DNA of 64,000 bases from Candidatus Poribacteria bacterium (GTDB lineage: Bacteria; Poribacteria; WGA-4E; WGA-3G). Every line of letters begins with the position of its first letter. The stretch's first letter is position 1. A program made the position numbers and the translations under genes. The notes beneath the pieces were generated by a model. The model made no database searches and was not told the DNA's origin. It saw only the letters and a list, made by a program, of their open reading frames with translations. The stretch spans positions 1 through 64,000 of the forward strand of contig JAPPNJ010000059.1 in NCBI GenBank assembly GCA_028818705.1, given 5' to 3'. Shown here in pieces: positions 1 through 64,000 of this stretch.

Positions 1-119
1 AAAACTGGATTATCCATAAGCAAATTTGGGCGGTTGAGCATCCAGACAAATTCTACAAAGGAGCCGTTGATTACACTTGGCAGAAAGTGCAATTAGAGGC
101 AGAGAAAAGTAAACAGTAG
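1..119 (+). CDS. 3' end of an unidentified protein (partial)
   Basis: An open frame enters from the left edge (codons in phase with base 3) and ends at a TAG at 117-119. The 38 visible residues finish in a charged tail (ending QLEAEKSKQ) and contain three tryptophans (NWIIHKQIWAVEHP). The stop codon lies directly on a strong terminator hairpin, which supports this being a genuine gene end. No family is recognisable from so short a piece. Confidence 0.5.
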   Translation, partial: NWIIHKQIWAVEHPDKFYKGAVDYTWQKVQLEAEKSKQ

Positions 120-146
120 GAGTAACCTCACGGTTGCTCCTCTTTT
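118..146 (+). terminator. Rho-independent terminator
   Basis: AGGAGTAACC (118-127) pairs with GGTTGCTCCT (132-141) around a TCAC loop, with one mismatch. The stem is followed by CTTTT. It overlaps the stop codon of the partial gene at the left edge. Confidence 0.7.
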
Positions 147-422
147 GTAAAAACGGCGACTCTGTTGGATTGGAATGCTTTTGCTAATTTGTGTAAGATT
201 TGCTATACTGTCTGTAGTCTTAAATCTCTATAAATTGAATAGACAAGTGTGCTTCTACTGGAGCCAACTTAATGTCTTTCAGACACATCAACCTCTTACG
301 GATAGTAGTCAGAATCACAGTGTTTATCGATGTATGAAAAACCAAAATCTGTCTCGCTTCAGTGATTTAGTAGATAGGTAGAATGTTATAGGAGGTATTT
401 CTGTCTTCTACGTGTCAGAATC
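120..422 (+). other. Intergenic region and long leader of the Yip1-like gene
   Basis: This 300-base stretch holds the terminator, a promoter near 181-209 and about 200 bases of leader. I see no supported gene in it. A good Shine-Dalgarno-like TAGGAGG lies at about 390-395, but it is 27 bases before the ATG at 423. The Yip1-like start is therefore not well explained by spacing, and no in-frame ATG, GTG or TTG fits that site better. Confidence 0.45.
181..209 (+). promoter_or_regulatory. Sigma-70-like promoter
   Basis: TTGCTA (181-186) is followed by a 17-base spacer and TATACT (204-209), with an extended -10 TG at 201-202. Transcription would start near 216, giving a leader of about 200 bases before the Yip1-like gene. 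Confidence 0.55.
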
Positions 423-1109
423 ATGAGAGAGAGTTGGCAAAATCTCATTGATCTCATTGCGAACCCGAAATCTACGTTCACGCGACTGAAATCTAAACCA
501 AAGTGTGGAGTCGCATTCCTTGTCTTCTGCTTTCTTGTTGTGGTGTTGGCATGGATAATTTTTCCATTTACACAGAAGTTCATTAATCCACAGTATACAA
601 GTAGTTTAGCCGGTATTGAGCTGTTTGGATCTACCAAAGCAGCATCTATGGCATTTGTTGCAGTGAGTGGAATAATTCTGGGGATTCTCTGTGCTGTTGT
701 CTTCAGTGTTATACTCACCGTGGTATCGCGAGCTTTCAAAGTAAATGAAGCACTCAAATTTAGACACATCTACGCGACCTGGTGGCATACTATCTTAATT
801 AATCCATTGGTGCTTTTTATCAACATCGCATTCCTGCCAGTTTTTAGGCGTGTTGAAGATATTGAGACAATCATTGATATAAGAATTATTCCCGGAGTCC
901 ACATGTTGGTGCCACCCATCGAAAATCTGTATCTTCTGATGTTTTTGAGTTTTGTAGATTTCTTGGGTCTATGGAATATCTTTGTTTTAACCATAGCGGT
1001 TGCTACACTCGCGGAAGTCAGTAAAACAAAGGCATGTCTCACGGCAGTAATCATCTGGCTATTGAGAATCGGCATTGATGTTGTATTTCAAGTTGGCTCT
1101 GTTTCTTAG
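423..1109 (+). CDS. Yip1-domain-like integral membrane protein
   Basis: A 228-residue polytopic membrane protein. The N-terminus (MRESWQNLIDLIANPKST followed by a basic stretch) is typical of bacterial Yip1/YIF-domain proteins, where a short amphipathic segment with 'NP..TF' precedes four or five helices. Hydrophobic segments are visible near residues 32-48, 75-100, 118-135, 165-195 and 203-220. Bacterial Yip1 proteins have no firmly assigned reaction, so the role in the cytoplasmic membrane is unknown. The DUF4175 gene follows 64 bases downstream in the same direction and could be co-transcribed. The start ATG lacks a well-spaced ribosome site. Confidence 0.7.
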   Translation: MRESWQNLIDLIANPKSTFTRLKSKPKCGVAFLVFCFLVVVLAWIIFPFTQKFINPQYTSSLAGIELFGSTKAASMAFVAVSGIILGILCAVVFSVILTVVSRAFKVNEALKFRHIYATWWHTILINPLVLFINIAFLPVFRRVEDIETIIDIRIIPGVHMLVPPIENLYLLMFLSFVDFLGLWNIFVLTIAVATLAEVSKTKACLTAVIIWLLRIGIDVVFQVGSVS

Positions 1110-1173
1110 GAACGTATAGATAAAAGAGAATCGATAGAATTTCATGGATCATAGGTAGTGTAGGTGGAGGGAA

Positions 1174-4100
1174 ATGATGAATACAAAAGAAGGTTATGCA
1201 GAATTACAAGCGAGAATTTTAGACGCTCGGCGCGTGTGGAAACGCAGTCTCTTCTGGACGGGATTTGCTATTGTCTTGACAGGTATTATCGCTGTATTTG
1301 CTGGTGAAGCCATTGTTGATTGGCTGATGCCGCTCCCAAGCTTTGTACGCATTGCATTATTAACGATCGGTGCAGGCATTACCTGCTACCTACTGTATAA
1401 ACATCTCATTCAACCGCTCCGAGCATCGCTCACCCTCCGTGATGTCGCCCTTAACGTTGAACGGAACCACCCTAACCTTGAAGATAGGTTGGTAAGTGCA
1501 ATCGAATTTGGAAACCGAGAATCGACGGATCCAATTGAGGCACACATGCTTCAACGCCTGCTTGAAGATACCACACAGCAGACGGAAGGTATCGATTTTA
1601 AAGCAACCATCGATCACAGTCGTACCCGTAAGCATGTCGGCATCGCCGCTTTGGTTCTTGTCGGTTGCTGTGTACTCTCGCTCTTATTCCCAACAGAAAT
1701 CCACACCAGCCTGCTCCGTGTGCTTGCTCCTTGGGAGAGAACCGATCCAATTTTGACAACCAAACTCACCGTTGAGCCAGGAAATGCGCGTATTCTCCGC
1801 GGCAAAAGTTTGCCTATTCACGCTACTATCACCGGCAAGTCTGCTGATAAGGTCGTTCTAACTTACGAAAATACTCGTGAACGAGATGCATCTACCTCCG
1901 AAATCATAACAACTGAACAGCAGATTAACATGTTGCAAAACCCAAATGACAAACGTGGATTCGCTTATGAGATTTTCAACATTGACGCCGATATGGAATA
2001 CTACATCGTCGCAAATGAGGTTACCTCGGAACGTTATACCGTTGAAGTCTTTGATATGCCCAGGGTGACTGAAATATCCGTTGCTTACACGTATCCAGAT
2101 TATACCGGGCTTAAACCTGTTGTACAGACAGGCACTGGTAATATTCAGGCTGTTGTTGGCACACAGGCGGAACTCAAATTCGTAACGAATAAGGCTATTC
2201 AGACCGCAGCGTTTTCCCTTAACAGAAATACTGAACAGATTTCTTTTACTGAGGATTCAACAGGAACCTTGGAGTCCGACACAACGCAAATGGTCATCTC
2301 TGATGGAAACACGTTGACAACAACTGTGGATGTTGTGGGGGATGGGAGATATACCGTTGATCTCCTCTGTATTGACGGGTTCAACAACGAAATACCAATT
2401 GAATACACCATCAAAGCCTTACCAGACGCTGCCCCGGAAGTTGTCGTTAAAGAACCCGGACGTGATGTTAAGACCACGAAGTTAGGTGAAGTAGAAATTA
2501 TTGCTGAGGCAACGGACGACTATGGTGTTGCAGAATTAAAACTCAGGTATCGTATCGGTGACGACAACTTGCAGGAGTTTGTTCTTAATTCCATTCCCTC
2601 TTCTTCAGGGACTGACGAAGATGAATCAATAAGAGATACATCTACATACCGCTTTGTAGATGGCAGCTACACCTTCTATCTCGAAGAGTTTGACGTAGAA
2701 CCGGGTGATGTCATTTCTTACTACGCCTATGCGACTGATAATAACACTCGCACCGGTCCTGGTGAAGCCAGCAGCGACATTTACTTTATCGAGATCCGAC
2801 CCTTTAATGAGGATTTCCACGAAGGTGAAGCGCAGCAAGCACAAGCACAAGCCGAACCGAATCCGCTCTTGGGGATCATTGCTTCTCAGAAACAGGTTAT
2901 TCGGGAGACTTGGAAACACACTAATGTACAGTCTACGTCCGAGGAAGAATATCAGTCCATCGTCAAGAGAACCGCTGACAAGCAAGCTGAATTAAAGGAC
3001 AAAACGCAGAGATTCGTGGACGAACTTAGCGTAGCGATGCAGACGGCGCAAGTTTCACCTGAGATTCTCATGAACTTGGAAGACGCCGTAGACGAAATGC
3101 GTCAGGCGACTGATAGTCTGAATGCCATCCAGCCGGCGGAGGCAATACCATCCGAACAAAACGCCCTCGAATTGCTGATTAAAGTTAGCCTTGAGATTCC
3201 CAAGGTACTCATGCAGATGCGGAACAGCAATCCCCAACTTGCCGAAGACTTTGAACTCGAAATGGAGGAGTTACAGAGCGAACTTGAGAATCAGCAGAAT
3301 GAACTGGATATGGAAATGCAAGAACAGACGCAAGAGATGTTGGATCAAGCACGCCAGATGTTGACGGAACAACAACAGTTGAGTCAACAGAGCCAACAGT
3401 TAGGGCGTGAAAACCAGCCTTCTCCGAGTGAGATGCAGCAGAATAGTCAACAGCAGGGGCAGTTATCACAACAAGCACAACAGATGGCACAGCAACTCGG
3501 CACCATGCAGCAGAATGGACAGGGGACGCAAGGGGAACGCTTAAATCAAGCGGGTCAAGCAATGCAACAGGCTGGCGAACAGATGGAGGAAGCCGCGCAA
3601 GGCATGGAACAACAACGTCCCCAACTCAGTGCCGCCAAAGGTCAAAAAGCCGAAGAAAGGCTTGGAGAAGCCATTGAACAATTGGAGAAAGTCGCCGCCG
3701 AATTTACGGACGCTGCACTTGACAGAGCCGCACAGCAACTTCAGGAGTTGACGGAAGCGCAGTCTGATGTTCAACAGGAGACACAGGAACTCAGAAACCG
3801 CTCAGAACAGTCAGAAATGCGTCCCGAGGATTTCCGAGGGGCGTCTGAACTCGCCAACCAACAGCGCAAGCTTCAGCGAGATTTGGAGACACTTGAGCGC
3901 ACACTGAGAAATCTTCAGACACAACTCAACCAGGAGAATTCGGAGGCAGCCCAAAACGTGGCTGATGCCACAAGACACCTCGCCGAAGAGCAGACGCTGG
4001 AAGATATGTCAACTGCACAACGCGCCTTGCAATGGCGGAGTTTCCGAGCCGCAGACCAAAATCAGCAAGAGGCTCTGGAGGCACTAAATCAGGCACAAGC

Positions 4101-4647
4101 GGATCTCCAGCAGGCACAGGCGAATATGGCGAACACTGAAGAAGAACAACTCGAAGCTGCGCTCCAACAACTTCAGCAAGCCGAGCAGCAGATGGAAGAT
4201 ATACAGCGTGAACTTCAAGCAATGCAGGGACAAGAGCAGACGGCAGAACAACAACGCCGTCAACAGCAACTCGTGCAACAGCAGCAACAGATTCAAGAAC
4301 GGCTCCAACAAGCGCAAGAAACGAGGCAGAGACAAAATAACCAGCAACCCGGACAAGATGAAGCCGAAAACCAAGAAGCACGCGCTGGTGGTAGAGAATC
4401 GGACAGGGAAATTAATGAACTCTGGCTCGGTATGCTTGATACTATGGACTACCGTCCTGGAAACCGCTCAAATCCGTTCCCTAACTATGAATTCGTTATT
4501 CGAGACTTAAACAAACTGGAAGCCGCCCTCGAAGAACGGCTCGACACCCTTCAGGAAAAAAAGCAGCTCACGCAAATTGCCAAGGAGGAGGTGCCACCTG
4601 AATATCGCAGACTCGTCGATAATTACTATGAGTCTTTATCGCAGTAA
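1174..4647 (+). CDS. DUF4175-family membrane protein with long Gln-rich coiled coil
   Basis: A 1157-residue protein of the DUF4175 type. Two membrane helices lie near residues 24-45 and 54-76 and a third near 152-170. They frame the conserved block ending in 'NHPNLEDRLVSAIEF'. A large extracytoplasmic beta-rich region (about 190-560) follows, with repeated 'YTYPDYTGL' and 'ATDDYGVAEL' Ig-like motifs. Residues about 680-1060 are extremely Gln/Glu-rich and heptad-like, consistent with a long coiled coil. The last 70 residues are again ordinary globular sequence. ATG 1174 is preceded by GGTGGAGGG at good spacing. DUF4175 genes often sit beside MoxR ATPase/von Willebrand clusters, but none is visible here. 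Function unknown; an envelope scaffold is a guess. Confidence 0.8.
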   Translation: MMNTKEGYAELQARILDARRVWKRSLFWTGFAIVLTGIIAVFAGEAIVDWLMPLPSFVRIALLTIGAGITCYLLYKHLIQPLRASLTLRDVALNVERNHPNLEDRLVSAIEFGNRESTDPIEAHMLQRLLEDTTQQTEGIDFKATIDHSRTRKHVGIAALVLVGCCVLSLLFPTEIHTSLLRVLAPWERTDPILTTKLTVEPGNARILRGKSLPIHATITGKSADKVVLTYENTRERDASTSEIITTEQQINMLQNPNDKRGFAYEIFNIDADMEYYIVANEVTSERYTVEVFDMPRVTEISVAYTYPDYTGLKPVVQTGTGNIQAVVGTQAELKFVTNKAIQTAAFSLNRNTEQISFTEDSTGTLESDTTQMVISDGNTLTTTVDVVGDGRYTVDLLCIDGFNNEIPIEYTIKALPDAAPEVVVKEPGRDVKTTKLGEVEIIAEATDDYGVAELKLRYRIGDDNLQEFVLNSIPSSSGTDEDESIRDTSTYRFVDGSYTFYLEEFDVEPGDVISYYAYATDNNTRTGPGEASSDIYFIEIRPFNEDFHEGEAQQAQAQAEPNPLLGIIASQKQVIRETWKHTNVQSTSEEEYQSIVKRTADKQAELKDKTQRFVDELSVAMQTAQVSPEILMNLEDAVDEMRQATDSLNAIQPAEAIPSEQNALELLIKVSLEIPKVLMQMRNSNPQLAEDFELEMEELQSELENQQNELDMEMQEQTQEMLDQARQMLTEQQQLSQQSQQLGRENQPSPSEMQQNSQQQGQLSQQAQQMAQQLGTMQQNGQGTQGERLNQAGQAMQQAGEQMEEAAQGMEQQRPQLSAAKGQKAEERLGEAIEQLEKVAAEFTDAALDRAAQQLQELTEAQSDVQQETQELRNRSEQSEMRPEDFRGASELANQQRKLQRDLETLERTLRNLQTQLNQENSEAAQNVADATRHLAEEQTLEDMSTAQRALQWRSFRAADQNQQEALEALNQAQADLQQAQANMANTEEEQLEAALQQLQQAEQQMEDIQRELQAMQGQEQTAEQQRRQQQLVQQQQQIQERLQQAQETRQRQNNQQPGQDEAENQEARAGGRESDREINELWLGMLDTMDYRPGNRSNPFPNYEFVIRDLNKLEAALEERLDTLQEKKQLTQIAKEEVPPEYRRLVDNYYESLSQ

Positions 4648-4727
4648 CGGCTGATAACTACTAACTCTGACAACTGAAAGGGTTTTCATAGAAAAACCCG
4701 TACTGAGGACTGATAACTACTAAAAGT
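4648..4727 (+). repeat. Intergenic repeat: CTGATAAC-type units around a hairpin
   Basis: A 14-base direct repeat CTGATAACTACTAA occurs at 4651-4664 and 4710-4723. Between the copies lies a hairpin, GGGTTTT (4680-4686) with AAAACCC (4693-4699). The same architecture, with AACTGAYAAC-like units flanking a variable stem, recurs at 9953-10043, 14184-14340, 39150-39215 and 55105-55215. The element ends just before the PPK2 ATG, so no clear ribosome site is left there. Confidence 0.6.
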
Positions 4728-5543
4728 ATGGAACTTAAACCTGAGAATATTATTGTCAATCCTGGTGAATTCGTCAGTTTGGACGATTACACACCCGAAT
4801 ATACGGGTACTTACCAAAAAAAGGGTCAAACCACAAAGCGACTCAAAAAACTGCATAAGCAGCTCTTGGAACTTCAGGGGTTACTTTACGCTGAGAGCCA
4901 GCATGCACTTCTCATCATTCTTCAAGGCATGGATACATGCGGCAAAGATGGGACCATTCGGCGGGTAATGGGGGGCATCAACGTCCAAGGGTGCGATGTC
5001 GTTAGTTTTAAAGTCCCAACTGCGGACGAACTCTCTCGTGACTTCTTATGGCGTGCCCATAAAGTCGTCCCATCGAAAGGAAAAATTGGCATCTTTAACC
5101 GCTCACATTATGAAGATGTCCTCGTTGTTCGGGTACATAACCTTGTGCCAGAACCGGTCTGGTCGCAGCGTTATCAGCAGATTAACGATTTTGAGAGGAT
5201 GCTCGTTGAAAATGGGACAGTTGTTCTGAAATTTTTTCTTCACATCTCGAAGGATGAACAGAAAGCACGTCTTGAATCGCGGATTAACGATCCAACAAAA
5301 CATTGGAAAGTCGAGGCATCCGATATTCGGGAACGCGCCTATTGGGAGGACTACATGCGGGCATACGAAGTCGTGCTTCAAAGGTGCAGCACCGACTGGG
5401 CACCTTGGTATGTAATCCCAGCGAATAAGAAATGGTATCGGAACCTCGTTATCACAGAATGTATCGTTGATAGGCTTAAAAAGCTCAACATGAAGTATCC
5501 TGAACCCGCTATTGATATTACTAAATTTTACCCAATCAGGTAA
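4728..5543 (+). CDS. PPK2-family polyphosphate:nucleotide phosphotransferase
   Basis: A 271-residue, single-domain PPK2 enzyme, which moves phosphate between polyphosphate and nucleoside mono- or diphosphates in the cytoplasm. A Walker A-type loop, GMDTCGKDG, covers residues 67-75; the common form is GMDASGKDG, so T70/C71 is a mild variant. A Walker B/lid block GIFNRSHYEDVLVVRV (121-136) and the lid 'NDPTKHWK' are both present. Length and single domain match the short PPK2 classes I and III rather than the tandem class II. Direction of reaction (NDP or NMP phosphorylation) cannot be told from sequence. No ppk1, ppx or phosphate-transport genes are nearby. The start lies immediately after the repeat element, with no strong Shine-Dalgarno. 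Confidence 0.9.
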   Translation: MELKPENIIVNPGEFVSLDDYTPEYTGTYQKKGQTTKRLKKLHKQLLELQGLLYAESQHALLIILQGMDTCGKDGTIRRVMGGINVQGCDVVSFKVPTADELSRDFLWRAHKVVPSKGKIGIFNRSHYEDVLVVRVHNLVPEPVWSQRYQQINDFERMLVENGTVVLKFFLHISKDEQKARLESRINDPTKHWKVEASDIRERAYWEDYMRAYEVVLQRCSTDWAPWYVIPANKKWYRNLVITECIVDRLKKLNMKYPEPAIDITKFYPIR

Positions 5544-5658
5544 AATTTGTCTTTGCTTTACATTCTCAGAATTGATGATTGACGCATCTTTAGCAATCGT
5601 TAAAGGACCTGCTATAGGGGAAAAAAGGTTGCTAACTTTACCGAAAACCTGCATTCTG

Positions 5659-5680
5659 CACAAGCCTCTATAGGCTTGTG
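5659..5680 (+). other. Perfect 9-bp hairpin in the PPK2-PhyH spacer
   Basis: CACAAGCCT (5659-5667) and AGGCTTGTG (5672-5680) form a perfect stem around CTAT. There is no U-tract, so it is at best a weak terminator and may be a palindromic repeat. A second small stem, CCCCG (5707-5711) with CGGGG (5725-5729), follows just before the PhyH ribosome site. Confidence 0.5.
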
Positions 5681-5758
5681 GGACAATGCGAAGCAAACGG
5701 ACTACTCCCCGCATGCTATCATTACGGGGACCCCAGCCCAGGAGCAATAGTTAAAAAT

Positions 5759-6538
5759 ATGCTTTCAGAACAACAGTTAACACAGTTTGAAGAGACAGGC
5801 TATCTACTTCTTCCAGGATTGATTCCAAAAGAGACTGCCACAAAAGCGGAGGCGGCAATGTGGCGCATGATGGGTATGGATGCGGATAACCCGGATTCAT
5901 GGGGACATTTCAAACGACCACACCTCGCCGGGTTTTATATGGAGAAGATGGCAAGTGGCAGACGCATTGAACTTTACGGCGTTACCAATCCGGATGTCTT
6001 GGCGTGTTGCACACCTGATTACCTCACCATCATCAAGCAACTCGCCGCCCGATATCCAGAGATCCCGCATTGTGAAAGTCAACATCCAGATGGCATCTGG
6101 GCACTCAATCAGTTTCCTGTTTCAGACGAGTGGAAAAGCCCGGCACCTCACTTAGATGGCGGCTTTCGGGATTTGCGGCTGGATCCTGGAACGTTCCGAG
6201 TCACCAGTTTAACCTACCTCACGGATGTGAATTCGCACGGTGGAACGACAATAATATGGCCTCAAGGTACACAACGCATTCGCGAATTCCGTCAGAAAAA
6301 TCCAGAATTCTCCAACCATGTCCGTGATGTAGGTGCCCGGATTAAAGAGATGGATTTAGGCGAACCCATGGAGGTTGTTGCCAAACAGGGAGACGTCCTG
6401 TTTTTCCACCATCTGCTCCCACATTCTGGCACAATGAATGTCGGTTCTACGCCGCGTTTCGCAATCCGATATATGTGTTTATGCCTCGCATGTCAGAAAT
6501 GGGAAAAAAAAGGGGAGTGGAATCTCTGGATGCCGTAA
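5759..6538 (+). CDS. PhyH-family Fe(II)/2-oxoglutarate dioxygenase
   Basis: A 259-residue protein with the phytanoyl-CoA dioxygenase fold. The N-terminus (QLTQFEETGYLLLPGLIP) is the classic PhyH opening. The first iron ligands are the H-x-D motif in PAPHLDGGF (H131, D133). The distal ligand lies in LLPHSGTMN (H222), and an arginine ten residues on (R233 in STPRFAIRY) would bind 2-oxoglutarate. All residues for hydroxylation are therefore present; the substrate is unknown. I chose ATG 5759 because the protein then begins like its relatives and AGGAG lies at 5740-5744. The frame is open upstream to 5678. A strong terminator follows at 6617-6664. Confidence 0.85.
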   Translation: MLSEQQLTQFEETGYLLLPGLIPKETATKAEAAMWRMMGMDADNPDSWGHFKRPHLAGFYMEKMASGRRIELYGVTNPDVLACCTPDYLTIIKQLAARYPEIPHCESQHPDGIWALNQFPVSDEWKSPAPHLDGGFRDLRLDPGTFRVTSLTYLTDVNSHGGTTIIWPQGTQRIREFRQKNPEFSNHVRDVGARIKEMDLGEPMEVVAKQGDVLFFHHLLPHSGTMNVGSTPRFAIRYMCLCLACQKWEKKGEWNLWMP

Positions 6539-6616
6539 GACAGATTGTAGTAAATTATCTAAATATGTGGACATTTCACGGAGTGATAGATAAAGGATGC
6601 TTTGCCTTTGCTAGCG

Positions 6617-6664
6617 GAGGTTTTTAGAAGAACTTACACGCGGTTCTTCCTAACCTCGTTTTTT
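6617..6664 (+). terminator. Strong Rho-independent terminator
   Basis: A nested stem: GAGGTT with AACCTC outside and GAAGAAC (6627-6633) with GTTCTTC (6643-6649) inside. It is followed by GTTTTTT (6658-6664). It ends the PhyH transcript only 20 bases before the next ATG, so it could also act as an attenuator for that gene. Confidence 0.8.
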
Positions 6665-6684
6665 GCATAGATGGAGAAGTTAAA

Positions 6685-7434
6685 ATGATTCAGGCTAAAC
6701 GTACTGTCCTTGTTAAATACCTTCTGTTAGTTATTGCTATTACTTTGAGTTTTGTGATTGTGCAAATTACACTTGCACAGGCGGTCTACGTCCAGACTGG
6801 GTTTGAAGAATTCGCCGTCGGCGATCCGCCTAAAGACTGGGAGATAACTGGTGGAGGCTTTGAGGTCGCTAAGGACCCCGTCAAAACCGATAAAAAAGCA
6901 CTCGCAATCTTGGGCGGTGCTAATGGAGACGGGCTCGGTGTACCCATAGAAACTGACAATCCCATCATCTCAGTCGAATTCTGGATTTATGTTGAAAGTG
7001 GGGGACGCTCCCTTAACATCAAAGTTGCTTCTGCTGATAATATCGGCGAAAACAGTGGTTGCACCTATATCAACTGGAATGCAGATATGGTTCGCTTCTT
7101 CGATGGAGCCGCATGGCAACCCATTGGCGACTTTGAAACCGATACATGGAAATACGTTCGTATCGTCGCAGATTTCGGCGAAAGCGAATTTGAGTTCGCC
7201 TCAGGAAACGACAGGAACGATGCCTTGAATGCCAAAGCAGAAGATGGACTCGCCTTTCGCCACCTCGCGCTCGCTCCCACCCCCAAATGGGTCGTTTTCT
7301 ATGTCTGGTCGATGACATCGCCAGCTTACTTTGATGATTTACTCGTCTATGAAGGCGCAGATCCGCTCGACCTTGCCGTTGACCCAGACGGCAAACTCGC
7401 CACACGCTGGGGACAGATTAAACATTCTTGGTAG
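6685..7434 (+). CDS. Secreted protein with C-terminal KLATRWGQIK motif
   Basis: A 249-residue exported protein. Residues 1-33 form a signal peptide: a basic start, a hydrophobic core near 11-28, and a cleavage-like LAQA site. The mature part (VYVQTGFEEFAVGDPPKDWE...) reads as a beta-sandwich carbohydrate-binding or LamG-like fold, with 'GFEEF..G.PP.DW', 'VSVEFWIYVES' and a closing 'DDLLVYEG' strand. I see no catalytic motif. The last 18 residues carry KLATRWGQIK, shared with four other secreted proteins in this window. Its stop codon lies inside a REP-like element that precedes the PhyH gene at 7471. A role in binding an extracellular glycan is a guess. Confidence 0.75.
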   Translation: MIQAKRTVLVKYLLLVIAITLSFVIVQITLAQAVYVQTGFEEFAVGDPPKDWEITGGGFEVAKDPVKTDKKALAILGGANGDGLGVPIETDNPIISVEFWIYVESGGRSLNIKVASADNIGENSGCTYINWNADMVRFFDGAAWQPIGDFETDTWKYVRIVADFGESEFEFASGNDRNDALNAKAEDGLAFRHLALAPTPKWVVFYVWSMTSPAYFDDLLVYEGADPLDLAVDPDGKLATRWGQIKHSW

Positions 7435-7464
7435 GAGGGAACTCCGATTCCCGACTCTCGGAGG
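7431..7464 (+). repeat. REP-like GTAGGAG element overlapping a ribosome-binding site
   Basis: GTAGGAGGGA (7431-7440) is followed by ACTCCGATTCCCGACT (7441-7456), and the latter 16 bases recur exactly at 27678-27693. CTCCGA (7442-7447) pairs with TCGGAG (7458-7463), so the stem covers most of the GGAGG (7460-7464) that serves ATG 7471. Confidence 0.65.
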
Positions 7465-7470
7465 TAGAGA

Positions 7471-8289
7471 ATGAAAAACAATGAAACAGTTTGCCTAACA
7501 CCAGCACAACGACTCCATTTCGACATCTACGGTTTTGTCCTGTTAGAGAATGTTCTGAATAGTGATGAAATCGAGCGTATGAAGAGTGCACTCTACAGAA
7601 TGAAAGCCGACAAAGATCTGGATGCCAAACGCGTCTATGCCCGTGGGCGGAGTGAGCACCACGTGCTTTTCGGCAACCTTGTTGCGTATGATCCGGCGTT
7701 GTTGGAATACGCTGCGCATCCAAAACTTGTGCCGCTCGTTGAGGAAGTCGTAGGTGGGGCAGTCCGTCTTGAGGAAACCGAAGCAATCATCAATAGACGT
7801 AATCCAGAGACACCTCTCGACGAACTCCACAAACGCCGCTATAATCCGACCGGTTTCCACCGTGGGACGCAACACGGTTGGGGGACCTATATGGAACAGA
7901 ACAAGTTCCACTGCATCTTCGTCAAAACACTCGCCTACCTCACCGATGTCGGACCCGATGACGGTGGCACGTGTGTTATACCCGGAAGCCACCGCTTAAC
8001 ATGGAATCAGAGGGAGATGATTGATGCAGCACTCACTGATGACAAACTCATCTACCAAGTCGAAGCATCAGTTGGTTCTGTGCTGCTATTTGCTGAGGCA
8101 TTGATTCACAGTACCACTGCCATCCGTAGCGACAAGGAGCGAGTTATCCTCATCTCCGGTTACACACCACCGATGGTGCGCGAATGGCCCGGTAACGAAG
8201 TCAGTTCCGAATTTATCGAGACCTTACCGGAAGATATCCGTCCGCTCATTTCAGGAAGCGACAGTTGGCACTGGAAACGGCGATATTAA
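7471..8289 (+). CDS. PhyH-family protein with H-x-G in place of H-x-D
   Basis: A 272-residue PhyH-like protein. The opening QRLHFDIYGFVLLENVL and the block LAYLTDVGPDDGGTCVIPGS (155-174) are family hallmarks. The distal histidine is H213 (ALIHSTTAI) and the likely 2-oxoglutarate arginine is R224 (KERVILIS). The first metal motif reads FHRGTQ (H130, R131, G132), so the usual Asp/Glu ligand is glycine. H-x-G/A occurs in Fe/2OG halogenases, where halide fills the open site. It could equally mark a non-canonical or inactive dioxygenase, or the acid could come from elsewhere in the 7-residue longer loop. GGAGG at 7460-7464 sets the start. Confidence 0.8.
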   Translation: MKNNETVCLTPAQRLHFDIYGFVLLENVLNSDEIERMKSALYRMKADKDLDAKRVYARGRSEHHVLFGNLVAYDPALLEYAAHPKLVPLVEEVVGGAVRLEETEAIINRRNPETPLDELHKRRYNPTGFHRGTQHGWGTYMEQNKFHCIFVKTLAYLTDVGPDDGGTCVIPGSHRLTWNQREMIDAALTDDKLIYQVEASVGSVLLFAEALIHSTTAIRSDKERVILISGYTPPMVREWPGNEVSSEFIETLPEDIRPLISGSDSWHWKRRY

Positions 8290-8305
8290 ATCTCATGTAC
8301 GGTAG

Positions 8306-8390
8306 GTGCGGTTTTGCGGTGTACTCGCCCCGGGGAATGCCATAAGGCATTCATACCGTTGGTTCATGCGATCTGCATTCCTAACCGCAC
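8306..8390 (+). repeat. Composite palindromic repeat with GAATGCCATAAGGCATTC core
   Basis: Outer arms GTGCGGTT (8306-8313) and AACCGCAC (8383-8390) enclose CCCCGGGGAATGCC (8328-8341), ATAA and GGCATTCATACCGTTG (8346-8361). The inner palindrome plus ATACCGTTG recurs at 27647-27675 and 34557-34590, each time inside a different host repeat. This suggests one small element inserted into others. Confidence 0.65.
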
Positions 8391-8400
8391 TTTCCTTCCT

Positions 8401-8423
8401 TGTAGGAGCGGTTTGTAACCGCG
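8401..8423 (+). repeat. REP-like TGTAGGAG element
   Basis: TGTAGGA followed by the palindrome GCGGTTTGTAACCGC (8408-8422) and GA. It has the same head and a C-G-rich stem ending in CGCGA as copies at 10314 and 37614. It lies in the spacer between the convergent PhyH and sulfatase genes and could also terminate both. Confidence 0.6.
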
Positions 8424-8434
8424 ATACCTATCTT

Positions 8435-9946
8435 CTATGCCCCCGCAGTCCTCGGCATCCACAGCGGTTCCTTCCCCATCTCCGCGAACAATAACTGCGT
8501 AACCAAATTCGCCTTCAACTCGGCATGCTCAGCCGAATTCCACAGATTATTGACTTCTCCAGGATCCTCTTGCAAATCGAATAACTCACCGTAGTCTCGG
8601 TTGTAATAGACAGTCAGCTTATAGCGATCGTTGACATAGGTTTTAACATGTACCGTCGTCGGCTCATGATGATTTTCGACGATGATGTGGTCGCGTGCTT
8701 GTTCATCTTGTCCCGACCAGACAGGCATCTGATCTACACCCGTCATTGGACGCGGGATGTCAATACCAGTGGCACTCAGAAATGATGGAGCTAAGTCTAC
8801 CAGCGTTTGCAACGCCTCAGATTGTCTTCCCGCAGGCACAACTCCTGGGTACCGCACAATAAACGGAACGCGGATAACATCCTCGTAGTGGAACGCGCCT
8901 TTTGCGACGAGTCCGTGCTGTCCGTAAAAATGTCCGTGGTCGGACGTGAACACGACCAGCGTGTTCTCTGCAAGTCCGAGTTCGTCGAGTTTTGCCAAAA
9001 TTTTTCCGATATACTTGTCCATCAGACTCACCATGCCGTAGTAAACGGCAATGTCTTTAGCGAGTTCATCCCGATTCCGTAAGTGTGAGTTGAATCCGTG
9101 GACCCCTTTTCCACTTTCACGCCAAGCAGAAAAATCGGGATTCTTTTGCTGCGTTAGTTGGAAATGTGGCGGGTTGTTGTCATGTTCCCCTGCCGTCACA
9201 GAGGGCACCGTCAATTCTGCTGGGTTGTACATCGTATCCCACGGTTCTGGAACAAGATATTTCGGATGCGGATCAAAAAAACTTGCCCAGAGGAAAAAGT
9301 TTTCATCATTTTGCTGGTAATTTTCCATAAGCGCATTGGTGCGTTCGGCAATCCATGTATCGTAATGATATGCCTCTGGTATCGGCCACTTTCGGTATTG
9401 ACCGCGGGCGTTCCCTGTCGGTGGTGCAAAATAGTCACGCCAATTTGTGAGACCTTTTTCTTCCATCCAGATGGCGTAGTGTTGCCCGACATGTGCTTCA
9501 TCAGCGTGATTGCGCGCCAGTTCAACATGTTCAAACCCATAAAACGGCTCATTGAAGCTTCGCCAAAAGTCCAAATCTTGGAGAATCGGGTAGGATTCGA
9601 GAGACGGGAATTCATCAGTCCCGTGGAGCGGTTGAAAATGTGCTTTTCCGACAAGGGCGGTACGATAACCCGCATCCGCGAAATCTTCGCCGACAGTGTG
9701 TTCGTCTTCAGAAAGTTTCGTCCCAAGCGACCAAGCACCGTGTTGACTCGGATACTTCCCAGTGATAATAGATGCGCGTGTCGGCGTGCAGGTAGGGTTT
9801 GGGCAATAGGCTCTATTGAAGAGTGTCCCTTGCTGTGCCAATGCGTCCAAATGCGGTGTCTGAATTTCAGGATTGAGGCATCCCAAAGTGTTCCAATGCT
9901 GCTGATCGCTGGTGATGAGTAGGATGTTAGGTTTACTTTCAGGCAT
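8435..9946 (-). CDS. Sulfatase (Cys-type, alkaline-phosphatase superfamily)
   Basis: A 503-residue type I sulfatase. The metal-binding opening NILLITSDQQHW (D14, Q15) is followed by the formylglycine signature C53-T-P-T-R57 and then ASIITGKYP. A second metal block, FTSDHGHFYGQHG, lies near residues 325-340, and the C-terminus has the usual 'LFDLQEDPGEVNNLWN' strand. The Cys must be converted to formylglycine by a maturase, and no such gene is in this window. There is no signal peptide, so it appears cytoplasmic or leaves by another route. The substrate is unknown (choline-sulfatase/arylsulfatase-like spacing). The ribosome site AAGGAAAC precedes the ATG. Confidence 0.93.
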   Translation of the reverse strand: MPESKPNILLITSDQQHWNTLGCLNPEIQTPHLDALAQQGTLFNRAYCPNPTCTPTRASIITGKYPSQHGAWSLGTKLSEDEHTVGEDFADAGYRTALVGKAHFQPLHGTDEFPSLESYPILQDLDFWRSFNEPFYGFEHVELARNHADEAHVGQHYAIWMEEKGLTNWRDYFAPPTGNARGQYRKWPIPEAYHYDTWIAERTNALMENYQQNDENFFLWASFFDPHPKYLVPEPWDTMYNPAELTVPSVTAGEHDNNPPHFQLTQQKNPDFSAWRESGKGVHGFNSHLRNRDELAKDIAVYYGMVSLMDKYIGKILAKLDELGLAENTLVVFTSDHGHFYGQHGLVAKGAFHYEDVIRVPFIVRYPGVVPAGRQSEALQTLVDLAPSFLSATGIDIPRPMTGVDQMPVWSGQDEQARDHIIVENHHEPTTVHVKTYVNDRYKLTVYYNRDYGELFDLQEDPGEVNNLWNSAEHAELKANLVTQLLFAEMGKEPLWMPRTAGA

Positions 9947-9952
9947 ACTGTT

Positions 9953-10043
9953 TCCTTAATTAGTTGTCGGTTATCGGTTTTCAGTTAAGAGATTTTCGTT
10001 TAAAAAGTGCTCTTACTAACTGCTAACTGTTGACTGCTGGCTG
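9953..10043 (-). repeat. AACTGAYAAC-type hairpin element upstream of sulfatase
   Basis: On the minus strand it reads units of AACAGTTAGCAGTTAG, then AAGAG...CTCTT as a loose stem, then AACTGAAAACCGATAACCG, ending at the sulfatase ribosome site. It has the same architecture as the element before PPK2. Confidence 0.5.
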
Positions 10044-10175
10044 CTATTATGTTGTATGTATTGATAAAATCAACATAGCATTTTGGCAGGAATAATTCAA
10101 GAGGAATAGAAGTGATCGTGATTTTTATCTTTTTTCGGTGTGTGAAGTTTTTGGCATTGAACAACTCAATTCACA

Positions 10176-10205
10176 GCCCCAGCGGGGCGGAATGTCTATA
10201 GAAAC
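10176..10205 (+). repeat. GCCCCAGCGGGGC element, copy 1
   Basis: The palindrome GCCCCAGCGGGGC (10176-10188) is followed by GGAATGTCTATAGAAAC. It matches copies at 10228 and 34498 in both the palindrome and the downstream '(G/A)TSTATAG' tail. Confidence 0.65.
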
Positions 10206-10227
10206 ATGGATAAACAGACTGTCTTTA

Positions 10228-10256
10228 GCCCCAGCGGGGCGATATGTGTATAGTGA
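10228..10256 (+). repeat. GCCCCAGCGGGGC element, copy 2
   Basis: GCCCCAGCGGGGC (10228-10240) is followed by GATATGTGTATAGTGA. It lies 52 bases after copy 1 in the same orientation; the 39-base spacer between the two is unrelated. Confidence 0.65.
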
Positions 10257-10313
10257 CTTTCAGTCCAACAAGTTTTTGACAAAATATTTCTTTATGTACG
10301 TGAGTATTATTCC

Positions 10314-10424
10314 TGTAGGAGCGAGTGTTTTTGCTGGGGTGTTTCTTCGTGCTCGCGACATTGTGTAAAAACATTAACATCTGTCAACGTAAACCGAGAT
10401 CGGAATCGAAAACTAAATAGCCCT
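10314..10424 (+). repeat. 111-base dispersed repeat, copy A
   Basis: It begins TGTAGGAGCGAGTGTTTTTG and ends AACTAAATAGCCCT. A REP-like stem pairs GCGAG (10321-10325) with CTCGC (10352-10356). It is closely matched, base for base with scattered substitutions and the same length, by 37614-37724. Each copy lies just upstream of a promoter for an unrelated gene: FRG here, a serine hydrolase there. Confidence 0.75.
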
Positions 10425-10443
10425 ATCTCTATCCCAAATGCGA

Positions 10444-10471
10444 TTGACACCCTTTGCGAAACGTGTTATCC
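10444..10471 (+). promoter_or_regulatory. Sigma-70-like promoter for FRG-TPR
   Basis: TTGACA (10444-10449), a 16-base spacer and TTATCC (10466-10471), starting 20 bases after the dispersed repeat. The -35 is perfect and the -10 is weak. Confidence 0.5.
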
Positions 10472-10505
10472 TTTTAAACAGCATCGCGATTGTAAAGGAA
10501 AGTGA

Positions 10506-11165
10506 ATGGACAGAGAAAACCAAAACGAGCCAAATAGGGTTGATGAAATACTCCGAAAAATAGAGGATAAGGCGGATCCAAGCGAGTACATCTACCGCGG
10601 AGAATCAAAACACTTCGAGACGGTTTCCTCAAACCTCTATCGCGTCTTTCTTGAACACAAAGATTTTGATGTTGAGGCGGAACAATTGGATATAGAGGTG
10701 GTCCAAAAAGGGATGCTGGAGGAGGCGAAGAAATACCTTCGCACAATAGGCAGCGATTGTGAACTCCTTGTCGAAATGCAACACTACGGAGGGAAGACCA
10801 ACCTCATCGATTTCACGACAGATTGTTTCGTCGCGCTTTTCTTTGCATGTGAGCAATTCGCTAGTGAAAATGGCAGGATTATTTGCCAAAGAAAGGAATT
10901 GCTCAGTCCATCTATTAAGGAACCGTCTGAACCAATAAACCGTGTCGTCGCTCAGAAAAGCATATTTGTTCGGCCCTCCAAGGGCTTTATTGAGTTCAAT
11001 GAGGACGATGTAATCAATATTCCAGCAAACCTCAAAGTGCCCATGCTAGAATACTTACGAACGGCTCATGATATATCTACTGAAACCATTTACAACGACA
11101 TCCACGGTTTTATTAGGTATCAGAATGACCATCTGGAAGCCTATGTAGCGTTTTATAGGTCTTAA
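10506..11165 (+). CDS. FRG-domain protein
   Basis: A 219-residue protein with an FRG domain, named for its conserved F-R-G motif. Recognisable blocks are YIYRGESKHF (28-37), the QHYGGKTNLIDFT block (92-104) and ALFFACEQ (110-117), in family order and spacing. FRG domains have no established reaction. They are often found in accessory or phage-defence-associated loci and in fusions, but a defence role here is inference. There is no signal peptide or membrane helix. The ribosome site AAAGGA precedes the ATG. A TPR gene follows after 22 bases, so the two are probably one operon. Confidence 0.8.
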   Translation: MDRENQNEPNRVDEILRKIEDKADPSEYIYRGESKHFETVSSNLYRVFLEHKDFDVEAEQLDIEVVQKGMLEEAKKYLRTIGSDCELLVEMQHYGGKTNLIDFTTDCFVALFFACEQFASENGRIICQRKELLSPSIKEPSEPINRVVAQKSIFVRPSKGFIEFNEDDVINIPANLKVPMLEYLRTAHDISTETIYNDIHGFIRYQNDHLEAYVAFYRS

Positions 11166-11187
11166 CCGAATAATAAGGGGATAGGGA

Positions 11188-12333
11188 ATGATTACCCAAA
11201 CGGAACAGGCGCGTTATGAGCACGCTATTAAACATCTTAACAAAGCTATTGAACTGAAAGTGGATTTCGTCGATGCCTATATCCGCCGCGGCAATTTTCA
11301 CCGTGACATGGGTAAGTTTGTACTTGCTATTGATGACTATAACACCGCAATCAGACTGACCGGATCTCCTGCTGAGGCATACTACAATCGCGGAGTTGCT
11401 TACGGCATGAAAGGTGAGGTTGACAAAGCAATTGATGACTTCACTCATGCGATCCGATACCAACTGGACTATACCCAAGCCTATGATAGCCGCGGGACTG
11501 CTTATGCAATTAGGGGGGAGCCTGATCTTGCCATTGTAGACTTCAGCAAGGCGATACGCCTTGAACCTGATTATGCCAGATTCTATTATAGTCGTGGGCA
11601 CGCTTACAGTCTGAAACGTGAACTTGACATGGCAATTAGCGACTATACTAAGGCGATACAGCTTGATTCCAAGTCTGATGATTTTTATATTGATCGCGGT
11701 AACGCTTATAGCAGCAAGCGAAAGTTTGATTTGGCTATTGCTGATTATCGCAAAGCATTGGAACTGAAACCAAGTGATGCCTATGCCTATCGTAAACTCG
11801 GCAATGTTTACTTTCTCCAAGGTGATTTTGACTCTACTATTGTAAACTATAACACAGCAATAAAACTAAATCCGAATGATGCCCACACCTACCATTTTCG
11901 CGGTTTTGCTTATTTCTTCAAAGGTAATTTTGACCTAGCTCTTGCAGATTATGAAAAGGCATTAAAATTAAAACCCGATTATCTTCAAGTTTATTACACC
12001 CGCGCTCGGACCTGGTTATACCAAAAGGAGTGGAAGAAAGCTAAAAAGGACCTAACAACTGCCAAGGACAAAGGACTCAATATCTTTGCTTTGTTTCGTA
12101 AAAGTTACGATAGCGTGGCAGACTTTGAACGGCAAAATGATGTCAAGTTGCCAGAAGATATCGCCGCAATGTTGACACAGCAGGAACGAATCTCCACCCT
12201 ACCTGTGGAGGAAAACCAACACCAGCCGCCTTGTGGAATTGAGATGCACTTATTCAAAGACATTACCGCGATATTTCCAGAACAGGAAACACGTTTTTCA
12301 GTTCGCCATAAGGCAGAAAACCCGTTCCATTGA
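11188..12333 (+). CDS. TPR-repeat protein paired with FRG
   Basis: A 381-residue soluble protein made largely of eight 34-residue tetratricopeptide repeats (about residues 6-285). Each has the pattern 'A-Y..RG.AY...G..D.AI.DY.KAI.L.P', for example SDDFYIDRGNAYSSKRKFDL. The C-terminal 90 residues have a different composition and no recognised domain. It presumably acts as a protein-protein interaction scaffold. AAGGGGATAGGGA gives the ribosome site. The 22-base spacing suggests it works with the FRG protein upstream. Confidence 0.85.
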   Translation: MITQTEQARYEHAIKHLNKAIELKVDFVDAYIRRGNFHRDMGKFVLAIDDYNTAIRLTGSPAEAYYNRGVAYGMKGEVDKAIDDFTHAIRYQLDYTQAYDSRGTAYAIRGEPDLAIVDFSKAIRLEPDYARFYYSRGHAYSLKRELDMAISDYTKAIQLDSKSDDFYIDRGNAYSSKRKFDLAIADYRKALELKPSDAYAYRKLGNVYFLQGDFDSTIVNYNTAIKLNPNDAHTYHFRGFAYFFKGNFDLALADYEKALKLKPDYLQVYYTRARTWLYQKEWKKAKKDLTTAKDKGLNIFALFRKSYDSVADFERQNDVKLPEDIAAMLTQQERISTLPVEENQHQPPCGIEMHLFKDITAIFPEQETRFSVRHKAENPFH

Positions 12334-12553
12334 CAAAGCGGAATTGAATCTACCCAACTACCTCTTGAGTTGACAAACCTGTCGTGAGTAGAAAACTGGT
12401 AAGAGAAACTTCGGCGCGAAATAAACAATTGCCCAATTAGACTGTATTTGCAATTTATCTGCGACGATCTGTAATTAACGGAGCTTGAAACCGTATTCTA
12501 CGGTGTTCTGCGAATAAAGAAAATTTGGATAAAGACTGTTCTGTCTCTACACC

Positions 12554-12772
12554 TTACGGCACGCTACCTGTTGTGTAACCGAATTTGTCTTTTGTGTTAA
12601 TTGCTCCTCCACCTGTATCAGTAACGCCAATTTGGAGGACGTTTCGCCCTGCATTGTTGAAGATAGACATGACTCCCCCATTTTTATTCGTGGCTAATTG
12701 AGCTTGACCTCCATCTTTACTGGAAACGGTTACGATAGGCTCGCTTTCAGTTTTTCCTTGATATAGGAACAT
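12554..12772 (-). pseudogene. Fragment of a repeat-type secreted protein
   Basis: An open minus-strand frame of about 72 codons that reads like real protein: IVTVSSKDGGQAQLATNKNG, then VMSIFNNAGRNVLQIGVTD, then DKFGYTTGSVP before the stop. The alternating 'G..V..I.n..G..V' pattern resembles the C-terminal repeat region of longer poribacterial extracellular proteins. It has no ribosome site or signal peptide, and its 5' end abuts the start of the divergent sulfatase (12774). I read it as a truncated remnant; a short live gene cannot be excluded. Confidence 0.45.
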
Positions 12773-12773
12773 C

Positions 12774-14183
12774 ATGCCCGCAAAACAACAACCCAATCTC
12801 CTCATCATCATGTCCGACGAACACGCACCGATGTACAGCGGTCCTTACGGACACCCCTTCGTCCAAACACCGTACATGGACAAACTCGCTGAAGACGGTG
12901 TAACCTTCACAAATGCTTACTGCAATTCGCCGCTCTGTATGCCGTCTCGGATGTCGTTTATGACAGGTCGATATATCCACAAAATCGGCGCGTGGGACAA
13001 CGCTGCACCCTTGCGTCCAGATGCTGTTACGTGGGCACACCTCTTACGCTCGGTAGGCTACGATGTTGTACTCTCTGGAAAACAACATTTCGGTGGCATG
13101 GATCAACTCCATGGATTTCGTGCGCAACTCGCCCGTGATCTGCACGCAGAACGACAGCACGGACTTTCGGACTGGGACAACGGCACGCCGCCAGCACCCC
13201 ATCCGTGGCAAGGGTTAGCGCAAGCCCGTCCAGGAACAACTGAGGAAATTGAAGTCGATGACCTCGCGGAAGCAGAGGCACTGGTGTATCTCCGAGACCC
13301 AATTCGGAAGGAACAGCCGTGGGCACTCAACGTTTCGTTTATCGCGCCTCATTTTCCACTTGTCGTACCACAGCGATTTTGGGACCTCTATCCGCTTGGG
13401 AAGATCGATCTTCCCAATATTCCAGAGGGACACCTCGAAAAACAACATCCTGTCTACCAGCGGATGCGGCGTATGTTCGGATGTGTTGACTTTCCTGAAG
13501 AACTTGTTCGTCGAGGGAGAGTTGGTTATTATGGGTTGATTACCTACCTTGATGAGAAAATTGGCAGGTTGCTCAAGACGCTTGAGGAGACTGGGCAGTT
13601 AGAAAATACAGTTGTCATCTATACCAGTGACCACGGTGAAATGAATGGTGAGCACGGCATGTGGCGCAAGTCAAACTTCTATGAAGCATCTGCTCGCGTC
13701 CCACTTCAAATCGTGTTTCCCGATAGATTATCTGCAGGCAAGCGTGTTGATGAAGTGGTTTCGCTTGTGGATCTAACGGCAACCTTCGTTGATGTTGCTG
13801 GTGCGGAACCCTTAAGTCAACTTGATGGAGATAGCCTGCTACCCTTGATACAGGGCACGGCGAGTGACTGGAAAGATTTCGCGTTCTCCGAATACCTCGC
13901 GCACGGTGTTGAACGTCCGATGGCGATGGTGCGGAAAGGACGTTACAAATTCAACTACAGTCTCGGCGACCCACCAGAACTTTACGACATCACCGAAGAT
14001 CCGGATGAATTTCAGAATCTTGCGAGTGATGGAGCATATCAGGCGATTTGCCAGGAACTTGAGACACAACTGTTAGCAGAATGGGATCCTGTTGAAATTG
14101 AAAAGGAAGTGCGGGCGAGTCAAAAAGCCCGTATTCTATTAGATCAGGTCACTGAAGGACAGTGGAGAAAACCACCCGAATAG
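12774..14183 (+). CDS. Sulfatase (Cys-type)
   Basis: A 469-residue type I sulfatase. NLLIIMSDEHAPMYSGPYG carries the first metal ligands (D15, E16). The formylglycine motif is C55-M-P-S-R59, followed by MSFMTGRY. YTSDHGEMNGEHGMWRKSNF near residues 285-304 is the second metal block, close to choline-sulfatase-like enzymes. The C-terminal 'ELYDITEDPDEFQNLA' strand is also typical. There is no signal peptide. AGGAA lies just before the ATG. It is not a close paralogue of the sulfatases at 8435 or 27980, so the three probably act on different sulfate esters. Confidence 0.93.
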   Translation: MPAKQQPNLLIIMSDEHAPMYSGPYGHPFVQTPYMDKLAEDGVTFTNAYCNSPLCMPSRMSFMTGRYIHKIGAWDNAAPLRPDAVTWAHLLRSVGYDVVLSGKQHFGGMDQLHGFRAQLARDLHAERQHGLSDWDNGTPPAPHPWQGLAQARPGTTEEIEVDDLAEAEALVYLRDPIRKEQPWALNVSFIAPHFPLVVPQRFWDLYPLGKIDLPNIPEGHLEKQHPVYQRMRRMFGCVDFPEELVRRGRVGYYGLITYLDEKIGRLLKTLEETGQLENTVVIYTSDHGEMNGEHGMWRKSNFYEASARVPLQIVFPDRLSAGKRVDEVVSLVDLTATFVDVAGAEPLSQLDGDSLLPLIQGTASDWKDFAFSEYLAHGVERPMAMVRKGRYKFNYSLGDPPELYDITEDPDEFQNLASDGAYQAICQELETQLLAEWDPVEIEKEVRASQKARILLDQVTEGQWRKPPE

Positions 14184-14349
14184 GTATCGGTTTTAATGGT
14201 TGTCAGTTACCAATCGTCAGTGGTCGGTTAAAAGACTTGATGTAACAGTTCACCACTTTGTGGAGCACTCCAAATTGGGATAGATTGTTACAAAAGCACC
14301 TCTTAACCGATAACTGATAAATCTCACTGCGATGCAAACCAATAACTAT
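14184..14349 (-). repeat. AACTGATAACC-type hairpin element
   Basis: This spacer between convergent genes has TCAGTGGTCGGTTAA near 14218 and TTAACCGATAACTGAT near 14306 as inverted arms around about 70 bases. It has the same unit and stem design as elements at 4648, 9953, 39150 and 55105. Nothing else is seen in it. Confidence 0.45.
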
Positions 14350-17235
14350 TCATTTCCTAATGACCATCTTCCGAGTCGTCGATGATCCAGGGATACGCAA
14401 CTCATAGAAGTAAACACCTGAAGCAAGTTTTTCACCCAAATCATTACGTCCATCCCAATAAGCAGCATGCGATTTACCGATGTAGTAACCTGCCTGCTGA
14501 AATCCGAGATCCAGAAGCCGGACGAGTTGTCCGCTTGATGAATAGATGTGAATCGTAACCTCGGCATCGTTTGCCAATTGATAGGGCAACCAAGTTTCTG
14601 GATTGAACGGATTCGGATAATTAGCAAGCAGTACAGTCCGTTTCGGTATCAGGTCCGCTGGTGTGAGACGAAGTTCGGTGAATGCCCGGTGAATGTCTGC
14701 TGCACTGATTTCGTGCTGGAACGTCCGGATGAGACTACCGGTTGTATCACGCACTTCGATCCTTAGTATATCACCGACAGAAACAACTGCCTGACGGCTC
14801 GTGTCTGCCCAAGCCGCATGGAAATTATTGCTGTCAACCGCCTCAGCAACTCGCGTGCGTCCATTATAGACGGTTAGCGTTACACCACTGATGCCTTCAA
14901 GTTGTGCACGTAGGACAAACGCCCACGCTTTCAAGGGTGATACCTGTGTCGGTGCTGCTGATACTGTTGATGGTGTGTTTTGCCATGCACTACCCGTGAA
15001 GTTGACGACCTTCGGGGCGGTAACATTGACAATGTAGCCCTTCCCGCCTTCAATTGGGAATCCGTTGCCGTTGGAATTTGCCGTGAATCCCATGAAACTT
15101 CCTGCCGTAGAATTATATTTGATGATAGTGGTCGCGCCAGTTTTTTCCATGAAGGAGCGCGCTGTGTAAGGCTCGCTTGGCATTAGGGGTAAGCTAATCA
15201 TATTCAAACCCTGACTGAGTTCTACATCAAATACGTTCTCCTGCGTTACCGGCATGATTAGGCTATCGGCGCGGAAAGCGAGATTCTGAATACGTTCGTC
15301 GCTCTCAGGTCCAACATCTGCAATTGCAAACGGAATTTCGGTGAAATTCGCTGCAAGGTATTCCGCAAGGGCGTCTTGCTCTGTGCCAGGTGCAGCAAAG
15401 GTCGCTTGGCCACCAGACTGCTCCTCCGTCATCACTTCAGTAAGGTCAACCCGATTCGTATTCGGGAAATTAGCATACGGATAGTCGTCTCCGCCATCGA
15501 CAAGGAAAGTGATCGTGACCATTCGGAAAGTACGATCGGCGTCTCCGACCAGTTCACCATTTTGTGCGATTGTATCTATCAGGTTTCCATCTGCGTCGGT
15601 AATAATGAGCGATTGAACCCTATCACCTTCCGGGAGCGAGGTATCAAAACTGAACGCCATTCCTGCAATTTGCGGGAAACGCCCGGGGGTTGAACCCCCA
15701 CCTGAGGCAGCAACTGTGTGTTCGATGACTTCAAGCAGTTCGGCTGCATTTAAGGTCAAAAGTGTCAATCCATTGTTGAATCGAAGTATATTTTCGATGT
15801 CAATCTGTGAAATCTGACCCGCGGCTTTACCAACCAGGGTGTTCGCTGGTGGAGGCAGCAATTCTCCGTAGGCGGCTACACCAATTGGAGCTCGAATCCC
15901 ACCACCATTCTTCAAAGAGACAACGACACTTGGGTCAACTTGTTGCCCTGCAGCAAGGTTCGCCTCGGCGATGAGGTTCCCCACATTTGTCTCCTCCGTA
16001 CGAATTGAACCGCGGTTCCCATTCAGATAGACGCTTGTCTGCCCGAAGATATTACCGTCTTTTGAGAGAACAACATTCTGAACCGCTTCCGTAATTTCGA
16101 CCACACGTGCTGTGGGTGCCACATTGCCAGTATCTACAACGCCTTGTTCATCAGTAACAAAAGCACCGCTGATTGCAGCGTCAATTGATGCAGGGATTAA
16201 AACACCCGCTGCGTCAAAACCGACAACCAACCGTCCAACGTATCGGTAATTCCCATCTGTACCGACAATGGCAATCGGTTCATCCGTTGCCGATTGCGTC
16301 AAAATCGGATAGGGACGTTCTGCAGTATCGCCAGCGTGGAGCCTATCTGTCTCATCGGCGAGAAGGGTATTTGAACCACCAGCAATAATAATGTCAACAT
16401 CTTTTACATGGGTCGCGATTGCCTCATCGAGGTTAATTTGTTGAAGGTGCCCTGTAAGAATAATTTTATTAATCCCCGTTGCTGTCAGTGCGTCAACGGA
16501 TTCTTGAACGATGGCTGCCAGTGCCGCCATATCGTTTGGGTCTGCCGGTGCGATGCCAACGTCCCCGGGAATAGAAAGACTTCCGAGCAGCGGTGTCGTC
16601 ATGCCAACAATGCCCACTTTTTCCCCTGAAGGGGTCGTAATAACCACGCTCTTGGTGATACTATTCGGAATCGTGCTCGCTTCCTGTCCTGAATCAACAA
16701 CAAGAGAGGCGAGGTTACTGTCAGTGCTGAAGTCTAAGTTCGCGCTCAGAAACGGAAAAGTTGTACCGACATAGTCTCTGTCCGCTGCAATCAATCCAGC
16801 GAGTGTACCTGTGCCTGTATCGAATTCATGATTACCCAAGGCACCCGCCATGAAGCCCATGGCGTTGAGCATCAGGATGTCGGCTCGACCTGAACCTTCT
16901 CTCCCCAATACTTCACGAAGGCTCTGATTATTGCCAGCTGCGAAAAACGGACCGGGAATATAACTATCGCCAGCACCGATGATCACTGTGTTTTCAACTT
17001 CAGCTTTAAGCCCATTCAGCACCGATGAGAAGCGTGGCGCATTTTCGAGGGCTTCAATGCCGCCCTCCATATCTGCCGCGTGGAGAAGTTGAAGTGTAAA
17101 ACCCTCTTCGTTTTGGGAAAAGGCAGGTGTGCTGACTAACATAAGAGGGCTTAACAGTAAAATCGAAAGAATTATCAATGTAGTATGGGCTTTCAGCCCT
17201 ACGAAACTTGGGATAAGACGTTCCTTACTCTGCAT
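14350..17235 (-). CDS. Secreted 5'-nucleotidase/calcineurin-like phosphoesterase with C-terminal FlgD-like domain
   Basis: A 961-residue exported protein. A signal peptide lies near residues 15-41. The metallophosphoesterase domain opens TLQLLHAADMEGG and includes GAGDSYIPG and GNHEF metal motifs. The first motif reads HAADMEG where UshA-type enzymes have H-x-N-D, so one metal ligand position is changed. The 5'-nucleotidase C-terminal domain follows (NVGNLIAEANLAAG and VVSLKNGGGIR). A linker precedes the last 90 residues, ANYPNPFNPETWLPYQLA through DLGEKLASGVYFYELR to KMVIRK, the FlgD-Ig-like C-terminal domain typical of poribacterial secreted proteins. Likely role: phosphate release from extracellular nucleotides. 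ATG 17235, one codon after an in-frame TTG, follows AAGGAGT. Confidence 0.88.
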   Translation of the reverse strand: MQSKERLIPSFVGLKAHTTLIILSILLLSPLMLVSTPAFSQNEEGFTLQLLHAADMEGGIEALENAPRFSSVLNGLKAEVENTVIIGAGDSYIPGPFFAAGNNQSLREVLGREGSGRADILMLNAMGFMAGALGNHEFDTGTGTLAGLIAADRDYVGTTFPFLSANLDFSTDSNLASLVVDSGQEASTIPNSITKSVVITTPSGEKVGIVGMTTPLLGSLSIPGDVGIAPADPNDMAALAAIVQESVDALTATGINKIILTGHLQQINLDEAIATHVKDVDIIIAGGSNTLLADETDRLHAGDTAERPYPILTQSATDEPIAIVGTDGNYRYVGRLVVGFDAAGVLIPASIDAAISGAFVTDEQGVVDTGNVAPTARVVEITEAVQNVVLSKDGNIFGQTSVYLNGNRGSIRTEETNVGNLIAEANLAAGQQVDPSVVVSLKNGGGIRAPIGVAAYGELLPPPANTLVGKAAGQISQIDIENILRFNNGLTLLTLNAAELLEVIEHTVAASGGGSTPGRFPQIAGMAFSFDTSLPEGDRVQSLIITDADGNLIDTIAQNGELVGDADRTFRMVTITFLVDGGDDYPYANFPNTNRVDLTEVMTEEQSGGQATFAAPGTEQDALAEYLAANFTEIPFAIADVGPESDERIQNLAFRADSLIMPVTQENVFDVELSQGLNMISLPLMPSEPYTARSFMEKTGATTIIKYNSTAGSFMGFTANSNGNGFPIEGGKGYIVNVTAPKVVNFTGSAWQNTPSTVSAAPTQVSPLKAWAFVLRAQLEGISGVTLTVYNGRTRVAEAVDSNNFHAAWADTSRQAVVSVGDILRIEVRDTTGSLIRTFQHEISAADIHRAFTELRLTPADLIPKRTVLLANYPNPFNPETWLPYQLANDAEVTIHIYSSSGQLVRLLDLGFQQAGYYIGKSHAAYWDGRNDLGEKLASGVYFYELRIPGSSTTRKMVIRK

Positions 17236-17637
17236 CAAGAATTACTCCTTAAAATTAATTGAGATGAACTAAACACCCACTTTTAGCGGTTTAGCGAAAT
17301 ATAGGGTTTACGATAACCATAGGGTCCATTGTGATATTAGGGTGGGAAAACTTTAGCAAAAACTACTAAAAATTATACTTTCTCCTACAATGGTAATAAT
17401 ACGATACTCCAGATATACGTAAAAGTCAACTCTTTTTTATACGCAATACGAGATACATCCTTAAACCTAAACCCGAAGACTATAGGTTGTTAAGGGGTTC
17501 CCGTCGCTAAAGCAATATTCTATTAGGTCAGTTGTGACAAATCGTCTTGTATGAAGCATATCTGGCATCTCGATCGCTTCAGGGAATAAACCGCCTGAAA
17601 GACGTGGATGGCTTAACTTCTAAATCTTTTTTCAAAC

Positions 17638-17793
17638 TCACGTTACCAGAATTGTCGCACCATTTGTTGGAATCAACCGTTGAAGCACTGCCGGTGATGC
17701 CGGTTCTTCATCAGTCCCATTAATATCATTGCCACACTCTATAAACATGCTCAGAATCAATACAATAGATAATAAAGAGGTAAGAATGTTCAT
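17638..17793 (-). pseudogene. Truncated lipoprotein, remnant of the tandem lipoprotein family
   Basis: 51 codons beginning MNILTSLLSIVLILSMFIEC, a lipoprotein signal with Cys20. GNDINGTDEEPASPAVL and 'LIPTNGATI' follow, and a stop falls where the family's Ig-like domain should begin. The order (signal, Cys, acidic stretch, 'P..G..I') matches the five intact or near-intact paralogues at 21627-23336. It is most simply a broken copy on the other side of the sigma gene. A repeat hairpin lies just upstream of the start, and I see no convincing ribosome site. Confidence 0.45.
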
Positions 17794-17802
17794 CAAATCT
17801 TT

Positions 17803-17842
17803 GGACTGGAAACCGCATGTTTTAGCGTGCGGAGGAAAGTCC
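17803..17842. repeat. Palindromic repeat (hairpin)
   Basis: GGACT (17803-17807) pairs with AGTCC (17838-17842), and CCGCATG (17813-17819) pairs with CGTGCGG (17826-17832) with one G-T pair. It lies directly upstream of the lipoprotein remnant. Confidence 0.5.
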
Positions 17843-17896
17843 ATCCTTCTTTTTTTTACAAAAAGCGTCAAAAATGTTATATTATTTTTACCAGTT

Positions 17897-17937
17897 GGCA
17901 GACATGAACAGCACCGTCGCAAGGCGGTGTGTCTGCC
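17897..17937. repeat. Two-tier palindromic repeat
   Basis: GGCAGACA (17897-17904) pairs with TGTCTGCC (17930-17937), and an inner CACCG (17912-17916) pairs with CGGTG (17925-17929). There is no U-tract, so it is more like a REP-type element than a terminator. Confidence 0.55.
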
Positions 17938-18238
17938 TACCCACTGTTCAGGGGTTAAAGACTGGTAACTGGTAAAACCGTGAGAACCTATAAATATCAG
18001 ATACGTAATCACTCGAAGAATAAACGTTTGGGAAATATGCTTGATGACCTTGCCGATGTGTATAATCACTTTAGTGTTAATGCAGGTGGGCGCGTTGATT
18101 GTTCCTCACAGGTAAATCTTGAGTTTCATCGGTTTTTTCGGTTCGCATAGAACGCAGTATATCAAAAACTATTCATAAACTCTATAACTTATACAATGTA
18201 AACACTGCTTAGATTAGTAAGTATAATAAAGAAAGATG

Positions 18239-18295
18239 GATGACTCATAGAAACCGAACAGAAGGTAAGAGCATTTTTTCAAACTATGAGTCATC
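18239..18295. promoter_or_regulatory. 12-bp perfect inverted repeat with 33-base loop
   Basis: GATGACTCATAG (18239-18250) and CTATGAGTCATC (18284-18295) are perfectly complementary. A TATAAT lies just upstream at 18222-18227. This could be a regulator site upstream of the sigma gene or the stem of a small RNA; nothing in the sequence decides between them. Confidence 0.4.
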
Positions 18296-18377
18296 TATTC
18301 TTAGGTCCAGCCCTCATTTGGAACCTCTATCTCGGAAAGTTCTCCACAATTTCAGGTTATTTCCCATTTCTTTCACC

Positions 18378-18426
18378 TTATGCACGTTTTTTGTCCCAAA
18401 ATTGTGTCTTTAACACTATAATAGAT
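18378..18426 (+). promoter_or_regulatory. Conserved upstream element of sigma gene 1
   Basis: TTATGCACGTTTT, then AATTGTGTCTTTAACA (18400-18415) and TATAAT (18417-18422). The same order and spacing occur on the minus strand at 27257-27301 upstream of the paralogous sigma gene, with the 16-base core identical. It probably contains the promoter and a regulator site, and is located 168 bases before the GTG start. Confidence 0.55.
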
Positions 18427-18589
18427 TTCGCTTATCACTAGAACCATATAAACCCTGCAAGAAAAATAAAATCAACTCTATATGAACACAGGACTTCCTA
18501 TGAACCGTGTTTCATGATGTAATACATAATACCAGATTAAGCATTTTAGCAAGGATAAACACGGCAAATTGATCCGTTAGGAGAACTTT

Positions 18590-21547
18590 GTGAAATATAA
18601 TCAAGAAGACGATGCCCTGTTAATCAATAGAATTTTGTCAGGTGATGACCACGCCTTCAACACTTTAGTCCAAAAGTATCAGAAGGGAATTCACGCCCTT
18701 GCATGGCGAAAAATCGGTGATTTTCACTACGCTGAAGAAATTACCCAAGATATCTTCCTCCAGGCATATAAAAACCTTTCAACACTAAAGAACCCCAACC
18801 AATTCGCCGGGTGGCTGTACGTCATTGCAGATCGACTCTGCATTAATTGGCGCCAACGGAACAAATCAGCAATGCAATTGCTGGAAGATACGCCAACGAG
18901 GGAAATAGATCGCTCCTCTTATAATCGCTATTTGTCAGAGCAACGAGAGACAGAAGCAATCGAGAATCGTTATGATCGCGTGAAAAAACTTTTGGCAAAC
19001 TTGCCAGAGAGTGAACGCACCGTAATCTCTCTCTATTACCTCGGTGAAATGACGACTAAGGAGATTGGGAAATTCTTGGGAGTCTCAGTGAACACAATTA
19101 CCAGCCGACTCCAGCGAGCGCGAAAACGTTTACAAGAAGATCATGAGACTTTAATTCAAGAAGTTCTCAACGGGGTGCATATATCCACAGGTTTAACCCA
19201 GAACATCATGCGGCAAGTCGCTGATATAAAACCAACACCCTCTCCGGGTTCAAAACCATTTCTCCCATGGATGGCTTTTGGCACGGCTGTTGTATTCATT
19301 GCCTTGCTACTCGGCACAAGCAATCGGTACCTTGTCCGCTTTCAAAAACCTTATAGTTTCGAGGCAAAATCTGAACCTATCATTGAAATCATCGATGCAC
19401 CCATTACCCTTAATATTAATTCAAAACCAGCAGTGCGGAACCAGACCGGCAGGGCTGCTATCTCAAGTGAAAATGGCGGTGTCGGTCTACAGACCTCTGA
19501 AAGTGTCTTAGCACGAGACCTACAAGTAAGTTCCTTCAGACCTTCTATCTCGCAATGGACACAGACAAGTGGACCACAAAAGAGTCCCATTTCTGAAATC
19601 TTTGTTACATCTAAGGGGTACCTCTACGTTGCTGCATCATCGGGTATCTACAGTCTGATCCCAGGCGCGACTGCATGGACGCCCATTAACAGGACTGTGT
19701 CTGCCGAGAACTCCCCGACACTTATGGCAGAACATGGTGATACACTCTATATTATTGCCAATCATGAAGTATTTGCTTCAACCGATAACGGTGAAATGTG
19801 GAGTGGTCTTGGTTCTCATCCGAAGGGACATCCCGTTGGATTCATCATCAGGGATGAAACACAATGGACTTCAATGTATCTCGCTTTACGAGACAATGGC
19901 ATTTTCCACTCTACAGATGGTGGCAAACAGTGGGTCCCTATGAACAATGGATTAACAGATAAACAAATCTATGCAGTCGCTGCGATCGGAAACACAGTAT
20001 TTACAGGTACAAATAGAGGATTGTATCGTCTCAATTCAGATGTATGGGAGCAAGTGCCAGTGAACGCATTCAACCCTGTTTGCTCTTTAGCAGCCACGGA
20101 GAACAACCTCTATATTGCAACAGAAGTCAATCCTTTCGTATTAGGAGACCCGGAATCCACTCTGCAAATAGTAACCAAGGACGCTGCAAGTCCATGGAAG
20201 ATTTTTCACTCAATTGACTTGGGAGTATCCTGGACTGATATCACACCTAAAAATAAATCATCTGTTATGACGATCCCAAATAGTATCAAAATCTTAGTTA
20301 CCGGTAAGACACTCTTTGTTTTTGATAATGTAGTTAGTTTCCGTTCAAACGATGGTGGACAAACATGGACAGATCCTGTATTTAACACAGGTTCAGTGGG
20401 GCATAATTTCCCCCGAGCTGTAGCGCCTGACGATAATACCTTTTACAAAGCTGGGGCGTTAGGTGTTTATCGAACAATTGACGATGGTGCCTCATGGCAT
20501 CCCTTTATGAAAGGGATAACAGGGACATGGATACAGAGTTTGAGAACTTTCAATGATAAGCTCTATGTACATACCGGTAATAGTATTGTTCAATCAACCG
20601 ATGGAGGTGAATCATGGAAGAATACTCGCGTTAATGTTAGTCAAGATGCCCCTGAATCAACAGAACACCTTTATATTAACTTACCTTCCCATTCAAAATT
20701 AGTGGTCGCAGACAGAGAACTATTTGCGATTGTTTCTGATGGAGACAATCTAAATATCTTTCGTTTATCTACAAACGATAATATATTCATACCGGTTCAA
20801 GGAATTCCATCCTTTAATAAAGAAACACTGTCCATGCAACTGGTGACAACTATTGCTGAAGCAGAACAAACCTACTTGCCTGATGATATGAAAATGGACC
20901 CTAAGTTAGCAAAATTTGCAATCAGTTCAGGAGTCGGTGGATTTGCAGTTAGTGATGGAACATTCTACGCTGAATACTACCGAAGGCTCTTCAAATGGAA
21001 ACCCGGCAATTCGGAATGGACAAATACCGGATTAATAGATCTCGGTAAACAACCAAAGGAAGATTTGCAAAATGGGTTCAAACTAGCAGTTTCGGGAGAA
21101 TCCATCTACATCGGTAAGCGAACTGGACGACTATTTCAATCCCTCGACAGTGGAAACAGCTGGAGAGATATTACACCTAATCTTCCACTCTATTTTACAC
21201 GTTTCAACGAGATAACTTTTATTGGACTAACAGTTTACGTTGCTACTGACAAAGGCGTCTTAGCTTCACAGAACGGAGAGTCTTGGTATCTACTAACCAA
21301 TAGAAAAGGGATGCCTATCGTCGTAGACAGGTTTGCCGTAGATCACACCACTATTTATGGTGCCGGCGATACGGGTGTCTATCGTTTGGATACTCGTCGA
21401 AAATGGCAACTGATTTCCCCAAGCGTTCCCGATAAAATCCTTTCGCTCGTTATCAACAACAACAACCTCTATATTGCTACCCAACATCGCGGCATATTTC
21501 ACATTTCGATTGGAACAGAACCATACAACAAATTATCCCAAAAATAG
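18590..21547 (+). CDS. Membrane-tethered ECF sigma factor fused to BNR/Ycf48-like propeller
   Basis: A 985-residue fusion. Residues 9-90 are sigma region 2 (DDHAFNTLVQKYQKGIHALA, EEITQDIFLQAY, FAGWLYVIADRLC). Residues 128-182 are region 4 with the recognition helix-turn-helix (MTTKEIGKFLGVSVNTI, TSRLQRARKRLQ). One membrane helix lies at about 224-243 (FLPWMAFGTAVVFIALLLGT). The remaining 740 residues carry at least five Asp-box/BNR-like motifs (STDGGKQW, SNDGGQTW, TIDDGASW, STDGGESW, SLDSGNSW) typical of beta-propellers. The sigma domain should be cytoplasmic and the propeller periplasmic. GTG 18590 follows AGGAG at 6 bases. No separate anti-sigma gene is adjacent. Likely a one-component envelope sensor; the ligand is unknown. 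Confidence 0.85.
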   Translation: MKYNQEDDALLINRILSGDDHAFNTLVQKYQKGIHALAWRKIGDFHYAEEITQDIFLQAYKNLSTLKNPNQFAGWLYVIADRLCINWRQRNKSAMQLLEDTPTREIDRSSYNRYLSEQRETEAIENRYDRVKKLLANLPESERTVISLYYLGEMTTKEIGKFLGVSVNTITSRLQRARKRLQEDHETLIQEVLNGVHISTGLTQNIMRQVADIKPTPSPGSKPFLPWMAFGTAVVFIALLLGTSNRYLVRFQKPYSFEAKSEPIIEIIDAPITLNINSKPAVRNQTGRAAISSENGGVGLQTSESVLARDLQVSSFRPSISQWTQTSGPQKSPISEIFVTSKGYLYVAASSGIYSLIPGATAWTPINRTVSAENSPTLMAEHGDTLYIIANHEVFASTDNGEMWSGLGSHPKGHPVGFIIRDETQWTSMYLALRDNGIFHSTDGGKQWVPMNNGLTDKQIYAVAAIGNTVFTGTNRGLYRLNSDVWEQVPVNAFNPVCSLAATENNLYIATEVNPFVLGDPESTLQIVTKDAASPWKIFHSIDLGVSWTDITPKNKSSVMTIPNSIKILVTGKTLFVFDNVVSFRSNDGGQTWTDPVFNTGSVGHNFPRAVAPDDNTFYKAGALGVYRTIDDGASWHPFMKGITGTWIQSLRTFNDKLYVHTGNSIVQSTDGGESWKNTRVNVSQDAPESTEHLYINLPSHSKLVVADRELFAIVSDGDNLNIFRLSTNDNIFIPVQGIPSFNKETLSMQLVTTIAEAEQTYLPDDMKMDPKLAKFAISSGVGGFAVSDGTFYAEYYRRLFKWKPGNSEWTNTGLIDLGKQPKEDLQNGFKLAVSGESIYIGKRTGRLFQSLDSGNSWRDITPNLPLYFTRFNEITFIGLTVYVATDKGVLASQNGESWYLLTNRKGMPIVVDRFAVDHTTIYGAGDTGVYRLDTRRKWQLISPSVPDKILSLVINNNNLYIATQHRGIFHISIGTEPYNKLSQK

Positions 21548-21626
21548 GACGTGGTGCGAGTACTTACACCTTTTCTATGATTAATACCGATTTCAACACG
21601 ACTTCTCTTTTCTATTTTATGAATCC

Positions 21627-21839
21627 CTAGTCTCCTACGTTTGTAGTTACCTCTGTTGGTATACCATCGAACCTAAGGGTAATCCAAGCATTTGCGCTAA
21701 TCTCCAAACTGTTAGGCAGTCTTACTGACACAAAACGCACAGACACATCTTCTTCAACGACTTGGGTATCATCAGTGCCACAACCGCTGATGTAAAGCAG
21801 AAAAGATAAAACAATGAATGTCCCTAAGATTTTGTACAT
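21627..21839 (-). CDS. Lipoprotein paralogue, C-terminally truncated
   Basis: A 70-residue lipoprotein. The signal is MYKILGTFIVLSFLLYISGC with acylated Cys20, followed by GTDDTQVVEEDVSVRFVSV and the first half of the family's Ig-like domain (ITLRFDGIPTEVTTNVGD). It stops where paralogues continue for about 45 residues to an ITWADG motif. AAGGAGA at good spacing fixes ATG 21839. Last of five tandem paralogues, 11 bases after the next; either a degenerate copy or a short variant. Confidence 0.65.
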   Translation of the reverse strand: MYKILGTFIVLSFLLYISGCGTDDTQVVEEDVSVRFVSVRLPNSLEISANAWITLRFDGIPTEVTTNVGD

Positions 21840-21850
21840 GTGATCTCCTT

Positions 21851-22201
21851 TTACTCGCATGCTGTATCTTCATCGGCACATAGTGAAAGAACGTAATACC
21901 GTAAATCCAGTCCACCATCTGTCCATGTGATTCTCATTTCAAGGGGACCTGGATTGAAAGGACCAGCAACTGCGATCCTTCTACCATCACGGGCTTCAAT
22001 AATGCCTGGCGTTACCGATAAATTCGTAGGAATACCATCAAAAGTTAGTATGATGTTATCAGATGGTGATATCGTGGAATAAATTGCTGGACTTGCATAC
22101 ATGAAATTGACAGGCATAAGTTCCTCGTCATCAGCACCACAGCCGCTGATGTAAACAGAAAGGAAAATAAGTATCAGTGTAATCGCTATATTTTTCAACA
22201 T
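21851..22201 (-). CDS. Small lipoprotein, tandem family (Ig-like fold)
   Basis: A 116-residue lipoprotein. The signal ends VYISGC (Cys21) and is followed by GADDEELM. The body has 'ASPAIYSTISPSDNIILTFD', a GIP motif, 'GPFNPGPLEMRITWTDGG' and a C-terminal 'CADEDTACE', whose paired cysteines may form a disulphide. The pattern 'P..G..I......L.FDG.P.....G' plus 'ITWADG' is shared by all members and resembles a bacterial Ig-like domain. It would sit in the inner or outer membrane facing the periplasm. Function unknown; the position beside the tethered sigma factors suggests a partner. Confidence 0.75.
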   Translation of the reverse strand: MLKNIAITLILIFLSVYISGCGADDEELMPVNFMYASPAIYSTISPSDNIILTFDGIPTNLSVTPGIIEARDGRRIAVAGPFNPGPLEMRITWTDGGLDLRYYVLSLCADEDTACE

Positions 22202-22213
22202 ATTGGTTTTTTA

Positions 22214-22576
22214 TCAACCGCACGGATCATTCTCATCCGCACATGGAGCTGTCAGTACGTAGAGCAACGTATGCGTTCCATCTGCCCATGTTATTATCAA
22301 CTTGACTTCACCAAGTGAGTCCGTATAGAGCCGACTGACAATAACGCGGTTATGTATAACTTCAACGTTTCCTCTGTTTGCAGTTATATCAATCGGGACA
22401 CCGTCAAAGGTTATAGTGACCGAACTATTCGGTCCAATTACATCACCGCTGGGTGGTCTTGCAGACACAAAACTTACCGGCACATCTTCTTCAACAACTT
22501 CGGTGTCATCGGCACCACAACCGCTAATGCAAAGCGAAACCAGAAGCACAATGAATGTCGCTAAAAATTTAAACAT
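22214..22576 (-). CDS. Small lipoprotein, tandem family (Ig-like fold)
   Basis: A 120-residue paralogue. The signal MFKFLATFIVLLVSLCISGC (Cys20) is followed by GADDTEVVEEDVPVSFVSA and 'RPPSGDVIGPNSSVTITFDG'. A second half has 'EVKLIITWADGTHTLLY' and a C-terminal 'CADENDPCG' cysteine pair. It lies 12 bases upstream of the next copy, so the array is probably one transcript. It is closest to the copy at 22586 in the acidic segment. Confidence 0.78.
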   Translation of the reverse strand: MFKFLATFIVLLVSLCISGCGADDTEVVEEDVPVSFVSARPPSGDVIGPNSSVTITFDGVPIDITANRGNVEVIHNRVIVSRLYTDSLGEVKLIITWADGTHTLLYVLTAPCADENDPCG

Positions 22577-22585
22577 ATTCGCTCT

Positions 22586-22957
22586 TTACCACTCGCATCC
22601 TGTGTCCTCGTTCGCACAGGGCATTGTAATATGGTACTGTAACTTCTGAATTCCATCTGCCCATGTAATTGTCAATTCAGCTATGTGTGAAGTGAAGTTG
22701 TAGTCGAAATCGCTGATCATGACCTGGTTCCCATTAAGCTCAAGGTTACCTGAATCTGTGGTTACATCTGATGGTATACCATTAAACGTCAGAGTGATAA
22801 TCCTCACACCTGCGTCAATCACATAACCGTTGGGAGGCACTACTGATACAAATTTCACTGGTACATCTTCTTGAACAACTTCGGTGTCATCGGCACCACA
22901 ACCGCTGATGCAAAGCAGAATACATAAAACAATGAATGTCTCTAAGATTTTTGGCAT
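22586..22957 (-). CDS. Small lipoprotein, tandem family (Ig-like fold)
   Basis: A 123-residue paralogue starting at MPKILETFIVLCILLCISGC (Cys20), with AGGAAGA before ATG 22957; the frame is open further upstream but without a ribosome site. GADDTEVVQEDVPVKFVSV leads into the domain 'PPNGYVIDAGVRIITLTFNG', then 'AELTITWADGIQKLQY' and the end 'CANEDTGCEW'. The leader sequence (GCGAGTAAAGGAAGATCACA) closely matches that of the copy at 21839, showing that duplication included the upstream spacer. Confidence 0.78.
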   Translation of the reverse strand: MPKILETFIVLCILLCISGCGADDTEVVQEDVPVKFVSVVPPNGYVIDAGVRIITLTFNGIPSDVTTDSGNLELNGNQVMISDFDYNFTSHIAELTITWADGIQKLQYHITMPCANEDTGCEW

Positions 22958-22970
22958 GTGTGATCTTCCT

Positions 22971-23336
22971 TTACTCGCATGCTGCTTCCGGATCCACACA
23001 CGGAACAGCAATAGGATACAACAACTTTATAGTTCCATCTGCCCATGTGACGACTACTTCGAGTTTAGTTTGCGGTCCCGGCCAAGGTAACTTCGTAATG
23101 GTGACTGTCCTGTTGATAACGGTAACTTCACCTACATTTGAACTTACATTTCCTGGAGGGGCATCAAATATAAGTGTAAGGACGCCACTCAGAGCAGCGA
23201 TTTCATAACCTTCTGGCGGAGAAGCTTCAAGAAAATTAGCCGGGACATGTTCTATAACTTCATCATCGTCCGCACCGCAACCGATGATATGAAGGAGAAT
23301 CAGAAAGGCGATGAACGTCATTAAAAATCGGAACAT
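22971..23336 (-). CDS. Small lipoprotein, tandem family (Ig-like fold)
   Basis: A 121-residue paralogue and the first gene of the array. The signal MFRFLMTFIAFLILLHIIGC (Cys20) is followed by GADDDEVIEHVPANFLEA, then 'SPPEGYEIAALSGVLTLIFD', 'TKLEVVVTWADGTIKLLYPI' and 'CVDPEAACE'. The start is preceded by AGGGATATG. The most divergent acidic segment is in this copy. Confidence 0.77.
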   Translation of the reverse strand: MFRFLMTFIAFLILLHIIGCGADDDEVIEHVPANFLEASPPEGYEIAALSGVLTLIFDAPPGNVSSNVGEVTVINRTVTITKLPWPGPQTKLEVVVTWADGTIKLLYPIAVPCVDPEAACE

Positions 23337-23387
23337 ATTTTCATATCCCTATAGGTTTTAGAAAGGCTTTATACATCCATCATAAGT

Positions 23388-23660
23388 GTGAAAGGACTTC
23401 CGATTGTTTCTGCCGAACAGCGGTTGACTATGGTTTCTATGGGTCGCTATGTTGACTGGGCACGGGTGTTTGACATCAATGACTGGATCCAATGGAATAT
23501 CACACACGCTTCAAATAGTGGCATCTATAACCGATACGAAATGACATGGCCCCCAATTGTTGAAGAATTCATTGACAACGGTGTGATAAATGAAACAATT
23601 CTGCCACCAAACGCACGTATCCCTAACAGATTAAGGATGGACATGTGTGGGTGGTCATGA
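23388..23660 (+). CDS. Possible small protein of unknown function
   Basis: A 90-codon frame from a GTG, divergent from the lipoprotein array. The central part (VDWARVFDINDWIQWNITHA, then 'YEMTWPPIVEEFIDNGVINE') looks more protein-like than a random frame because of its Trp/Asn/Ile content and a well-spaced hydrophobic pattern. I see no ribosome site, signal peptide or family, and the neighbouring sequence is decayed, so it could be a gene fragment. Confidence 0.25.
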   Translation: MKGLPIVSAEQRLTMVSMGRYVDWARVFDINDWIQWNITHASNSGIYNRYEMTWPPIVEEFIDNGVINETILPPNARIPNRLRMDMCGWS

Positions 23661-23676
23661 TACCCTCTTCGCTGTT

Positions 23677-23978
23677 TCAAAAGAAGTAGCACCTTATGTG
23701 AGTTGCGGCATCTGGGTAACAGCATCTGTACCGGCTGTTATCAGTGTATGCCTGAGTATAACGATAATAATGACAATCTCCCTCCGCATAGTAATAGTAC
23801 CCGGAAGCAAGCGTGTGGGTATGCTCCGCGATGCCATGGCTGTGTGTAAATCGCTCCATGAAAAAACTGCCCCGATTGTATCCGGATGAGGACAGCCATC
23901 TGCTTCGAGTATACCTAAGTTAGAAATAGTAGCAACGCTGAATATTAGGAATAATACAATGATTCTTTTTATGGTCAT
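23677..23978 (-). pseudogene. Frameshifted short copy of the lamin-tail protein N-terminus
   Basis: It starts MTIKRIIVLFLIFSVATISN like the gene at 24033-25412 (MTMKRIIVLFLIFSVATISN), with AAAGGAGC before the ATG. The frame is lost at a T6 run in the GTTTTTTC read on the minus strand (near 23860). In the -1 frame it continues FTHSHGIAEHTHTLASGYYY, matching the paralogue's ITHNHGSGEHTHT, to a stop at 23677. One extra T would restore a product of about 100 residues. The T-run could be a contraction, a sequencing error or a slippage site. It would encode only the His-rich N-terminal part and lacks the C-terminal motif. Confidence 0.65.
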
Positions 23979-24032
23979 AGCTCCTTTGTAAGCCTTTCTT
24001 TCGAGTTGGACATAGATTGTGCCAATATTGCT

Positions 24033-25412
24033 TTAGTCACCAATATAACCCCCCTTTATTCTTGCCCAACTCGTTTGCAACTTCGGACGTGCTTTACTCG
24101 GTGCTTTCGGTGCTGAGGGTTCATGAAAGCCAGGCGTCCCAATATCCAACCGGAACCCGAAGAAATACTCAACTTTCGTCCTTTCACTGACATAAACGGT
24201 GTAACTTTTGCGACGCAAGCCCTCGCGGGCGGGTGCTATCGGGTTCGCTGTGCCGCCAAAGGCTTTACCGACTTGAGAGATAATCATGCCATTCGAATCC
24301 CTCAGCGACCAGCCTTTCTTCAAGGCGACATGGCTCCCCTTTTCGGATGGATCATAAAGCTTCAGATTATACACTTGCGACTCGCTGATGCCACCGTAGC
24401 GATACCGCTGGCGTGGGATATATGTCGCTAAGATCAGCGCTTGCCGGGGCGGTAGGAGAAAATGACCCAGGCGCATCCTACGAATCTCTCCACGCAACAT
24501 ATATGAAAACTCATAACCACTTATGCTGATCGCCGCAGCGTTTGGATTGTAGACCTCTATCCATTGCGGCAACTTCCCTTGACCATTACCCCAAGTCGAA
24601 ACCATATACTCTGTGACCTGGACAGGTAGAGCAGGATTCGTTGTAAACGTATAGTATTGACCATTGATAGAGGCGAAAGTCTCGCTTTGTCCTGCTACAC
24701 CATTCTCACCCTCGCCATTGCCAGGGTTCAACGGATCCGTCGCCTCGGAGAACGGTGTGGGTTGGAGATAGTTCTGACCACCGACGACTTCAACAACCGT
24801 ATAAATGATAAATGTCTCTTGCTGCTTAGCGGGTGCCGATTTGTCTACGGATATGTGCTTTGACGGCTCAACAGGCACTAAAAGCGACTGACCATTAATC
24901 TCTTCAAGTGTATAGCCTTCAGGTGTGGTTTTTACTGCGTCTACAACCTCTGGCACAGACCCCGGTGGGGGCGGCACATAATCGGGATGTGATTGTATGA
25001 ACTCTGAGAGCTTTTCTGGATCGTCGTTAGCTGGATCTGATGCTAACCATTCTATTGCATCATTAATGACCGATATAGGCTGCGGAGTACGTGGACGTTC
25101 TGGCTCCGGCTCTGGTGGTTCGGGTTCTGGTTCTGGTTCGGGTTCTGGTGGATCACCTCCATGCCCGTCACCTTCATGGAGATCGTTGTATTCCGGAGTC
25201 GTGCCCCATCTAGTACATGTCCCGCTTTTCCCTTCGTAGCGAGCATTCGTGTGGGTATGCTCCCCGCTGCCGTGGTTGTGTGTGATATCGCTATAGGTCA
25301 AATCATAACTACTTAGATCCGGAGGACAGGCATAGGCTTGGGATATACCTAAGTTAGAAATGGTAGCAACGCTGAATATTAGAAATAATACAATGATTCT
25401 TTTCATGGTCAT
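24033..25412 (-). CDS. Secreted lamin-tail-domain-like protein with Pro-Glu linker and C-terminal KLQTSWARIK
   Basis: A 459-residue exported protein. The signal peptide (about 1-28, ending SQAYA) precedes a His-rich segment, 'ITHNHGSGEHTHT', that could bind metal. A Pro-Glu repeat linker covers about 85-110. The middle part has 'ETFIIYTVVEVVGGQNY'. At about 285-395 is a lamin-tail-domain-like module ('PQWIEVYNPNAAAISISGYE', 'RQALILAT', 'GWSLRDSNGMII'). The last 20 residues carry KLQTSWARIK, a variant of the WG motif found in four other secreted proteins here. ATG 25412 follows AAGGAAGG. Probably an extracellular adhesive or surface protein; the role is not known. Confidence 0.75.
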   Translation of the reverse strand: MTMKRIIVLFLIFSVATISNLGISQAYACPPDLSSYDLTYSDITHNHGSGEHTHTNARYEGKSGTCTRWGTTPEYNDLHEGDGHGGDPPEPEPEPEPEPPEPEPERPRTPQPISVINDAIEWLASDPANDDPEKLSEFIQSHPDYVPPPPGSVPEVVDAVKTTPEGYTLEEINGQSLLVPVEPSKHISVDKSAPAKQQETFIIYTVVEVVGGQNYLQPTPFSEATDPLNPGNGEGENGVAGQSETFASINGQYYTFTTNPALPVQVTEYMVSTWGNGQGKLPQWIEVYNPNAAAISISGYEFSYMLRGEIRRMRLGHFLLPPRQALILATYIPRQRYRYGGISESQVYNLKLYDPSEKGSHVALKKGWSLRDSNGMIISQVGKAFGGTANPIAPAREGLRRKSYTVYVSERTKVEYFFGFRLDIGTPGFHEPSAPKAPSKARPKLQTSWARIKGGYIGD

Positions 25413-25444
25413 AGCACCTTCCTTCTGTGATTTGGTGTGTTCTT

Positions 25445-27169
25445 CTATTTATGAGACGGTTCATGATCCTGTTCTTTTTTCAGGAGGCTGTGGAAGACCC
25501 CGCGCCGACGGGTCGCAATGTAAAGTCTACTGTTACTGACGGCGAGCGCGAGGATTTCATCGGGGATATTTGGAAAGATTTGCTGCCAGTGTCCAAGTAT
25601 ATTCAAGTGATAGACCCCAGTATCGCCAACACCGTAAACTGTCGTTCTGTCCACAGCTAACCTGTCTATGATGACCTGCGTCCCTGTTCCGTCGGTGAGG
25701 ACGCGCCAATATTCACCGGTTTGTGAAGATAAAACGCCAGCGTCGGTTGCCACATAAAACGTTGATCCGACAAAGCGTATCTCGTTGAAACGGGTAAAGC
25801 GGAGCGGAAGGGTTGCGGTAATGTCTTTCCAACCCCTCCCTGCATCAAGCGATTGAGACAGTTTTCCGTCCCGCTTACCGACGTAGACGATTTCTCCTGA
25901 AGCGGCTACCTTGAACTCATCTCGCAAATCCTCAGTTGACTGTTTACCGAGGTCTATTAATCCGGTATGCGTCCATTGCGTTTCGCCGGGCTTCCATTTG
26001 AAGAGCATCCGCTTGTGTTCTACATAAAAGGTTTCTCCGCTGACTGCAAATCCGCTGGCTTTTGCCAGGGCTACAATATGATGCAATAATTTTGCTAACC
26101 GAGCATTTCCTTTTATATCATCGTTCAAGTCGATGCGTTCGGCTTCTGCAATAGCTGCCATGAGTTCAGTAGACAACGGTTCTTCATTAAAACTGGGGAT
26201 GCCTTGGGGACCACTTGCCTGGGTCCATGGCGAGGTGGAAGAGCTGAAGGGTCTTGCTTGTGTATCGCGTGCAAGAACATTCTCAGAAGTCTGTAGACCG
26301 ACGCCTCTACTTTCATTCGGTAAAGCAGCCTCTCCATCTTGATTCCGAACAGCCTGTTTGGCATCAAGATCCAGGACGACAGGAGCATCAATGATTTTAA
26401 TCAGCGGGTCGGATTGTACCTCGAAACTATACGGTTCCTGGAAGCGTCTGAGATATTGGTTGCTGGTGCCGAGGAGTAACGCAACGAACACCACGGCTGT
26501 CCCTAAAGCTGCCCATGGGAGCAAAGGCTTCACTGTAGGTGGGGGTGTAGGGCTCATGTCAGCAACTCGTCGCATGACGTTCTGGGTTAAACTCTCCGAT
26601 ATCTGTACGCCACTGAACACTTCTTGAAGGATGCGTTCCTCATTCTCTTGTAAGCGCTTTCGCGCCCGCTGAAGTCGACTTGTAATCGTGTGTACTGACA
26701 CCCCCAACAACTTACCTATCTCCTGGGTCGTCATTTCACCCAGATAATAGAGCGTTATCACAGTGCGTTCGCTTTCTGGAAGTTGTTCAAGGATCTTTTT
26801 GACGAGATTCTGGCGATCTTCAGATGCTTCTGCCTCGCGTTGATCGGATACATAACGCTCATAAAAGGATTTTTCTATCTCTTTCACAGATGTGTCCTCC
26901 AAGAATTGCATTGTAGGTTTATGCCTTTGCAGCCAATTAATGCAAAGCCTGTTTGCGATGACATAGAGCCATCCCGCAAACTGGCTCGGTTCCTTTAGGG
27001 TCGAAAGTTTTTCATAAGCGTTGAGGAAGGTGTCTTGGGTAACTTCTTCAGCATGATGAAAATCGCCAATCTTTCGCCATGTGAGCGCGTGAATGTCCTT
27101 CTGATACCTTTGGAGTAGAATGTTAAATGCCTCGTCGTTGCCTGACAAAACTTCATGAATCAATTGCAC
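25445..27169 (-). CDS. Membrane-tethered ECF sigma factor fused to a shortened propeller
   Basis: 574 residues from a GTG. Sigma region 2 (residues 5-80), region 4 (125-172) and one membrane helix (about 217-234, WAALGTAVVFVALLLGTSNQ) align with the gene at 18590. After SGPQ322 the protein jumps straight to GIPSFN, so residues 331-737 of the longer paralogue are absent, in frame. The better start is ATG 27189, preceded by AGAGGGAC, which would give MEEKKNDVQLIHE. It is out of frame with the rest because of an A9 run (27174-27182, T on the plus strand); A10 would restore it. The gene may therefore be slippage-controlled, mutated or mis-assembled. It lies 32 bases upstream of the lamin-tail gene. 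Confidence 0.8.
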   Translation of the reverse strand: MQLIHEVLSGNDEAFNILLQRYQKDIHALTWRKIGDFHHAEEVTQDTFLNAYEKLSTLKEPSQFAGWLYVIANRLCINWLQRHKPTMQFLEDTSVKEIEKSFYERYVSDQREAEASEDRQNLVKKILEQLPESERTVITLYYLGEMTTQEIGKLLGVSVHTITSRLQRARKRLQENEERILQEVFSGVQISESLTQNVMRRVADMSPTPPPTVKPLLPWAALGTAVVFVALLLGTSNQYLRRFQEPYSFEVQSDPLIKIIDAPVVLDLDAKQAVRNQDGEAALPNESRGVGLQTSENVLARDTQARPFSSSTSPWTQASGPQGIPSFNEEPLSTELMAAIAEAERIDLNDDIKGNARLAKLLHHIVALAKASGFAVSGETFYVEHKRMLFKWKPGETQWTHTGLIDLGKQSTEDLRDEFKVAASGEIVYVGKRDGKLSQSLDAGRGWKDITATLPLRFTRFNEIRFVGSTFYVATDAGVLSSQTGEYWRVLTDGTGTQVIIDRLAVDRTTVYGVGDTGVYHLNILGHWQQIFPNIPDEILALAVSNSRLYIATRRRGVFHSLLKKEQDHEPSHK

Positions 27170-27256
27170 ATCGTTTTTTTTTCTTCCATGAAAGTCCCTC
27201 TAAGCCGAGTCTTGCAGAATCACGCAAAACAATACCTAATATCACTATATTCTTAA

Positions 27257-27301
27257 ATTATATTGTTAAAGACACAATTTCAGATCAGAAAACGTGCATA
27301 A
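27257..27301 (-). promoter_or_regulatory. Conserved upstream element of sigma gene 2
   Basis: On the minus strand it reads TTATGCACGTTTT, then AATTGTGTCTTTAACA (27264-27279) and TATAAT (27257-27262). The order and the 16-base core are the same as at 18378-18426, but the distance to the start is 68 bases rather than 168. Conservation of this stretch between leaders that otherwise differ suggests a functional promoter/operator. Confidence 0.55.
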
Positions 27302-27633
27302 CGCGAGGAAAAATAAAAAAATTGCTTGGAATTGTGGAAAAAAAGCGTTTTTTTAGGGATTAACGCTTAGGTAGTGAGTCGTATTGAGTGAGCGTTGGGT
27401 TCGTGCTTCAACAGAGAAAGCATTTCTCGTATCCACGCGAGCGTCACATTTTCTGAAACATGCAGTTATACGTGTGGGATTCCGCTTCTTTGATTCTTCA
27501 GCTGAGTCGACCGAAGTCAGGCACGCTGATATCAACTTCATAGATATTATCGGCTAATTTTCTATTTCGATTGCTAGCAAAAAGATAATCTATGGTAAAT
27601 TCTAAAAATACATTGACACTTCGGGAATTCTTC

Positions 27634-27693
27634 TGTAGGAGGCGGTGAATGCCATCAGGCATTCATACCGTTGATTCACTCCGATTCCCGACT
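27634..27693 (+). repeat. Composite REP-like repeat
   Basis: TGTAGGAGGCGG, then the palindrome GAATGCCATCAGGCATTC plus ATACCGTTG, then ACTCCGATTCCCGACT (27678-27693). The flanks alone, without the inner palindrome, form the element at 7431-7464. This copy therefore looks like that element with the GAATGCC unit inserted. Confidence 0.65.
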
Positions 27694-27979
27694 ACTTCTC
27701 ACTGTTGCGTAATGTATAGGTAATTCTAAGATCTACCATAAATATATCGGAAAGGCTTTCTGTTTTCTGGCTTTTGTGTGCTATTGATGATTCCATGCAG
27801 CCTCGTTTTTGCCTTGAAAGAGCTACTGAAGCATGTTGTGCTGCAGGCGTGAAAACGTACTTCCGCTCGGTAGGCGGGGTTTCCAACCTTGCTATATGAT
27901 ATGAAGTTTTCTATCTGCGTCCGCCCATTCGTGTATTGTTGTATTGTAAAGTCTGTTGTAATTAAGCTGGAGTATCTTA

Positions 27980-29398
27980 ATGTCTCGTTTAATTGAAAAA
28001 CGTCCCAACCTTATTTATGTTTTCGCAGATCAGCTCCGCTACCAATCGTGTGGCTACGCTGGAGATGTCCGTGCACGGACCCCTAATATTGACCAACTTG
28101 CCGTGGAAGGTGCGGATTTCTGCAACGCCGTCTCCGGAAGTCCGATGTGTGCTCCCTATCGCGCATCTCTCTTCACCGGAAAGTACGCCAGTAGCACCGG
28201 TATGGTGATCAATGAACTTCGGATGAACCCAAATCACGACTGTTTCGGGCATGTTCTACATCGTAACGGTTACCAGACAAGTTACATCGGAAAATGGCAT
28301 CTGTGGGCAAATCAATTGGGGAGACATGACGATCCGAGGAATTCTTACATCCCACCGGGACGGTATCGACTCGGTTTCGACGGAGAGTGGTCGGCGTACA
28401 ATTTTCATCACTTGTATATTGACGCGTATTATCACAAGGACTCGCCTGAGAGAATTGTGATGCCTGGATATGAACCGGATGGACAAACTGATTTAGCGAT
28501 TGATTACTTGCAGCGGGCATCAGTGGCAGACGACCCCTTTGCACTTTTCCTCTCAATCGGAACACCACACGATCCGTGGACACAAGACAATGTGCCAACC
28601 GAGGATTATGAGATGTTTCGGGAGGTAGATTTCCCTTTACCGCCAAACTACCGAGACGAAAACGACCCTTATGGCGATACATGGGCGATTATGTCCGCTG
28701 CAGAGCGCTCCAAACTCCCTGAGTGGATGCGCGTCTATTACGCAATGACCACCAATCTGGATCGGAATATCGGACGATTACTGTGTGCTGTTGACGACTT
28801 GGGGTTGCGCGATGACACAATCTTCGTTTTTACTTCTGATCACGGGGAGATGTTCGGCGCACAAGGAAGGCGTGCAAAGAATATCTTTTATGAGGAAGCG
28901 GTGCGCGTTCCATTTCTTGTACGGTGGGATGGACACATTCCAGAAAAACATGTTTCAGATGCCTGTCTGAATACACCTGACATTATGCCGACGCTACTCT
29001 CAATGATGGATCTCCCAATCCCGGAAGATGTTGAAGGGACAGATTTAAGTGGAGCTGCCTGTAATCAACCCACTAATGAGCCGGATGCAGCGTTTATGCA
29101 GGGCATGGGGTGTACGGCGAAGTGGGAAGATGGTTATGAGTGGCGAGCCCTCCGCACAAAGCAGCATACCTACGCTGTTCACCGTCCAGACGGAAGTGAG
29201 AGGCTCTTTGATAATCTCGCTGATCCCTTCCAAACCCGTAATCTGATTGATGATTCAGCATTAGTTGAAATCCGAGAACAGTTCCGATCAATGCTAAAGC
29301 AACGCATGGATGCACTCAACGACACCTTTGAAGCGTGTACGTGGTATCGAGACAATTGGACCGAGGACCGAATCATCCTACGCACTGCTACACTATAG
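27980..29398 (+). CDS. Sulfatase (Cys-type)
   Basis: A 472-residue type I sulfatase. NLIYVFADQLRYQSCGYAGD provides the first metal ligands (D17, Q18). The formylglycine motif is C57-A-P-Y-R61 followed by ASLFTGKYA; the tyrosine at the fourth position is less common than Ser/Ala/Thr. FVFTSDHGEMFGAQGRR is the second metal block. The C-terminal region has 'ERLFDNLADPFQTRNL'. There is no signal peptide. CTGGAG lies before the ATG. It is a third, distinct sulfatase and has no maturase alongside. Confidence 0.92.
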   Translation: MSRLIEKRPNLIYVFADQLRYQSCGYAGDVRARTPNIDQLAVEGADFCNAVSGSPMCAPYRASLFTGKYASSTGMVINELRMNPNHDCFGHVLHRNGYQTSYIGKWHLWANQLGRHDDPRNSYIPPGRYRLGFDGEWSAYNFHHLYIDAYYHKDSPERIVMPGYEPDGQTDLAIDYLQRASVADDPFALFLSIGTPHDPWTQDNVPTEDYEMFREVDFPLPPNYRDENDPYGDTWAIMSAAERSKLPEWMRVYYAMTTNLDRNIGRLLCAVDDLGLRDDTIFVFTSDHGEMFGAQGRRAKNIFYEEAVRVPFLVRWDGHIPEKHVSDACLNTPDIMPTLLSMMDLPIPEDVEGTDLSGAACNQPTNEPDAAFMQGMGCTAKWEDGYEWRALRTKQHTYAVHRPDGSERLFDNLADPFQTRNLIDDSALVEIREQFRSMLKQRMDALNDTFEACTWYRDNWTEDRIILRTATL

Positions 29399-29685
29399 AC
29401 ACGTCGCCGAAGATTCCATGTGTAGGTTGTAGGCAGATTAATCAAATTCGCTTGAATTCTCTCAAATAGATTCGTCATGGTTAGCAGAGATTTTGCAGGG
29501 AAGGATGAATCTGTATTAAGCGTTTATCTCCGCATCTATTTTTAACGCCCGGAAGGGAGCAGGGCGATAATGTTCGCGTATGAATTGTTTACTTTTGAAG
29601 TCAAGTGTGGGCATAGAGGATACCTTGCGAGGATTATGAAGTTCAAGTATTGCCAATTTATTAAAAATACTTCTACAGAAGTAGG

Positions 29686-30630
29686 TTATCCGATTATTTT
29701 TTTACGTTCAAGAACTTCGCGAACCTCCTCAAATACTTCCGAGATTTTTCCTTTCGGGAATTGAATCCGATCATGGCTATGAATACTACTGAATGCTTGA
29801 CAACCTTCTTCAAGCAAGATGATCGCCCTTCCAGAACCGAACCTACTTTGAAATGGATTAGCGTCAGGAATTACATGCTCACGGGCCTGTAGTGTGCCAT
29901 AGGCTTGTTGATCCTCAGAAGTCATCACGAAAAGGACCATCCCCGCCTGATCCAATATCTCAGTGGGATGCTCAATAGTGGTTGCACCAGCCAATATAAC
30001 ATGGTTGAATTCTCCGCAAGGTAGTCCCAATCCATCATCCATAAAATTCCTGAGTTCTAACCAGTCCTGCGAACTGCCATGTCCAATAAAAATGGATGTT
30101 CCAGCGTTGTTGGGAGAACGAAGAGGCGCGGGTGCTTTATCAAACAACTTAACCGGCTCAGGGCTATCCTTTGACAGAACATCGCTCATATCAATAGGCA
30201 GCCCCGCCTTTTGCATTCCCTGACGCAGTTTTGATTTCCAATCGTCAGCGCTATCCATAGGCACATAGACCACGTCGGGAATATCTGATGGTAACTCAAC
30301 GCCTTCTTTATAGAGAGCACACACTCGTTCGCCGCCTAACCCACCGAGGAGATAACCGAGCTCAAAGATAACGTCCTGCCGGGCTCTAAGCTTGCGTTTC
30401 CCTGTAGCTTTTGAGGAACCAACATCGTCAGGGGTCAACAAGACGATCGCAAAACCTGCTTCGTCTGCATGTTCTTCAAACTTGTCAATAATTGTTTGGC
30501 CCTTAATGGGTTGTTCATGAAGAACGGTTGGGTTTAAACCCAATTCCTCTACAAACCCAGCAACTGCCGCTTTGGCCTCGTCATCATATCTATAGGTGAT
30601 GAATACTTTCGGCAGAATTTTCGCCTCCAT
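29686..30630 (-). CDS. Two-domain TIR-like nucleotide-binding protein
   Basis: A 314-residue soluble protein. Residues 8-150 match the TIR-like family of the CAP12/Pycsar type (KVFITYRYDDEAKAAVAGFV, FAIVLLTPDDVG, RARQDVIFELGYLLGGLG with the conserved Glu, ALYKEGVELPSDI). Residues about 182-310 form a second, divergent TIR-like domain (SIFIGHGSSQDWLELRNFM, LFVMTSEDQQ, AREHVI, RAIILLEEG). Relatives cleave NAD or bind nucleotides in antiphage systems, but no cyclase, sensor or transmembrane partner is adjacent, so a defence role is inference. TGGAGA precedes the ATG. It shares its N-terminal domain with the next gene upstream. Confidence 0.82.
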   Translation of the reverse strand: MEAKILPKVFITYRYDDEAKAAVAGFVEELGLNPTVLHEQPIKGQTIIDKFEEHADEAGFAIVLLTPDDVGSSKATGKRKLRARQDVIFELGYLLGGLGGERVCALYKEGVELPSDIPDVVYVPMDSADDWKSKLRQGMQKAGLPIDMSDVLSKDSPEPVKLFDKAPAPLRSPNNAGTSIFIGHGSSQDWLELRNFMDDGLGLPCGEFNHVILAGATTIEHPTEILDQAGMVLFVMTSEDQQAYGTLQAREHVIPDANPFQSRFGSGRAIILLEEGCQAFSSIHSHDRIQFPKGKISEVFEEVREVLERKKIIG

Positions 30631-30847
30631 AGTTTTTCTCCATTTTTACGCTGATACAACGCGAGTTATAGGCGGTCCCCAGTTCGTAAGATGAGGTCAC
30701 AACAGTAGGTTGATTAAGGTTGGTTCATTATTCACAGTGTTGATTTATAAACCACTTCCACATTAATTATAGCATTAATCCATCAGTAAAGTCAAAGTCA
30801 ATTTTGGACAGAAGCTTACAGAGATCCTGGAGGTAACTTTGACTTCT

Positions 30848-31315
30848 CTACGTTTCAACAAATTTGTTTGCGTCAAAATGTAATCCGGCGCTCTTCATTT
30901 CTCTCATTAGTTTTAGCTGCCAGCCATCAAACTTATCCATGGGCACATAAACAACACCGTAAATATCCGAAGGTAACTCAACGCCTTCTTTGTAGAGAAC
31001 GCAAACTCCTTTACGCCCTAACGCAGAGGAGAAATAGCCAAGTTCATATATAACGTTCTGACGGGCTCTGAGTTTAAGGTTATCTCTTTCTTGTATTGGT
31101 GCGCCAACATCATCTGGGGTTAGTAAGACAATGGCAAAGTCCGACTCGTTAGCATATTTTTCAAACTTCTTAATGATTGTCAAGCTTTCACTGGGTTGTT
31201 CGTCAAGTATGATTGCCTTTAAACCAAGGTTTTCTATGAACCTGGCGGCGGCATATTTAGCTGCCTCATCATGGCCATGGACGATGAACACTTTTTGTGG
31301 TGCGATTTCTTGCAT
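30848..31315 (-). CDS. Single-domain TIR-like nucleotide-binding protein
   Basis: A 155-residue protein consisting of one TIR-like domain: KVFIVHGHDEAAKYAAARFI, IILDEQPSESLTIIKKFEKY, FAIVLLTPDDVGAP, RARQNVIYELGYFSSALGRK and VLYKEGVELPSDI. The Glu in 'VIYELGYF' is the position usually considered catalytic in TIR NADases. It is clearly paralogous to the N-terminal half of the 29686 gene and in the same orientation, 217 bases upstream. AAGGAG lies before the ATG. No associated cyclase, Argonaute or sirtuin gene is visible. Confidence 0.85.
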   Translation of the reverse strand: MQEIAPQKVFIVHGHDEAAKYAAARFIENLGLKAIILDEQPSESLTIIKKFEKYANESDFAIVLLTPDDVGAPIQERDNLKLRARQNVIYELGYFSSALGRKGVCVLYKEGVELPSDIYGVVYVPMDKFDGWQLKLMREMKSAGLHFDANKFVET

Positions 31316-31424
31316 AGTTTCTCCTTCACCTTCAAGGTGGCGAGGTACGGGCCTAAAGTGAAGAATGCCAAAGGTTCCATTTCAGATTCAACTCATCAGA
31401 AGCGTAGTTTTCCCTTAGCAAATC

Positions 31425-33320
31425 CTACCGATACGCCTTAAACCCAGCCTCTACACGCGTTCTGTGATAGAGGTTGAGCGTATCACCCTCAACCTTCGCG
31501 GTTACCCGTTTGCCATCGCTGAAGGTTACTTGGAATTGCGTATCGGAATCCTGCGAAACCTCCTCCGCCTTCGGCAACGGAATGTCCCTCTGTTTTGTCC
31601 ACTCTGAAATCAATTTCAGGAGTGAATCTGTGTCCCTCGTCGCATGTGTTGTCTCTTTCAAGGCAATGCTGAAAGCAGGCATGCTCTTCTTAACATAGTT
31701 AAACCAACGCGCCGTTCTCAGGAATGGCACGAGTGCCTGCAAAGCTTCGGCAGTACCAATCCGACTCAACGCCTCCGAGGAGAATCCGCGCACGTATGCG
31801 GACTCACTCATCAGTGCCTCACGCAGTGCCGGAACAGCTTCCGTTGCGTCCGGTCCAATTCGGGTTAATGCTTGCGCCGCAAAAAACGCTAAATCTGTAT
31901 CTTCGCGATCTTCCAGAACTCGTATCAGGGCGGGGACAGTTTTCGATACGGGTACCTTAATCATACCCAATGCCGAGGTCGCATGGCGACGCACTTCTTC
32001 CGATTCATCGGTTAACAACGTAATAAGTCCATCAACCGATTCCGCTGCGACTGGACCCATCTCACCTAACGCATACGCTGCTGAAGCGCGGATGTTCTCG
32101 CGTTCGTCTTTCAATGCACTTATAAGCGCAGGCACAGTCGATGCTCCAGTTGCCGCCAGCCCATGCGCCGCGTCACAAATATGGAGAATCGGCTCCATAT
32201 CAAACGCCTCTTTTTCCGAATTGAGCGCACTAATGAGAGATTCAACGGCAGGTTTTCCAATTGCTCCGAGTGCATAGATGGCGTTTCGACGTACCGGTTC
32301 ATAGTCGTCCTGAAGTGCATCGATGAGTGCTGGAACCGCCTCGGCAGCATCTGTTCGCATGAAGCCCAATTCGTTAGCAGCTTTCATCCTTTCATTTGGA
32401 ATGTCTGTTTTTAGTGCCTCAACTTCAGATGTCACATCCGTTGTGGTATTCTGACGGTCAGTTTCGTACAAATCCGTCTTTCCGTACATCCAATTCCACA
32501 TGTAGGTCCAAAGAATCTCTGCATCGTAAGGGACGTGGTTGACTTCAGGCGGCTGCCACATAGAAGTTTCATTGTTCCATGAAGGGCCTGTCGGTTGCTT
32601 CGTACGCATAAAGACGAATTTCATACCGTAGCGATTCAGTGGGATGTAGTTCTGAAGGAACGAATGCACCATGTCGAAGTGCATAATCCACACTGTGCCG
32701 AGTTCACCAGACATTGGAACCAGATTTCGGTTCAGGAAATGCTCAGAGAGTAGTCGCGTCCCATTTCTACCTTCGACATGCCTTTCGTGCCGCCGACGTT
32801 CACCGTCCAGCATAAATTCCCGGATGTATTGCGTTCCCGGAATGATACACGTCGGTCCCTGATCTTCGAGACAGGGCTGCGGATAATAGAAGAGAATCGC
32901 CCAGCGGGGCGTTCGGTGCCGAGGTCGTTTTCCACCAGCGTGTCCATCTTTGTGAAGCGGCATCATCAACCGCTCCTCGCCATTTTCTTTTCCAGTCGGT
33001 GTGCTTTCCGCAAAATTGGGATGGCAATGCCGATGCGGGTGCATGACGTATCCGTTTCCCAGAATACTGGTGAGTGCCCCGCGCACCTCCGGAGACTCCA
33101 ACACTATCTGAAGTTCCGGCACCAACGGTAAAATATTATTGAGCGGGTTATGTTGCCTATCACCCCGGAAATCCGCCGCACCAGCGAAAAGCTCATCCGT
33201 TTTGTCATAGATAGTCTCATGGATGTGCGTCGGCACGTTTGCAGTGACGTTGGCATACCCGTTCACAATAAAATGGCGAATCTGTTCATCATTTAGAAGA
33301 TGCTGTTTAACTGTTGTCAT
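31425..33320 (-). CDS. PhyH-family dioxygenase fused to HEAT repeats
   Basis: A 631-residue fusion. Residues 1-260 are a PhyH-type Fe/2OG dioxygenase: opening 'LNDEQIRHFIVNGYANV', H123-K124-D125 in PLHKDGHAGG, 'PTCIIPGTQYI' and distal H219 in MHFDMVHSF. Residues about 300-545 are seven or more HEAT-like repeats ('AVPALIDALQDDYEPVRRNA IYALGAIG' type) typical of PBS-lyase-like scaffolds. The last 60 residues hold a short beta-rich tail (TFSDGKRVTAKVEGDTLNLY). The repeats probably bring a protein or large substrate to the dioxygenase. All iron ligands are present. There is no signal peptide. AAGGAGG lies 16 bases before the ATG. Confidence 0.85.
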   Translation of the reverse strand: MTTVKQHLLNDEQIRHFIVNGYANVTANVPTHIHETIYDKTDELFAGAADFRGDRQHNPLNNILPLVPELQIVLESPEVRGALTSILGNGYVMHPHRHCHPNFAESTPTGKENGEERLMMPLHKDGHAGGKRPRHRTPRWAILFYYPQPCLEDQGPTCIIPGTQYIREFMLDGERRRHERHVEGRNGTRLLSEHFLNRNLVPMSGELGTVWIMHFDMVHSFLQNYIPLNRYGMKFVFMRTKQPTGPSWNNETSMWQPPEVNHVPYDAEILWTYMWNWMYGKTDLYETDRQNTTTDVTSEVEALKTDIPNERMKAANELGFMRTDAAEAVPALIDALQDDYEPVRRNAIYALGAIGKPAVESLISALNSEKEAFDMEPILHICDAAHGLAATGASTVPALISALKDERENIRASAAYALGEMGPVAAESVDGLITLLTDESEEVRRHATSALGMIKVPVSKTVPALIRVLEDREDTDLAFFAAQALTRIGPDATEAVPALREALMSESAYVRGFSSEALSRIGTAEALQALVPFLRTARWFNYVKKSMPAFSIALKETTHATRDTDSLLKLISEWTKQRDIPLPKAEEVSQDSDTQFQVTFSDGKRVTAKVEGDTLNLYHRTRVEAGFKAYR

Positions 33321-33381
33321 GCTTTCTCTTCTCTAACCTCCTTTTCAGTAGTGCGGCTTCCATAAGTGCAATACTGTTTTT

Positions 33382-34347
33382 TTAATACCACGCTGCTTTG
33401 TTTACCACATTGCGTAAGGGAGTGCCTGAAGCAAAGCGGCGGGCGTTTTCTAAGATAATCTCAAATCGCCGCTCCGGGATGTTCTCCGCGTCCTTGACAG
33501 CGATGTGCGGAGTGAGCATAACGTTGGAGAGTGCCCAAAGCGGGCTCTCGGCAGGCAACGGTTCAACTTCAAACACATCTAATCCGCATCCCGCAATATC
33601 CCCATTTTCCAGTGCGGCAATAAGATCGGCAAGTTTCATGGTCTTGCCACGCCCGATGTTGATGAAGTAAGCAGTCTGTTTCATCAAATCAAAACGCTTT
33701 TTATTCCACATCCCTTCGGTTTCCGGTGTATGCGGGGTGGTGGCTATCACAAAATCGGCGCGCGGCAGCACTATATCCAGTTCAGTGGGGGCATGCATCT
33801 CAACAAAAGACAATTCATATTCTGGGCGAGGGTCTACACCAATCACCTTCATGCCAAACTCAGCACAAAGCCGCGCCGTTTCGTGTCCGATACCGCCAAC
33901 ACCTACGATTAGGGCAGTCGCCTGCGCGAGATCAATATATCCACTTTTCCGAGCGTCTTTGTCCCATCTCCGTTGGTGTTGCGCATCCATATAGTAGGGC
34001 AATCCACGAGAGAGCCCTAACACAAACATCATAATATGCTGACTAATATGGTCAAAGTAAATACCTCGCGGATTGCATATCGTAACGGGATGTTCTATCA
34101 ATGCTTGGTAATAGTAACCAGGGAAGGGACCAGCATCCGGGTTTTGGATCCATTGCAGTTTCTTTGCCCGCTGGAGGGCCTCTGGAGAGACCCAACCGTA
34201 TACAGCATCTGCATCAACGATAGCCGATAGAACTTCCTCATCCGTCTCCGGTAAAATTACTTGATATTCTGATAGTTCTGTTTCAAGACGTTTTGCCCAT
34301 TCTCGCTTATAGGCATCTTGGGGCGGCATCATTATAAATTTGGTCAT
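33382..34347 (-). CDS. D-isomer-specific 2-hydroxyacid dehydrogenase
   Basis: A 321-residue NAD-dependent enzyme of the phosphoglycerate/glyoxylate reductase superfamily. The Rossmann motif GVGGIG covers residues 149-154, with D172 (VDPRP) as the likely NAD-selecting acid. The catalytic triad is R233 (INIGRGK), E262 (FEVEPLP) and H281 (LTPHIA). It reduces or oxidises a 2-keto/2-hydroxy acid; the exact substrate cannot be read from sequence. It lies 61 bases upstream of the PhyH-HEAT gene on the same strand, so the two may be co-transcribed. GAGAGGAAC precedes the ATG. Confidence 0.92.
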   Translation of the reverse strand: MTKFIMMPPQDAYKREWAKRLETELSEYQVILPETDEEVLSAIVDADAVYGWVSPEALQRAKKLQWIQNPDAGPFPGYYYQALIEHPVTICNPRGIYFDHISQHIMMFVLGLSRGLPYYMDAQHQRRWDKDARKSGYIDLAQATALIVGVGGIGHETARLCAEFGMKVIGVDPRPEYELSFVEMHAPTELDIVLPRADFVIATTPHTPETEGMWNKKRFDLMKQTAYFINIGRGKTMKLADLIAALENGDIAGCGLDVFEVEPLPAESPLWALSNVMLTPHIAVKDAENIPERRFEIILENARRFASGTPLRNVVNKAAWY

Positions 34348-34497
34348 AGGTTTTGTTCCTCTCTGTAATTTTTATGTCTAAAATATGCCTATTTTAGCAC
34401 AGAGACATTAGAAAATCAATATTTGTTGAAAAACCTTAGGACTATTTATATCCAACTTGCTACCTATAGGAAATAGACCTGTTTTCTCAGGTATCTA

Positions 34498-34606
34498 AGC
34501 TCCAGCGGGGCGAAAGGTCTATAGAAAACCGGGAAAATCCACGAATCCAAGCCCCCGGGGAATGCCATAAGGCATTCATACCGTTGATTTCGGGGCGAAA
34601 GGTGTC
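34498..34606 (+). repeat. GCCCC/GGGGC repeats, the second interrupted by the GAATGCC element
   Basis: An intact copy, GCTCCAGCGGGGCGAAAGGT followed by CTATAGAAA, occupies 34499-34527. A second copy has GCCCC at 34551-34555 and CGGGGCGAAAGGTGT from 34591. The normal AGC loop is replaced by CGGGGAATGCCATAAGGCAT and TCATACCGTTGATTT (34557-34590). One small repeat thus sits in the loop of another. Confidence 0.7.
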
Positions 34607-34795
34607 GCGTTTCATTTTTAGGTGGCAACTTAGGTTATTTATAGTAGATTATAAAAAACATAAATACCTGTGGAAGAGGTTTTTAACCTCGATTTCCTAT
34701 ATTTTTATCGGATACCCTGTAACTTTTCATGCCACATCTCGTAAAAAGTATACATACACATAAAACCCATCTATGAAATAAATGCCCCTAACAAC

Positions 34796-34823
34796 TTGAT
34801 TTTCCGCTGGATTTTGGTATAAT
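34796..34823 (+). promoter_or_regulatory. Sigma-70-like promoter of the XPB-Bax1 operon
   Basis: TTGATT (34796-34801), a 16-base spacer and a perfect TATAAT (34818-34823). Predicted start near 34830, leader of about 48 bases. Confidence 0.7.
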
Positions 34824-34877
34824 AGAGCCATTAGCAGGTCTCGAAAAGGTTTCACTTCAAAACGTTGAGAAAATACT

Positions 34878-36263
34878 ATGTCCTCGCCACTAAAAATCAA
34901 CTTCGACAAAGGCACCCTCATCCTGCAGGACGTCCCAGATGACCTTCAAGCCCAGTTGCCAGATCTGCGTTGGGATGCACGCACGCTCGCCTTCCGAGCA
35001 CCTGCCTATTGCTATCGGGACATCGTCTCACATCTACGCGCACATGGCATCTCTTATCAGGATACAGCTCGGCAATTCACAACTGAAACCTTCACACTCC
35101 AGAAAGAATTGTTACCTTATTGCTATCAGACCGAGGCAATTGACGCATGGAACGCCAATGGTAAACGCGGTGTTGTGTGCCTCCCTACAGGGGCAGGCAA
35201 AACCTTCGTCGCAATTCTTCTCATCGCAGATACGCAACGCCCTACACTCGTGCATGTTCCGACAATCGACTTAATGCACCAATGGTATGACGTGTTGAAG
35301 GACCACTTCGGGCGAGAGGTAGGGCTTTACGGCGGTGGCTATCACGAATTGCGAGATCTCACTGTGACAACCTATCAGTCCGCTGTCTTGCATGCCCCCC
35401 ACTATGGTAATCAGTTCGGCTTTGCTATTTTTGATGAATGTCATCACCTGCCGGGAGAACAGTATCAATATGCTGCAATCAGCAGCATCGCTCCCTTCCG
35501 ATTGGGGTTAACAGCAACGCCTGAGCGCGTTGATGGAAAAGAGAACCGACTCTATGAACTCGTGGGTGAACGTTGTTATGAGGCGAAGGTGCAAGATCTC
35601 TCCGGAAAAATGCTTTCTAAGTATCGTGTTGTAACGATAGCAGTTGAAATGGAAGACACCGAGCGGGTCCGATACGAGGAAGCCCGCCACACCTACTTGG
35701 ACTTTCTCAAGACGGCAAAAATCAATATGGGGACCCCCCGCGGGTGGCATCTATTCCTCTGGAAAACCTCTCAAACCGATGAAGGACGCGAAGCTTTCCA
35801 GGCATATCTCACCCAAAAGCAACTCAGTTTTGCCTCGACTACAAAGCAGGATTGGGTGTGGAAACTGATTCAAAGACACCGCGGCGACCGAATCCTCATC
35901 TTTACACAGGATAACGACACAGCTTACCGACTCGGCGAGCAGTTCTTTCTACCGGTACTAACGCACCAGACCAAGGTCAAGGAACGGAATGCCTTTTTGA
36001 ACGGATTTCGGGACGGCACCTATTCTATCTTGGTCACCTCGAAAGTGCTAAACGAGGGAGTGGATGTCCCAGAAGCGAATGTCGCTATTATCGTCTCAGG
36101 AAGTGGGAGCGTACGAGAGCATGTGCAGCGGTTAGGACGCATCCTCCGCAAACGCAAGGGCAAGCAGGCGGTGCTTTACGAACTGATCTCCAAACAGACC
36201 GGCGAGCATTTTGTCAACAAGCGACGCAGGCAACACGACGCTTATCGAGAATCGAAGTATTAG
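34878..36263 (+). CDS. XPB-type superfamily 2 helicase
   Basis: A 461-residue DNA helicase of the archaeal/bacterial XPB type. A small N-terminal damage-recognition-like region precedes Walker A LPTGAGKTF (102-110), DECHH (186-190) and the TATPERVDG motif Ia/III block. The second RecA domain has 'DRILIFTQDNDTAYRLGE', 'ILVTSKVLNEGVDVPEA' and the arginine finger motif 'HVQRLGRILRKRKGKQ'. XPB unwinds DNA around lesions and, with Bax1, forms a helicase-nuclease pair. The next gene is exactly that partner, which strengthens the call. The promoter at 34796 serves both. Confidence 0.9.
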   Translation: MSSPLKINFDKGTLILQDVPDDLQAQLPDLRWDARTLAFRAPAYCYRDIVSHLRAHGISYQDTARQFTTETFTLQKELLPYCYQTEAIDAWNANGKRGVVCLPTGAGKTFVAILLIADTQRPTLVHVPTIDLMHQWYDVLKDHFGREVGLYGGGYHELRDLTVTTYQSAVLHAPHYGNQFGFAIFDECHHLPGEQYQYAAISSIAPFRLGLTATPERVDGKENRLYELVGERCYEAKVQDLSGKMLSKYRVVTIAVEMEDTERVRYEEARHTYLDFLKTAKINMGTPRGWHLFLWKTSQTDEGREAFQAYLTQKQLSFASTTKQDWVWKLIQRHRGDRILIFTQDNDTAYRLGEQFFLPVLTHQTKVKERNAFLNGFRDGTYSILVTSKVLNEGVDVPEANVAIIVSGSGSVREHVQRLGRILRKRKGKQAVLYELISKQTGEHFVNKRRRQHDAYRESKY

Positions 36264-36294
36264 GTATACTCCGGATACCGTAAACCGCAATACC

Positions 36295-37533
36295 ATGCTT
36301 ACCAGAGATCTGCTTCGGTACAAAATTCGGAGTAGACAAATCTATCCACAGTTTATAGAACCCACTGACCGCAAGCTATTGGCAATTGCTGAGCAATTGA
36401 TTGCTATTTTTGAAAAATCGCCGAACACACCACGCGCCACGCTCTTGGAAGCCAGTAAGCAAATCATTGATAGCACGCCGGGAATACCTGTAGTCAAACG
36501 TGGACTCGAAAAACTTTTGTTGGATCGTACCGAATTTGATACGGCTCCTAATGAGACGCTGATTGCGTTCCGACAAAGGCTTTTCATAGAGACAAGTCGT
36601 CTGCTTTCAGAGGAGCAGTTTCAAGATTATACGGACTATCGGCACAGGGTATCACAGATAACACCAGACGAATCACAACCAGAGATTGCCGCAGCAGCAG
36701 AAGGGGAATTAGCATCTAAACTCTACGCCGATCTGCCAAGCTGCCAACCCGTTCTGACCTTCAGAACCCTTTCCGGCGAACACTTACTTCACCGCTACAA
36801 TGCCGCACAAGTGCAAGGGCTGCTACTCCATTGTAACACCCTCGCGTTAAGACTCGCCGACGCCATGACAGCCGAGCTTCGTCAACTCTTCAAATACCTC
36901 AGATTCAACCAGCTTCTATCCACAATTCGGAAAGAAGAGCAACTATATCGAATTACAGTAGACGGACCCCTCAATCTCTTTTACAAAACGAAACGGTATG
37001 GCATGAATTTAGCTAATTTCTTTACTGCCGTCTTGCATCAACCCAAGTGGGAATTGACGGCGGAGGTCCGGTTTCGGAACAGGCAACCGTCTCAATTGTC
37101 GCTTGATGAATCGTGTGGTATCCAGCCGATTTCCCAACAATTTCTCGCCTACATTCCTGAAGACATTCAACTTTTTCAGACAATGCTCCGCAACAAAACC
37201 GAAGACTGGCAGATCCGTCCTGGGAGCCAATTCCTCCCTTTAGCAGGCGATTTCTATTGTTTTCCAGACTACCAGCTCATTCACAAAAGTGGGATTGAGA
37301 CCGCTATTGAACTATTTCATCCCTGGCATCAGGGACATCTCATTGCCAGACTCAACACGCTTGCTGAACAGACAGATGCTGCCCTTATCCTCGGGGTCTC
37401 AAGGGAATTGGAAAAAAAGCCCCTGATAGCAGATGCCCTCGCCGCCTCCGCATATTTCTCAGAGTTCGGTTTCACATTTCGAGAGGTCCCGACTATGCGC
37501 GCCTTGCTCCCAATCCTGAATTCGCTTGTGTAG
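36295..37533 (+). CDS. Bax1-like (DUF790) nuclease, XPB partner
   Basis: A 412-residue DUF790 protein. It begins MLTRDLLRYKIRSRQIYPQF, the family's standard opening, which is why I place the start at 36295 and not at the earlier in-frame ATG overlapping the helicase. The C-terminal nuclease core has a PD-(D/E)xK-like pair, FPDYQL and, 13 residues later, AIELFH. Bax1 binds XPB and cuts DNA 3' of a bubble in archaea; by analogy this operon would serve nucleotide-excision-type repair or DNA processing. It lies 31 bases after the helicase stop and has no strong ribosome site, suggesting coupling. Confidence 0.85.
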   Translation: MLTRDLLRYKIRSRQIYPQFIEPTDRKLLAIAEQLIAIFEKSPNTPRATLLEASKQIIDSTPGIPVVKRGLEKLLLDRTEFDTAPNETLIAFRQRLFIETSRLLSEEQFQDYTDYRHRVSQITPDESQPEIAAAAEGELASKLYADLPSCQPVLTFRTLSGEHLLHRYNAAQVQGLLLHCNTLALRLADAMTAELRQLFKYLRFNQLLSTIRKEEQLYRITVDGPLNLFYKTKRYGMNLANFFTAVLHQPKWELTAEVRFRNRQPSQLSLDESCGIQPISQQFLAYIPEDIQLFQTMLRNKTEDWQIRPGSQFLPLAGDFYCFPDYQLIHKSGIETAIELFHPWHQGHLIARLNTLAEQTDAALILGVSRELEKKPLIADALAASAYFSEFGFTFREVPTMRALLPILNSLV

Positions 37534-37613
37534 TCTAACAATTTACATCGCTCAAAAAGTGTTAGGGTCATTCAGTTTTACATATCCACTATATCTATGT
37601 GTATAGTTTCTTC

Positions 37614-37724
37614 TGTAGGAGCGAGTGTTTTTGCTTGGGTGTTTCTTCATGCTCGCGACATTACGAAAAAACGTTAACATCTGTAAACGAAAATCAAAAT
37701 CAAAACCGAAAACTAAATAGCCCT
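37614..37724 (+). repeat. 111-base dispersed repeat, copy B
   Basis: It starts TGTAGGAGCGAGTGTTTTTG and ends AACTAAATAGCCCT, the same ends and length as 10314-10424. The stem GCGAG (37621-37625) with CTCGC (37652-37656) is intact. A promoter-like GTGACA-N17-TATCCT (37733-37761) follows, much as in copy A. Confidence 0.75.
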
Positions 37725-37782
37725 GAAAAAGTGTGACATTCTATCGCTTTTGTGGTATCCTTAGGGTAAAGTCCGCACACTT

Positions 37783-39042
37783 GTGGAACGTAAAAAAATG
37801 TTAAATTCTAATCTAACCGCAGCACCTCACAAGATAGGACTATCAGAAAAGCAGCTTGGACGCATCTCCGCTACCGTCGAGAAATTTATTGGCGAAGAAC
37901 GACTCGCTGGTGCGGTCACGCTTGTGGCACGACGTGGTAAAGTAGCACACTTTGAGGCATTCGGCATGATGGACGTTGAGGCGAACAAGCGGATGCAAAA
38001 AGATACCATCTTCCGTATCTACTCAATGACCAAGCCAATCGCCGCCGCTGCAGTAATGATACTTTGTGAGAAAGGAAAACTACAACTTAATGCCCCAGCT
38101 TCGATCTATCTACCTGAATTAGGCGGGTTGAAAGTTGCCAAGGACCCAGATGCCGAAACACTTGTGGTGGTTGAATCAGATCGAGAGATGACCGTTCAAG
38201 ACCTAATGCAGCATACAGCCGGACTGCCGGGTGCTGCCCGATACATGGCAGGGCAAACCACCGTTGATAAATATTACCGCAAGGTAGGGCTACACCGTCT
38301 ACATGCGTGTAACCTTCAAGAAATGGTTAAGATACTTGGCGAAATTCCCCTATTGTACCAACCCGGATCGAAGTGGCACTACAGCATCGCTGCAGATGTT
38401 TTAGGCAGACTAATTGAAGTGGCGTCTGGTCAGTCCTTTGATGTATTTTTAGCCGAGCAAATCTTCCAACCATTAGGCATGCATGACACCGGGTTTTATG
38501 TACCGGAAAAGAAAATAGACCGATTCGCGGGCATGTACGGTCCAAAACCGAGTGGAGGTTTACAGGCTATCCAGGCACCGGAGGGAGGAACAGGTAATGT
38601 ATCCAAAACCAGTTTTAAACAGAAGCCGAAATTTCTATCTGCCGGTGGAGGTTTGGTTTCTACTGCTGCCGATTTTGCCCGATTTTGTCTGATGCTTTCC
38701 GGCAAAGGCGCACTCGCAGGGAAACGATTGATGAAAGCCGATTCTGTCGAATTAATGACGCGCAACCATTTGCCAGAGCACTTAATACCATTGGACAAAA
38801 AGCCAGAAACACGTTATGCCGGACTCGGTTTTGGACTGGGGGTCTCAGTTCGGGTCCAGCAAACAGACTGGATACCCGACTCCCAAGTCGGTGAATATGG
38901 CTGGATCGGCGGAACAAGCACCGAATTCTGGATTTCACCCAGAGATGAATTAGTGGCGATCACACTCGCGCAGCATATCCCTTTTTCGGAACTCAGCGAA
39001 AAAATCAAACCGCTCGTCTACGCCGCAATCTTGAAAGAATAG
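37783..39042 (+). CDS. Serine hydrolase of the class C beta-lactamase/esterase fold
   Basis: A 419-residue protein. The S-x-x-K nucleophile motif is S81-M-T-K84 (FRIYSMTKPI), and the Tyr motif is Y200-S-I in KWHYSIAADVLG, typical of EstB-like esterases rather than true AmpC. 'LMQHTAGLPG' and 'GWIGGTSTEFWISP' (replacing the K-T-G triad) are also family marks. There is no signal peptide, so an intracellular esterase, transpeptidase-like or amide hydrolase role is more likely than antibiotic resistance. The start may be GTG 37783 or ATG 37798; neither has a strong ribosome site. Confidence 0.85.
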   Translation: MERKKMLNSNLTAAPHKIGLSEKQLGRISATVEKFIGEERLAGAVTLVARRGKVAHFEAFGMMDVEANKRMQKDTIFRIYSMTKPIAAAAVMILCEKGKLQLNAPASIYLPELGGLKVAKDPDAETLVVVESDREMTVQDLMQHTAGLPGAARYMAGQTTVDKYYRKVGLHRLHACNLQEMVKILGEIPLLYQPGSKWHYSIAADVLGRLIEVASGQSFDVFLAEQIFQPLGMHDTGFYVPEKKIDRFAGMYGPKPSGGLQAIQAPEGGTGNVSKTSFKQKPKFLSAGGGLVSTAADFARFCLMLSGKGALAGKRLMKADSVELMTRNHLPEHLIPLDKKPETRYAGLGFGLGVSVRVQQTDWIPDSQVGEYGWIGGTSTEFWISPRDELVAITLAQHIPFSELSEKIKPLVYAAILKE

Positions 39043-39125
39043 TTCTCGCATAATTAGGGATTAATTCCTTGAAGTCCTTATGTATTTTCGGATTTTACTA
39101 TAATGGTGTGAGTTCGATAGAGCGT

Positions 39126-39215
39126 TTGTACCGCAAACTGTTAGTTTGCGAGACTTCTGAGGTTTACTTGATAGACATCCAAAACCTCTTTAACTGACAA
39201 CTTATAACCACTCAA
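39126..39215 (+). repeat. Two hairpins and an AACTGACAAC-type element
   Basis: GCAAAC (39132-39137) with GTTTGC (39143-39148) then GAG; a similar GCAAG...CTTGCGAG occurs at 44245-44262. GAGGTTT then pairs with AAACCTC, followed by TTTAACTGACAACTTATAAC just before ATG 39216, repeating the architecture seen before PPK2. Confidence 0.45.
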
Positions 39216-40673
39216 ATGATTATCAAAAACACTCCAGAACATATAAGCACTGATCAGGTCGTCCTGTTCCCTTTTGATGATTACAGTATTCCATTCCAAC
39301 ACGGCGTTCGTTTACAACTTGTACCTTATAGAGCCGGTGTTGATCGTACCCGAATTGTGATACATCCCGGTCCGCCCGGGACACCAGACTGTTCTCGCGT
39401 CATCTATTACGGATCTGTCCATCGCGTCGGCGATGAGCTCTGGATATGGTATCTCGGACAGGGAGAGGATGACCATTGGCACCAACGGGTCTGTTTCGCA
39501 AAAAGCCGAGACGGATACAACTGGGAGAAACCGGAGGTCGGATTGGTAGAATATAACGGTTCCACCCGAAACAATCTCGTTGATATTCAAGGTGGACAAT
39601 ATCATATTCAGGCATGTGTTGTTCATTACGAACCCAATGATCCCGATCCTGCACGCCAATTTAAAGCCGTCATTGAGACCTCCAAATATTCTCCAAAATT
39701 CGCAGTCCTGTTCAGTGAAGATGGGCTCCGATGGCACGAAGCCGAGCGGCATCCCGACCCGCCATCCTGCGAGATGTCAGGTGTTACGAAATTCAACGGT
39801 TGCTACTATCTAAGTGGGCACGGTGGCAGTCATACAGGTCCGACACGGCAGATGGTAATGTATGCCTCTTACGATTTTGAGCATTGGATCGAAGCCTCGT
39901 GCTTGGGCTTCAGGCGTGGTAACATCCCGCCAAGACCTGTGGTATACGGTGCTCATCAAGGAGAACAAGTCCATCTCGGTGCCGCACTCTGGAATCGCGG
40001 GAATGTAATTCTCGGCTTCTACGGACAGTGGCACGGACCGGAAAACAATGACCGACGTCACGTGACAATGGATCTCGGTTTAGTCGTTAGCAACGACGCA
40101 CTCCACTATCGAGAACCGGTTCCCGATTTCCAAATAGTAGAAGCAGCGGAAGACGACTTTGAACATCTACCGACACTGATGAATTTCAAACACGCGGGAC
40201 TTATGCAAGGGCAAGGCTTTGAAAACATCGGTGATGAAACACTTTTTTGGTATGCACCTTGGCCAGAGCAGCTCAGCAACGGCGTTCGGATCGCAACCTG
40301 GCAGCGTGATCGATTCGGCTACCTTCAAGCAGCGGATGTGCCTCGGAAATCGGCGCAACCTCGACATGTTATTTCAGCACCCATTGACCTTGAAGGACAG
40401 TCTTGCACAATGTCGCTGAATGTTGATGGACTATCTGAGTACAGCCAAATTACCGTTGACATCCTAAACAAGCATTTTGAACCGCTCGAAGGGTATTCGA
40501 GGGAGGATTGCCTTCCGCTTAGGTCAGGATTTCACCAGACGGTAAAATGGAAACAGGGAGAGCATGTCAAACATCAAGTCGGTCCAATCCGCATCCGGCT
40601 CAATTACACTGGAATTCGTCCTGAAGATCCGAAGCTCTACGCCATTTACGTCGAAAAAGCAGGGATCCCTTGA
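39216..40673 (+). CDS. Glycosidase-like beta-propeller protein (GH32/GH43-like)
   Basis: A 485-residue cytoplasmic protein with the repeating 'W.W..Y.G.......S.DG..W..P' blades of five-bladed glycosidase propellers: ELWIWYLGQGEDDHWHQRVC, 'FAKSRDGYNWEKP', 'VLFSEDGLRWHEAERHP' and 'MYASYDFEHWIEA'. A beta-sandwich follows in the last 100 residues. I cannot identify catalytic acids with confidence, so hydrolase activity is inferred from fold only. No signal peptide. It could process oligosaccharides released by the sulfatases elsewhere in the window, but there is no operon link. Confidence 0.65.
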   Translation: MIIKNTPEHISTDQVVLFPFDDYSIPFQHGVRLQLVPYRAGVDRTRIVIHPGPPGTPDCSRVIYYGSVHRVGDELWIWYLGQGEDDHWHQRVCFAKSRDGYNWEKPEVGLVEYNGSTRNNLVDIQGGQYHIQACVVHYEPNDPDPARQFKAVIETSKYSPKFAVLFSEDGLRWHEAERHPDPPSCEMSGVTKFNGCYYLSGHGGSHTGPTRQMVMYASYDFEHWIEASCLGFRRGNIPPRPVVYGAHQGEQVHLGAALWNRGNVILGFYGQWHGPENNDRRHVTMDLGLVVSNDALHYREPVPDFQIVEAAEDDFEHLPTLMNFKHAGLMQGQGFENIGDETLFWYAPWPEQLSNGVRIATWQRDRFGYLQAADVPRKSAQPRHVISAPIDLEGQSCTMSLNVDGLSEYSQITVDILNKHFEPLEGYSREDCLPLRSGFHQTVKWKQGEHVKHQVGPIRIRLNYTGIRPEDPKLYAIYVEKAGIP

Positions 40674-40698
40674 TTCCAAGCGCAATTTCTGCTAAAAT
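40670..40698 (+). promoter_or_regulatory. Sigma-70-like promoter overlapping a stop codon
   Basis: TTGATT (40670-40675), a 17-base spacer and TAAAAT (40693-40698). The -35 overlaps the TGA of the preceding gene. It would drive the TPR lipoprotein, kinase and ABC-F genes. Confidence 0.6.
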
Positions 40699-40723
40699 AT
40701 AACGGAGAGATGGAGGAAAAATT

Positions 40724-41272
40724 ATGACTTTTCTATATGGACTGAACACGCTCCGCTCCGGTATGCTACTGTCGATCGTAGGGTTGATGTTCTGCCTGAC
40801 CGCGTGTGGTCCGAAGCCCATCCCCTATTCACAAAGTGCGGAAGCTCCTGAACCCAGCGAAGTCGCTGTGGCGCACTACAACTGGGGTATGGCATACGCC
40901 GATCAAGGCAACTTCGGACAAGCTATCACGGAACTCACTTTGGCGATTGAGAACGAACCTGGATGGGTAATGCCGTTTTTCACATTGGGTGTTATCTATG
41001 GAAACCAAGGTGATCTCGACATGGCTATTCAAGCGTGGGAACGCGCCACCCAATTAGATGCTGACTTCGCAAAGGCACATTACAATCTCGCTGTCGCCTA
41101 TTCACATAAGGCGGAGAAAACACTCTCAATTGCCTCGTTACGTGAAGCAATTCGGGTGGACGACGCAGCGCTTGCCGCTGCAAAAACAGAACCTGCATTT
41201 GACCTCATCCGTAACACAGCAGAATTCCAGGAATTAGAGCAATCGGCTGAAGAGAAGCCCCCGCAAGAGTGA
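40724..41272 (+). CDS. TPR lipoprotein
   Basis: A 182-residue lipoprotein. Signal: basic start, hydrophobic core near 13-25 and lipobox LTAC (Cys28). A short acidic/proline linker leads to three tetratricopeptide repeats (about 48-150; e.g. AHYNWGMAYADQGNFGQAIT and PFFTLGVIYGNQGDLDMAIQ). GGAGG sits before the ATG. It likely anchors a protein complex on the periplasmic face of the membrane. The kinase gene follows after 18 bases. Confidence 0.85.
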   Translation: MTFLYGLNTLRSGMLLSIVGLMFCLTACGPKPIPYSQSAEAPEPSEVAVAHYNWGMAYADQGNFGQAITELTLAIENEPGWVMPFFTLGVIYGNQGDLDMAIQAWERATQLDADFAKAHYNLAVAYSHKAEKTLSIASLREAIRVDDAALAAAKTEPAFDLIRNTAEFQELEQSAEEKPPQE

Positions 41273-41290
41273 TACAGCATCTGAGAAAAT

Positions 41291-42247
41291 ATGGCACGCT
41301 ACACAACTCTTTCATCTTCAGAACTCGCACACATTGTGGCGCAGTACCCCATCGGGATGCCACTGAAACTTGAAGAGATTCTCGGCGGATTTGGCAATAG
41401 CAACTTCAAATTGATAACTACAAATGGTGAGTTCCTACTGAAAATTTGCGATGAGAAAGACCTCACAGAACTCGAAATGCAAATTTCACTGTTGCAGCAT
41501 CTCTATAAATACCGGTATCCAACAGTATATCCAGTTCTAACGAAAGATCGGAAACCTCTCACACACGAGCCGGTCGGCAGCGTAATGCTTTATCCCTTTC
41601 TGCAAGGGGAGCAACCACAGTCTTCACCAAGTACCTTAGCACAGCTCGGTGAAGCGTTGGCAAAACTGCACTGCATTCCACCAATCACTGAACTTCCCCG
41701 CTTTGCCATGGGTATCTCACAGATGCTCCCCTTTTTCAAAGAGGTTCAAAACACACGATTTGCAGGACATCCGTTTATTGAATCGCTGAAATTGCACTTG
41801 GAATCAATGGAATCACAACTCAACGCATCCCTTCCAGTCGGACTTCTACATGGGGACCTTTTTTTGGACAACACACTTTTCGATGGAGATCAGTTGGTGG
41901 CGATTCTTGATTTTGAGGAAGGGTGTTATGATACGCTACTAATTGATGTCGGTATGACACTTATTGGGTGTTGTTACACACTGCAGCACAAGCTAAATTC
42001 TAAGGCTGCGCGTCGATTTTTAGACGCTTACAATGCAGTGCGCCCCTTGACAGAAAATGAGTGGGAACATCTGGATTGCTTTGTTCATTATGCTGCTCTC
42101 TCTATAGCGTTCTGGCGGTTCAGGCAGTTTAACATCCGCCGACCGGATGCACGACGCTCCGATACGTATCAGGAGATGATAACTCGTAGCGAGCAATGGA
42201 CAATCGCTAACAGAGACAAATCTATCAAAGCGGAAATATGTCTTTAG
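41291..42247 (+). CDS. APH/homoserine-kinase-like phosphotransferase
   Basis: A 318-residue small-molecule kinase of the aminoglycoside-phosphotransferase/choline-kinase/ThrB2 superfamily. ILGGFGNSNFKL is the nucleotide loop, LLKICDE contains the lysine, VGLLHGDLFLDNTLF is the catalytic Brenner motif (H-G-D...D-N), and AILDFEEG is the metal-binding DFE. The arrangement 'GG.GNSNFKL' is closest to type II homoserine kinases, but the substrate is not certain. It lies 18 bases after the TPR lipoprotein, and its last codons overlap the ABC-F ATG by 10 bases. Confidence 0.8.
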   Translation: MARYTTLSSSELAHIVAQYPIGMPLKLEEILGGFGNSNFKLITTNGEFLLKICDEKDLTELEMQISLLQHLYKYRYPTVYPVLTKDRKPLTHEPVGSVMLYPFLQGEQPQSSPSTLAQLGEALAKLHCIPPITELPRFAMGISQMLPFFKEVQNTRFAGHPFIESLKLHLESMESQLNASLPVGLLHGDLFLDNTLFDGDQLVAILDFEEGCYDTLLIDVGMTLIGCCYTLQHKLNSKAARRFLDAYNAVRPLTENEWEHLDCFVHYAALSIAFWRFRQFNIRRPDARRSDTYQEMITRSEQWTIANRDKSIKAEICL

Positions 42248-43974
42248 TACGGTTAGAACACGTTACCAAATTGTATGATCCAGACCTAATTCTCGACGAT
42301 ATATCGGTCTCAATTGAGCATGGGGACAGAATCGGATTAATTGGTCGTAACGGAACTGGAAAAACGACGTTAATTAAAATTATTAACGGTATGCTTGCCA
42401 ATTTTAAGGGTAAAGTTGTTTCAGCAAGGGGATTGCGTATCGGATATCTTAGTCAAGAACCTGATCTTGCGCGTGACTGTACCTTAAGGCAGGAAATGCT
42501 CAAAGTTTTTGAAGAACGGCGTGCGCTTGAAGATGAAATGCTCCTGCTGGCAGAGGAGATGAAGACACACGAATCACCAGATTTCCTCGCACGCTACGCC
42601 CGAATTCAGGAACAGCATGAACGACTCGGCGGTTACGATTATGAGCATGAGATTAACCGTATCCTTGGGGGTTTGGGTTTCAACGAATTAGATTTTAATC
42701 TTCCAATTGATGTCCTAAGCGGAGGTCAGAAAAGCCGAGCCACCCTCGCCAAGCTACTCCTCGAAAAGCCTGATCTCCTTCTCTTCGATGAACCAACAAA
42801 TCACCTCGACATCAACGGTATTGAATGGCTCGAGAGTTATCTCAATAAAGAATATAACGGCGGAGTCCTTGTCGTTTCCCATGATCGGTATTTTTTGGAC
42901 AAGGTTGTCCGAAAAGTTTGGGAACTCGAAGAGCATGAGATAAAAATTTATCGCGGGAACTACTCCAAGTACATTGAAACCAAAAGGATTGAAAAATTAG
43001 TCGGGGAACGCGCATTCAAAAAGCAACAGGCATTTATCGCACACGAAGAAGATTTTATTCGTCGAAACATCGCAGGACAGCGCACACGAGAGGCACAAGG
43101 CAGACGAAAAAAACTGGAACGATTGGAGAAGGTCGAAAAACCTAAGCGCGATGCGCCTACCTTCAAACTCGCTTTCACACCTGAAACTCGCGGGGGAAAT
43201 GACATTCTCCGATGCCAGAATGTTGGCAAGTCTTTCGGCGACAAAGTCGTTTTCACCGACCTGAATTTTGAGGTGTACCGTCGCGATATTATCGGAATTA
43301 TCGGTGCGAACGGTACCGGCAAGACGACGCTATTTCGTATGATTTTAGACGAGGAACTCCCTACACACGGCGAAATATGGGTGGGACCGACACTCAAATT
43401 TGGATACTACGCGCAAGAATTAGAAGGACTCAACCCAGATAATGAAGTCATCGATGAAATATGGGAACTTTGTCCACAGCAGACACAAGGTGAAATACGT
43501 AGCTTCCTCGGCAAGTTCTTATTCTCTGGTGATGATGTGTTCAAACGGATTGGTAGTCTAAGCGGGGGTGAGCAGAGCCGTGTGCTACTCGCGAAGTTAC
43601 TGTTAACAAACGCGAACGTTTTGCTACTTGATGAACCGACAAACCATCTTGATATTCCGGCGCGTGAAGCGCTGGAGGCGGCATTAGCAGAATATCCCGC
43701 AACCCTTTTCATTATTTCTCACGATCGGTACCTCTTGAGCAATCTCGCAACTAAATTACTGGTTTTTGATGGTAAACCTGGAGGTACCGCAGATCTTTTT
43801 GAAGGCAATTATGCTGAGTACGTTGCACGGCAACAACAAGCACTTCAGGAGAATCAGTCGCCATCTGAAAGCGTTCAAGAATCAAAACCTGTGCAATCTT
43901 CTCAATCCAAAGGTAAGTCAAAATCCAAGCGCAAGCGGAAGATAAAGGCACAACGTCTGGTTGGAAGCAACTAA
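42238..43974 (+). CDS. ABC-F ATPase (Uup/EttA-like)
   Basis: A 578-residue protein with two ABC domains and no membrane region. Domain 1: Walker A GRNGTGKTT, signature LSGGQKSR, Walker B LLLFDEPTNHLD. Domain 2: GANGTGKTT, LSGGEQSR, VLLLDEPTNHLD. The interdomain linker ('RRNIAGQRTREAQGRRKKLE') is the ABC-F P-site-tRNA-interacting segment. A very basic, Lys/Arg-rich C-terminal tail (about 540-578) suggests Uup-like nucleic-acid or ribosome binding. ABC-F proteins act on the ribosome during stalled or regulated translation. Start overlaps the kinase gene by 10 bases, indicating translational coupling. Confidence 0.92.
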   Translation: MSLVRLEHVTKLYDPDLILDDISVSIEHGDRIGLIGRNGTGKTTLIKIINGMLANFKGKVVSARGLRIGYLSQEPDLARDCTLRQEMLKVFEERRALEDEMLLLAEEMKTHESPDFLARYARIQEQHERLGGYDYEHEINRILGGLGFNELDFNLPIDVLSGGQKSRATLAKLLLEKPDLLLFDEPTNHLDINGIEWLESYLNKEYNGGVLVVSHDRYFLDKVVRKVWELEEHEIKIYRGNYSKYIETKRIEKLVGERAFKKQQAFIAHEEDFIRRNIAGQRTREAQGRRKKLERLEKVEKPKRDAPTFKLAFTPETRGGNDILRCQNVGKSFGDKVVFTDLNFEVYRRDIIGIIGANGTGKTTLFRMILDEELPTHGEIWVGPTLKFGYYAQELEGLNPDNEVIDEIWELCPQQTQGEIRSFLGKFLFSGDDVFKRIGSLSGGEQSRVLLAKLLLTNANVLLLDEPTNHLDIPAREALEAALAEYPATLFIISHDRYLLSNLATKLLVFDGKPGGTADLFEGNYAEYVARQQQALQENQSPSESVQESKPVQSSQSKGKSKSKRKRKIKAQRLVGSN

Positions 43975-44090
43975 AACCGAAAAATATCGGTAATTTTATC
44001 CAAATTTTGCCCACACGCTGCAAAATTTATCTTTGCTTTACATTTTTTACTCACAAAGTGCGTCAAAATCAACATTTTTCGTGCTTTAAT

Positions 44091-44119
44091 TTGACATTCC
44101 AGTAAAATTAGTGTATAAT
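44091..44119 (+). promoter_or_regulatory. Perfect consensus sigma-70 promoter of the MarR-like gene
   Basis: TTGACA (44091-44096), a 17-base spacer and TATAAT (44114-44119). It is the only site found in the window in which both boxes match consensus. The 300-base spacer from 43975 otherwise holds only the leader elements listed next and an AT-rich stretch. Confidence 0.85.
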
Positions 44120-44124
44120 TATTC

Positions 44125-44171
44125 TATCCTATACGACGGAAATAATATCGCATATAGGATATATTATTTCC
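44125..44171 (+). promoter_or_regulatory. Interleaved inverted repeats in the MarR-like leader
   Basis: TATCCTATA (44125-44133) pairs with TATAGGATA (44153-44161), and GGAAATAATAT (44138-44148) pairs with ATATTATTTCC (44161-44171). The order A-B-A'-B' allows a pseudoknot in RNA or two overlapping palindromic operators in DNA. It starts about six bases after the -10, where a repressor would block transcription. Confidence 0.7.
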
Positions 44172-44209
44172 ATGATCGGATTAACTTACATGTTAAAAAC
44201 ATAGGGAGT

Positions 44210-44242
44210 ATGAAAACTATGCCCTATAACACAGACTACTAA
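44210..44242 (+). CDS. Possible 10-codon leader peptide
   Basis: ATG 44210 opens the frame MKTMPYNTDY and ends at TAA 44240-44242; GGGAG at 44204-44208 is better spaced for the internal ATG at 44219. It is followed by a GCAAG/CTTGC hairpin (44245-44260). The MarR-like ATG at 44275 has no ribosome site of its own, so the short frame may couple translation. Speculative. Confidence 0.25.
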   Translation: MKTMPYNTDY

Positions 44243-44274
44243 CAGCAAGTTTCGGCTTGCGAGTGCCGCCATAA

Positions 44275-45153
44275 ATGTCTAAAGATCAGGTATTCCATAA
44301 CGAGATTGACATTGTAATGCGCGTGATGCGCCATGCACAAGCAGCTGTCAAATCCAAGTTTCTTCAGGAGATCGTTCCTAATCGTCTGACGATTGTCCAA
44401 TTTAACGCCTTACAACACCTTCATTGGTATGGGCATGAGAATGGGATGTCAGTCAGTGAGTTGGGTGAGCATTTGGGGCTTGCCCATAACACGACATCTG
44501 GCTTGGTGAGTCGTCTTGAGCGACACGGTTGGGTTATTCGTCGTAAATGCGACGAAGATCGAAGACGCGCTCGGATTAAACTCACGCCCCAGTCCGAAGA
44601 ACTTTTCCGTGAAGGCGTAAAACATGCTACGAACTTTTGGCGGAGCACTTTTGGGCAGCTATCCACGCAAGAGCAGAAAAGCCTGATTAAAAGTCTAAAA
44701 CGGTTGAAACAGGTGATGGCGAAACCGGTGTGGCCCAGTTATGCACAACTGCACCCACGTGACGCAGATCACCTTCAAAAACGGTTTGAAGCCGATTTGG
44801 ACGAACTCGCACAGGCAAAGCTCAAGCTCGTCGGGATGCGGTTGATTCTCGCACAAATCGCCGAGAAGCGCGATGAACATGAACTCGCGGCATACCTGAA
44901 CCAAGCTGCCTCCGAAGAAATACGTCATGCCAATCAATTGTTAGCTCTGCTCGGCCATGGTGAGAATTTCAAGGTACTCCTCTCAACCCTCGCACATGAA
45001 GACAACGTCGTCTATGAGGAACTGTTAGCCTTACTTGAAACCGCACCCTACGCCGAAGAAGATGAAGAATTAACGCTCCTACAACAGATGGTTCAAGATA
45101 ACCAAAGATATAGACGTTGGTTTCGCAGTGTTCACAAACAAACGAATCAATGA
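44275..45153 (+). CDS. MarR-type regulator fused to a ferritin-like helical domain
   Basis: A 292-residue protein. Residues 1-150 are a MarR winged helix: 'LTIVQFNALQHLHWYGHENG', the recognition helix 'HLGLAHNTTSGLVSRLERHG' and the wing 'KCDEDRRRARIKLT'. Residues 165-285 are all-helical with ASEEIRHANQLLALLGHGE (E214, E215, H218), the E-E-x-R-H-A signature of rubrerythrin/ferritin-like diiron proteins, and further acidic residues in HEDNVVYEE. The fourth helix (VQDNQRYRRWF) lacks the usual E..H, so a full diiron site is uncertain. A regulator sensing oxygen, peroxide or iron is plausible. Translation start lacks a ribosome site. Confidence 0.75.
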   Translation: MSKDQVFHNEIDIVMRVMRHAQAAVKSKFLQEIVPNRLTIVQFNALQHLHWYGHENGMSVSELGEHLGLAHNTTSGLVSRLERHGWVIRRKCDEDRRRARIKLTPQSEELFREGVKHATNFWRSTFGQLSTQEQKSLIKSLKRLKQVMAKPVWPSYAQLHPRDADHLQKRFEADLDELAQAKLKLVGMRLILAQIAEKRDEHELAAYLNQAASEEIRHANQLLALLGHGENFKVLLSTLAHEDNVVYEELLALLETAPYAEEDEELTLLQQMVQDNQRYRRWFRSVHKQTNQ

Positions 45154-45175
45154 CTTCTATTTTGTCAGCAGCCAC

Positions 45176-45194
45176 CCAGAGTTTCTGGTTTTTT
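45176..45194 (+). terminator. Short Rho-independent terminator
   Basis: CCAGA (45176-45180) with TCTGG (45184-45188) followed by six T. It is a short stem, located just after the MarR-like stop codon. Confidence 0.5.
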
Positions 45195-45259
45195 CCCTAA
45201 TATTGGGCTACAAAAAAATCGGAATCTTTTTCCCGGTTGATGACCCTTAAGAGGAAAAC

Positions 45260-45874
45260 ATGCAGTCCCAAAGCCTTGAAAGCGTTCCACTAGACTGTTA
45301 CGATGACGCTGAACTGATTGAGCAATTTCAAAATGGTGATACCGCTGCCTTTGATACGCTCTTTACACGTTACCAAAAACGCACCTATCGACTCGTGCAA
45401 CGTTTCGTTTCCAACCCCGAAGATGCCTCGGATCTGACCCAAGATGCCTTCATTCGTGCCTACCAAGGTTTAGGAGATTTCAAAAGCCAGTGCCAGTTTT
45501 ATAGTTGGCTTTACCGCATTACGGTGAATCTCTGTATCGATTTCCTTAGAAAAAAATCAAGATCAGAAGTGCTTCTGTATGACTCCGATAAATCTGGCGA
45601 ATTGCCACTGGCAAATGTTGCCGACCCTCGCTCTGAATCTCCAGCACAAGCGGTGGAAAATAAAGAACTGAGGGCACACATCCGGAGAGCAGTCCGACGG
45701 CTCCCCCCAAAACAGCGACAAATCTTCATTTTGCGACACTGGAACGGGCTATCGCTTAAAGATATAGCCGCTGTTGTTGGAAGATCCGATGGAACGGTCA
45801 AAGCACATCTACTTCACGCCCACCGCAATCTCCGCAAACATCTTCGCTCTTATGTACGAGAAGCGGAGTACTAA
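45260..45874 (+). CDS. ECF RNA polymerase sigma factor, stand-alone
   Basis: A 204-residue sigma-W-like factor. Region 2: 'NGDTAAFDTLFTRYQKRTYR', 'EDASDLTQDAFIRAYQGLGD', 'FYSWLYRITVNLCIDFLRKK'. Region 4: 'LPPKQRQIFILRHWNGLSLK' and 'IAAVVGRSDGTVKAHLLHAH'. AAGAGGAAAAC precedes the ATG. It lacks the membrane anchor and propeller of the two large sigma fusions, and no anti-sigma gene is adjacent; the next gene (ftsY) is convergent. How its activity is controlled is not shown. Confidence 0.9.
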   Translation: MQSQSLESVPLDCYDDAELIEQFQNGDTAAFDTLFTRYQKRTYRLVQRFVSNPEDASDLTQDAFIRAYQGLGDFKSQCQFYSWLYRITVNLCIDFLRKKSRSEVLLYDSDKSGELPLANVADPRSESPAQAVENKELRAHIRRAVRRLPPKQRQIFILRHWNGLSLKDIAAVVGRSDGTVKAHLLHAHRNLRKHLRSYVREAEY

Positions 45875-45993
45875 GATCGTGCCTATACACTGAACGTAAA
45901 GACCGGATATGTTTCGTAATCAATCTTTTAAAGACATATTCGCTAATTCAGTGAAGCGTATCGTAAGGACCCATGAGAACCGCGGGAAAAGGA

Positions 45994-46989
45994 CTATACC
46001 TCCTCAGTTTCGGTGGCAAAGAGTACCTCCACGAAATCCGATCCCGCGAAATCTCGTAAATCATCAATCTTCTCACCGATCCCGATGAGTTTAACTGGGG
46101 CGCCTATTTCCGCGTTCACCCCAATGACTATCCCGCCTTTGGCGGTTCCATCCAGTTTTGTAACAGCAACACCTGTGATCGGGACTGCATCGTTGAAAAT
46201 CTTCGCCTGCATCAGCGCATTTTGACCCACTGTGCCATCAATGACAAGTAGCACTTCGTGCGGGGCGCCAGTGTGTGCTTTCATCATAACGCGACCGATT
46301 TTCGACAACTCATCCATAAGCGGTTTTTTGGTGTGCAGTCTTCCAGCCGTATCTACTATTAACACGTCGGCGTTACGATGTTGCGCAGCGTGAATTGCAT
46401 CAAACACGACTGCAGCAGGTTCGGCACGTTCTCCGCCCCGGACGAGCTCTGCCCCCGCACGTTCACACCAAATCGCGAGTTGGTCCTCCGCCGCAGCGCG
46501 GAATGTATCTCCCGCAGCGACAACCACTCGATGCCCATCCGTGATAAAACGACTCGCGAGTTTTCCAATGGTTGTCGTCTTGCCAGCACCATTTACACCC
46601 AACACCAAAATCGTATATGGTTTCTCATCTTTTATCTCCAACGGCACATCTTCACCGAGGAGATTCATAATTTCTGATTTCAGTACCGATGCTAACTCCG
46701 AAGAATCGCTTAACCCTTCTGCCCTCACCCGCTCTCTGACGTTATCCATTAATGTCAGGGTCGTATCAACACCCACATCCGACTGGATTAAAATCTCCTC
46801 GATTTCTTCCATTAAATCTTCGTCAATTTTTCTCCCAACCCGCAGGAGTCCTGACATCTGAGACAGGAACTGGTCCCGAGTTTTCGTCAGCCCAGATTTG
46901 AGCCGATTAAACCAATTTCCCTGTTGACCTTCAGTATCGGATTCAACATCGCTTTTATTGTCGTGACCTTTAAATAAATTTCTTAACAT
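45994..46989 (-). CDS. ftsY: Signal recognition particle receptor FtsY
   Basis: A 331-residue SRP receptor GTPase, which docks ribosome-SRP complexes at the cytoplasmic membrane. A short acidic A region is followed by the N domain (residues about 25-110) and the G domain with G1 GVNGAGKTTTIGKLA, AAGDTFRAAAEDQL, VDTAGRLHTKKPLM, VTKLDGTAKGG and the closing GIGEKIDDLRDF. The start is ATG 46989 (MLRNLFKG), preceded by AAAGGAAG; the frame is open upstream but without family-like sequence. Confidence 0.95.
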   Translation of the reverse strand: MLRNLFKGHDNKSDVESDTEGQQGNWFNRLKSGLTKTRDQFLSQMSGLLRVGRKIDEDLMEEIEEILIQSDVGVDTTLTLMDNVRERVRAEGLSDSSELASVLKSEIMNLLGEDVPLEIKDEKPYTILVLGVNGAGKTTTIGKLASRFITDGHRVVVAAGDTFRAAAEDQLAIWCERAGAELVRGGERAEPAAVVFDAIHAAQHRNADVLIVDTAGRLHTKKPLMDELSKIGRVMMKAHTGAPHEVLLVIDGTVGQNALMQAKIFNDAVPITGVAVTKLDGTAKGGIVIGVNAEIGAPVKLIGIGEKIDDLRDFAGSDFVEVLFATETEEV

Positions 46990-47177
46990 TGGCTTCCTTT
47001 TTTCGGTATCCTTTCGTATCTGTAATTTCCAGCAAGAATCGAGTCTGCTTTTTTCATTATGATACAGTAACAACAGGCGAAAAGGCAAATAAAAATTGCA
47101 CTTTTCTTCGCGGTAATATCCAGGTTGACAGATAAACTATTTATTTCGTAGTGCGTTGATATACGATAAAAATTTCC

Positions 47178-47206
47178 TTGCGGTACTCGCTATTTTCCCG
47201 TATACT
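47178..47206 (+). promoter_or_regulatory. Sigma-70-like promoter of the P460 operon
   Basis: TTGCGG (47178-47183), a 17-base spacer and TATACT (47201-47206). Predicted leader of about 45 bases before ATG 47258. Confidence 0.55.
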
Positions 47207-47257
47207 AAAGAATATTACAAAGGTCATTGGTTTTACACACGAATTGAGGAGTCAATC

Positions 47258-47830
47258 ATGAAAACCCAAACACAGTATCTCCTACGAAATCTGGTGGTAA
47301 TAATGGTGTCGTGTCTGTTCTCTATTGCCTGCACCAGCGAAAAGCAATTGGAAGAACTCGTTCAAACACCAGGAGAAGAGACAACAATAGAGGAACCTGT
47401 CCAATCTGAAGAAACGGCAGCCCTCCTTCCAGGCCTCCCTAAAGATGTAGCGGGATACACACAGTGGTTGAAATTGAATGCTGAACCTATACCTCCTGTC
47501 CCTGGTGGTGACCCCCACAACGGCACAAAAAACGTCTATGTCAACAAAACGCGAGAGGTCATCGCACCTAATGGTAAGCAGGAGTTTCCATATCCCGACG
47601 GCAGTATTGTTGTAAAAGACGCAACTCGTCCTGGTAAGGACTTTATTGGACTCGTCGCAATTATGCGAAAAAAAGCAGGCGTGGACCCTGATCACAACGA
47701 TTGGGAGTTCATTGAATACGTCCGAAATGCATCCGATGCCGACTTCAAAGAAATAGCCAGAGATGGGGTCTGTTGGGGATGTCACACCCAAGCCGAAGAT
47801 ATCGATTATGTTTTTACGGAACTTGAATAA
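47258..47830 (+). CDS. Cytochrome P460-family lipoprotein
   Basis: A 190-residue exported haem protein. The lipobox FSIAC gives acylated Cys25. An acidic/Glu-rich linker precedes the cytochrome P460 domain ('VYVNKTREVIAPNGKQEFPY', 'PDGSIVVKDA', 'VAIMRKKAGVDPDHNDWEFI'), ending in the single c-type haem motif CWGCH about 15 residues from the C-terminus. Family members bind one haem and some oxidise hydroxylamine; many have unknown roles, and the crosslinking lysine cannot be assigned by eye. GAGGAG fixes ATG 47258. The next gene, a haem-porin fusion, starts 16 bases on, so the two are probably electron-transfer partners. Confidence 0.85.
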   Translation: MKTQTQYLLRNLVVIMVSCLFSIACTSEKQLEELVQTPGEETTIEEPVQSEETAALLPGLPKDVAGYTQWLKLNAEPIPPVPGGDPHNGTKNVYVNKTREVIAPNGKQEFPYPDGSIVVKDATRPGKDFIGLVAIMRKKAGVDPDHNDWEFIEYVRNASDADFKEIARDGVCWGCHTQAEDIDYVFTELE

Positions 47831-47846
47831 CGATAAGGAGGTAACT

Positions 47847-49067
47847 TTGAAGCCACATTACGATGACGTTGTGAGGTATTTTGACGACACTCTTATGAAA
47901 ACAGGCACGATCAGAAGCACATTTCTACTACTTGCACTCGTAACCGGTGTTACAATGTGTCTCTTTTTGCCAGAAACGGTGGAGGCGCGTCCTGAATTTG
48001 CCACTGAGCTTGACAAGGAGTGCAGTTTCTGCCACATTGACCCAGCTGGAGGCGGTCCCCGAAATCGCATCGGTGAAATCTTTGAAGAGAACTATTTTGA
48101 GTTTCCTGAAGATTTCGACATGGAGGCTGTAACCGAAGAAGCAAAAGAGGTCGTCAAACAGCTCACAACTTCGCTTGATTTTCAGACTGCATTTATCAAA
48201 ACAACACATGTGGACGCGGAAGAGAACGTCATAGCTGGATGTAATTCATGCCACTCTTCGATTGACAGATTTCTTCTCATGCAAGCGGAGGTAACCTTCA
48301 ACGCGCAAGCCTCTGAACATGTTCGGCTGACGCTTTCCAACAACGTTGGGACAACGATGAATGCATTTGCAACAGTAGATGCTATTCCAAAACATCTTTA
48401 TGTCAAAATCGGGCAATTCCAACTACCATTCGGTATCAAACAGAAAGACCACAATATTTTAGTCCGACAAGGCTATGGGCTCGGTTCTAACAAGCGAGAT
48501 GTTGGCGTTGAACTCGGTGGTAGTGCAGGAAAACTTTTTTACAATGCAGCTTTCTTTAACGCCGACAACGCAGCAGCGAAAGGTGGACTCGGCACAATCG
48601 GTGCCCAACTCGGACCGATTAGAGCAGGTGTCTCCAGTATATTTGAAAAGCCAGGCGAAGACTGGGAACGACTCGTCGGAGCATTTCTCACTGCCTCCTA
48701 CGCCGGACTGAGTCTCGAAGGGGAATTCAATTTTGGAAATTCTGGAGAGGTTGCCTCTTTCGCACCCGATGCTGTTGATTCGAAAGGTTACTATATCGGT
48801 GCAAAATACCGATTCCTCCCCCAACTCACGATCGCCGGTCGATATGGTTTGTTTGATCCAGATAGAACCGTTAAGGGTGATACAAGCCAGCGGGTGGTAC
48901 TCAGTGCCAAATACAATTTTATGGAAAATGGGGCGATTTCCCTATTTTACTGGGGAAACCTTGCAAACGCAGACCGCGCCGCCGATGATGCCATTGGTGA
49001 CAAAGGCACACTAAGGCAACTACAAGGCACCGATCAGATTATTTTCATGTCACACTTCTGGTTTTGA
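47847..49067 (+). CDS. Diheme c-type cytochrome fused to an outer-membrane beta-barrel
   Basis: 406 residues from TTG 47847, preceded by AAGGAGGT; the next in-frame ATG (47895) has no ribosome site but would start directly at the signal peptide MKTGTIRSTFLLLALVTGVT. After export come two c-haem motifs, C59SFCH (followed by IDPAGGGPRN) and C132NSCH. From about residue 145 the sequence becomes alternating amphipathic strands to a terminal Phe (MSHFWF), the beta-barrel assembly signal. Haem-porin fusions such as Cyc2 carry electrons across the outer membrane; here there are two haems rather than one. With P460 it may form a small respiratory or detoxifying module. Confidence 0.8.
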   Translation: MKPHYDDVVRYFDDTLMKTGTIRSTFLLLALVTGVTMCLFLPETVEARPEFATELDKECSFCHIDPAGGGPRNRIGEIFEENYFEFPEDFDMEAVTEEAKEVVKQLTTSLDFQTAFIKTTHVDAEENVIAGCNSCHSSIDRFLLMQAEVTFNAQASEHVRLTLSNNVGTTMNAFATVDAIPKHLYVKIGQFQLPFGIKQKDHNILVRQGYGLGSNKRDVGVELGGSAGKLFYNAAFFNADNAAAKGGLGTIGAQLGPIRAGVSSIFEKPGEDWERLVGAFLTASYAGLSLEGEFNFGNSGEVASFAPDAVDSKGYYIGAKYRFLPQLTIAGRYGLFDPDRTVKGDTSQRVVLSAKYNFMENGAISLFYWGNLANADRAADDAIGDKGTLRQLQGTDQIIFMSHFWF

Positions 49068-49174
49068 AGATCGTGTGAATCCACAATTGGTAAAGGGTAG
49101 GGTCATTCTGTTTTCCGGTCTACTGTTCTTACTTCTTGAATAGCGGCTCTACCCTATATTAGTCCAGTTTTGTT

Positions 49175-49200
49175 AAGGACGGATCGCTGCATCCGTCCTT
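49175..49200 (+). terminator. Perfect 10-bp hairpin, probable terminator
   Basis: AAGGACGGAT (49175-49184), loop CGCTGC, ATCCGTCCTT (49191-49200). The stem is strong but followed only by ATGTGTTT, so termination is likely but not certain. Confidence 0.55.
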
Positions 49201-49332
49201 ATGTGTTTATATTTACACATAATGTCACGCAAAGACACCTTGTTCATTCTCAACTGGCTCTGGCAAGATTTGGAACCCCATTTGGGCTTGATTATTCTGC
49301 CTTAAATATCTAATGGGAAAACACAACACAAT

Positions 49333-49348
49333 TGGCATAAAAATTGCT
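49333..49348 (+). promoter_or_regulatory. Sigma-54-like promoter site
   Basis: TGGCATAAAAATTGCT matches the -24/-12 pattern TGGCAC-N5-TTGCW with exact GG-to-GC spacing. It lies about 114 bases before the A2M ATG. A weak sigma-70 reading of the same region is also possible. Confidence 0.4.
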
Positions 49349-49461
49349 TACCTTAAAAAATTGTGCATTATCTGGTATCTTCTGCCTCTCTATAGTCGTT
49401 AAGTTTTGTAGTGATTAGGGACCTATAGAAACAGATCCTTTGGAGCGAAGGGTACTTTGTT

Positions 49462-52400
49462 ATGGTAACTAAACTTTCCAAAAACTTTTTGATCGGTGTG
49501 ATCGGGCTAATGGCACTAATCCTTGTTGCCTGTATTTTCTATATTATACAGGATAACATAGGGGCGCGAACACGGTACAGCGTCAAGACCTTCACGCCGC
49601 AGGGAGAAGTACCACAATGGGTCGATTTTTCAATTACGTTTTCGGAGGCAGTCATCGATAAGTCGCGCGTCGGGACCGAAGTTCCAGCTGAAGCATTTCG
49701 GTTTACGCCAGCTGTTCAAGGAACTGCACGCTGGATCGCACGCGACAGAATCGGATTTTTCTTAGATGCTCCTTTAGCACCCGCTGCACAGTATACTGTT
49801 CAACTCACACCCGACCTCAACCCATCTGAAACATTTTTACTCACCGGACAAAAAGAATTCAAATTCGCTACCGAACCTTTCACAATCGAGCAAACGCGCA
49901 TGGAGTTTACGACCAATGATGCACGTGAAGATGCGACGGGTTTCGGAACGATTGCTTTCAACTATCCTGTAACTACCGCTGATTTAAAGGCGCATCTCTC
50001 TATTGAATTGGATGATGGGACAGAAATCCCCTATCAGATTGAAACAGGTGCCGCCACAGCACGAACGGTGAGGTTTGAAACTAACCGAATAAAGCGTGGG
50101 AACGCAAATCGACAAATGAAGGTTAAAGTTGAAAAGGGATTCAAGTGCATAGGTGGACAAATCGGTCTCGAGAGAGCAAATATTACACCTGTCATACTCC
50201 GTGGCAGAGGGACACTCGGGGTAACGTACGCAGATGTTTGGGAAAGCGATGGCACACCCTATATTTCAGTCAGTTTTAGCGCGCCTGTACTCGGCGATGC
50301 CATTGAACCCTACTTGGAACTCACACCAGCAGTAGAATATCAAGTTATAGCTGACTATCGGAGCATAGAGATCCACGGTAATTTCAAACGGCGCACTACC
50401 TATACACTAAAAATTCGACGCGGGTTGACAGCACGAAATGATGCCGTCTTGAAACAAGACTATATGACAAGGCTCACGATTCCAGATATCCGACCCCAAC
50501 TCCGATTCCTCGGAGACGGTTTCTTTCTCGCCAGAAAAGGACAGTTGAACCTCGGGCTCGCAACGATTAACATTGAACGCGTGAAACTTGATATCGAGAA
50601 GATTTTTGCTAACAACCTTATCTATGTCTCAAAATTGGAAAGGTGGAGCCGCTGGAGCCAGAACTTAGGTAAGCCTATCCATACAGATACGCTTGATGTG
50701 CCGGCACAATTGAACCAAGAGGTGACAGTGCCGATCTTCTTGGCGGATTACCTCTCAGACGAACATGTCGGTATCTTCAAGGTTGTGGCGCGAAACGCAC
50801 AGCGGGAATGGGATAGTGCACACCAATGGGTCCTCATCACGGATTTGGGGATCAGTGCCAAACGCGCTGGGGATAGACTCTATGTTTGGGTGAAATCTCT
50901 CGCTACCGGTGCAGCAGTGCCAACGGCGCGCGTTAAACTCATCAGCGACAATAACCAAACTCTCCTCAATGGCACAACTAACTGGGCGGGATTTATCGAG
51001 TTTAAGGATGTCACCGAGAAAACCGAAGGCTTCACGCCATTTATGATTACCGTCGCGAAACATGACGACCTTGCTTTCATTCAATTGGATCGGCACGAAA
51101 TCGCAACCGCCGACTTCAACATCGCAGGATCTGCCTATTTGCAAAAAGGCTATGAAGCTTTTCTCTACACAGGTAGGGGGGTCTACCGACCGGGTGAGAC
51201 TGTTCAACTTGCTGGTATCGTCCGCGCACCGAAACAAGTAACGCCCCAGCCACTGCCTACCCGTGTTGAGGTACTCGCGCCGGATGGCAGAATTCTACGG
51301 GAACTAAGGCAGCAAACGACAAAAACTGGGGTCTGCGAGGTGAGCATTTCGATCCCTGATTACGCCCAAACAGGCAACTATATCGCCAAAATGCTGATTG
51401 CCGATAAAGTCGTTGGAAGAACCCAATTTCAAATTGAGGAGTTCATGCCGGACCGGATGAAGGTCGCCATCACTACGGATAAATCCATCTATGGGCTCGG
51501 AGACGAGCTCGATATTCAAGTGAATGCTGTTAATCTGTTCGGACCGCCGGCTGTGGGGCGGAAGGTTCTGGTTTCATGCGAATTGAAAGCAGTCTCCCTC
51601 GTAGACTCCGACAGTGCTAATGCTTCACCAGCGGATACCGAGGCGACAGCGTGGCATTCCTTCGTCTTCGGAAACACTGGATCAAACTTTGCTAAGCAGT
51701 TTGAAAGCCAACGGATTGAATTGGGAGAAGCCAAAACCGATTCAGCGGGTAAGGCACACTATCAATTCACGCTGCCAGCAACCCTGAAAGCCCCATCACT
51801 GTTAAACGGTATTCTCACAGCTACCGTCAGTGAAATTGGAGGCAGAGCCGTTACGGCTTCACATCGAGTCGTTATCCATCCCTATTCACATTACGTCGGA
51901 CTTCGGCGCACGAATACAGCGGAGGCGAAAATTAACCAACCCATTCGCATCGACTATGTAGCTGTTGATGATGCTATGGTTGTTGCTCCCGGACGAGCTT
52001 TACGACTAAGCCTTCACAAAGTCCATTGGAATACAATCCTGCGGCAGAATACAACCGGGCGTTACGAATACCTTTCCGAACCCCAGATGACTGAGGTTGA
52101 AACGCAAACGTTAACTTCAGCAGAGATGGTGCAAACCTTGACGCTAACCCCTTCAGACTACGGTGAGTATCGCGTCCGACTTGAGGATCTCGAATCAACG
52201 GCAACAGCAGAAATTGGATTCTATGTTAACGGTTGGGGAAGCACCCCGGTGTCTATGGAGCATCCTACCCGCTTAGATTTGACGCTCAATAAGTCTGTCT
52301 ATCGTCCGGGCGAAACGGCAAAACTGTCTATTAAGGCACCGTTCCCTGGTACGCTTCTGCTCGCTGTTGAGCGAGAAAAATTGCTGAGATACCGCACGAT

Positions 52401-55095
52401 CGTGATGAAAGAGAATACCGCAACTTTGTCGATTCCAATACGGTCCAGCTATAGACCGAACGTCTATCTCTCTGCGACCCTGATTCGCTCTATTCCTACG
52501 GATACTATATCAGTGGATGATCGTCAACCACTGCCAGCGCGGGCGTTTGGTGTAATTCCGTTGAAACTTGATGCAACTCGGAGAAAACTTTCCGTAAATA
52601 TGTTTCTTTCACAAACGGATGAAGCCGGTGTATCTTCAAAGATTCCGCTTTCCGGTGAAGAAAGGGATGCTGAAGGCGAAGAAAACGCTGAAATTACAGT
52701 CCGTCCAAACAGCGATGTGAACATTGCCTTTCAAGTAAAAGGCGCACGCTCGTGGCAAAAATATGAGGTCTGTATTACAGCTGTGGACGAAGGAATTCTC
52801 GCCCTAACCGACTTTCAAACCCCTAATCCACACGATTATTTCTATCGGCAACGCGGATTAAAAACACGGACTTTTGATCTGTATAGTGGGATTCTGCCTG
52901 AAATCGCTAATGTTACTGATAACTCCAGGACGGGTGGCGATGGCGTACTGCAAGCAGCACGAGGGAAACGGATTAATACCGCCAGCATCACACGGGTGAA
53001 ACCTGTCTCGCTTTGGTCTGGGTTCGTGAAAACCGATGGAAGAGGGCGTGGCGCTATTCAATTCAGGATGCCGCAATTCAATGGGAAACTGCGGTTGATG
53101 GCTGTTGCCTTCGCCGGAGCAGATTACGGTGCTGCCGAAGCATACTTAACTGTCCGTGAACCTATTGTTTTAACACCGACATTCCCCCGATTTCTGGCAG
53201 GCGGAGATAAACTCCGTGTACCTGTCACGCTTTTTAACGGTACAGGCGAGGATGGAGAATTTACCGTCAAATTGCAAGCGGCAGGCGATCTGCAGCTGCT
53301 TTCCGCAAGTCCCACTAATGTGTCTGAAATGCCATCTCCCCCTGTAGACGGGATTTCCCAATCCCGACTGCTTTCTGTTGGAGCAGGGACAGAAGCACAA
53401 GTCTTTTTTGACATCCGCGTTCAAGATGCGATAGGAAAGGTCAGTTTCAATCTGTCTGCACACGGTAATGCCGAGACAACACAGATGGACGTCCAACTTC
53501 CGCTGCGCTCTACTGCTCCACCTATCACAAAAACAGGACATGGCGTGGTGCGCGCTGGCAAACCAGTTGATTTTATTTTTCCCGCGGATTTGATACCTGA
53601 TTCGTCCGAATTCAGTCTCACGCTATCGCCGTTTCCAAATATTGCCTTCGCTGATAGCCTCCGTTATCTTATCCGTTATCCTCACGGATGTTTGGAGCAA
53701 ACGATAAGCAAAGTCTTTCCGCTGCTTTATTTCAGTGATCTGGCGCAAAGTGTTGAACCTATGCTTGCGGATGATGGTTTGGTGGATCACTATATTATGT
53801 CAGGTATCACTAAATTGGAAAGCATGCTGACATCAAGAAATCAGTTTGCCTACTGGCCCGGCGGAACTTATACCAATCCGTGGAGCAGTATCTATGCAGC
53901 CCATTTCCTCGTTGAAGCGCGAAAAGCAGACTATGAGGTTGCAGACCGGGTTTACGATGCGATGTTGGACGGTTTGAGAGAACAGGCGAAATTCTCGCCA
54001 GGTAGGGAAAGCCAAGATAGCGCTAAAGAGATAAAGACAAATATCGCACTTGCGACCTATGCATCTTATGTCTTAGCTGCTGCTGGACAACCTGATCGCG
54101 GAACGATGAACTATCTCAAGAATAGAGGTTTAAGTGGACTCAGCGATTATAGCCACTTCCAACTCGCTGGTGCGTTTGCCCTTAGTGGTGAATTAGAGAC
54201 CGCACTCTCGATGCTACCTGTGTCAATTTCACTGAGTGTTAATGGTAATGGTAAAGATAATGTGCACTGGGAGACAGGTGGCACCCTTAATTCTCCAATT
54301 CGAGCACAAGCCATCATGCTGGATATGCTTGCCGAAGTCAACGAAAATCATCCATCAATTCCTATGCTCGTTAAGAATCTGAGAGAGGCAGCGTCCGATG
54401 GAAACCGGTGGAGGACAACCCAGGATAACGCTTTTGCTTTCCTCGCTCTCGGCAAGATTATGAAAAAGCAGATGGATAAAAACTATACTGGCATCCTCAA
54501 ACGCAATGGTGAGCACTTCGCTGACTTCGATGCGACGCAAGTACGATACACCGATGACGCGTGGGACGGTGAGCGTATGCAGCTCTCTGTCAAAGGGGAA
54601 GGAAGCTGCTACTATTACTGGAGTGCATTCGGCATTCAACGCGGCTCCTTTGTTGAGGAATACGAGCGCGAGCTACAAGTACGCCGTCGATATTTCAACA
54701 AAGATGGTGAAGAACTCACTCGGCAGTTTGTACATGGAGACTTAATCGTCGCAGAGATAACCGTCAAAGCACTTACTGCTAATCTGGAAAACGTTGTTGT
54801 TATCGATATGTTGCCAACCGGTTTTGAGATTGAGAACCCGCGACTGGAGTCTCGCGCAGGCATTCCGTGGTTGAAAGCACAAGACTTCAAGCCTGACTAT
54901 CTTGACATTCGAGATGATCGGCTCATTTTCTTCGGCACGTTCCCGCGGCAGCGCGAACGTAAATTCTATTACGCACTACGGGCAGTCACGCAAGGCGAAT
55001 TTATCTTACCACCCATCGCCGCCGAAGCAATGTACGATGCAACAAAATCTACTGTAACAGGTAGCACGCGCATTGAAGTGGTCGCAGAGCAATGA
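49462..55095 (+). CDS. Bacterial alpha-2-macroglobulin
   Basis: An 1877-residue A2M family protease trap. A membrane anchor at residues 8-32 contains Cys24, but the hydrophobic stretch continues after it, so a transmembrane anchor is as likely as a lipoprotein. Many MG domains ('YRPGETVQLAGIVRAPKQ', 'VYRPGETAKLSIKAPFP') precede the central 'KTDGRGRGAIQFRMPQFNG' block. The thioester motif C1410-L-E-Q1413 sits in YPHGCLEQTISKVFPLLYF, so covalent trapping should work. The helical TED and receptor-like C-terminal domains follow. It would act in the periplasm. The stop overlaps the pbpC start by 4 bases, the classic A2M-PBP1C pairing thought to guard and repair the envelope. Confidence 0.95.
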   Translation: MVTKLSKNFLIGVIGLMALILVACIFYIIQDNIGARTRYSVKTFTPQGEVPQWVDFSITFSEAVIDKSRVGTEVPAEAFRFTPAVQGTARWIARDRIGFFLDAPLAPAAQYTVQLTPDLNPSETFLLTGQKEFKFATEPFTIEQTRMEFTTNDAREDATGFGTIAFNYPVTTADLKAHLSIELDDGTEIPYQIETGAATARTVRFETNRIKRGNANRQMKVKVEKGFKCIGGQIGLERANITPVILRGRGTLGVTYADVWESDGTPYISVSFSAPVLGDAIEPYLELTPAVEYQVIADYRSIEIHGNFKRRTTYTLKIRRGLTARNDAVLKQDYMTRLTIPDIRPQLRFLGDGFFLARKGQLNLGLATINIERVKLDIEKIFANNLIYVSKLERWSRWSQNLGKPIHTDTLDVPAQLNQEVTVPIFLADYLSDEHVGIFKVVARNAQREWDSAHQWVLITDLGISAKRAGDRLYVWVKSLATGAAVPTARVKLISDNNQTLLNGTTNWAGFIEFKDVTEKTEGFTPFMITVAKHDDLAFIQLDRHEIATADFNIAGSAYLQKGYEAFLYTGRGVYRPGETVQLAGIVRAPKQVTPQPLPTRVEVLAPDGRILRELRQQTTKTGVCEVSISIPDYAQTGNYIAKMLIADKVVGRTQFQIEEFMPDRMKVAITTDKSIYGLGDELDIQVNAVNLFGPPAVGRKVLVSCELKAVSLVDSDSANASPADTEATAWHSFVFGNTGSNFAKQFESQRIELGEAKTDSAGKAHYQFTLPATLKAPSLLNGILTATVSEIGGRAVTASHRVVIHPYSHYVGLRRTNTAEAKINQPIRIDYVAVDDAMVVAPGRALRLSLHKVHWNTILRQNTTGRYEYLSEPQMTEVETQTLTSAEMVQTLTLTPSDYGEYRVRLEDLESTATAEIGFYVNGWGSTPVSMEHPTRLDLTLNKSVYRPGETAKLSIKAPFPGTLLLAVEREKLLRYRTIVMKENTATLSIPIRSSYRPNVYLSATLIRSIPTDTISVDDRQPLPARAFGVIPLKLDATRRKLSVNMFLSQTDEAGVSSKIPLSGEERDAEGEENAEITVRPNSDVNIAFQVKGARSWQKYEVCITAVDEGILALTDFQTPNPHDYFYRQRGLKTRTFDLYSGILPEIANVTDNSRTGGDGVLQAARGKRINTASITRVKPVSLWSGFVKTDGRGRGAIQFRMPQFNGKLRLMAVAFAGADYGAAEAYLTVREPIVLTPTFPRFLAGGDKLRVPVTLFNGTGEDGEFTVKLQAAGDLQLLSASPTNVSEMPSPPVDGISQSRLLSVGAGTEAQVFFDIRVQDAIGKVSFNLSAHGNAETTQMDVQLPLRSTAPPITKTGHGVVRAGKPVDFIFPADLIPDSSEFSLTLSPFPNIAFADSLRYLIRYPHGCLEQTISKVFPLLYFSDLAQSVEPMLADDGLVDHYIMSGITKLESMLTSRNQFAYWPGGTYTNPWSSIYAAHFLVEARKADYEVADRVYDAMLDGLREQAKFSPGRESQDSAKEIKTNIALATYASYVLAAAGQPDRGTMNYLKNRGLSGLSDYSHFQLAGAFALSGELETALSMLPVSISLSVNGNGKDNVHWETGGTLNSPIRAQAIMLDMLAEVNENHPSIPMLVKNLREAASDGNRWRTTQDNAFAFLALGKIMKKQMDKNYTGILKRNGEHFADFDATQVRYTDDAWDGERMQLSVKGEGSCYYYWSAFGIQRGSFVEEYERELQVRRRYFNKDGEELTRQFVHGDLIVAEITVKALTANLENVVVIDMLPTGFEIENPRLESRAGIPWLKAQDFKPDYLDIRDDRLIFFGTFPRQRERKFYYALRAVTQGEFILPPIAAEAMYDATKSTVTGSTRIEVVAEQ

Positions 55096-57677
55096 AAAAT
55101 GGTTTTGGGTTATCAGTTATTAGTTATCGGTTAAGAGCAGTTTGTGGCAGGAGAGCAAAACATAACTGCCACAACGCGTTACCGAAAACTGACAACCGAA
55201 AACTGACAACTATAAAATGGCTGCTACTACCGGTTTCTGTTGTTGTGCTCTTTGTTGCTGCGAACTGGTGTTTTCCACTCCCCAAATCACATCTCCATCC
55301 GCCAGCATCCCCTATCGTTTTAGATAGGAACGGTGAATGGCTCCGCGCATTTTTAGCTGCTGACGGCATGTGGCGTATGCCCGAAGTTGTGACAGACAGT
55401 TCTCAAAGTTCTCCCTATGTAAATGTGAAACGCGAGAGTATCAAAGAGGGTGTCTCGTCGTTGTTACATCAGGCGATGCTAACCTCTGAAGACAGGTGGT
55501 TTTACTACCACTGGGGCATTAACCCAGTATCTATTGCAACTGCCCTTTATGACAACCTCACAGCGGGCAAGGTCGTGCGCGGCGGCTCAACAATTACCAT
55601 GCAGCTTGCACGGCTGATGGAACCCAAAGATCGGAACGTCCCAAACAAACTTTGTGAGATGTTTCGCGCCCTCCAACTTGAACTTACTTATTCCAAGTCC
55701 GAGATTTTAACCTTTTACTTCAATATGCTCCCCTACGGCGGCAACATCGTCGGTACAGCAGCAGCATCACAGTTTTACTTCAATAAACCCCAGCATCTGA
55801 TTAGCCTCGGTGAAGCAGCACTCCTCGCCGCGATTCCAAACTCCCCAGAACGCCTACGTCCAGATAGGTTCCCAGAAAATGCAAGAAAGGCGCGAGAAAA
55901 GGTACTGAACCAACTCCTCATACGTCAGCAGATTTCCGAACAACAGTGGCGGGAAGCATTGCAAGAACCAATTCCGACAAAACGCTACCCTCTCCCCTTC
56001 AAGGCACCGCACCTCGCACGCATGCTGGTCAGAGGAAAAAGACAGTCTTCTGAACCAACAACGGATAGCAGAATATACACGACGATAGACGCAAAAGTCC
56101 AAGAGACAGCACTGCGTATCCTTCGAGAATATCTCGATACTTCACTTGCAGACGTTGTCCGCCACCGTCTGCCAAGTACAGGGGCTGTTGTCGTTATGGA
56201 CACCCAAAGCCGCCATGTTTTAGCAATGGTGGGTTCCCACAACTTTTTTGACCGTGAAGCATCAGGACAGATAAACGGCACACTCGCGCCGCGCTCTCCC
56301 GGCTCCGCACTAAAGCCTTTCGTCTACGCGCTCGCGATGGAGCAAGGCTTGGTTACACCAGAGACACTCTTATTTGATGTCCCTGTTACCTATGCTGGGT
56401 ATCAACCAGTGAACTACGATGGCAAGTATAGTGGTTACGTTGCCACGCGTCAGGCACTCGCACGCTCTCTCAATGTACCAGCCGTCAATCTTAATGCGCG
56501 TCTGGAAAACTATACGCTGCACGCTTTTCTCAAACAGGCGGGAATTTCGACGCTGGCACCTGCGAAAAAGTATGGGCTTTCTATGGTGCTGGGTGGATGC
56601 GAAGTGAACTTGCTTGAACTAACAACACTTTACGCTGGGTTGGCGAATATGGGAGAATTCGCGTCTTATCAATTGACGCTTCCCCAACCTATCAATAAAC
56701 AAAATCTTCAGGGTGCTGTGCCTTCAGATTTTGCAGAGAGGAAGCGAGTTCCGAAACGTTTATTCCGTCCGGGTACGAGCTTCATCATAACTGAGATGCT
56801 CACAACTTCGCAACTCCCTGCGAACACCGTTAAAAATCCTGAAGCCTTTGAAAGCACGATGAATCTGCCGAAAATTGCGTGGAAAACCGGGACCTCCTAT
56901 GGACACAGAGATGCTTGGTGTATCGGATACTCACCGAAGTTAACAATTGGTGTGTGGTTGGGAAACTTTGATGGGAAAGGTTTGGCGATGATGAGCGGTA
57001 CAGATGCAGCAACCCCTATTTTATTTGCGCTCTTTACCGCACTAACAGGGCAAGATACGCATCGTTGGTTCACGAAACCAAATCAACTGAAAACACGACA
57101 GGTATGTACGCTCAGTGGTGCGCCTGTGTCACCGCACTGCCCTACTCGTAAGAGCGACGTATATATCCCGGGTATCTCGCCCGTCGCGATCTGTGCAATG
57201 CACAAACGTGTTTATATTCATGAAGCAACGGGTTACAGTCTCTGTTCCCACTGTCGGAACCTTCACAAGACAGCGTCGCAAAAGGGAGATAAAACTATTA
57301 TCTTTGAGGAGTGGCCCGCCGAAGCAGCAACGTGGTTGGCGAAAAATGGATTCGCTGTGCCTGTCCTACCAGAGCATAATCCTTTGTGCAACGGCGCGAT
57401 CGCAGGAACCGCACCAATCATCTTGTCTCCTACAAAAGACACCGTCTATTATATTCGGGCTGGTGTGCCACTGGAAAACCAAAAAATTCGGCTCTCTGCC
57501 TCTGCTTCTAACCGGACACAGGAACTGTTCTGGTTTCTGGATGGCGAGTTAATTTTCAAAGGCAATGCAGGACAACAATACTGGCTTACGCCCATCAAAG
57601 GAAAACATCTGCTGACCTGTGTGGATGCGGAGGGACGCTCGGTAAGCCTTCCGCTCCGCATTTCGATGATACCTTAG
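55092..57677 (+). CDS. pbpC: Penicillin-binding protein 1C
   Basis: An 861-residue class A PBP. A cytoplasmic tail (1-40) and a membrane helix (about 42-60) precede the transglycosylase domain with the catalytic glutamate in LTSEDRWFYYHWG and GGSTITMQLAR. The transpeptidase domain has S-x-x-K in SPGSALKP, SLN and KTGTS. A Cys-rich segment (VCTLSGAPVSPHCPTRKS, 'SLCSHC') and a C-terminal PBP1C sandwich domain close the protein. It polymerises and crosslinks peptidoglycan. ATG 55092 overlaps the A2M stop (ATGA). The first 36 codons are made of the AACTGAYAAC-type repeat found in spacers, so the tail is repeat-derived unless an unusual downstream start is used. Confidence 0.93.
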   Translation: MKNGFGLSVISYRLRAVCGRRAKHNCHNALPKTDNRKLTTIKWLLLPVSVVVLFVAANWCFPLPKSHLHPPASPIVLDRNGEWLRAFLAADGMWRMPEVVTDSSQSSPYVNVKRESIKEGVSSLLHQAMLTSEDRWFYYHWGINPVSIATALYDNLTAGKVVRGGSTITMQLARLMEPKDRNVPNKLCEMFRALQLELTYSKSEILTFYFNMLPYGGNIVGTAAASQFYFNKPQHLISLGEAALLAAIPNSPERLRPDRFPENARKAREKVLNQLLIRQQISEQQWREALQEPIPTKRYPLPFKAPHLARMLVRGKRQSSEPTTDSRIYTTIDAKVQETALRILREYLDTSLADVVRHRLPSTGAVVVMDTQSRHVLAMVGSHNFFDREASGQINGTLAPRSPGSALKPFVYALAMEQGLVTPETLLFDVPVTYAGYQPVNYDGKYSGYVATRQALARSLNVPAVNLNARLENYTLHAFLKQAGISTLAPAKKYGLSMVLGGCEVNLLELTTLYAGLANMGEFASYQLTLPQPINKQNLQGAVPSDFAERKRVPKRLFRPGTSFIITEMLTTSQLPANTVKNPEAFESTMNLPKIAWKTGTSYGHRDAWCIGYSPKLTIGVWLGNFDGKGLAMMSGTDAATPILFALFTALTGQDTHRWFTKPNQLKTRQVCTLSGAPVSPHCPTRKSDVYIPGISPVAICAMHKRVYIHEATGYSLCSHCRNLHKTASQKGDKTIIFEEWPAEAATWLAKNGFAVPVLPEHNPLCNGAIAGTAPIILSPTKDTVYYIRAGVPLENQKIRLSASASNRTQELFWFLDGELIFKGNAGQQYWLTPIKGKHLLTCVDAEGRSVSLPLRISMIP
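55105..55215 (+). repeat. AACTGACAAC-type hairpin element within the pbpC 5' end
   Basis: TTATCAGTTATTAGTTATCG, then TTGTGGCA (55140-55147) pairing with TGCCACAA, then ACCGAAAACTGACAACCGAA and AACTGACAACT. It is the same design as intergenic elements at 4648, 9953, 14184 and 39150, but here it lies in frame within a coding sequence without a stop. Confidence 0.6.
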
Positions 57678-57714
57678 GCGTGCTCTGCAAGCTCGCCGAG
57701 CAGAACGCTTAAGG
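57672..57714. terminator. Bidirectional terminator between convergent genes
   Basis: CCTTAGGCGT (57672-57681) pairs with ACGCTTAAGG (57705-57714) with one G-T pair, and inner TGCTC pairs with GAGCA. It includes the stop codons of both pbpC and the LamG-like gene. Confidence 0.6.
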
Positions 57715-58473
57715 CCTAACGGACTTGGACTTAAGTTTACCCCATGTCGTCGTCAGTTTACCACCCGCCTTCACGGCGAGGGCTTTCTCCATGCTGGCTG
57801 TAACATCGTCCGCAGTGAAGGCTACGCTCCAAATCTTAAATTCATCAATGATACCGTTGAAGAAATTCCCCTTGCCTTGATTCGCTGCGATGGACATGCC
57901 TTGGGTACCGAAATCCATACGGGCGTCACCACCGGCTTCTGCTTCGGAATCAAGTTCTCCGTTAATATACATCCAGGCAGTCTTTTTGCTCTGTGACCCG
58001 ACAAAATAGTACCATTCCGGTTCAAACTTATCATAATTCGTGAGTGCCTCTAATTCTACGCCTTGCGTCGCAAAGTAGAACCCGAATAACACGCCGCCAC
58101 GGTTGAAAGTAATATGCGGTCGCCCGCCACCAATGAGCCGATACAGCAGATCGATACGACTGCCGCCCTCAATCTCATCGTCGGGTTTGAACCAAAATTC
58201 GATTGTCATCTCCTTCGGCTGATCAATTTTCAGTGGATCAAAGTTAACAGTCCCGTTGTTGAAATGGAGTGCTTGCCCGACAACGCCCTCTACCCATTTG
58301 GCGTCTTTTATATCGCCACTGAATCCATTGGGAGAGGTATCTTCCGCCTTATTACCTTGTCCTTCATCAAAGGGTAGATACATAAGTAAATCTTTTGCCG
58401 GATCGGCTGCGTGTCCGAGCACGCAACTCAGTAAAAACAGTGTAGCTGCCAAAAAATATGCGAATTGTTTCAT
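57709..58473 (-). CDS. Secreted LamG/concanavalin-like protein with C-terminal KLTTTWGKLK
   Basis: A 254-residue exported protein. The signal peptide (1-22) ends LGHA. The mature protein is a LamG-type sandwich: 'LLMYLPFDEGQGNKAEDTSP', 'GVVGQALHFNNGTVNF', 'MTIEFWFKP', 'WYYFVGSQSKKTAWMYINGE' and 'GIIDEFKIWSVAFTADDV', in the order usual for LamG carbohydrate-binding modules. The last 17 residues carry KLTTTWGKLK plus a basic tail. It probably binds an extracellular glycan or matrix component. There is no enzymatic domain. Two further motif-bearing genes lie directly upstream on the same strand. Confidence 0.85.
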   Translation of the reverse strand: MKQFAYFLAATLFLLSCVLGHAADPAKDLLMYLPFDEGQGNKAEDTSPNGFSGDIKDAKWVEGVVGQALHFNNGTVNFDPLKIDQPKEMTIEFWFKPDDEIEGGSRIDLLYRLIGGGRPHITFNRGGVLFGFYFATQGVELEALTNYDKFEPEWYYFVGSQSKKTAWMYINGELDSEAEAGGDARMDFGTQGMSIAANQGKGNFFNGIIDEFKIWSVAFTADDVTASMEKALAVKAGGKLTTTWGKLKSKSVRP

Positions 58474-58595
58474 CTTTCTTTTTTTGAGGGTATCATGTGT
58501 GCATGACCCTCTGTTTCCTCCAATTTTTACTGGTAGAGTCGTAGCGAAATTATAATCTGAAATTAGATTAAAATTCCTTTACACTTTAGGTATGC

Positions 58596-58625
58596 AAGGC
58601 GCTCTGTTTGAGCCCTGTACGCCTT
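58596..58625 (-). terminator. Hairpin terminator of the 58624 gene
   Basis: AAGGCG (58596-58601) with CGCCTT (58620-58625), plus inner GCTC/GAGC. The arm includes the stop codon; a T-run is weak. Confidence 0.45.
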
Positions 58626-59475
58626 AGTACGGAGATTTCAATTTTCCCCAAGTTGTTGTTAATTTATCGGTCGGCTCAACCGATAAAACCTCTGGTAGAT
58701 AGTAGTTAACGATGAATTCACCCATAATCGCGCCCCACGAAACACCCGGGTGCGGGACATCACCAACATAGGTCTGCACGAAAATACCCAGACGACCACC
58801 AGTCTCTTCGTTCAATATCACAGCTGGGTCAACCCGTAAATCGTCATCCTTATTTTCAGCCAGGGCGATTTCTAACTCCCAGGGCGATTTCTCAAAATCC
58901 TCTACGTGGAACGGATAAGACGTGTTATACTCTTTCAGACTCGGTATAAGGTCTTTGCCTTCCTGTGTCGGTGTCATTTCCACTGGAGCGGCTTGCCAAG
59001 CGTCCGGACCCCTACCCATCCACACGTGCGCCTCTGGAACGTCAACGACATGACCTAAGGCCACCTGTCCGTTCGTTTCTGCGGGGCCTTCCGATGTGTA
59101 GAAGGTGTATTCGCCTGTGTTGAAAATCGTGTTACCGGCATCAAGGAACTCTTCGAGAAGCGAGCCGTCAGGCTTTGCGTTGCCAGTTGGATAAATCGTT
59201 GATGGCGTGATACCTGTCAGAATCAGCGTATTTCCGCCACCCTCTGTATGGGATGCAACCCAATCTGCTAACCCCTTAATATCCTTGGGATCAAAAGCTT
59301 CCAGGTTTACCTTGTTTTCAATCTTCTTAATTAGGGTATCAATTTCCTCTTGAGCACCTTTTGCGTCCTCACGTGCCCAGGGATGTGAGTCTGTGTGGAC
59401 CGCAAAATTGTAATTCGCTTCTGCTTGGCTGACAACCAGAACTATAAAAAAAAGAATACTCAGTTTCCTTAACAC
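58624..59475 (-). CDS. Secreted protein with C-terminal KLTTTWGKLK, function unknown
   Basis: A 283-residue exported protein starting at GTG 59475, preceded six bases earlier by AGGAGG; an upstream GTG (59505) lacks a ribosome site. The signal peptide (about 1-21) ends SQAEA. The mature part includes 'LADWVASHTEGGGNTLILTG', 'EFLDAGNTIFNTGEYTFYTS', 'AALGHVVDVPEA'-like text and 'GGRLGIFVQTYVGDVPHPGV'. This resembles a glutamine-amidotransferase/ThuA-like fold often seen in secreted proteins, but no catalytic triad is evident and I do not assign one. The motif KLTTTWGKLK lies within the last 13 residues. Confidence 0.7.
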   Translation of the reverse strand: MLRKLSILFFIVLVVSQAEANYNFAVHTDSHPWAREDAKGAQEEIDTLIKKIENKVNLEAFDPKDIKGLADWVASHTEGGGNTLILTGITPSTIYPTGNAKPDGSLLEEFLDAGNTIFNTGEYTFYTSEGPAETNGQVALGHVVDVPEAHVWMGRGPDAWQAAPVEMTPTQEGKDLIPSLKEYNTSYPFHVEDFEKSPWELEIALAENKDDDLRVDPAVILNEETGGRLGIFVQTYVGDVPHPGVSWGAIMGEFIVNYYLPEVLSVEPTDKLTTTWGKLKSPY

Positions 59476-59522
59476 TGTTTTCCTCCTACATGTTGTGGCG
59501 GGCACTGAAACCCGTCCCGTGT

Positions 59523-60197
59523 CTATCTACTTTTCAACGTACCCCATGTAATAGCCAATTTATCAACGGGTTCAACTGCTGTTGGGGGGATACCGGGTCC
59601 ATTGATTTCAACGTATTCATAGGCAACGGTTGAGTCCCTTCCACCTAAACCAGGACGTCCCTTATCGTAGGTCTTATCCTGATTTTCAACCATCTGTTTC
59701 CCATCAATGTAGGTCCTGAGGGTTTCCCCTTCCGCTTCAAAGGCTATGGTATACGCATCGCCACCTTTCGTGTCCTTTGAATCCGGACGTTTCGGGCGAT
59801 TACCACCGGTGATCTCATTCGCACCGCCACCTTGAAACATGAAAAGCGAAGTCGTATGCGAGTTGTAACTGATCTCCATAAAATAGAAATCCACTGCTGG
59901 TTCTTGCGTCCGAACAAAGAGATGGAAATAAGGTCCCACAATCTTTCGCGCCCTAACTTCCATGTGGTAATCCGTCCAGTTCTCTTCACCGAAGTAGATA
60001 CCAGAATTCTGTCCACCGGCAACTGTAAGTTCAAGCATGCCATCTTTCACTTTCGCTGTTGCTTGCGGTCCCAATTCCCAATCTGCAATTTCCTTATCAC
60101 TATCGAATTCGTAACGAATCGCCGATGCTGGGTGTATCATTAGTAAGAAAACAAAACAGGCACACGCCCAAACCTGCCACATGTTTAACGCTTTCAT
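59523..60197 (-). CDS. Secreted DUF1080/LamG-like protein with C-terminal KLAITWGTLK
   Basis: A 224-residue exported protein. The signal peptide (1-26) ends PASA. The sandwich fold reads like the DUF1080/3-keto-disaccharide hydrolase or LamG group: 'KEIADWELGPQATAKVKDGM', 'GIYFGEENWTDYHMEVRARK', 'HLFVRTQEPAVDFYFMEISY' and 'LRTYIDGKQMVENQDKTYDK'. The C-terminus KLAITWGTLKSR is the motif at the very end. It lies 47 bases upstream of the 58624 gene on the same strand, so this and the next two genes may form one transcript of motif-bearing proteins. Confidence 0.8.
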   Translation of the reverse strand: MKALNMWQVWACACFVFLLMIHPASAIRYEFDSDKEIADWELGPQATAKVKDGMLELTVAGGQNSGIYFGEENWTDYHMEVRARKIVGPYFHLFVRTQEPAVDFYFMEISYNSHTTSLFMFQGGGANEITGGNRPKRPDSKDTKGGDAYTIAFEAEGETLRTYIDGKQMVENQDKTYDKGRPGLGGRDSTVAYEYVEINGPGIPPTAVEPVDKLAITWGTLKSR

Positions 60198-60377
60198 GGG
60201 ATTTTCTCCTTATGCGAAATTAATTCGGAATTGTAGGGTGAACTGAGGCACCTTCTGCCACGGCTTTCCTACGCTATTTCGTTAGACTTCTCATAGCACA
60301 TTTGAGAAACCTTCAAGTCGGACTATAAAGTGAAATTAGTTTATGCTAAAACGTATAATCTGTCAACCTTCTGCGTA

Positions 60378-60749
60378 TCAGGTTCCTCGGATAGCGGCAA
60401 TAGTTAGACAACCCCACCCAACGATAAATGCCAATCCACCAATTGGTGTAATCGCACCGAGCCATCGAATGCCTGTGAGACTAAGTATGTAAAGACTCCC
60501 AGAGAAAATCAGAATACCAGCAAAAAAGCACCATCCAGACGCGGCTGTGAACTGGTTCTGCCACTGTGATGCTGCCCACGCCGCAGCAATCATCCCCAGG
60601 CTGTGGTACATCTGATACCGAACCCCTATTTCAAACGTCTCAAGCATCTCCGGAGTGAGCTTCGACCGGAGGGCATGTGCACCAAATGCCCCAAAAACAA
60701 CACCCAGTAAACTCAAACCTGAACCGAGTGCAAAGAAAAGTTTTGACAT
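60378..60749 (-). CDS. DUF423-family small membrane protein
   Basis: A 123-residue protein with four hydrophobic helices. Its start, MSKLFFALGSGLSLLGVVFG followed by AFGAHALRSKL, is the hallmark of the DUF423 (YgdD) family, as are 'YQMYHSLGMIAAAW' and 'FSGSLYILSLTGIRWLGAIT'. It sits in the cytoplasmic membrane; function unknown. Divergent from the EF-G gene. Confidence 0.88.
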   Translation of the reverse strand: MSKLFFALGSGLSLLGVVFGAFGAHALRSKLTPEMLETFEIGVRYQMYHSLGMIAAAWAASQWQNQFTAASGWCFFAGILIFSGSLYILSLTGIRWLGAITPIGGLAFIVGWGCLTIAAIRGT

Positions 60750-60855
60750 ATAGGTCTCCTTTCAGAAATTTGTCACTGCAATTAATTATAACTTAAATCA
60801 TACTGATTATGTCAGGTGTTTTTGGCATCCCCGTGATATTCACAGAAATATTTTC

Positions 60856-60884
60856 TTGACATTTTTGACACGCTATGCTAAGAT
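60856..60884 (+). promoter_or_regulatory. Sigma-70-like promoter of the EF-G gene
   Basis: TTGACA (60856-60861), a 17-base spacer and TAAGAT (60879-60884). Predicted leader of about 60 bases before ATG 60953. Confidence 0.7.
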
Positions 60885-60952
60885 GTAATGTTAAACGGCA
60901 TAGCTCGCTCTATTCCGTGTGGTTAATAGTAAAAGGAGAAACTTTAGGACGT

Positions 60953-63025
60953 ATGAAACAATACAGGACAGACCAGATCCGGAACATTGCAATTATTGCG
61001 CATTCAGGAGCAGGCAAAACCTCACTCGTTGAAGCGATGCTTTACAACGGCGGTGCCATTGAGCGCATGGGGGCTGTCGATAGCGGAAATTCTGTAGCTG
61101 ACTATGCCGCTGACGAGATAGAACGCAGAACTACCCTTAACTGTTCAGTCTGTATCGCAGAATGGGAAGGACATAAATTAAATCTGATTGATACGCCGGG
61201 CGCAGAAGATTTTTATGGGGACCTCCATAGTGTACTCCGCGTTGTTGACGCTGTTATCGTCGTTGTTGATGCAACAACCGGCGTCGAGGGTGGAACCGAA
61301 AAGGTATGGGAAGTCGCAGACAAATATGAACTGCCACGCCTCCTCTTTATCAATAAAATGGATAAAGAGAACGCCAGTTTTGAAAACGCACTCGCAAGTG
61401 TTGAAGAGGTCTTAGAGACCCGAGCGGTTCCAATTCAACTCCCCATTGGTAAAGAAGACCAGTTCGCCGGGGTCGTTGATGTCATACAGATGGCTGCCTA
61501 TCTGGAACCCGATGGCAACAGACGTGCCGCAAAAGCCGAAATTCCAGCGGAATTGGAGATGCAAGCCGAAGAGACACATGAAGCACTTGTTGAAGTCGCT
61601 GCAGAGAGTGATGATGAACTTATTGAGAAGTTTTTTGAGGGCGAATTATCCGATGAAGAAATTCAAAGCGGCGTACAACTCGGCATTCTCCAGAATCAGT
61701 TTACGCCTGTACTCTCCGGTGCTGCATTGAATAACGTCGGCGTGCAACAATTGATGGATATGTTGGTGACTGGGTGTCCATCACCCGTTGACGCTGGTCC
61801 CGTAAAAGACGTTGAGAATGAAGAAGAAACGCGTGAGCCCTCAACAGATGCACCGATGTCTGCTGTCGTTTTCAAATCTATTGCTGATCCCTTTGCCGGA
61901 CAACTCAGTTTTTTCCGGGTTTATTCCGGCGTCTTGCAAGGTGATACCCAGGTCAGCAATTCGACACGCGGAGAGACTGAACGGCTCGGAAAAACGGCAT
62001 TCATGAACGGTAAGGACTCGATGAGTACGCCACAAGTAGAAGCAGGCGATATTGGTGCCATTACCAAACTTGCTGCAACCCAAACCGGGGACACACTCTG
62101 CGATAGAGACGCACAGGTTCAACTCCCAGGCATCGAATTCCCTAATTCTGTTATTTCTTATGCTATCCGTCCGACACGCGAAGGCGATGATGAAAAACTA
62201 ATGACATCACTTACGCGTATGTCCGAAGAAGATCCAGTATTCAGAATTGAGCGTAACGATGTCACCAAGCAGCTTCTCGTCTCTGGACTCGGGGACTTGC
62301 ACATTAACATCAATCGCGAGCGGATGGCGGATAAATTCGGTGTAGAGACAGAAGTCTCACCGCCGAAAGTGCCGTATCGGGAAACCATTCGTCGGAACGT
62401 TCAGAGCATCAATGGGCGACACAAGCGCCAATCTGGTGGCAGAGGACAGTTTGGCGATGTTTGGATCAATATCGGTCCCCTGCAGCGCGGTGAAGGCTTT
62501 GAATTTATCAACAACATCGTTGGTGGCTCAATTCCACGCAACTATATACCTGCCGTAGAAAAGGGTATCCGTGAGAGAATGGATAGAGGCTTACTTGCTG
62601 GCTTCCCAGTCGTTGATATCCAAATCGACTTGTATGACGGTAAATACCATCCTGTTGACTCTTCGGATATGGCATTCCAGATTGCTGGTTCCATTGCTTT
62701 TGCTGCCGCTGCTGAACAAGCCAACCCGGGATTGCTTGAACCCATTATGAACGTCTCAATCACCGTGCCTGAACAGTTTATGGGAAGTATTATTGGTGAT
62801 TTGAATGGACGGCGCGGACAAGTGATGGGTGTCGAACAGATTGGAAGGAAGCAGGTAATTCAGGCAAACGTTCCACTCTCGGAGATGCTACGGTATTCGA
62901 TTGATCTCAAGTCGATGACGAGTGCTCGCGGCAACTTCACGATGGAATTCTCGCACTACGAGGTCGCGCCCGACGATGTCGCACAGAAAGTGATTGCTGA
63001 GACAAAAGCGGAAGTCGAAGAGTAG
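60953..63025 (+). CDS. Elongation factor G-like GTPase (EF-G2 type)
   Basis: A 690-residue translational GTPase with all EF-G domains. G1 is AHSGAGKTSL (16-25) rather than the AHIDAGKTT of canonical FusA, G3 is DTPGAEDF (80-87) and G4 is NKMD (134-137). Domains III-V follow ('GDLHININRERMADKFGVET', 'KRQSGGRGQFGDVWI', and 'VMNVSITVPEQFMGSIIGDL'-like text). The S-G in G1 and short G2 place it with the EF-G paralogues that can translocate poorly or act in recycling/special conditions, so a second canonical fusA elsewhere is expected. Start at ATG 60953 fits the family; upstream codons do not. Confidence 0.85.
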   Translation: MKQYRTDQIRNIAIIAHSGAGKTSLVEAMLYNGGAIERMGAVDSGNSVADYAADEIERRTTLNCSVCIAEWEGHKLNLIDTPGAEDFYGDLHSVLRVVDAVIVVVDATTGVEGGTEKVWEVADKYELPRLLFINKMDKENASFENALASVEEVLETRAVPIQLPIGKEDQFAGVVDVIQMAAYLEPDGNRRAAKAEIPAELEMQAEETHEALVEVAAESDDELIEKFFEGELSDEEIQSGVQLGILQNQFTPVLSGAALNNVGVQQLMDMLVTGCPSPVDAGPVKDVENEEETREPSTDAPMSAVVFKSIADPFAGQLSFFRVYSGVLQGDTQVSNSTRGETERLGKTAFMNGKDSMSTPQVEAGDIGAITKLAATQTGDTLCDRDAQVQLPGIEFPNSVISYAIRPTREGDDEKLMTSLTRMSEEDPVFRIERNDVTKQLLVSGLGDLHININRERMADKFGVETEVSPPKVPYRETIRRNVQSINGRHKRQSGGRGQFGDVWINIGPLQRGEGFEFINNIVGGSIPRNYIPAVEKGIRERMDRGLLAGFPVVDIQIDLYDGKYHPVDSSDMAFQIAGSIAFAAAAEQANPGLLEPIMNVSITVPEQFMGSIIGDLNGRRGQVMGVEQIGRKQVIQANVPLSEMLRYSIDLKSMTSARGNFTMEFSHYEVAPDDVAQKVIAETKAEVEE

Positions 63026-63046
63026 ATTAGCGTAAAGTTCATTGTT

Positions 63047-63068
63047 GGCGAGGTTTCTTAACCTCGCC
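63047..63068 (+). terminator. Perfect 9-bp hairpin after the EF-G gene
   Basis: GGCGAGGTT (63047-63055), loop TCTT, AACCTCGCC (63060-63068). Followed by TGACTTATAACCCACAACC, which looks like the start of an AACTGAYAAC-type element. Confidence 0.6.
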
Positions 63069-63125
63069 TGACTTATAACCCACAACCCTCTTAACTGACC
63101 CTTACCCGCCAACTACCATTCTTCT

Positions 63126-63151
63126 TGTAGGAGCAACCTCCCGGTCGCAAG
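63126..63151. repeat. REP-like TGTAGGAG element
   Basis: TGTAGGAGCAACCTCCCGGT followed by CGCAAG. Same head as copies at 8401, 10314, 27634 and 37614, with the stem replaced by a shorter one. Confidence 0.55.
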
Positions 63152-63155
63152 GAAA

Positions 63156-63181
63156 AAGGGCGGGTTTCTATACCCGCCCTT
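63156..63181 (-). terminator. Rho-independent terminator of the aldehyde dehydrogenase
   Basis: AAGGGCGGGT (63156-63165) with ACCCGCCCTT (63172-63181) around a 6-base loop. Read on the minus strand it is followed by TTTCC, completing a T5 run. Confidence 0.75.
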
Positions 63182-63207
63182 ACATAAACAAGTGAGACAA
63201 TACCGTA

Positions 63208-64000
63208 TTAACTGTCCAAATGGAAGATCGCCATCTTCAATTCGGTCATCTCTTCTATAGCGTACTTCGGTCCTTCCTTGCCCATACCGCTCTCTTTGAC
63301 ACCACCATACGGCATCAGATCCGCACGCCACTGTGTACCCCAGTTCACCATCAAATTGCCAGATTCAACTTCACGGACGAACCGCATCGCCCAATCGACA
63401 TTCTGCGTGAAAATCGCGGCACTCAAACCATAATTCGTATCATTGGCGAGGGCGATAGCCTCGTCGATATCGTTGACCCGCGTCACACCGACAGCTGGTC
63501 CGAATACCTCATCACAGGAGATTTTCATCTCCGGTTTAACATTGGCAAGGATTGCAGGCGTAACAAACTGATCTTGCTTCTCTCCGCCAGTGAGGAGTTC
63601 CGCACCGTCCGAAACAGCTTCTTGAATCCACTCGGTGACACGCGTAGCATCCCCTTCTCGAATCATTGGACCCATGCGCGTTCCTTCTGTTAGCGGATCA
63701 CCAGTGCTGATTTGGGCGACCTCTGACTGGAACGCATCTAAGAAGTCGCCGTAAATTTTCTCATGTGCGATAACGCGTTGTGTTGAGATACAGACCTGCC
63801 CTGCATTAGAGTAACCGGATGCTGCAGCAGCACGCGCAACCTTTTCAGGATCCGCATCAGGCATAACGATAAGTGGTGAATTCGAGCCGAGTTCCATTGT
63901 GACACGCTTCAACCCCGCGACCTTACAGATATGCTCGCCGACATCACGACTACCAGTAAAGGTAATCTTCCGGACGCGCCGGTCTGCACAAAGCGTATCA
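63208..64000 (-). CDS. Aldehyde dehydrogenase family protein (5' end outside window)
   Basis: 264 residues are visible and the frame runs off the right edge. The NAD-binding FTGSRDVGEHI, the catalytic-domain glutamate in RVTMELGSNSPLIV and the nucleophile Cys in GQVCISTQRV are all present, as is the 'EVFGPAVGV' motif and the C-terminal 'GVKESGMGKEGPKYAIEEMT'. It oxidises an aldehyde to an acid (or acyl product) with NAD(P). The 'PYGGVKESG.G.EG' end suits succinate-semialdehyde/lactaldehyde-type enzymes, but the substrate is not certain. Confidence 0.92.
   Translation of the reverse strand, partial: DTLCADRRVRKITFTGSRDVGEHICKVAGLKRVTMELGSNSPLIVMPDADPEKVARAAAASGYSNAGQVCISTQRVIAHEKIYGDFLDAFQSEVAQISTGDPLTEGTRMGPMIREGDATRVTEWIQEAVSDGAELLTGGEKQDQFVTPAILANVKPEMKISCDEVFGPAVGVTRVNDIDEAIALANDTNYGLSAAIFTQNVDWAMRFVREVESGNLMVNWGTQWRADLMPYGGVKESGMGKEGPKYAIEEMTELKMAIFHLDS

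Follow-up and report, generated by a model that had tools for sequence, protein, structure and literature searches.

Interleaved inverted repeats upstream of a MarR-ferritin fusion gene in Candidatus Poribacteria as a probable tandem autoregulatory operator

What kind of control region separates a consensus promoter from the gene of a MarR-ferritin fusion protein in a 64,000-nt stretch of Candidatus Poribacteria DNA (the window, by which we mean this whole stretch)? Behind the promoter, two long inverted repeats overlap in the order A-B-A'-B', and the first-pass annotation had offered two alternative RNA folds or a pseudoknot, or two overlapping DNA operators, with autoregulation by metal, oxygen or translation. 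Judged from sequence comparison, the overlapping repeats are most likely neighboring sites at which the MarR-ferritin repressor shuts its own promoter, and probably the following ECF sigma factor gene too. The features from which the question arises are as follows.

44091 to 44119, plus strand: sigma-70-type consensus promoter TTGACA-17-TATAAT (TTGACA 44091-44096, TATAAT 44114-44119)
44125 to 44133 and 44153 to 44161: perfect 9-bp inverted repeat A/A', TATCCTATA and TATAGGATA
44138 to 44148 and 44161 to 44171: perfect 11-bp inverted repeat B/B', GGAAATAATAT and ATATTATTTCC
44210 to 44242, plus strand: 10-codon leader frame MKTMPYNTDY, incidental and found in nearest relatives only
44245 to 44260, no strand assigned: hairpin GCAAGTTTCGGCTTGC, a dispersed genomic repeat outside the control element
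44275 to 45153, plus strand: gene of a 292-aa protein with a MarR-type regulator and a C-terminal ferritin-like four-helix domain

First, the pattern itself was confirmed by re-reading and by a shuffle test. The promoter hexamers matched the consensus at 12 of 12 positions, and TTGACA, TATAAT and the 17-nt spacing were retained across nearly all orthologues. A and B are the maximal perfect inverted repeats found in 44081-44300, with base 44161 common to A' and B'; when the region was shuffled 2000 times with dinucleotides preserved, only 2 shuffles showed two interleaved repeats of such size, and no second case was found in the rest of the window. The short leader frame, the hairpin and the ATG, which lacks a Shine-Dalgarno sequence, were also all present as annotated.

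Second, comparison of the upstream regions of 61 orthologues revealed that the conserved unit is an approximately 45-bp DNA element behind the -10 box, present at all genes examined in families f1 and f4 (for example TATCGTATACGACGGAAAATATATCCGATATAGGATATATT in genus g1, TGTCGTATACGACGGAATATACCTCTAATATAGGACGTATT in g3 and TATCGTATACAATGGAATTATATCTGTTATACGATATAATT in f4, with L052 the most divergent). Its identity across genera was 0.72 compared with 0.50 in shuffles, and it was conserved far above the promoter spacer and the downstream leader. The distance from the -10 box varied (6 nt in g1 and g4, 3-4 in g3 and g2, 0 in f4) and the internal layout was kept; offsets scored as 1 (L035) and 3 (L016 and L020) were register artefacts of the loose pattern used. 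In L016 and L020, two base pairs (GT) are inserted into the left half of the first dyad described below (GTCGTGTATACGAT), the rest of their element being intact. The element consists of two dyads about 22 bp, or two helical turns, apart (RTCGTA/TACGAY and RTCNNAT/ATAGGAY).

44126 to 44137, no strand assigned: predicted operator dyad O1, ATCCTA/TACGAC in the window and RTCGTA/TACGAY in most relatives
44147 to 44160, no strand assigned: predicted operator dyad O2 core, ATCGCAT/ATAGGAT in the window, consensus RTCNNAT/ATAGGAY

O1 is imperfect in the window itself (TCC/CGA) and a perfect 12-bp palindrome in many relatives, with a pair count of 85.6%, and O2 reaches out to approximately 44141-44166 in most congeneric relatives. 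When all dyad centres were scanned blind, O2 ranked first (0.68 Watson-Crick) and O1 second (0.65), with the third-best at 0.49; when column order was shuffled, the best dyad value was reached in 2 of 300 cases and the second in none of 300. Minus-strand self-matches of a sequence-only profile at model positions 18-43 gave further support for O2. Moreover, an f7 orthologue with 37% protein identity has the same core within a perfect palindrome of 22 bp, AATATTTCGTATACGAAATATT, right after its -10 box.

These dyads offer an explanation of the interleaved repeats. The four half-sites are, in order, RTCGTA, RTCGTA, RTCNNAT and RTCCTAT, with the common motif RTC[G/C]-A and the left half of O2 the most degenerate. 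The repeat A/A' (44125..44161) sets the left half of O1 opposite the right half of O2, and A pairs with A' because these two halves are the same word; in the sub-clade of the window, ATCC replaces ATCG in the first half, so that the cross-pairing becomes perfect. B/B' (44138..44171) is formed by the AT-rich outer arms that flank O2, and its register is peculiar to the same sub-clade. Thus, the A-B-A'-B' pattern would simply follow from the presence of four similar half-sites (RTC[G/C]TA) whose orientation alternates.

The region between the element and the start codon appeared to be incidental. Its cross-genus identity was 0.45 compared with 0.43 in shuffles, conservation of the leader peptide and the hairpin was not found across genera, and the hairpin repeat GCAAGTTTNGGCTTGC occurred at 23 places in the genome of the window (G000; 13 exact and 10 with one mismatch) against 1 for the reversed control. 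In genus g3 the start codon lies directly 3' of the element, so that the approximately 100-nt leader seen in the genus of the window, together with its frame and hairpin, must be dispensable. Neither these two features nor the ATG context therefore belongs to the conserved system, and translational control by the leader peptide was rejected on these grounds.

To what extent the element belongs to the marR gene can be read from its distribution. In each genome containing the start of the gene, the profile gave a single strong site (E 3e-14 to 1.5e-6), without exception at the marR-ferritin gene, and no strong element was found in a search of genomes without this gene. The best secondary matches were mostly the opposite strand of the same site, i.e., its palindromes. 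A single site per genome together with co-occurrence with the gene is the pattern that an autoregulatory operator would be expected to produce. Palindromic sites at the regulator's own promoter that are conserved with the gene mark MarR autoregulatory operators and were found here, a reading supported by PMC5487221. Exact copies of the 12-bp palindrome RTCGTATACGAY elsewhere in complete genomes were located inside coding frames and differed between genomes, and the weak profile matches inspected (in G067 and G039) lay upstream of unrelated genes with E-values of 0.002-0.01. A wider regulon was therefore rejected, the two weak matches being too poor to claim. Since binding of MarR to the dyads is inferred, the site could in principle belong to another repressor; however, an operator of a different, unlinked regulator, such as a global stress or metal repressor, is improbable, as the single strong site per genome and the strict co-occurrence with the marR gene argue against other targets.

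Third, the gene that follows was also conserved, a feature that the first-pass annotation did not mention.

45260 to 45874, plus strand: gene of a 204-aa ECF sigma factor (Pfam/NCBIfam), probably co-transcribed with marR

Directly 3' of marR, and co-directional with it, lies an ECF sigma gene in all f1 loci reaching far enough and in f4 and f7, including loci L063-L103 and L146-L167 of relatives that share the operator. The gap between the two genes was 61-141 nt in the f1 loci measured, with a strong Shine-Dalgarno sequence before the ECF gene. Where the next gene could be seen, it was ftsY on the other strand (convergent), and no adjacent anti-sigma gene was observed. We infer that marR and the ECF gene form an operon under the control of the operator, although a weak hairpin resembling a terminator, at 45176-45188 between the two genes, counts against this. 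In f6, neither the palindrome TCGTATACGA nor an ECF neighbor was found at the MarR-ferritin locus, and at two f6 loci (L208 and L209, in G073 and G077) a large ABC transporter-like gene follows the MarR-ferritin gene. On the other side of the promoter, an ABC-F-type ATPase gene (42238-43974) is a conserved neighbor in most relatives (L086 and L093 differ), and a terminator-like hairpin on both strands (43976-43991) comes after it. A cytochrome P460-domain lipoprotein-like gene (47156-47830) is located further downstream and is conserved in many relatives.

The constant presence of the ECF gene downstream raises another explanation, namely that the element is the autoregulatory promoter of this sigma factor (GGAA-16/17-CGT) and not a MarR operator. 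ECF factors often autoregulate, and GGAAT-17-CGTAT is readable in genus g3. However, only 11 of 52 elements have GGAA and CGT in register, the window reads GGAA...TAT, and the palindromes, including that of L060, would be left unexplained. We therefore consider such a promoter hardly probable.

The reading of the repeats as RNA was examined with the 52 distinct orthologous elements from Candidatus Poribacteria, the set used for the pairing and covariation counts. In an RNA switch or H-type pseudoknot, A/A' and B/B' would form alternative leader helices controlling translation or termination. The perfect arms of 9 and 11 bp in the window, rare by chance, and some G-U cells among relatives would speak for it. 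However, A/A' was complete in only 3 and B/B' in only 1 of the 52 elements, and pair 7-35 of A/A' was broken in 40. Pairing over both repeats amounted to 69% of cells compared with 69.6 in shuffles. Covariation in homologous leaders, which had been proposed as a check, was at the level of shuffles, compensatory changes for the two repeats showing no excess. RNAalifold predicted zero pairs on the element alignment, and no relevant family was matched in Rfam. Folding of the leader RNA was not unusually stable either (z -1.66; 12 of 200 shuffles equal or better). Furthermore, the O1 palindrome has no loop, which makes an RNA hairpin impossible there, and, given the offset of the element in f4 and the usual promoter geometry, the transcript of that family should start behind the 5' arm of A. 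Thus, the proposal of two alternative folds or a pseudoknot did not hold, and an RNA switch is the least probable of the explanations considered here, very unlikely indeed. A riboswitch, leader pseudoknot or RNA thermometer was likewise rejected, as conserved covarying leader pairs were lacking.

Finally, we analyzed the protein that would bind the tandem operator. Its MarR domain matched PF01047 (5.8e-11) and PF12802 (9.4e-11) above the Pfam cut-off; a MarR-domain match was present in all 26 orthologues, and PDB MarR structures were matched by sequence and by fold. A fold model of the whole protein was poor (pLDDT 65), and separate folding of the C-terminal domain yielded a four-helix bundle (pLDDT 86). 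The PDB matches listed for this model were ferritins and rubrerythrins, the best being sulerythrin (TM 0.68), with weak E-values of 0.05-0.5, and f6 relatives gave ferritin-type Pfam matches above the cut-off. A ferritin-like fold of the C-terminal domain is thus supported by modeling. With regard to the diiron ligands (E, ExxH, E, ExxH), the window protein retains E215xxH218 and has K182 in place of the helix-A glutamate and N276xxY279 in place of the last ExxH. Lysine for the helix-A glutamate and loss of the last ExxH are common to f1 and f4, and the ligands are intact only in the f6 relatives L061 and L062. This degradation leaves an iron or oxygen signal unsupported for the lineage of the window, and regulation by metal or oxygen, as originally suggested, finds no backing in a domain whose ligands are largely lost. 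The loss in f1 and f4 against the retention in f6 makes it possible to trace, within this lineage, how a metal site disappears. MarR-ferritin matches were found in 71 of the 98 genomes searched, the weakest covering the MarR domain only. Full-length orthologues were found in most f1 genomes (genera g1-g4) and for part of the order (f4); those in f6 and f7 are distant, with 36-38% identity. The named close relatives at 98% protein identity are Candidatus Poribacteria MAGs. Among the papers listed in literature searches for MarR-ferritin fusions, none was relevant.

The element is real and conserved, and it appears to be a DNA operator with tandem MarR sites for autoregulation rather than an RNA device; conserved dyads and gene linkage thus favor the overlapping operators and the autoregulation of the first-pass annotation. 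As a whole, a tandem autoregulatory MarR operator across the transcription start, controlling the marR-ECF operon, is a likely explanation. The DNA from 44126 to approximately 44166 would act as a double-stranded operator spanning the transcription start of the marR-ferritin gene, and O1 and O2 would each fit one MarR dimer. The inner spacing between RTC and GAY differs (6 bp in O1 vs 8 bp in O2), so one dimer may not fit both equally. The MarR protein would exert negative autoregulation: bound to O1 and O2, it would block RNA polymerase at the near-consensus promoter of its gene, and the same block would silence the ECF sigma gene, second in the operon. Release, and with it activation of the ECF sigma factor, may then follow from a signal received through either the ligand pocket usual in MarR proteins or the ferritin-like domain at the C-terminus.

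The operator is thereby turned from a puzzling sequence pattern into something testable, and the case shows how cross-pairing half-sites of a tandem operator can mimic an RNA pseudoknot. More unusual is the surrounding architecture, in which a MarR-ferritin fusion whose iron site is degraded is constantly accompanied by an anti-sigma-free ECF factor. The findings point to a conserved control point for such a factor in Poribacteria and to a ferritin fold that, having lost its iron site, seems to have been put to new use as a sensor or dimer module. More tentatively, one might imagine a one-target cassette of Poribacteria, possible but rather doubtful in its full form, in which the role of an anti-sigma factor is played by a MarR repressor whose ferritin-like domain is metal-dead, the tandem operator gates the marR-ECF operon and possibly overlaps the ECF factor's own promoter, and a ligand of the repurposed ferritin fold switches the whole ECF regulon.

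Several known systems resemble parts of this arrangement. The autoregulatory operators of the MarR family (MarR, PecS, HucR, MepR) have in common with it the winged-helix MarR domain and palindromic AT-rich sites at the regulator's own promoter, whereas here the sites precede a co-directional marR-ECF pair instead of lying between divergent genes, and the protein has an extra C-terminal ferritin-like domain. Two sites at the own promoter are known for PecS of V. vulnificus and are often found in the MarR family (PMC6391409). The PecS sites are likewise two and pseudo-palindromic, and the V. vulnificus site TATCTTTATATTAAGATA (PMC6391409) has a half-site beginning with TATC, as here; the absence of a pecM partner, the cores of 12 to 14 bp and the different protein architecture make this a resemblance only. 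From the ferritin/rubrerythrin superfamily, with which the four-helix fold is common, the lineage of the window differs by Lys182 for the helix-A Glu and NxxY for the second ExxH. Groups of ECF sigma factors without anti-sigma factors, apparently controlled by neighboring TetR or PadR repressors, are also known (PMC8999054). They share with our locus the lack of an adjacent anti-sigma gene and the transcriptional repressor next door, whereas the partner here is a MarR-ferritin fusion, MarR being unmentioned as a partner in that review.
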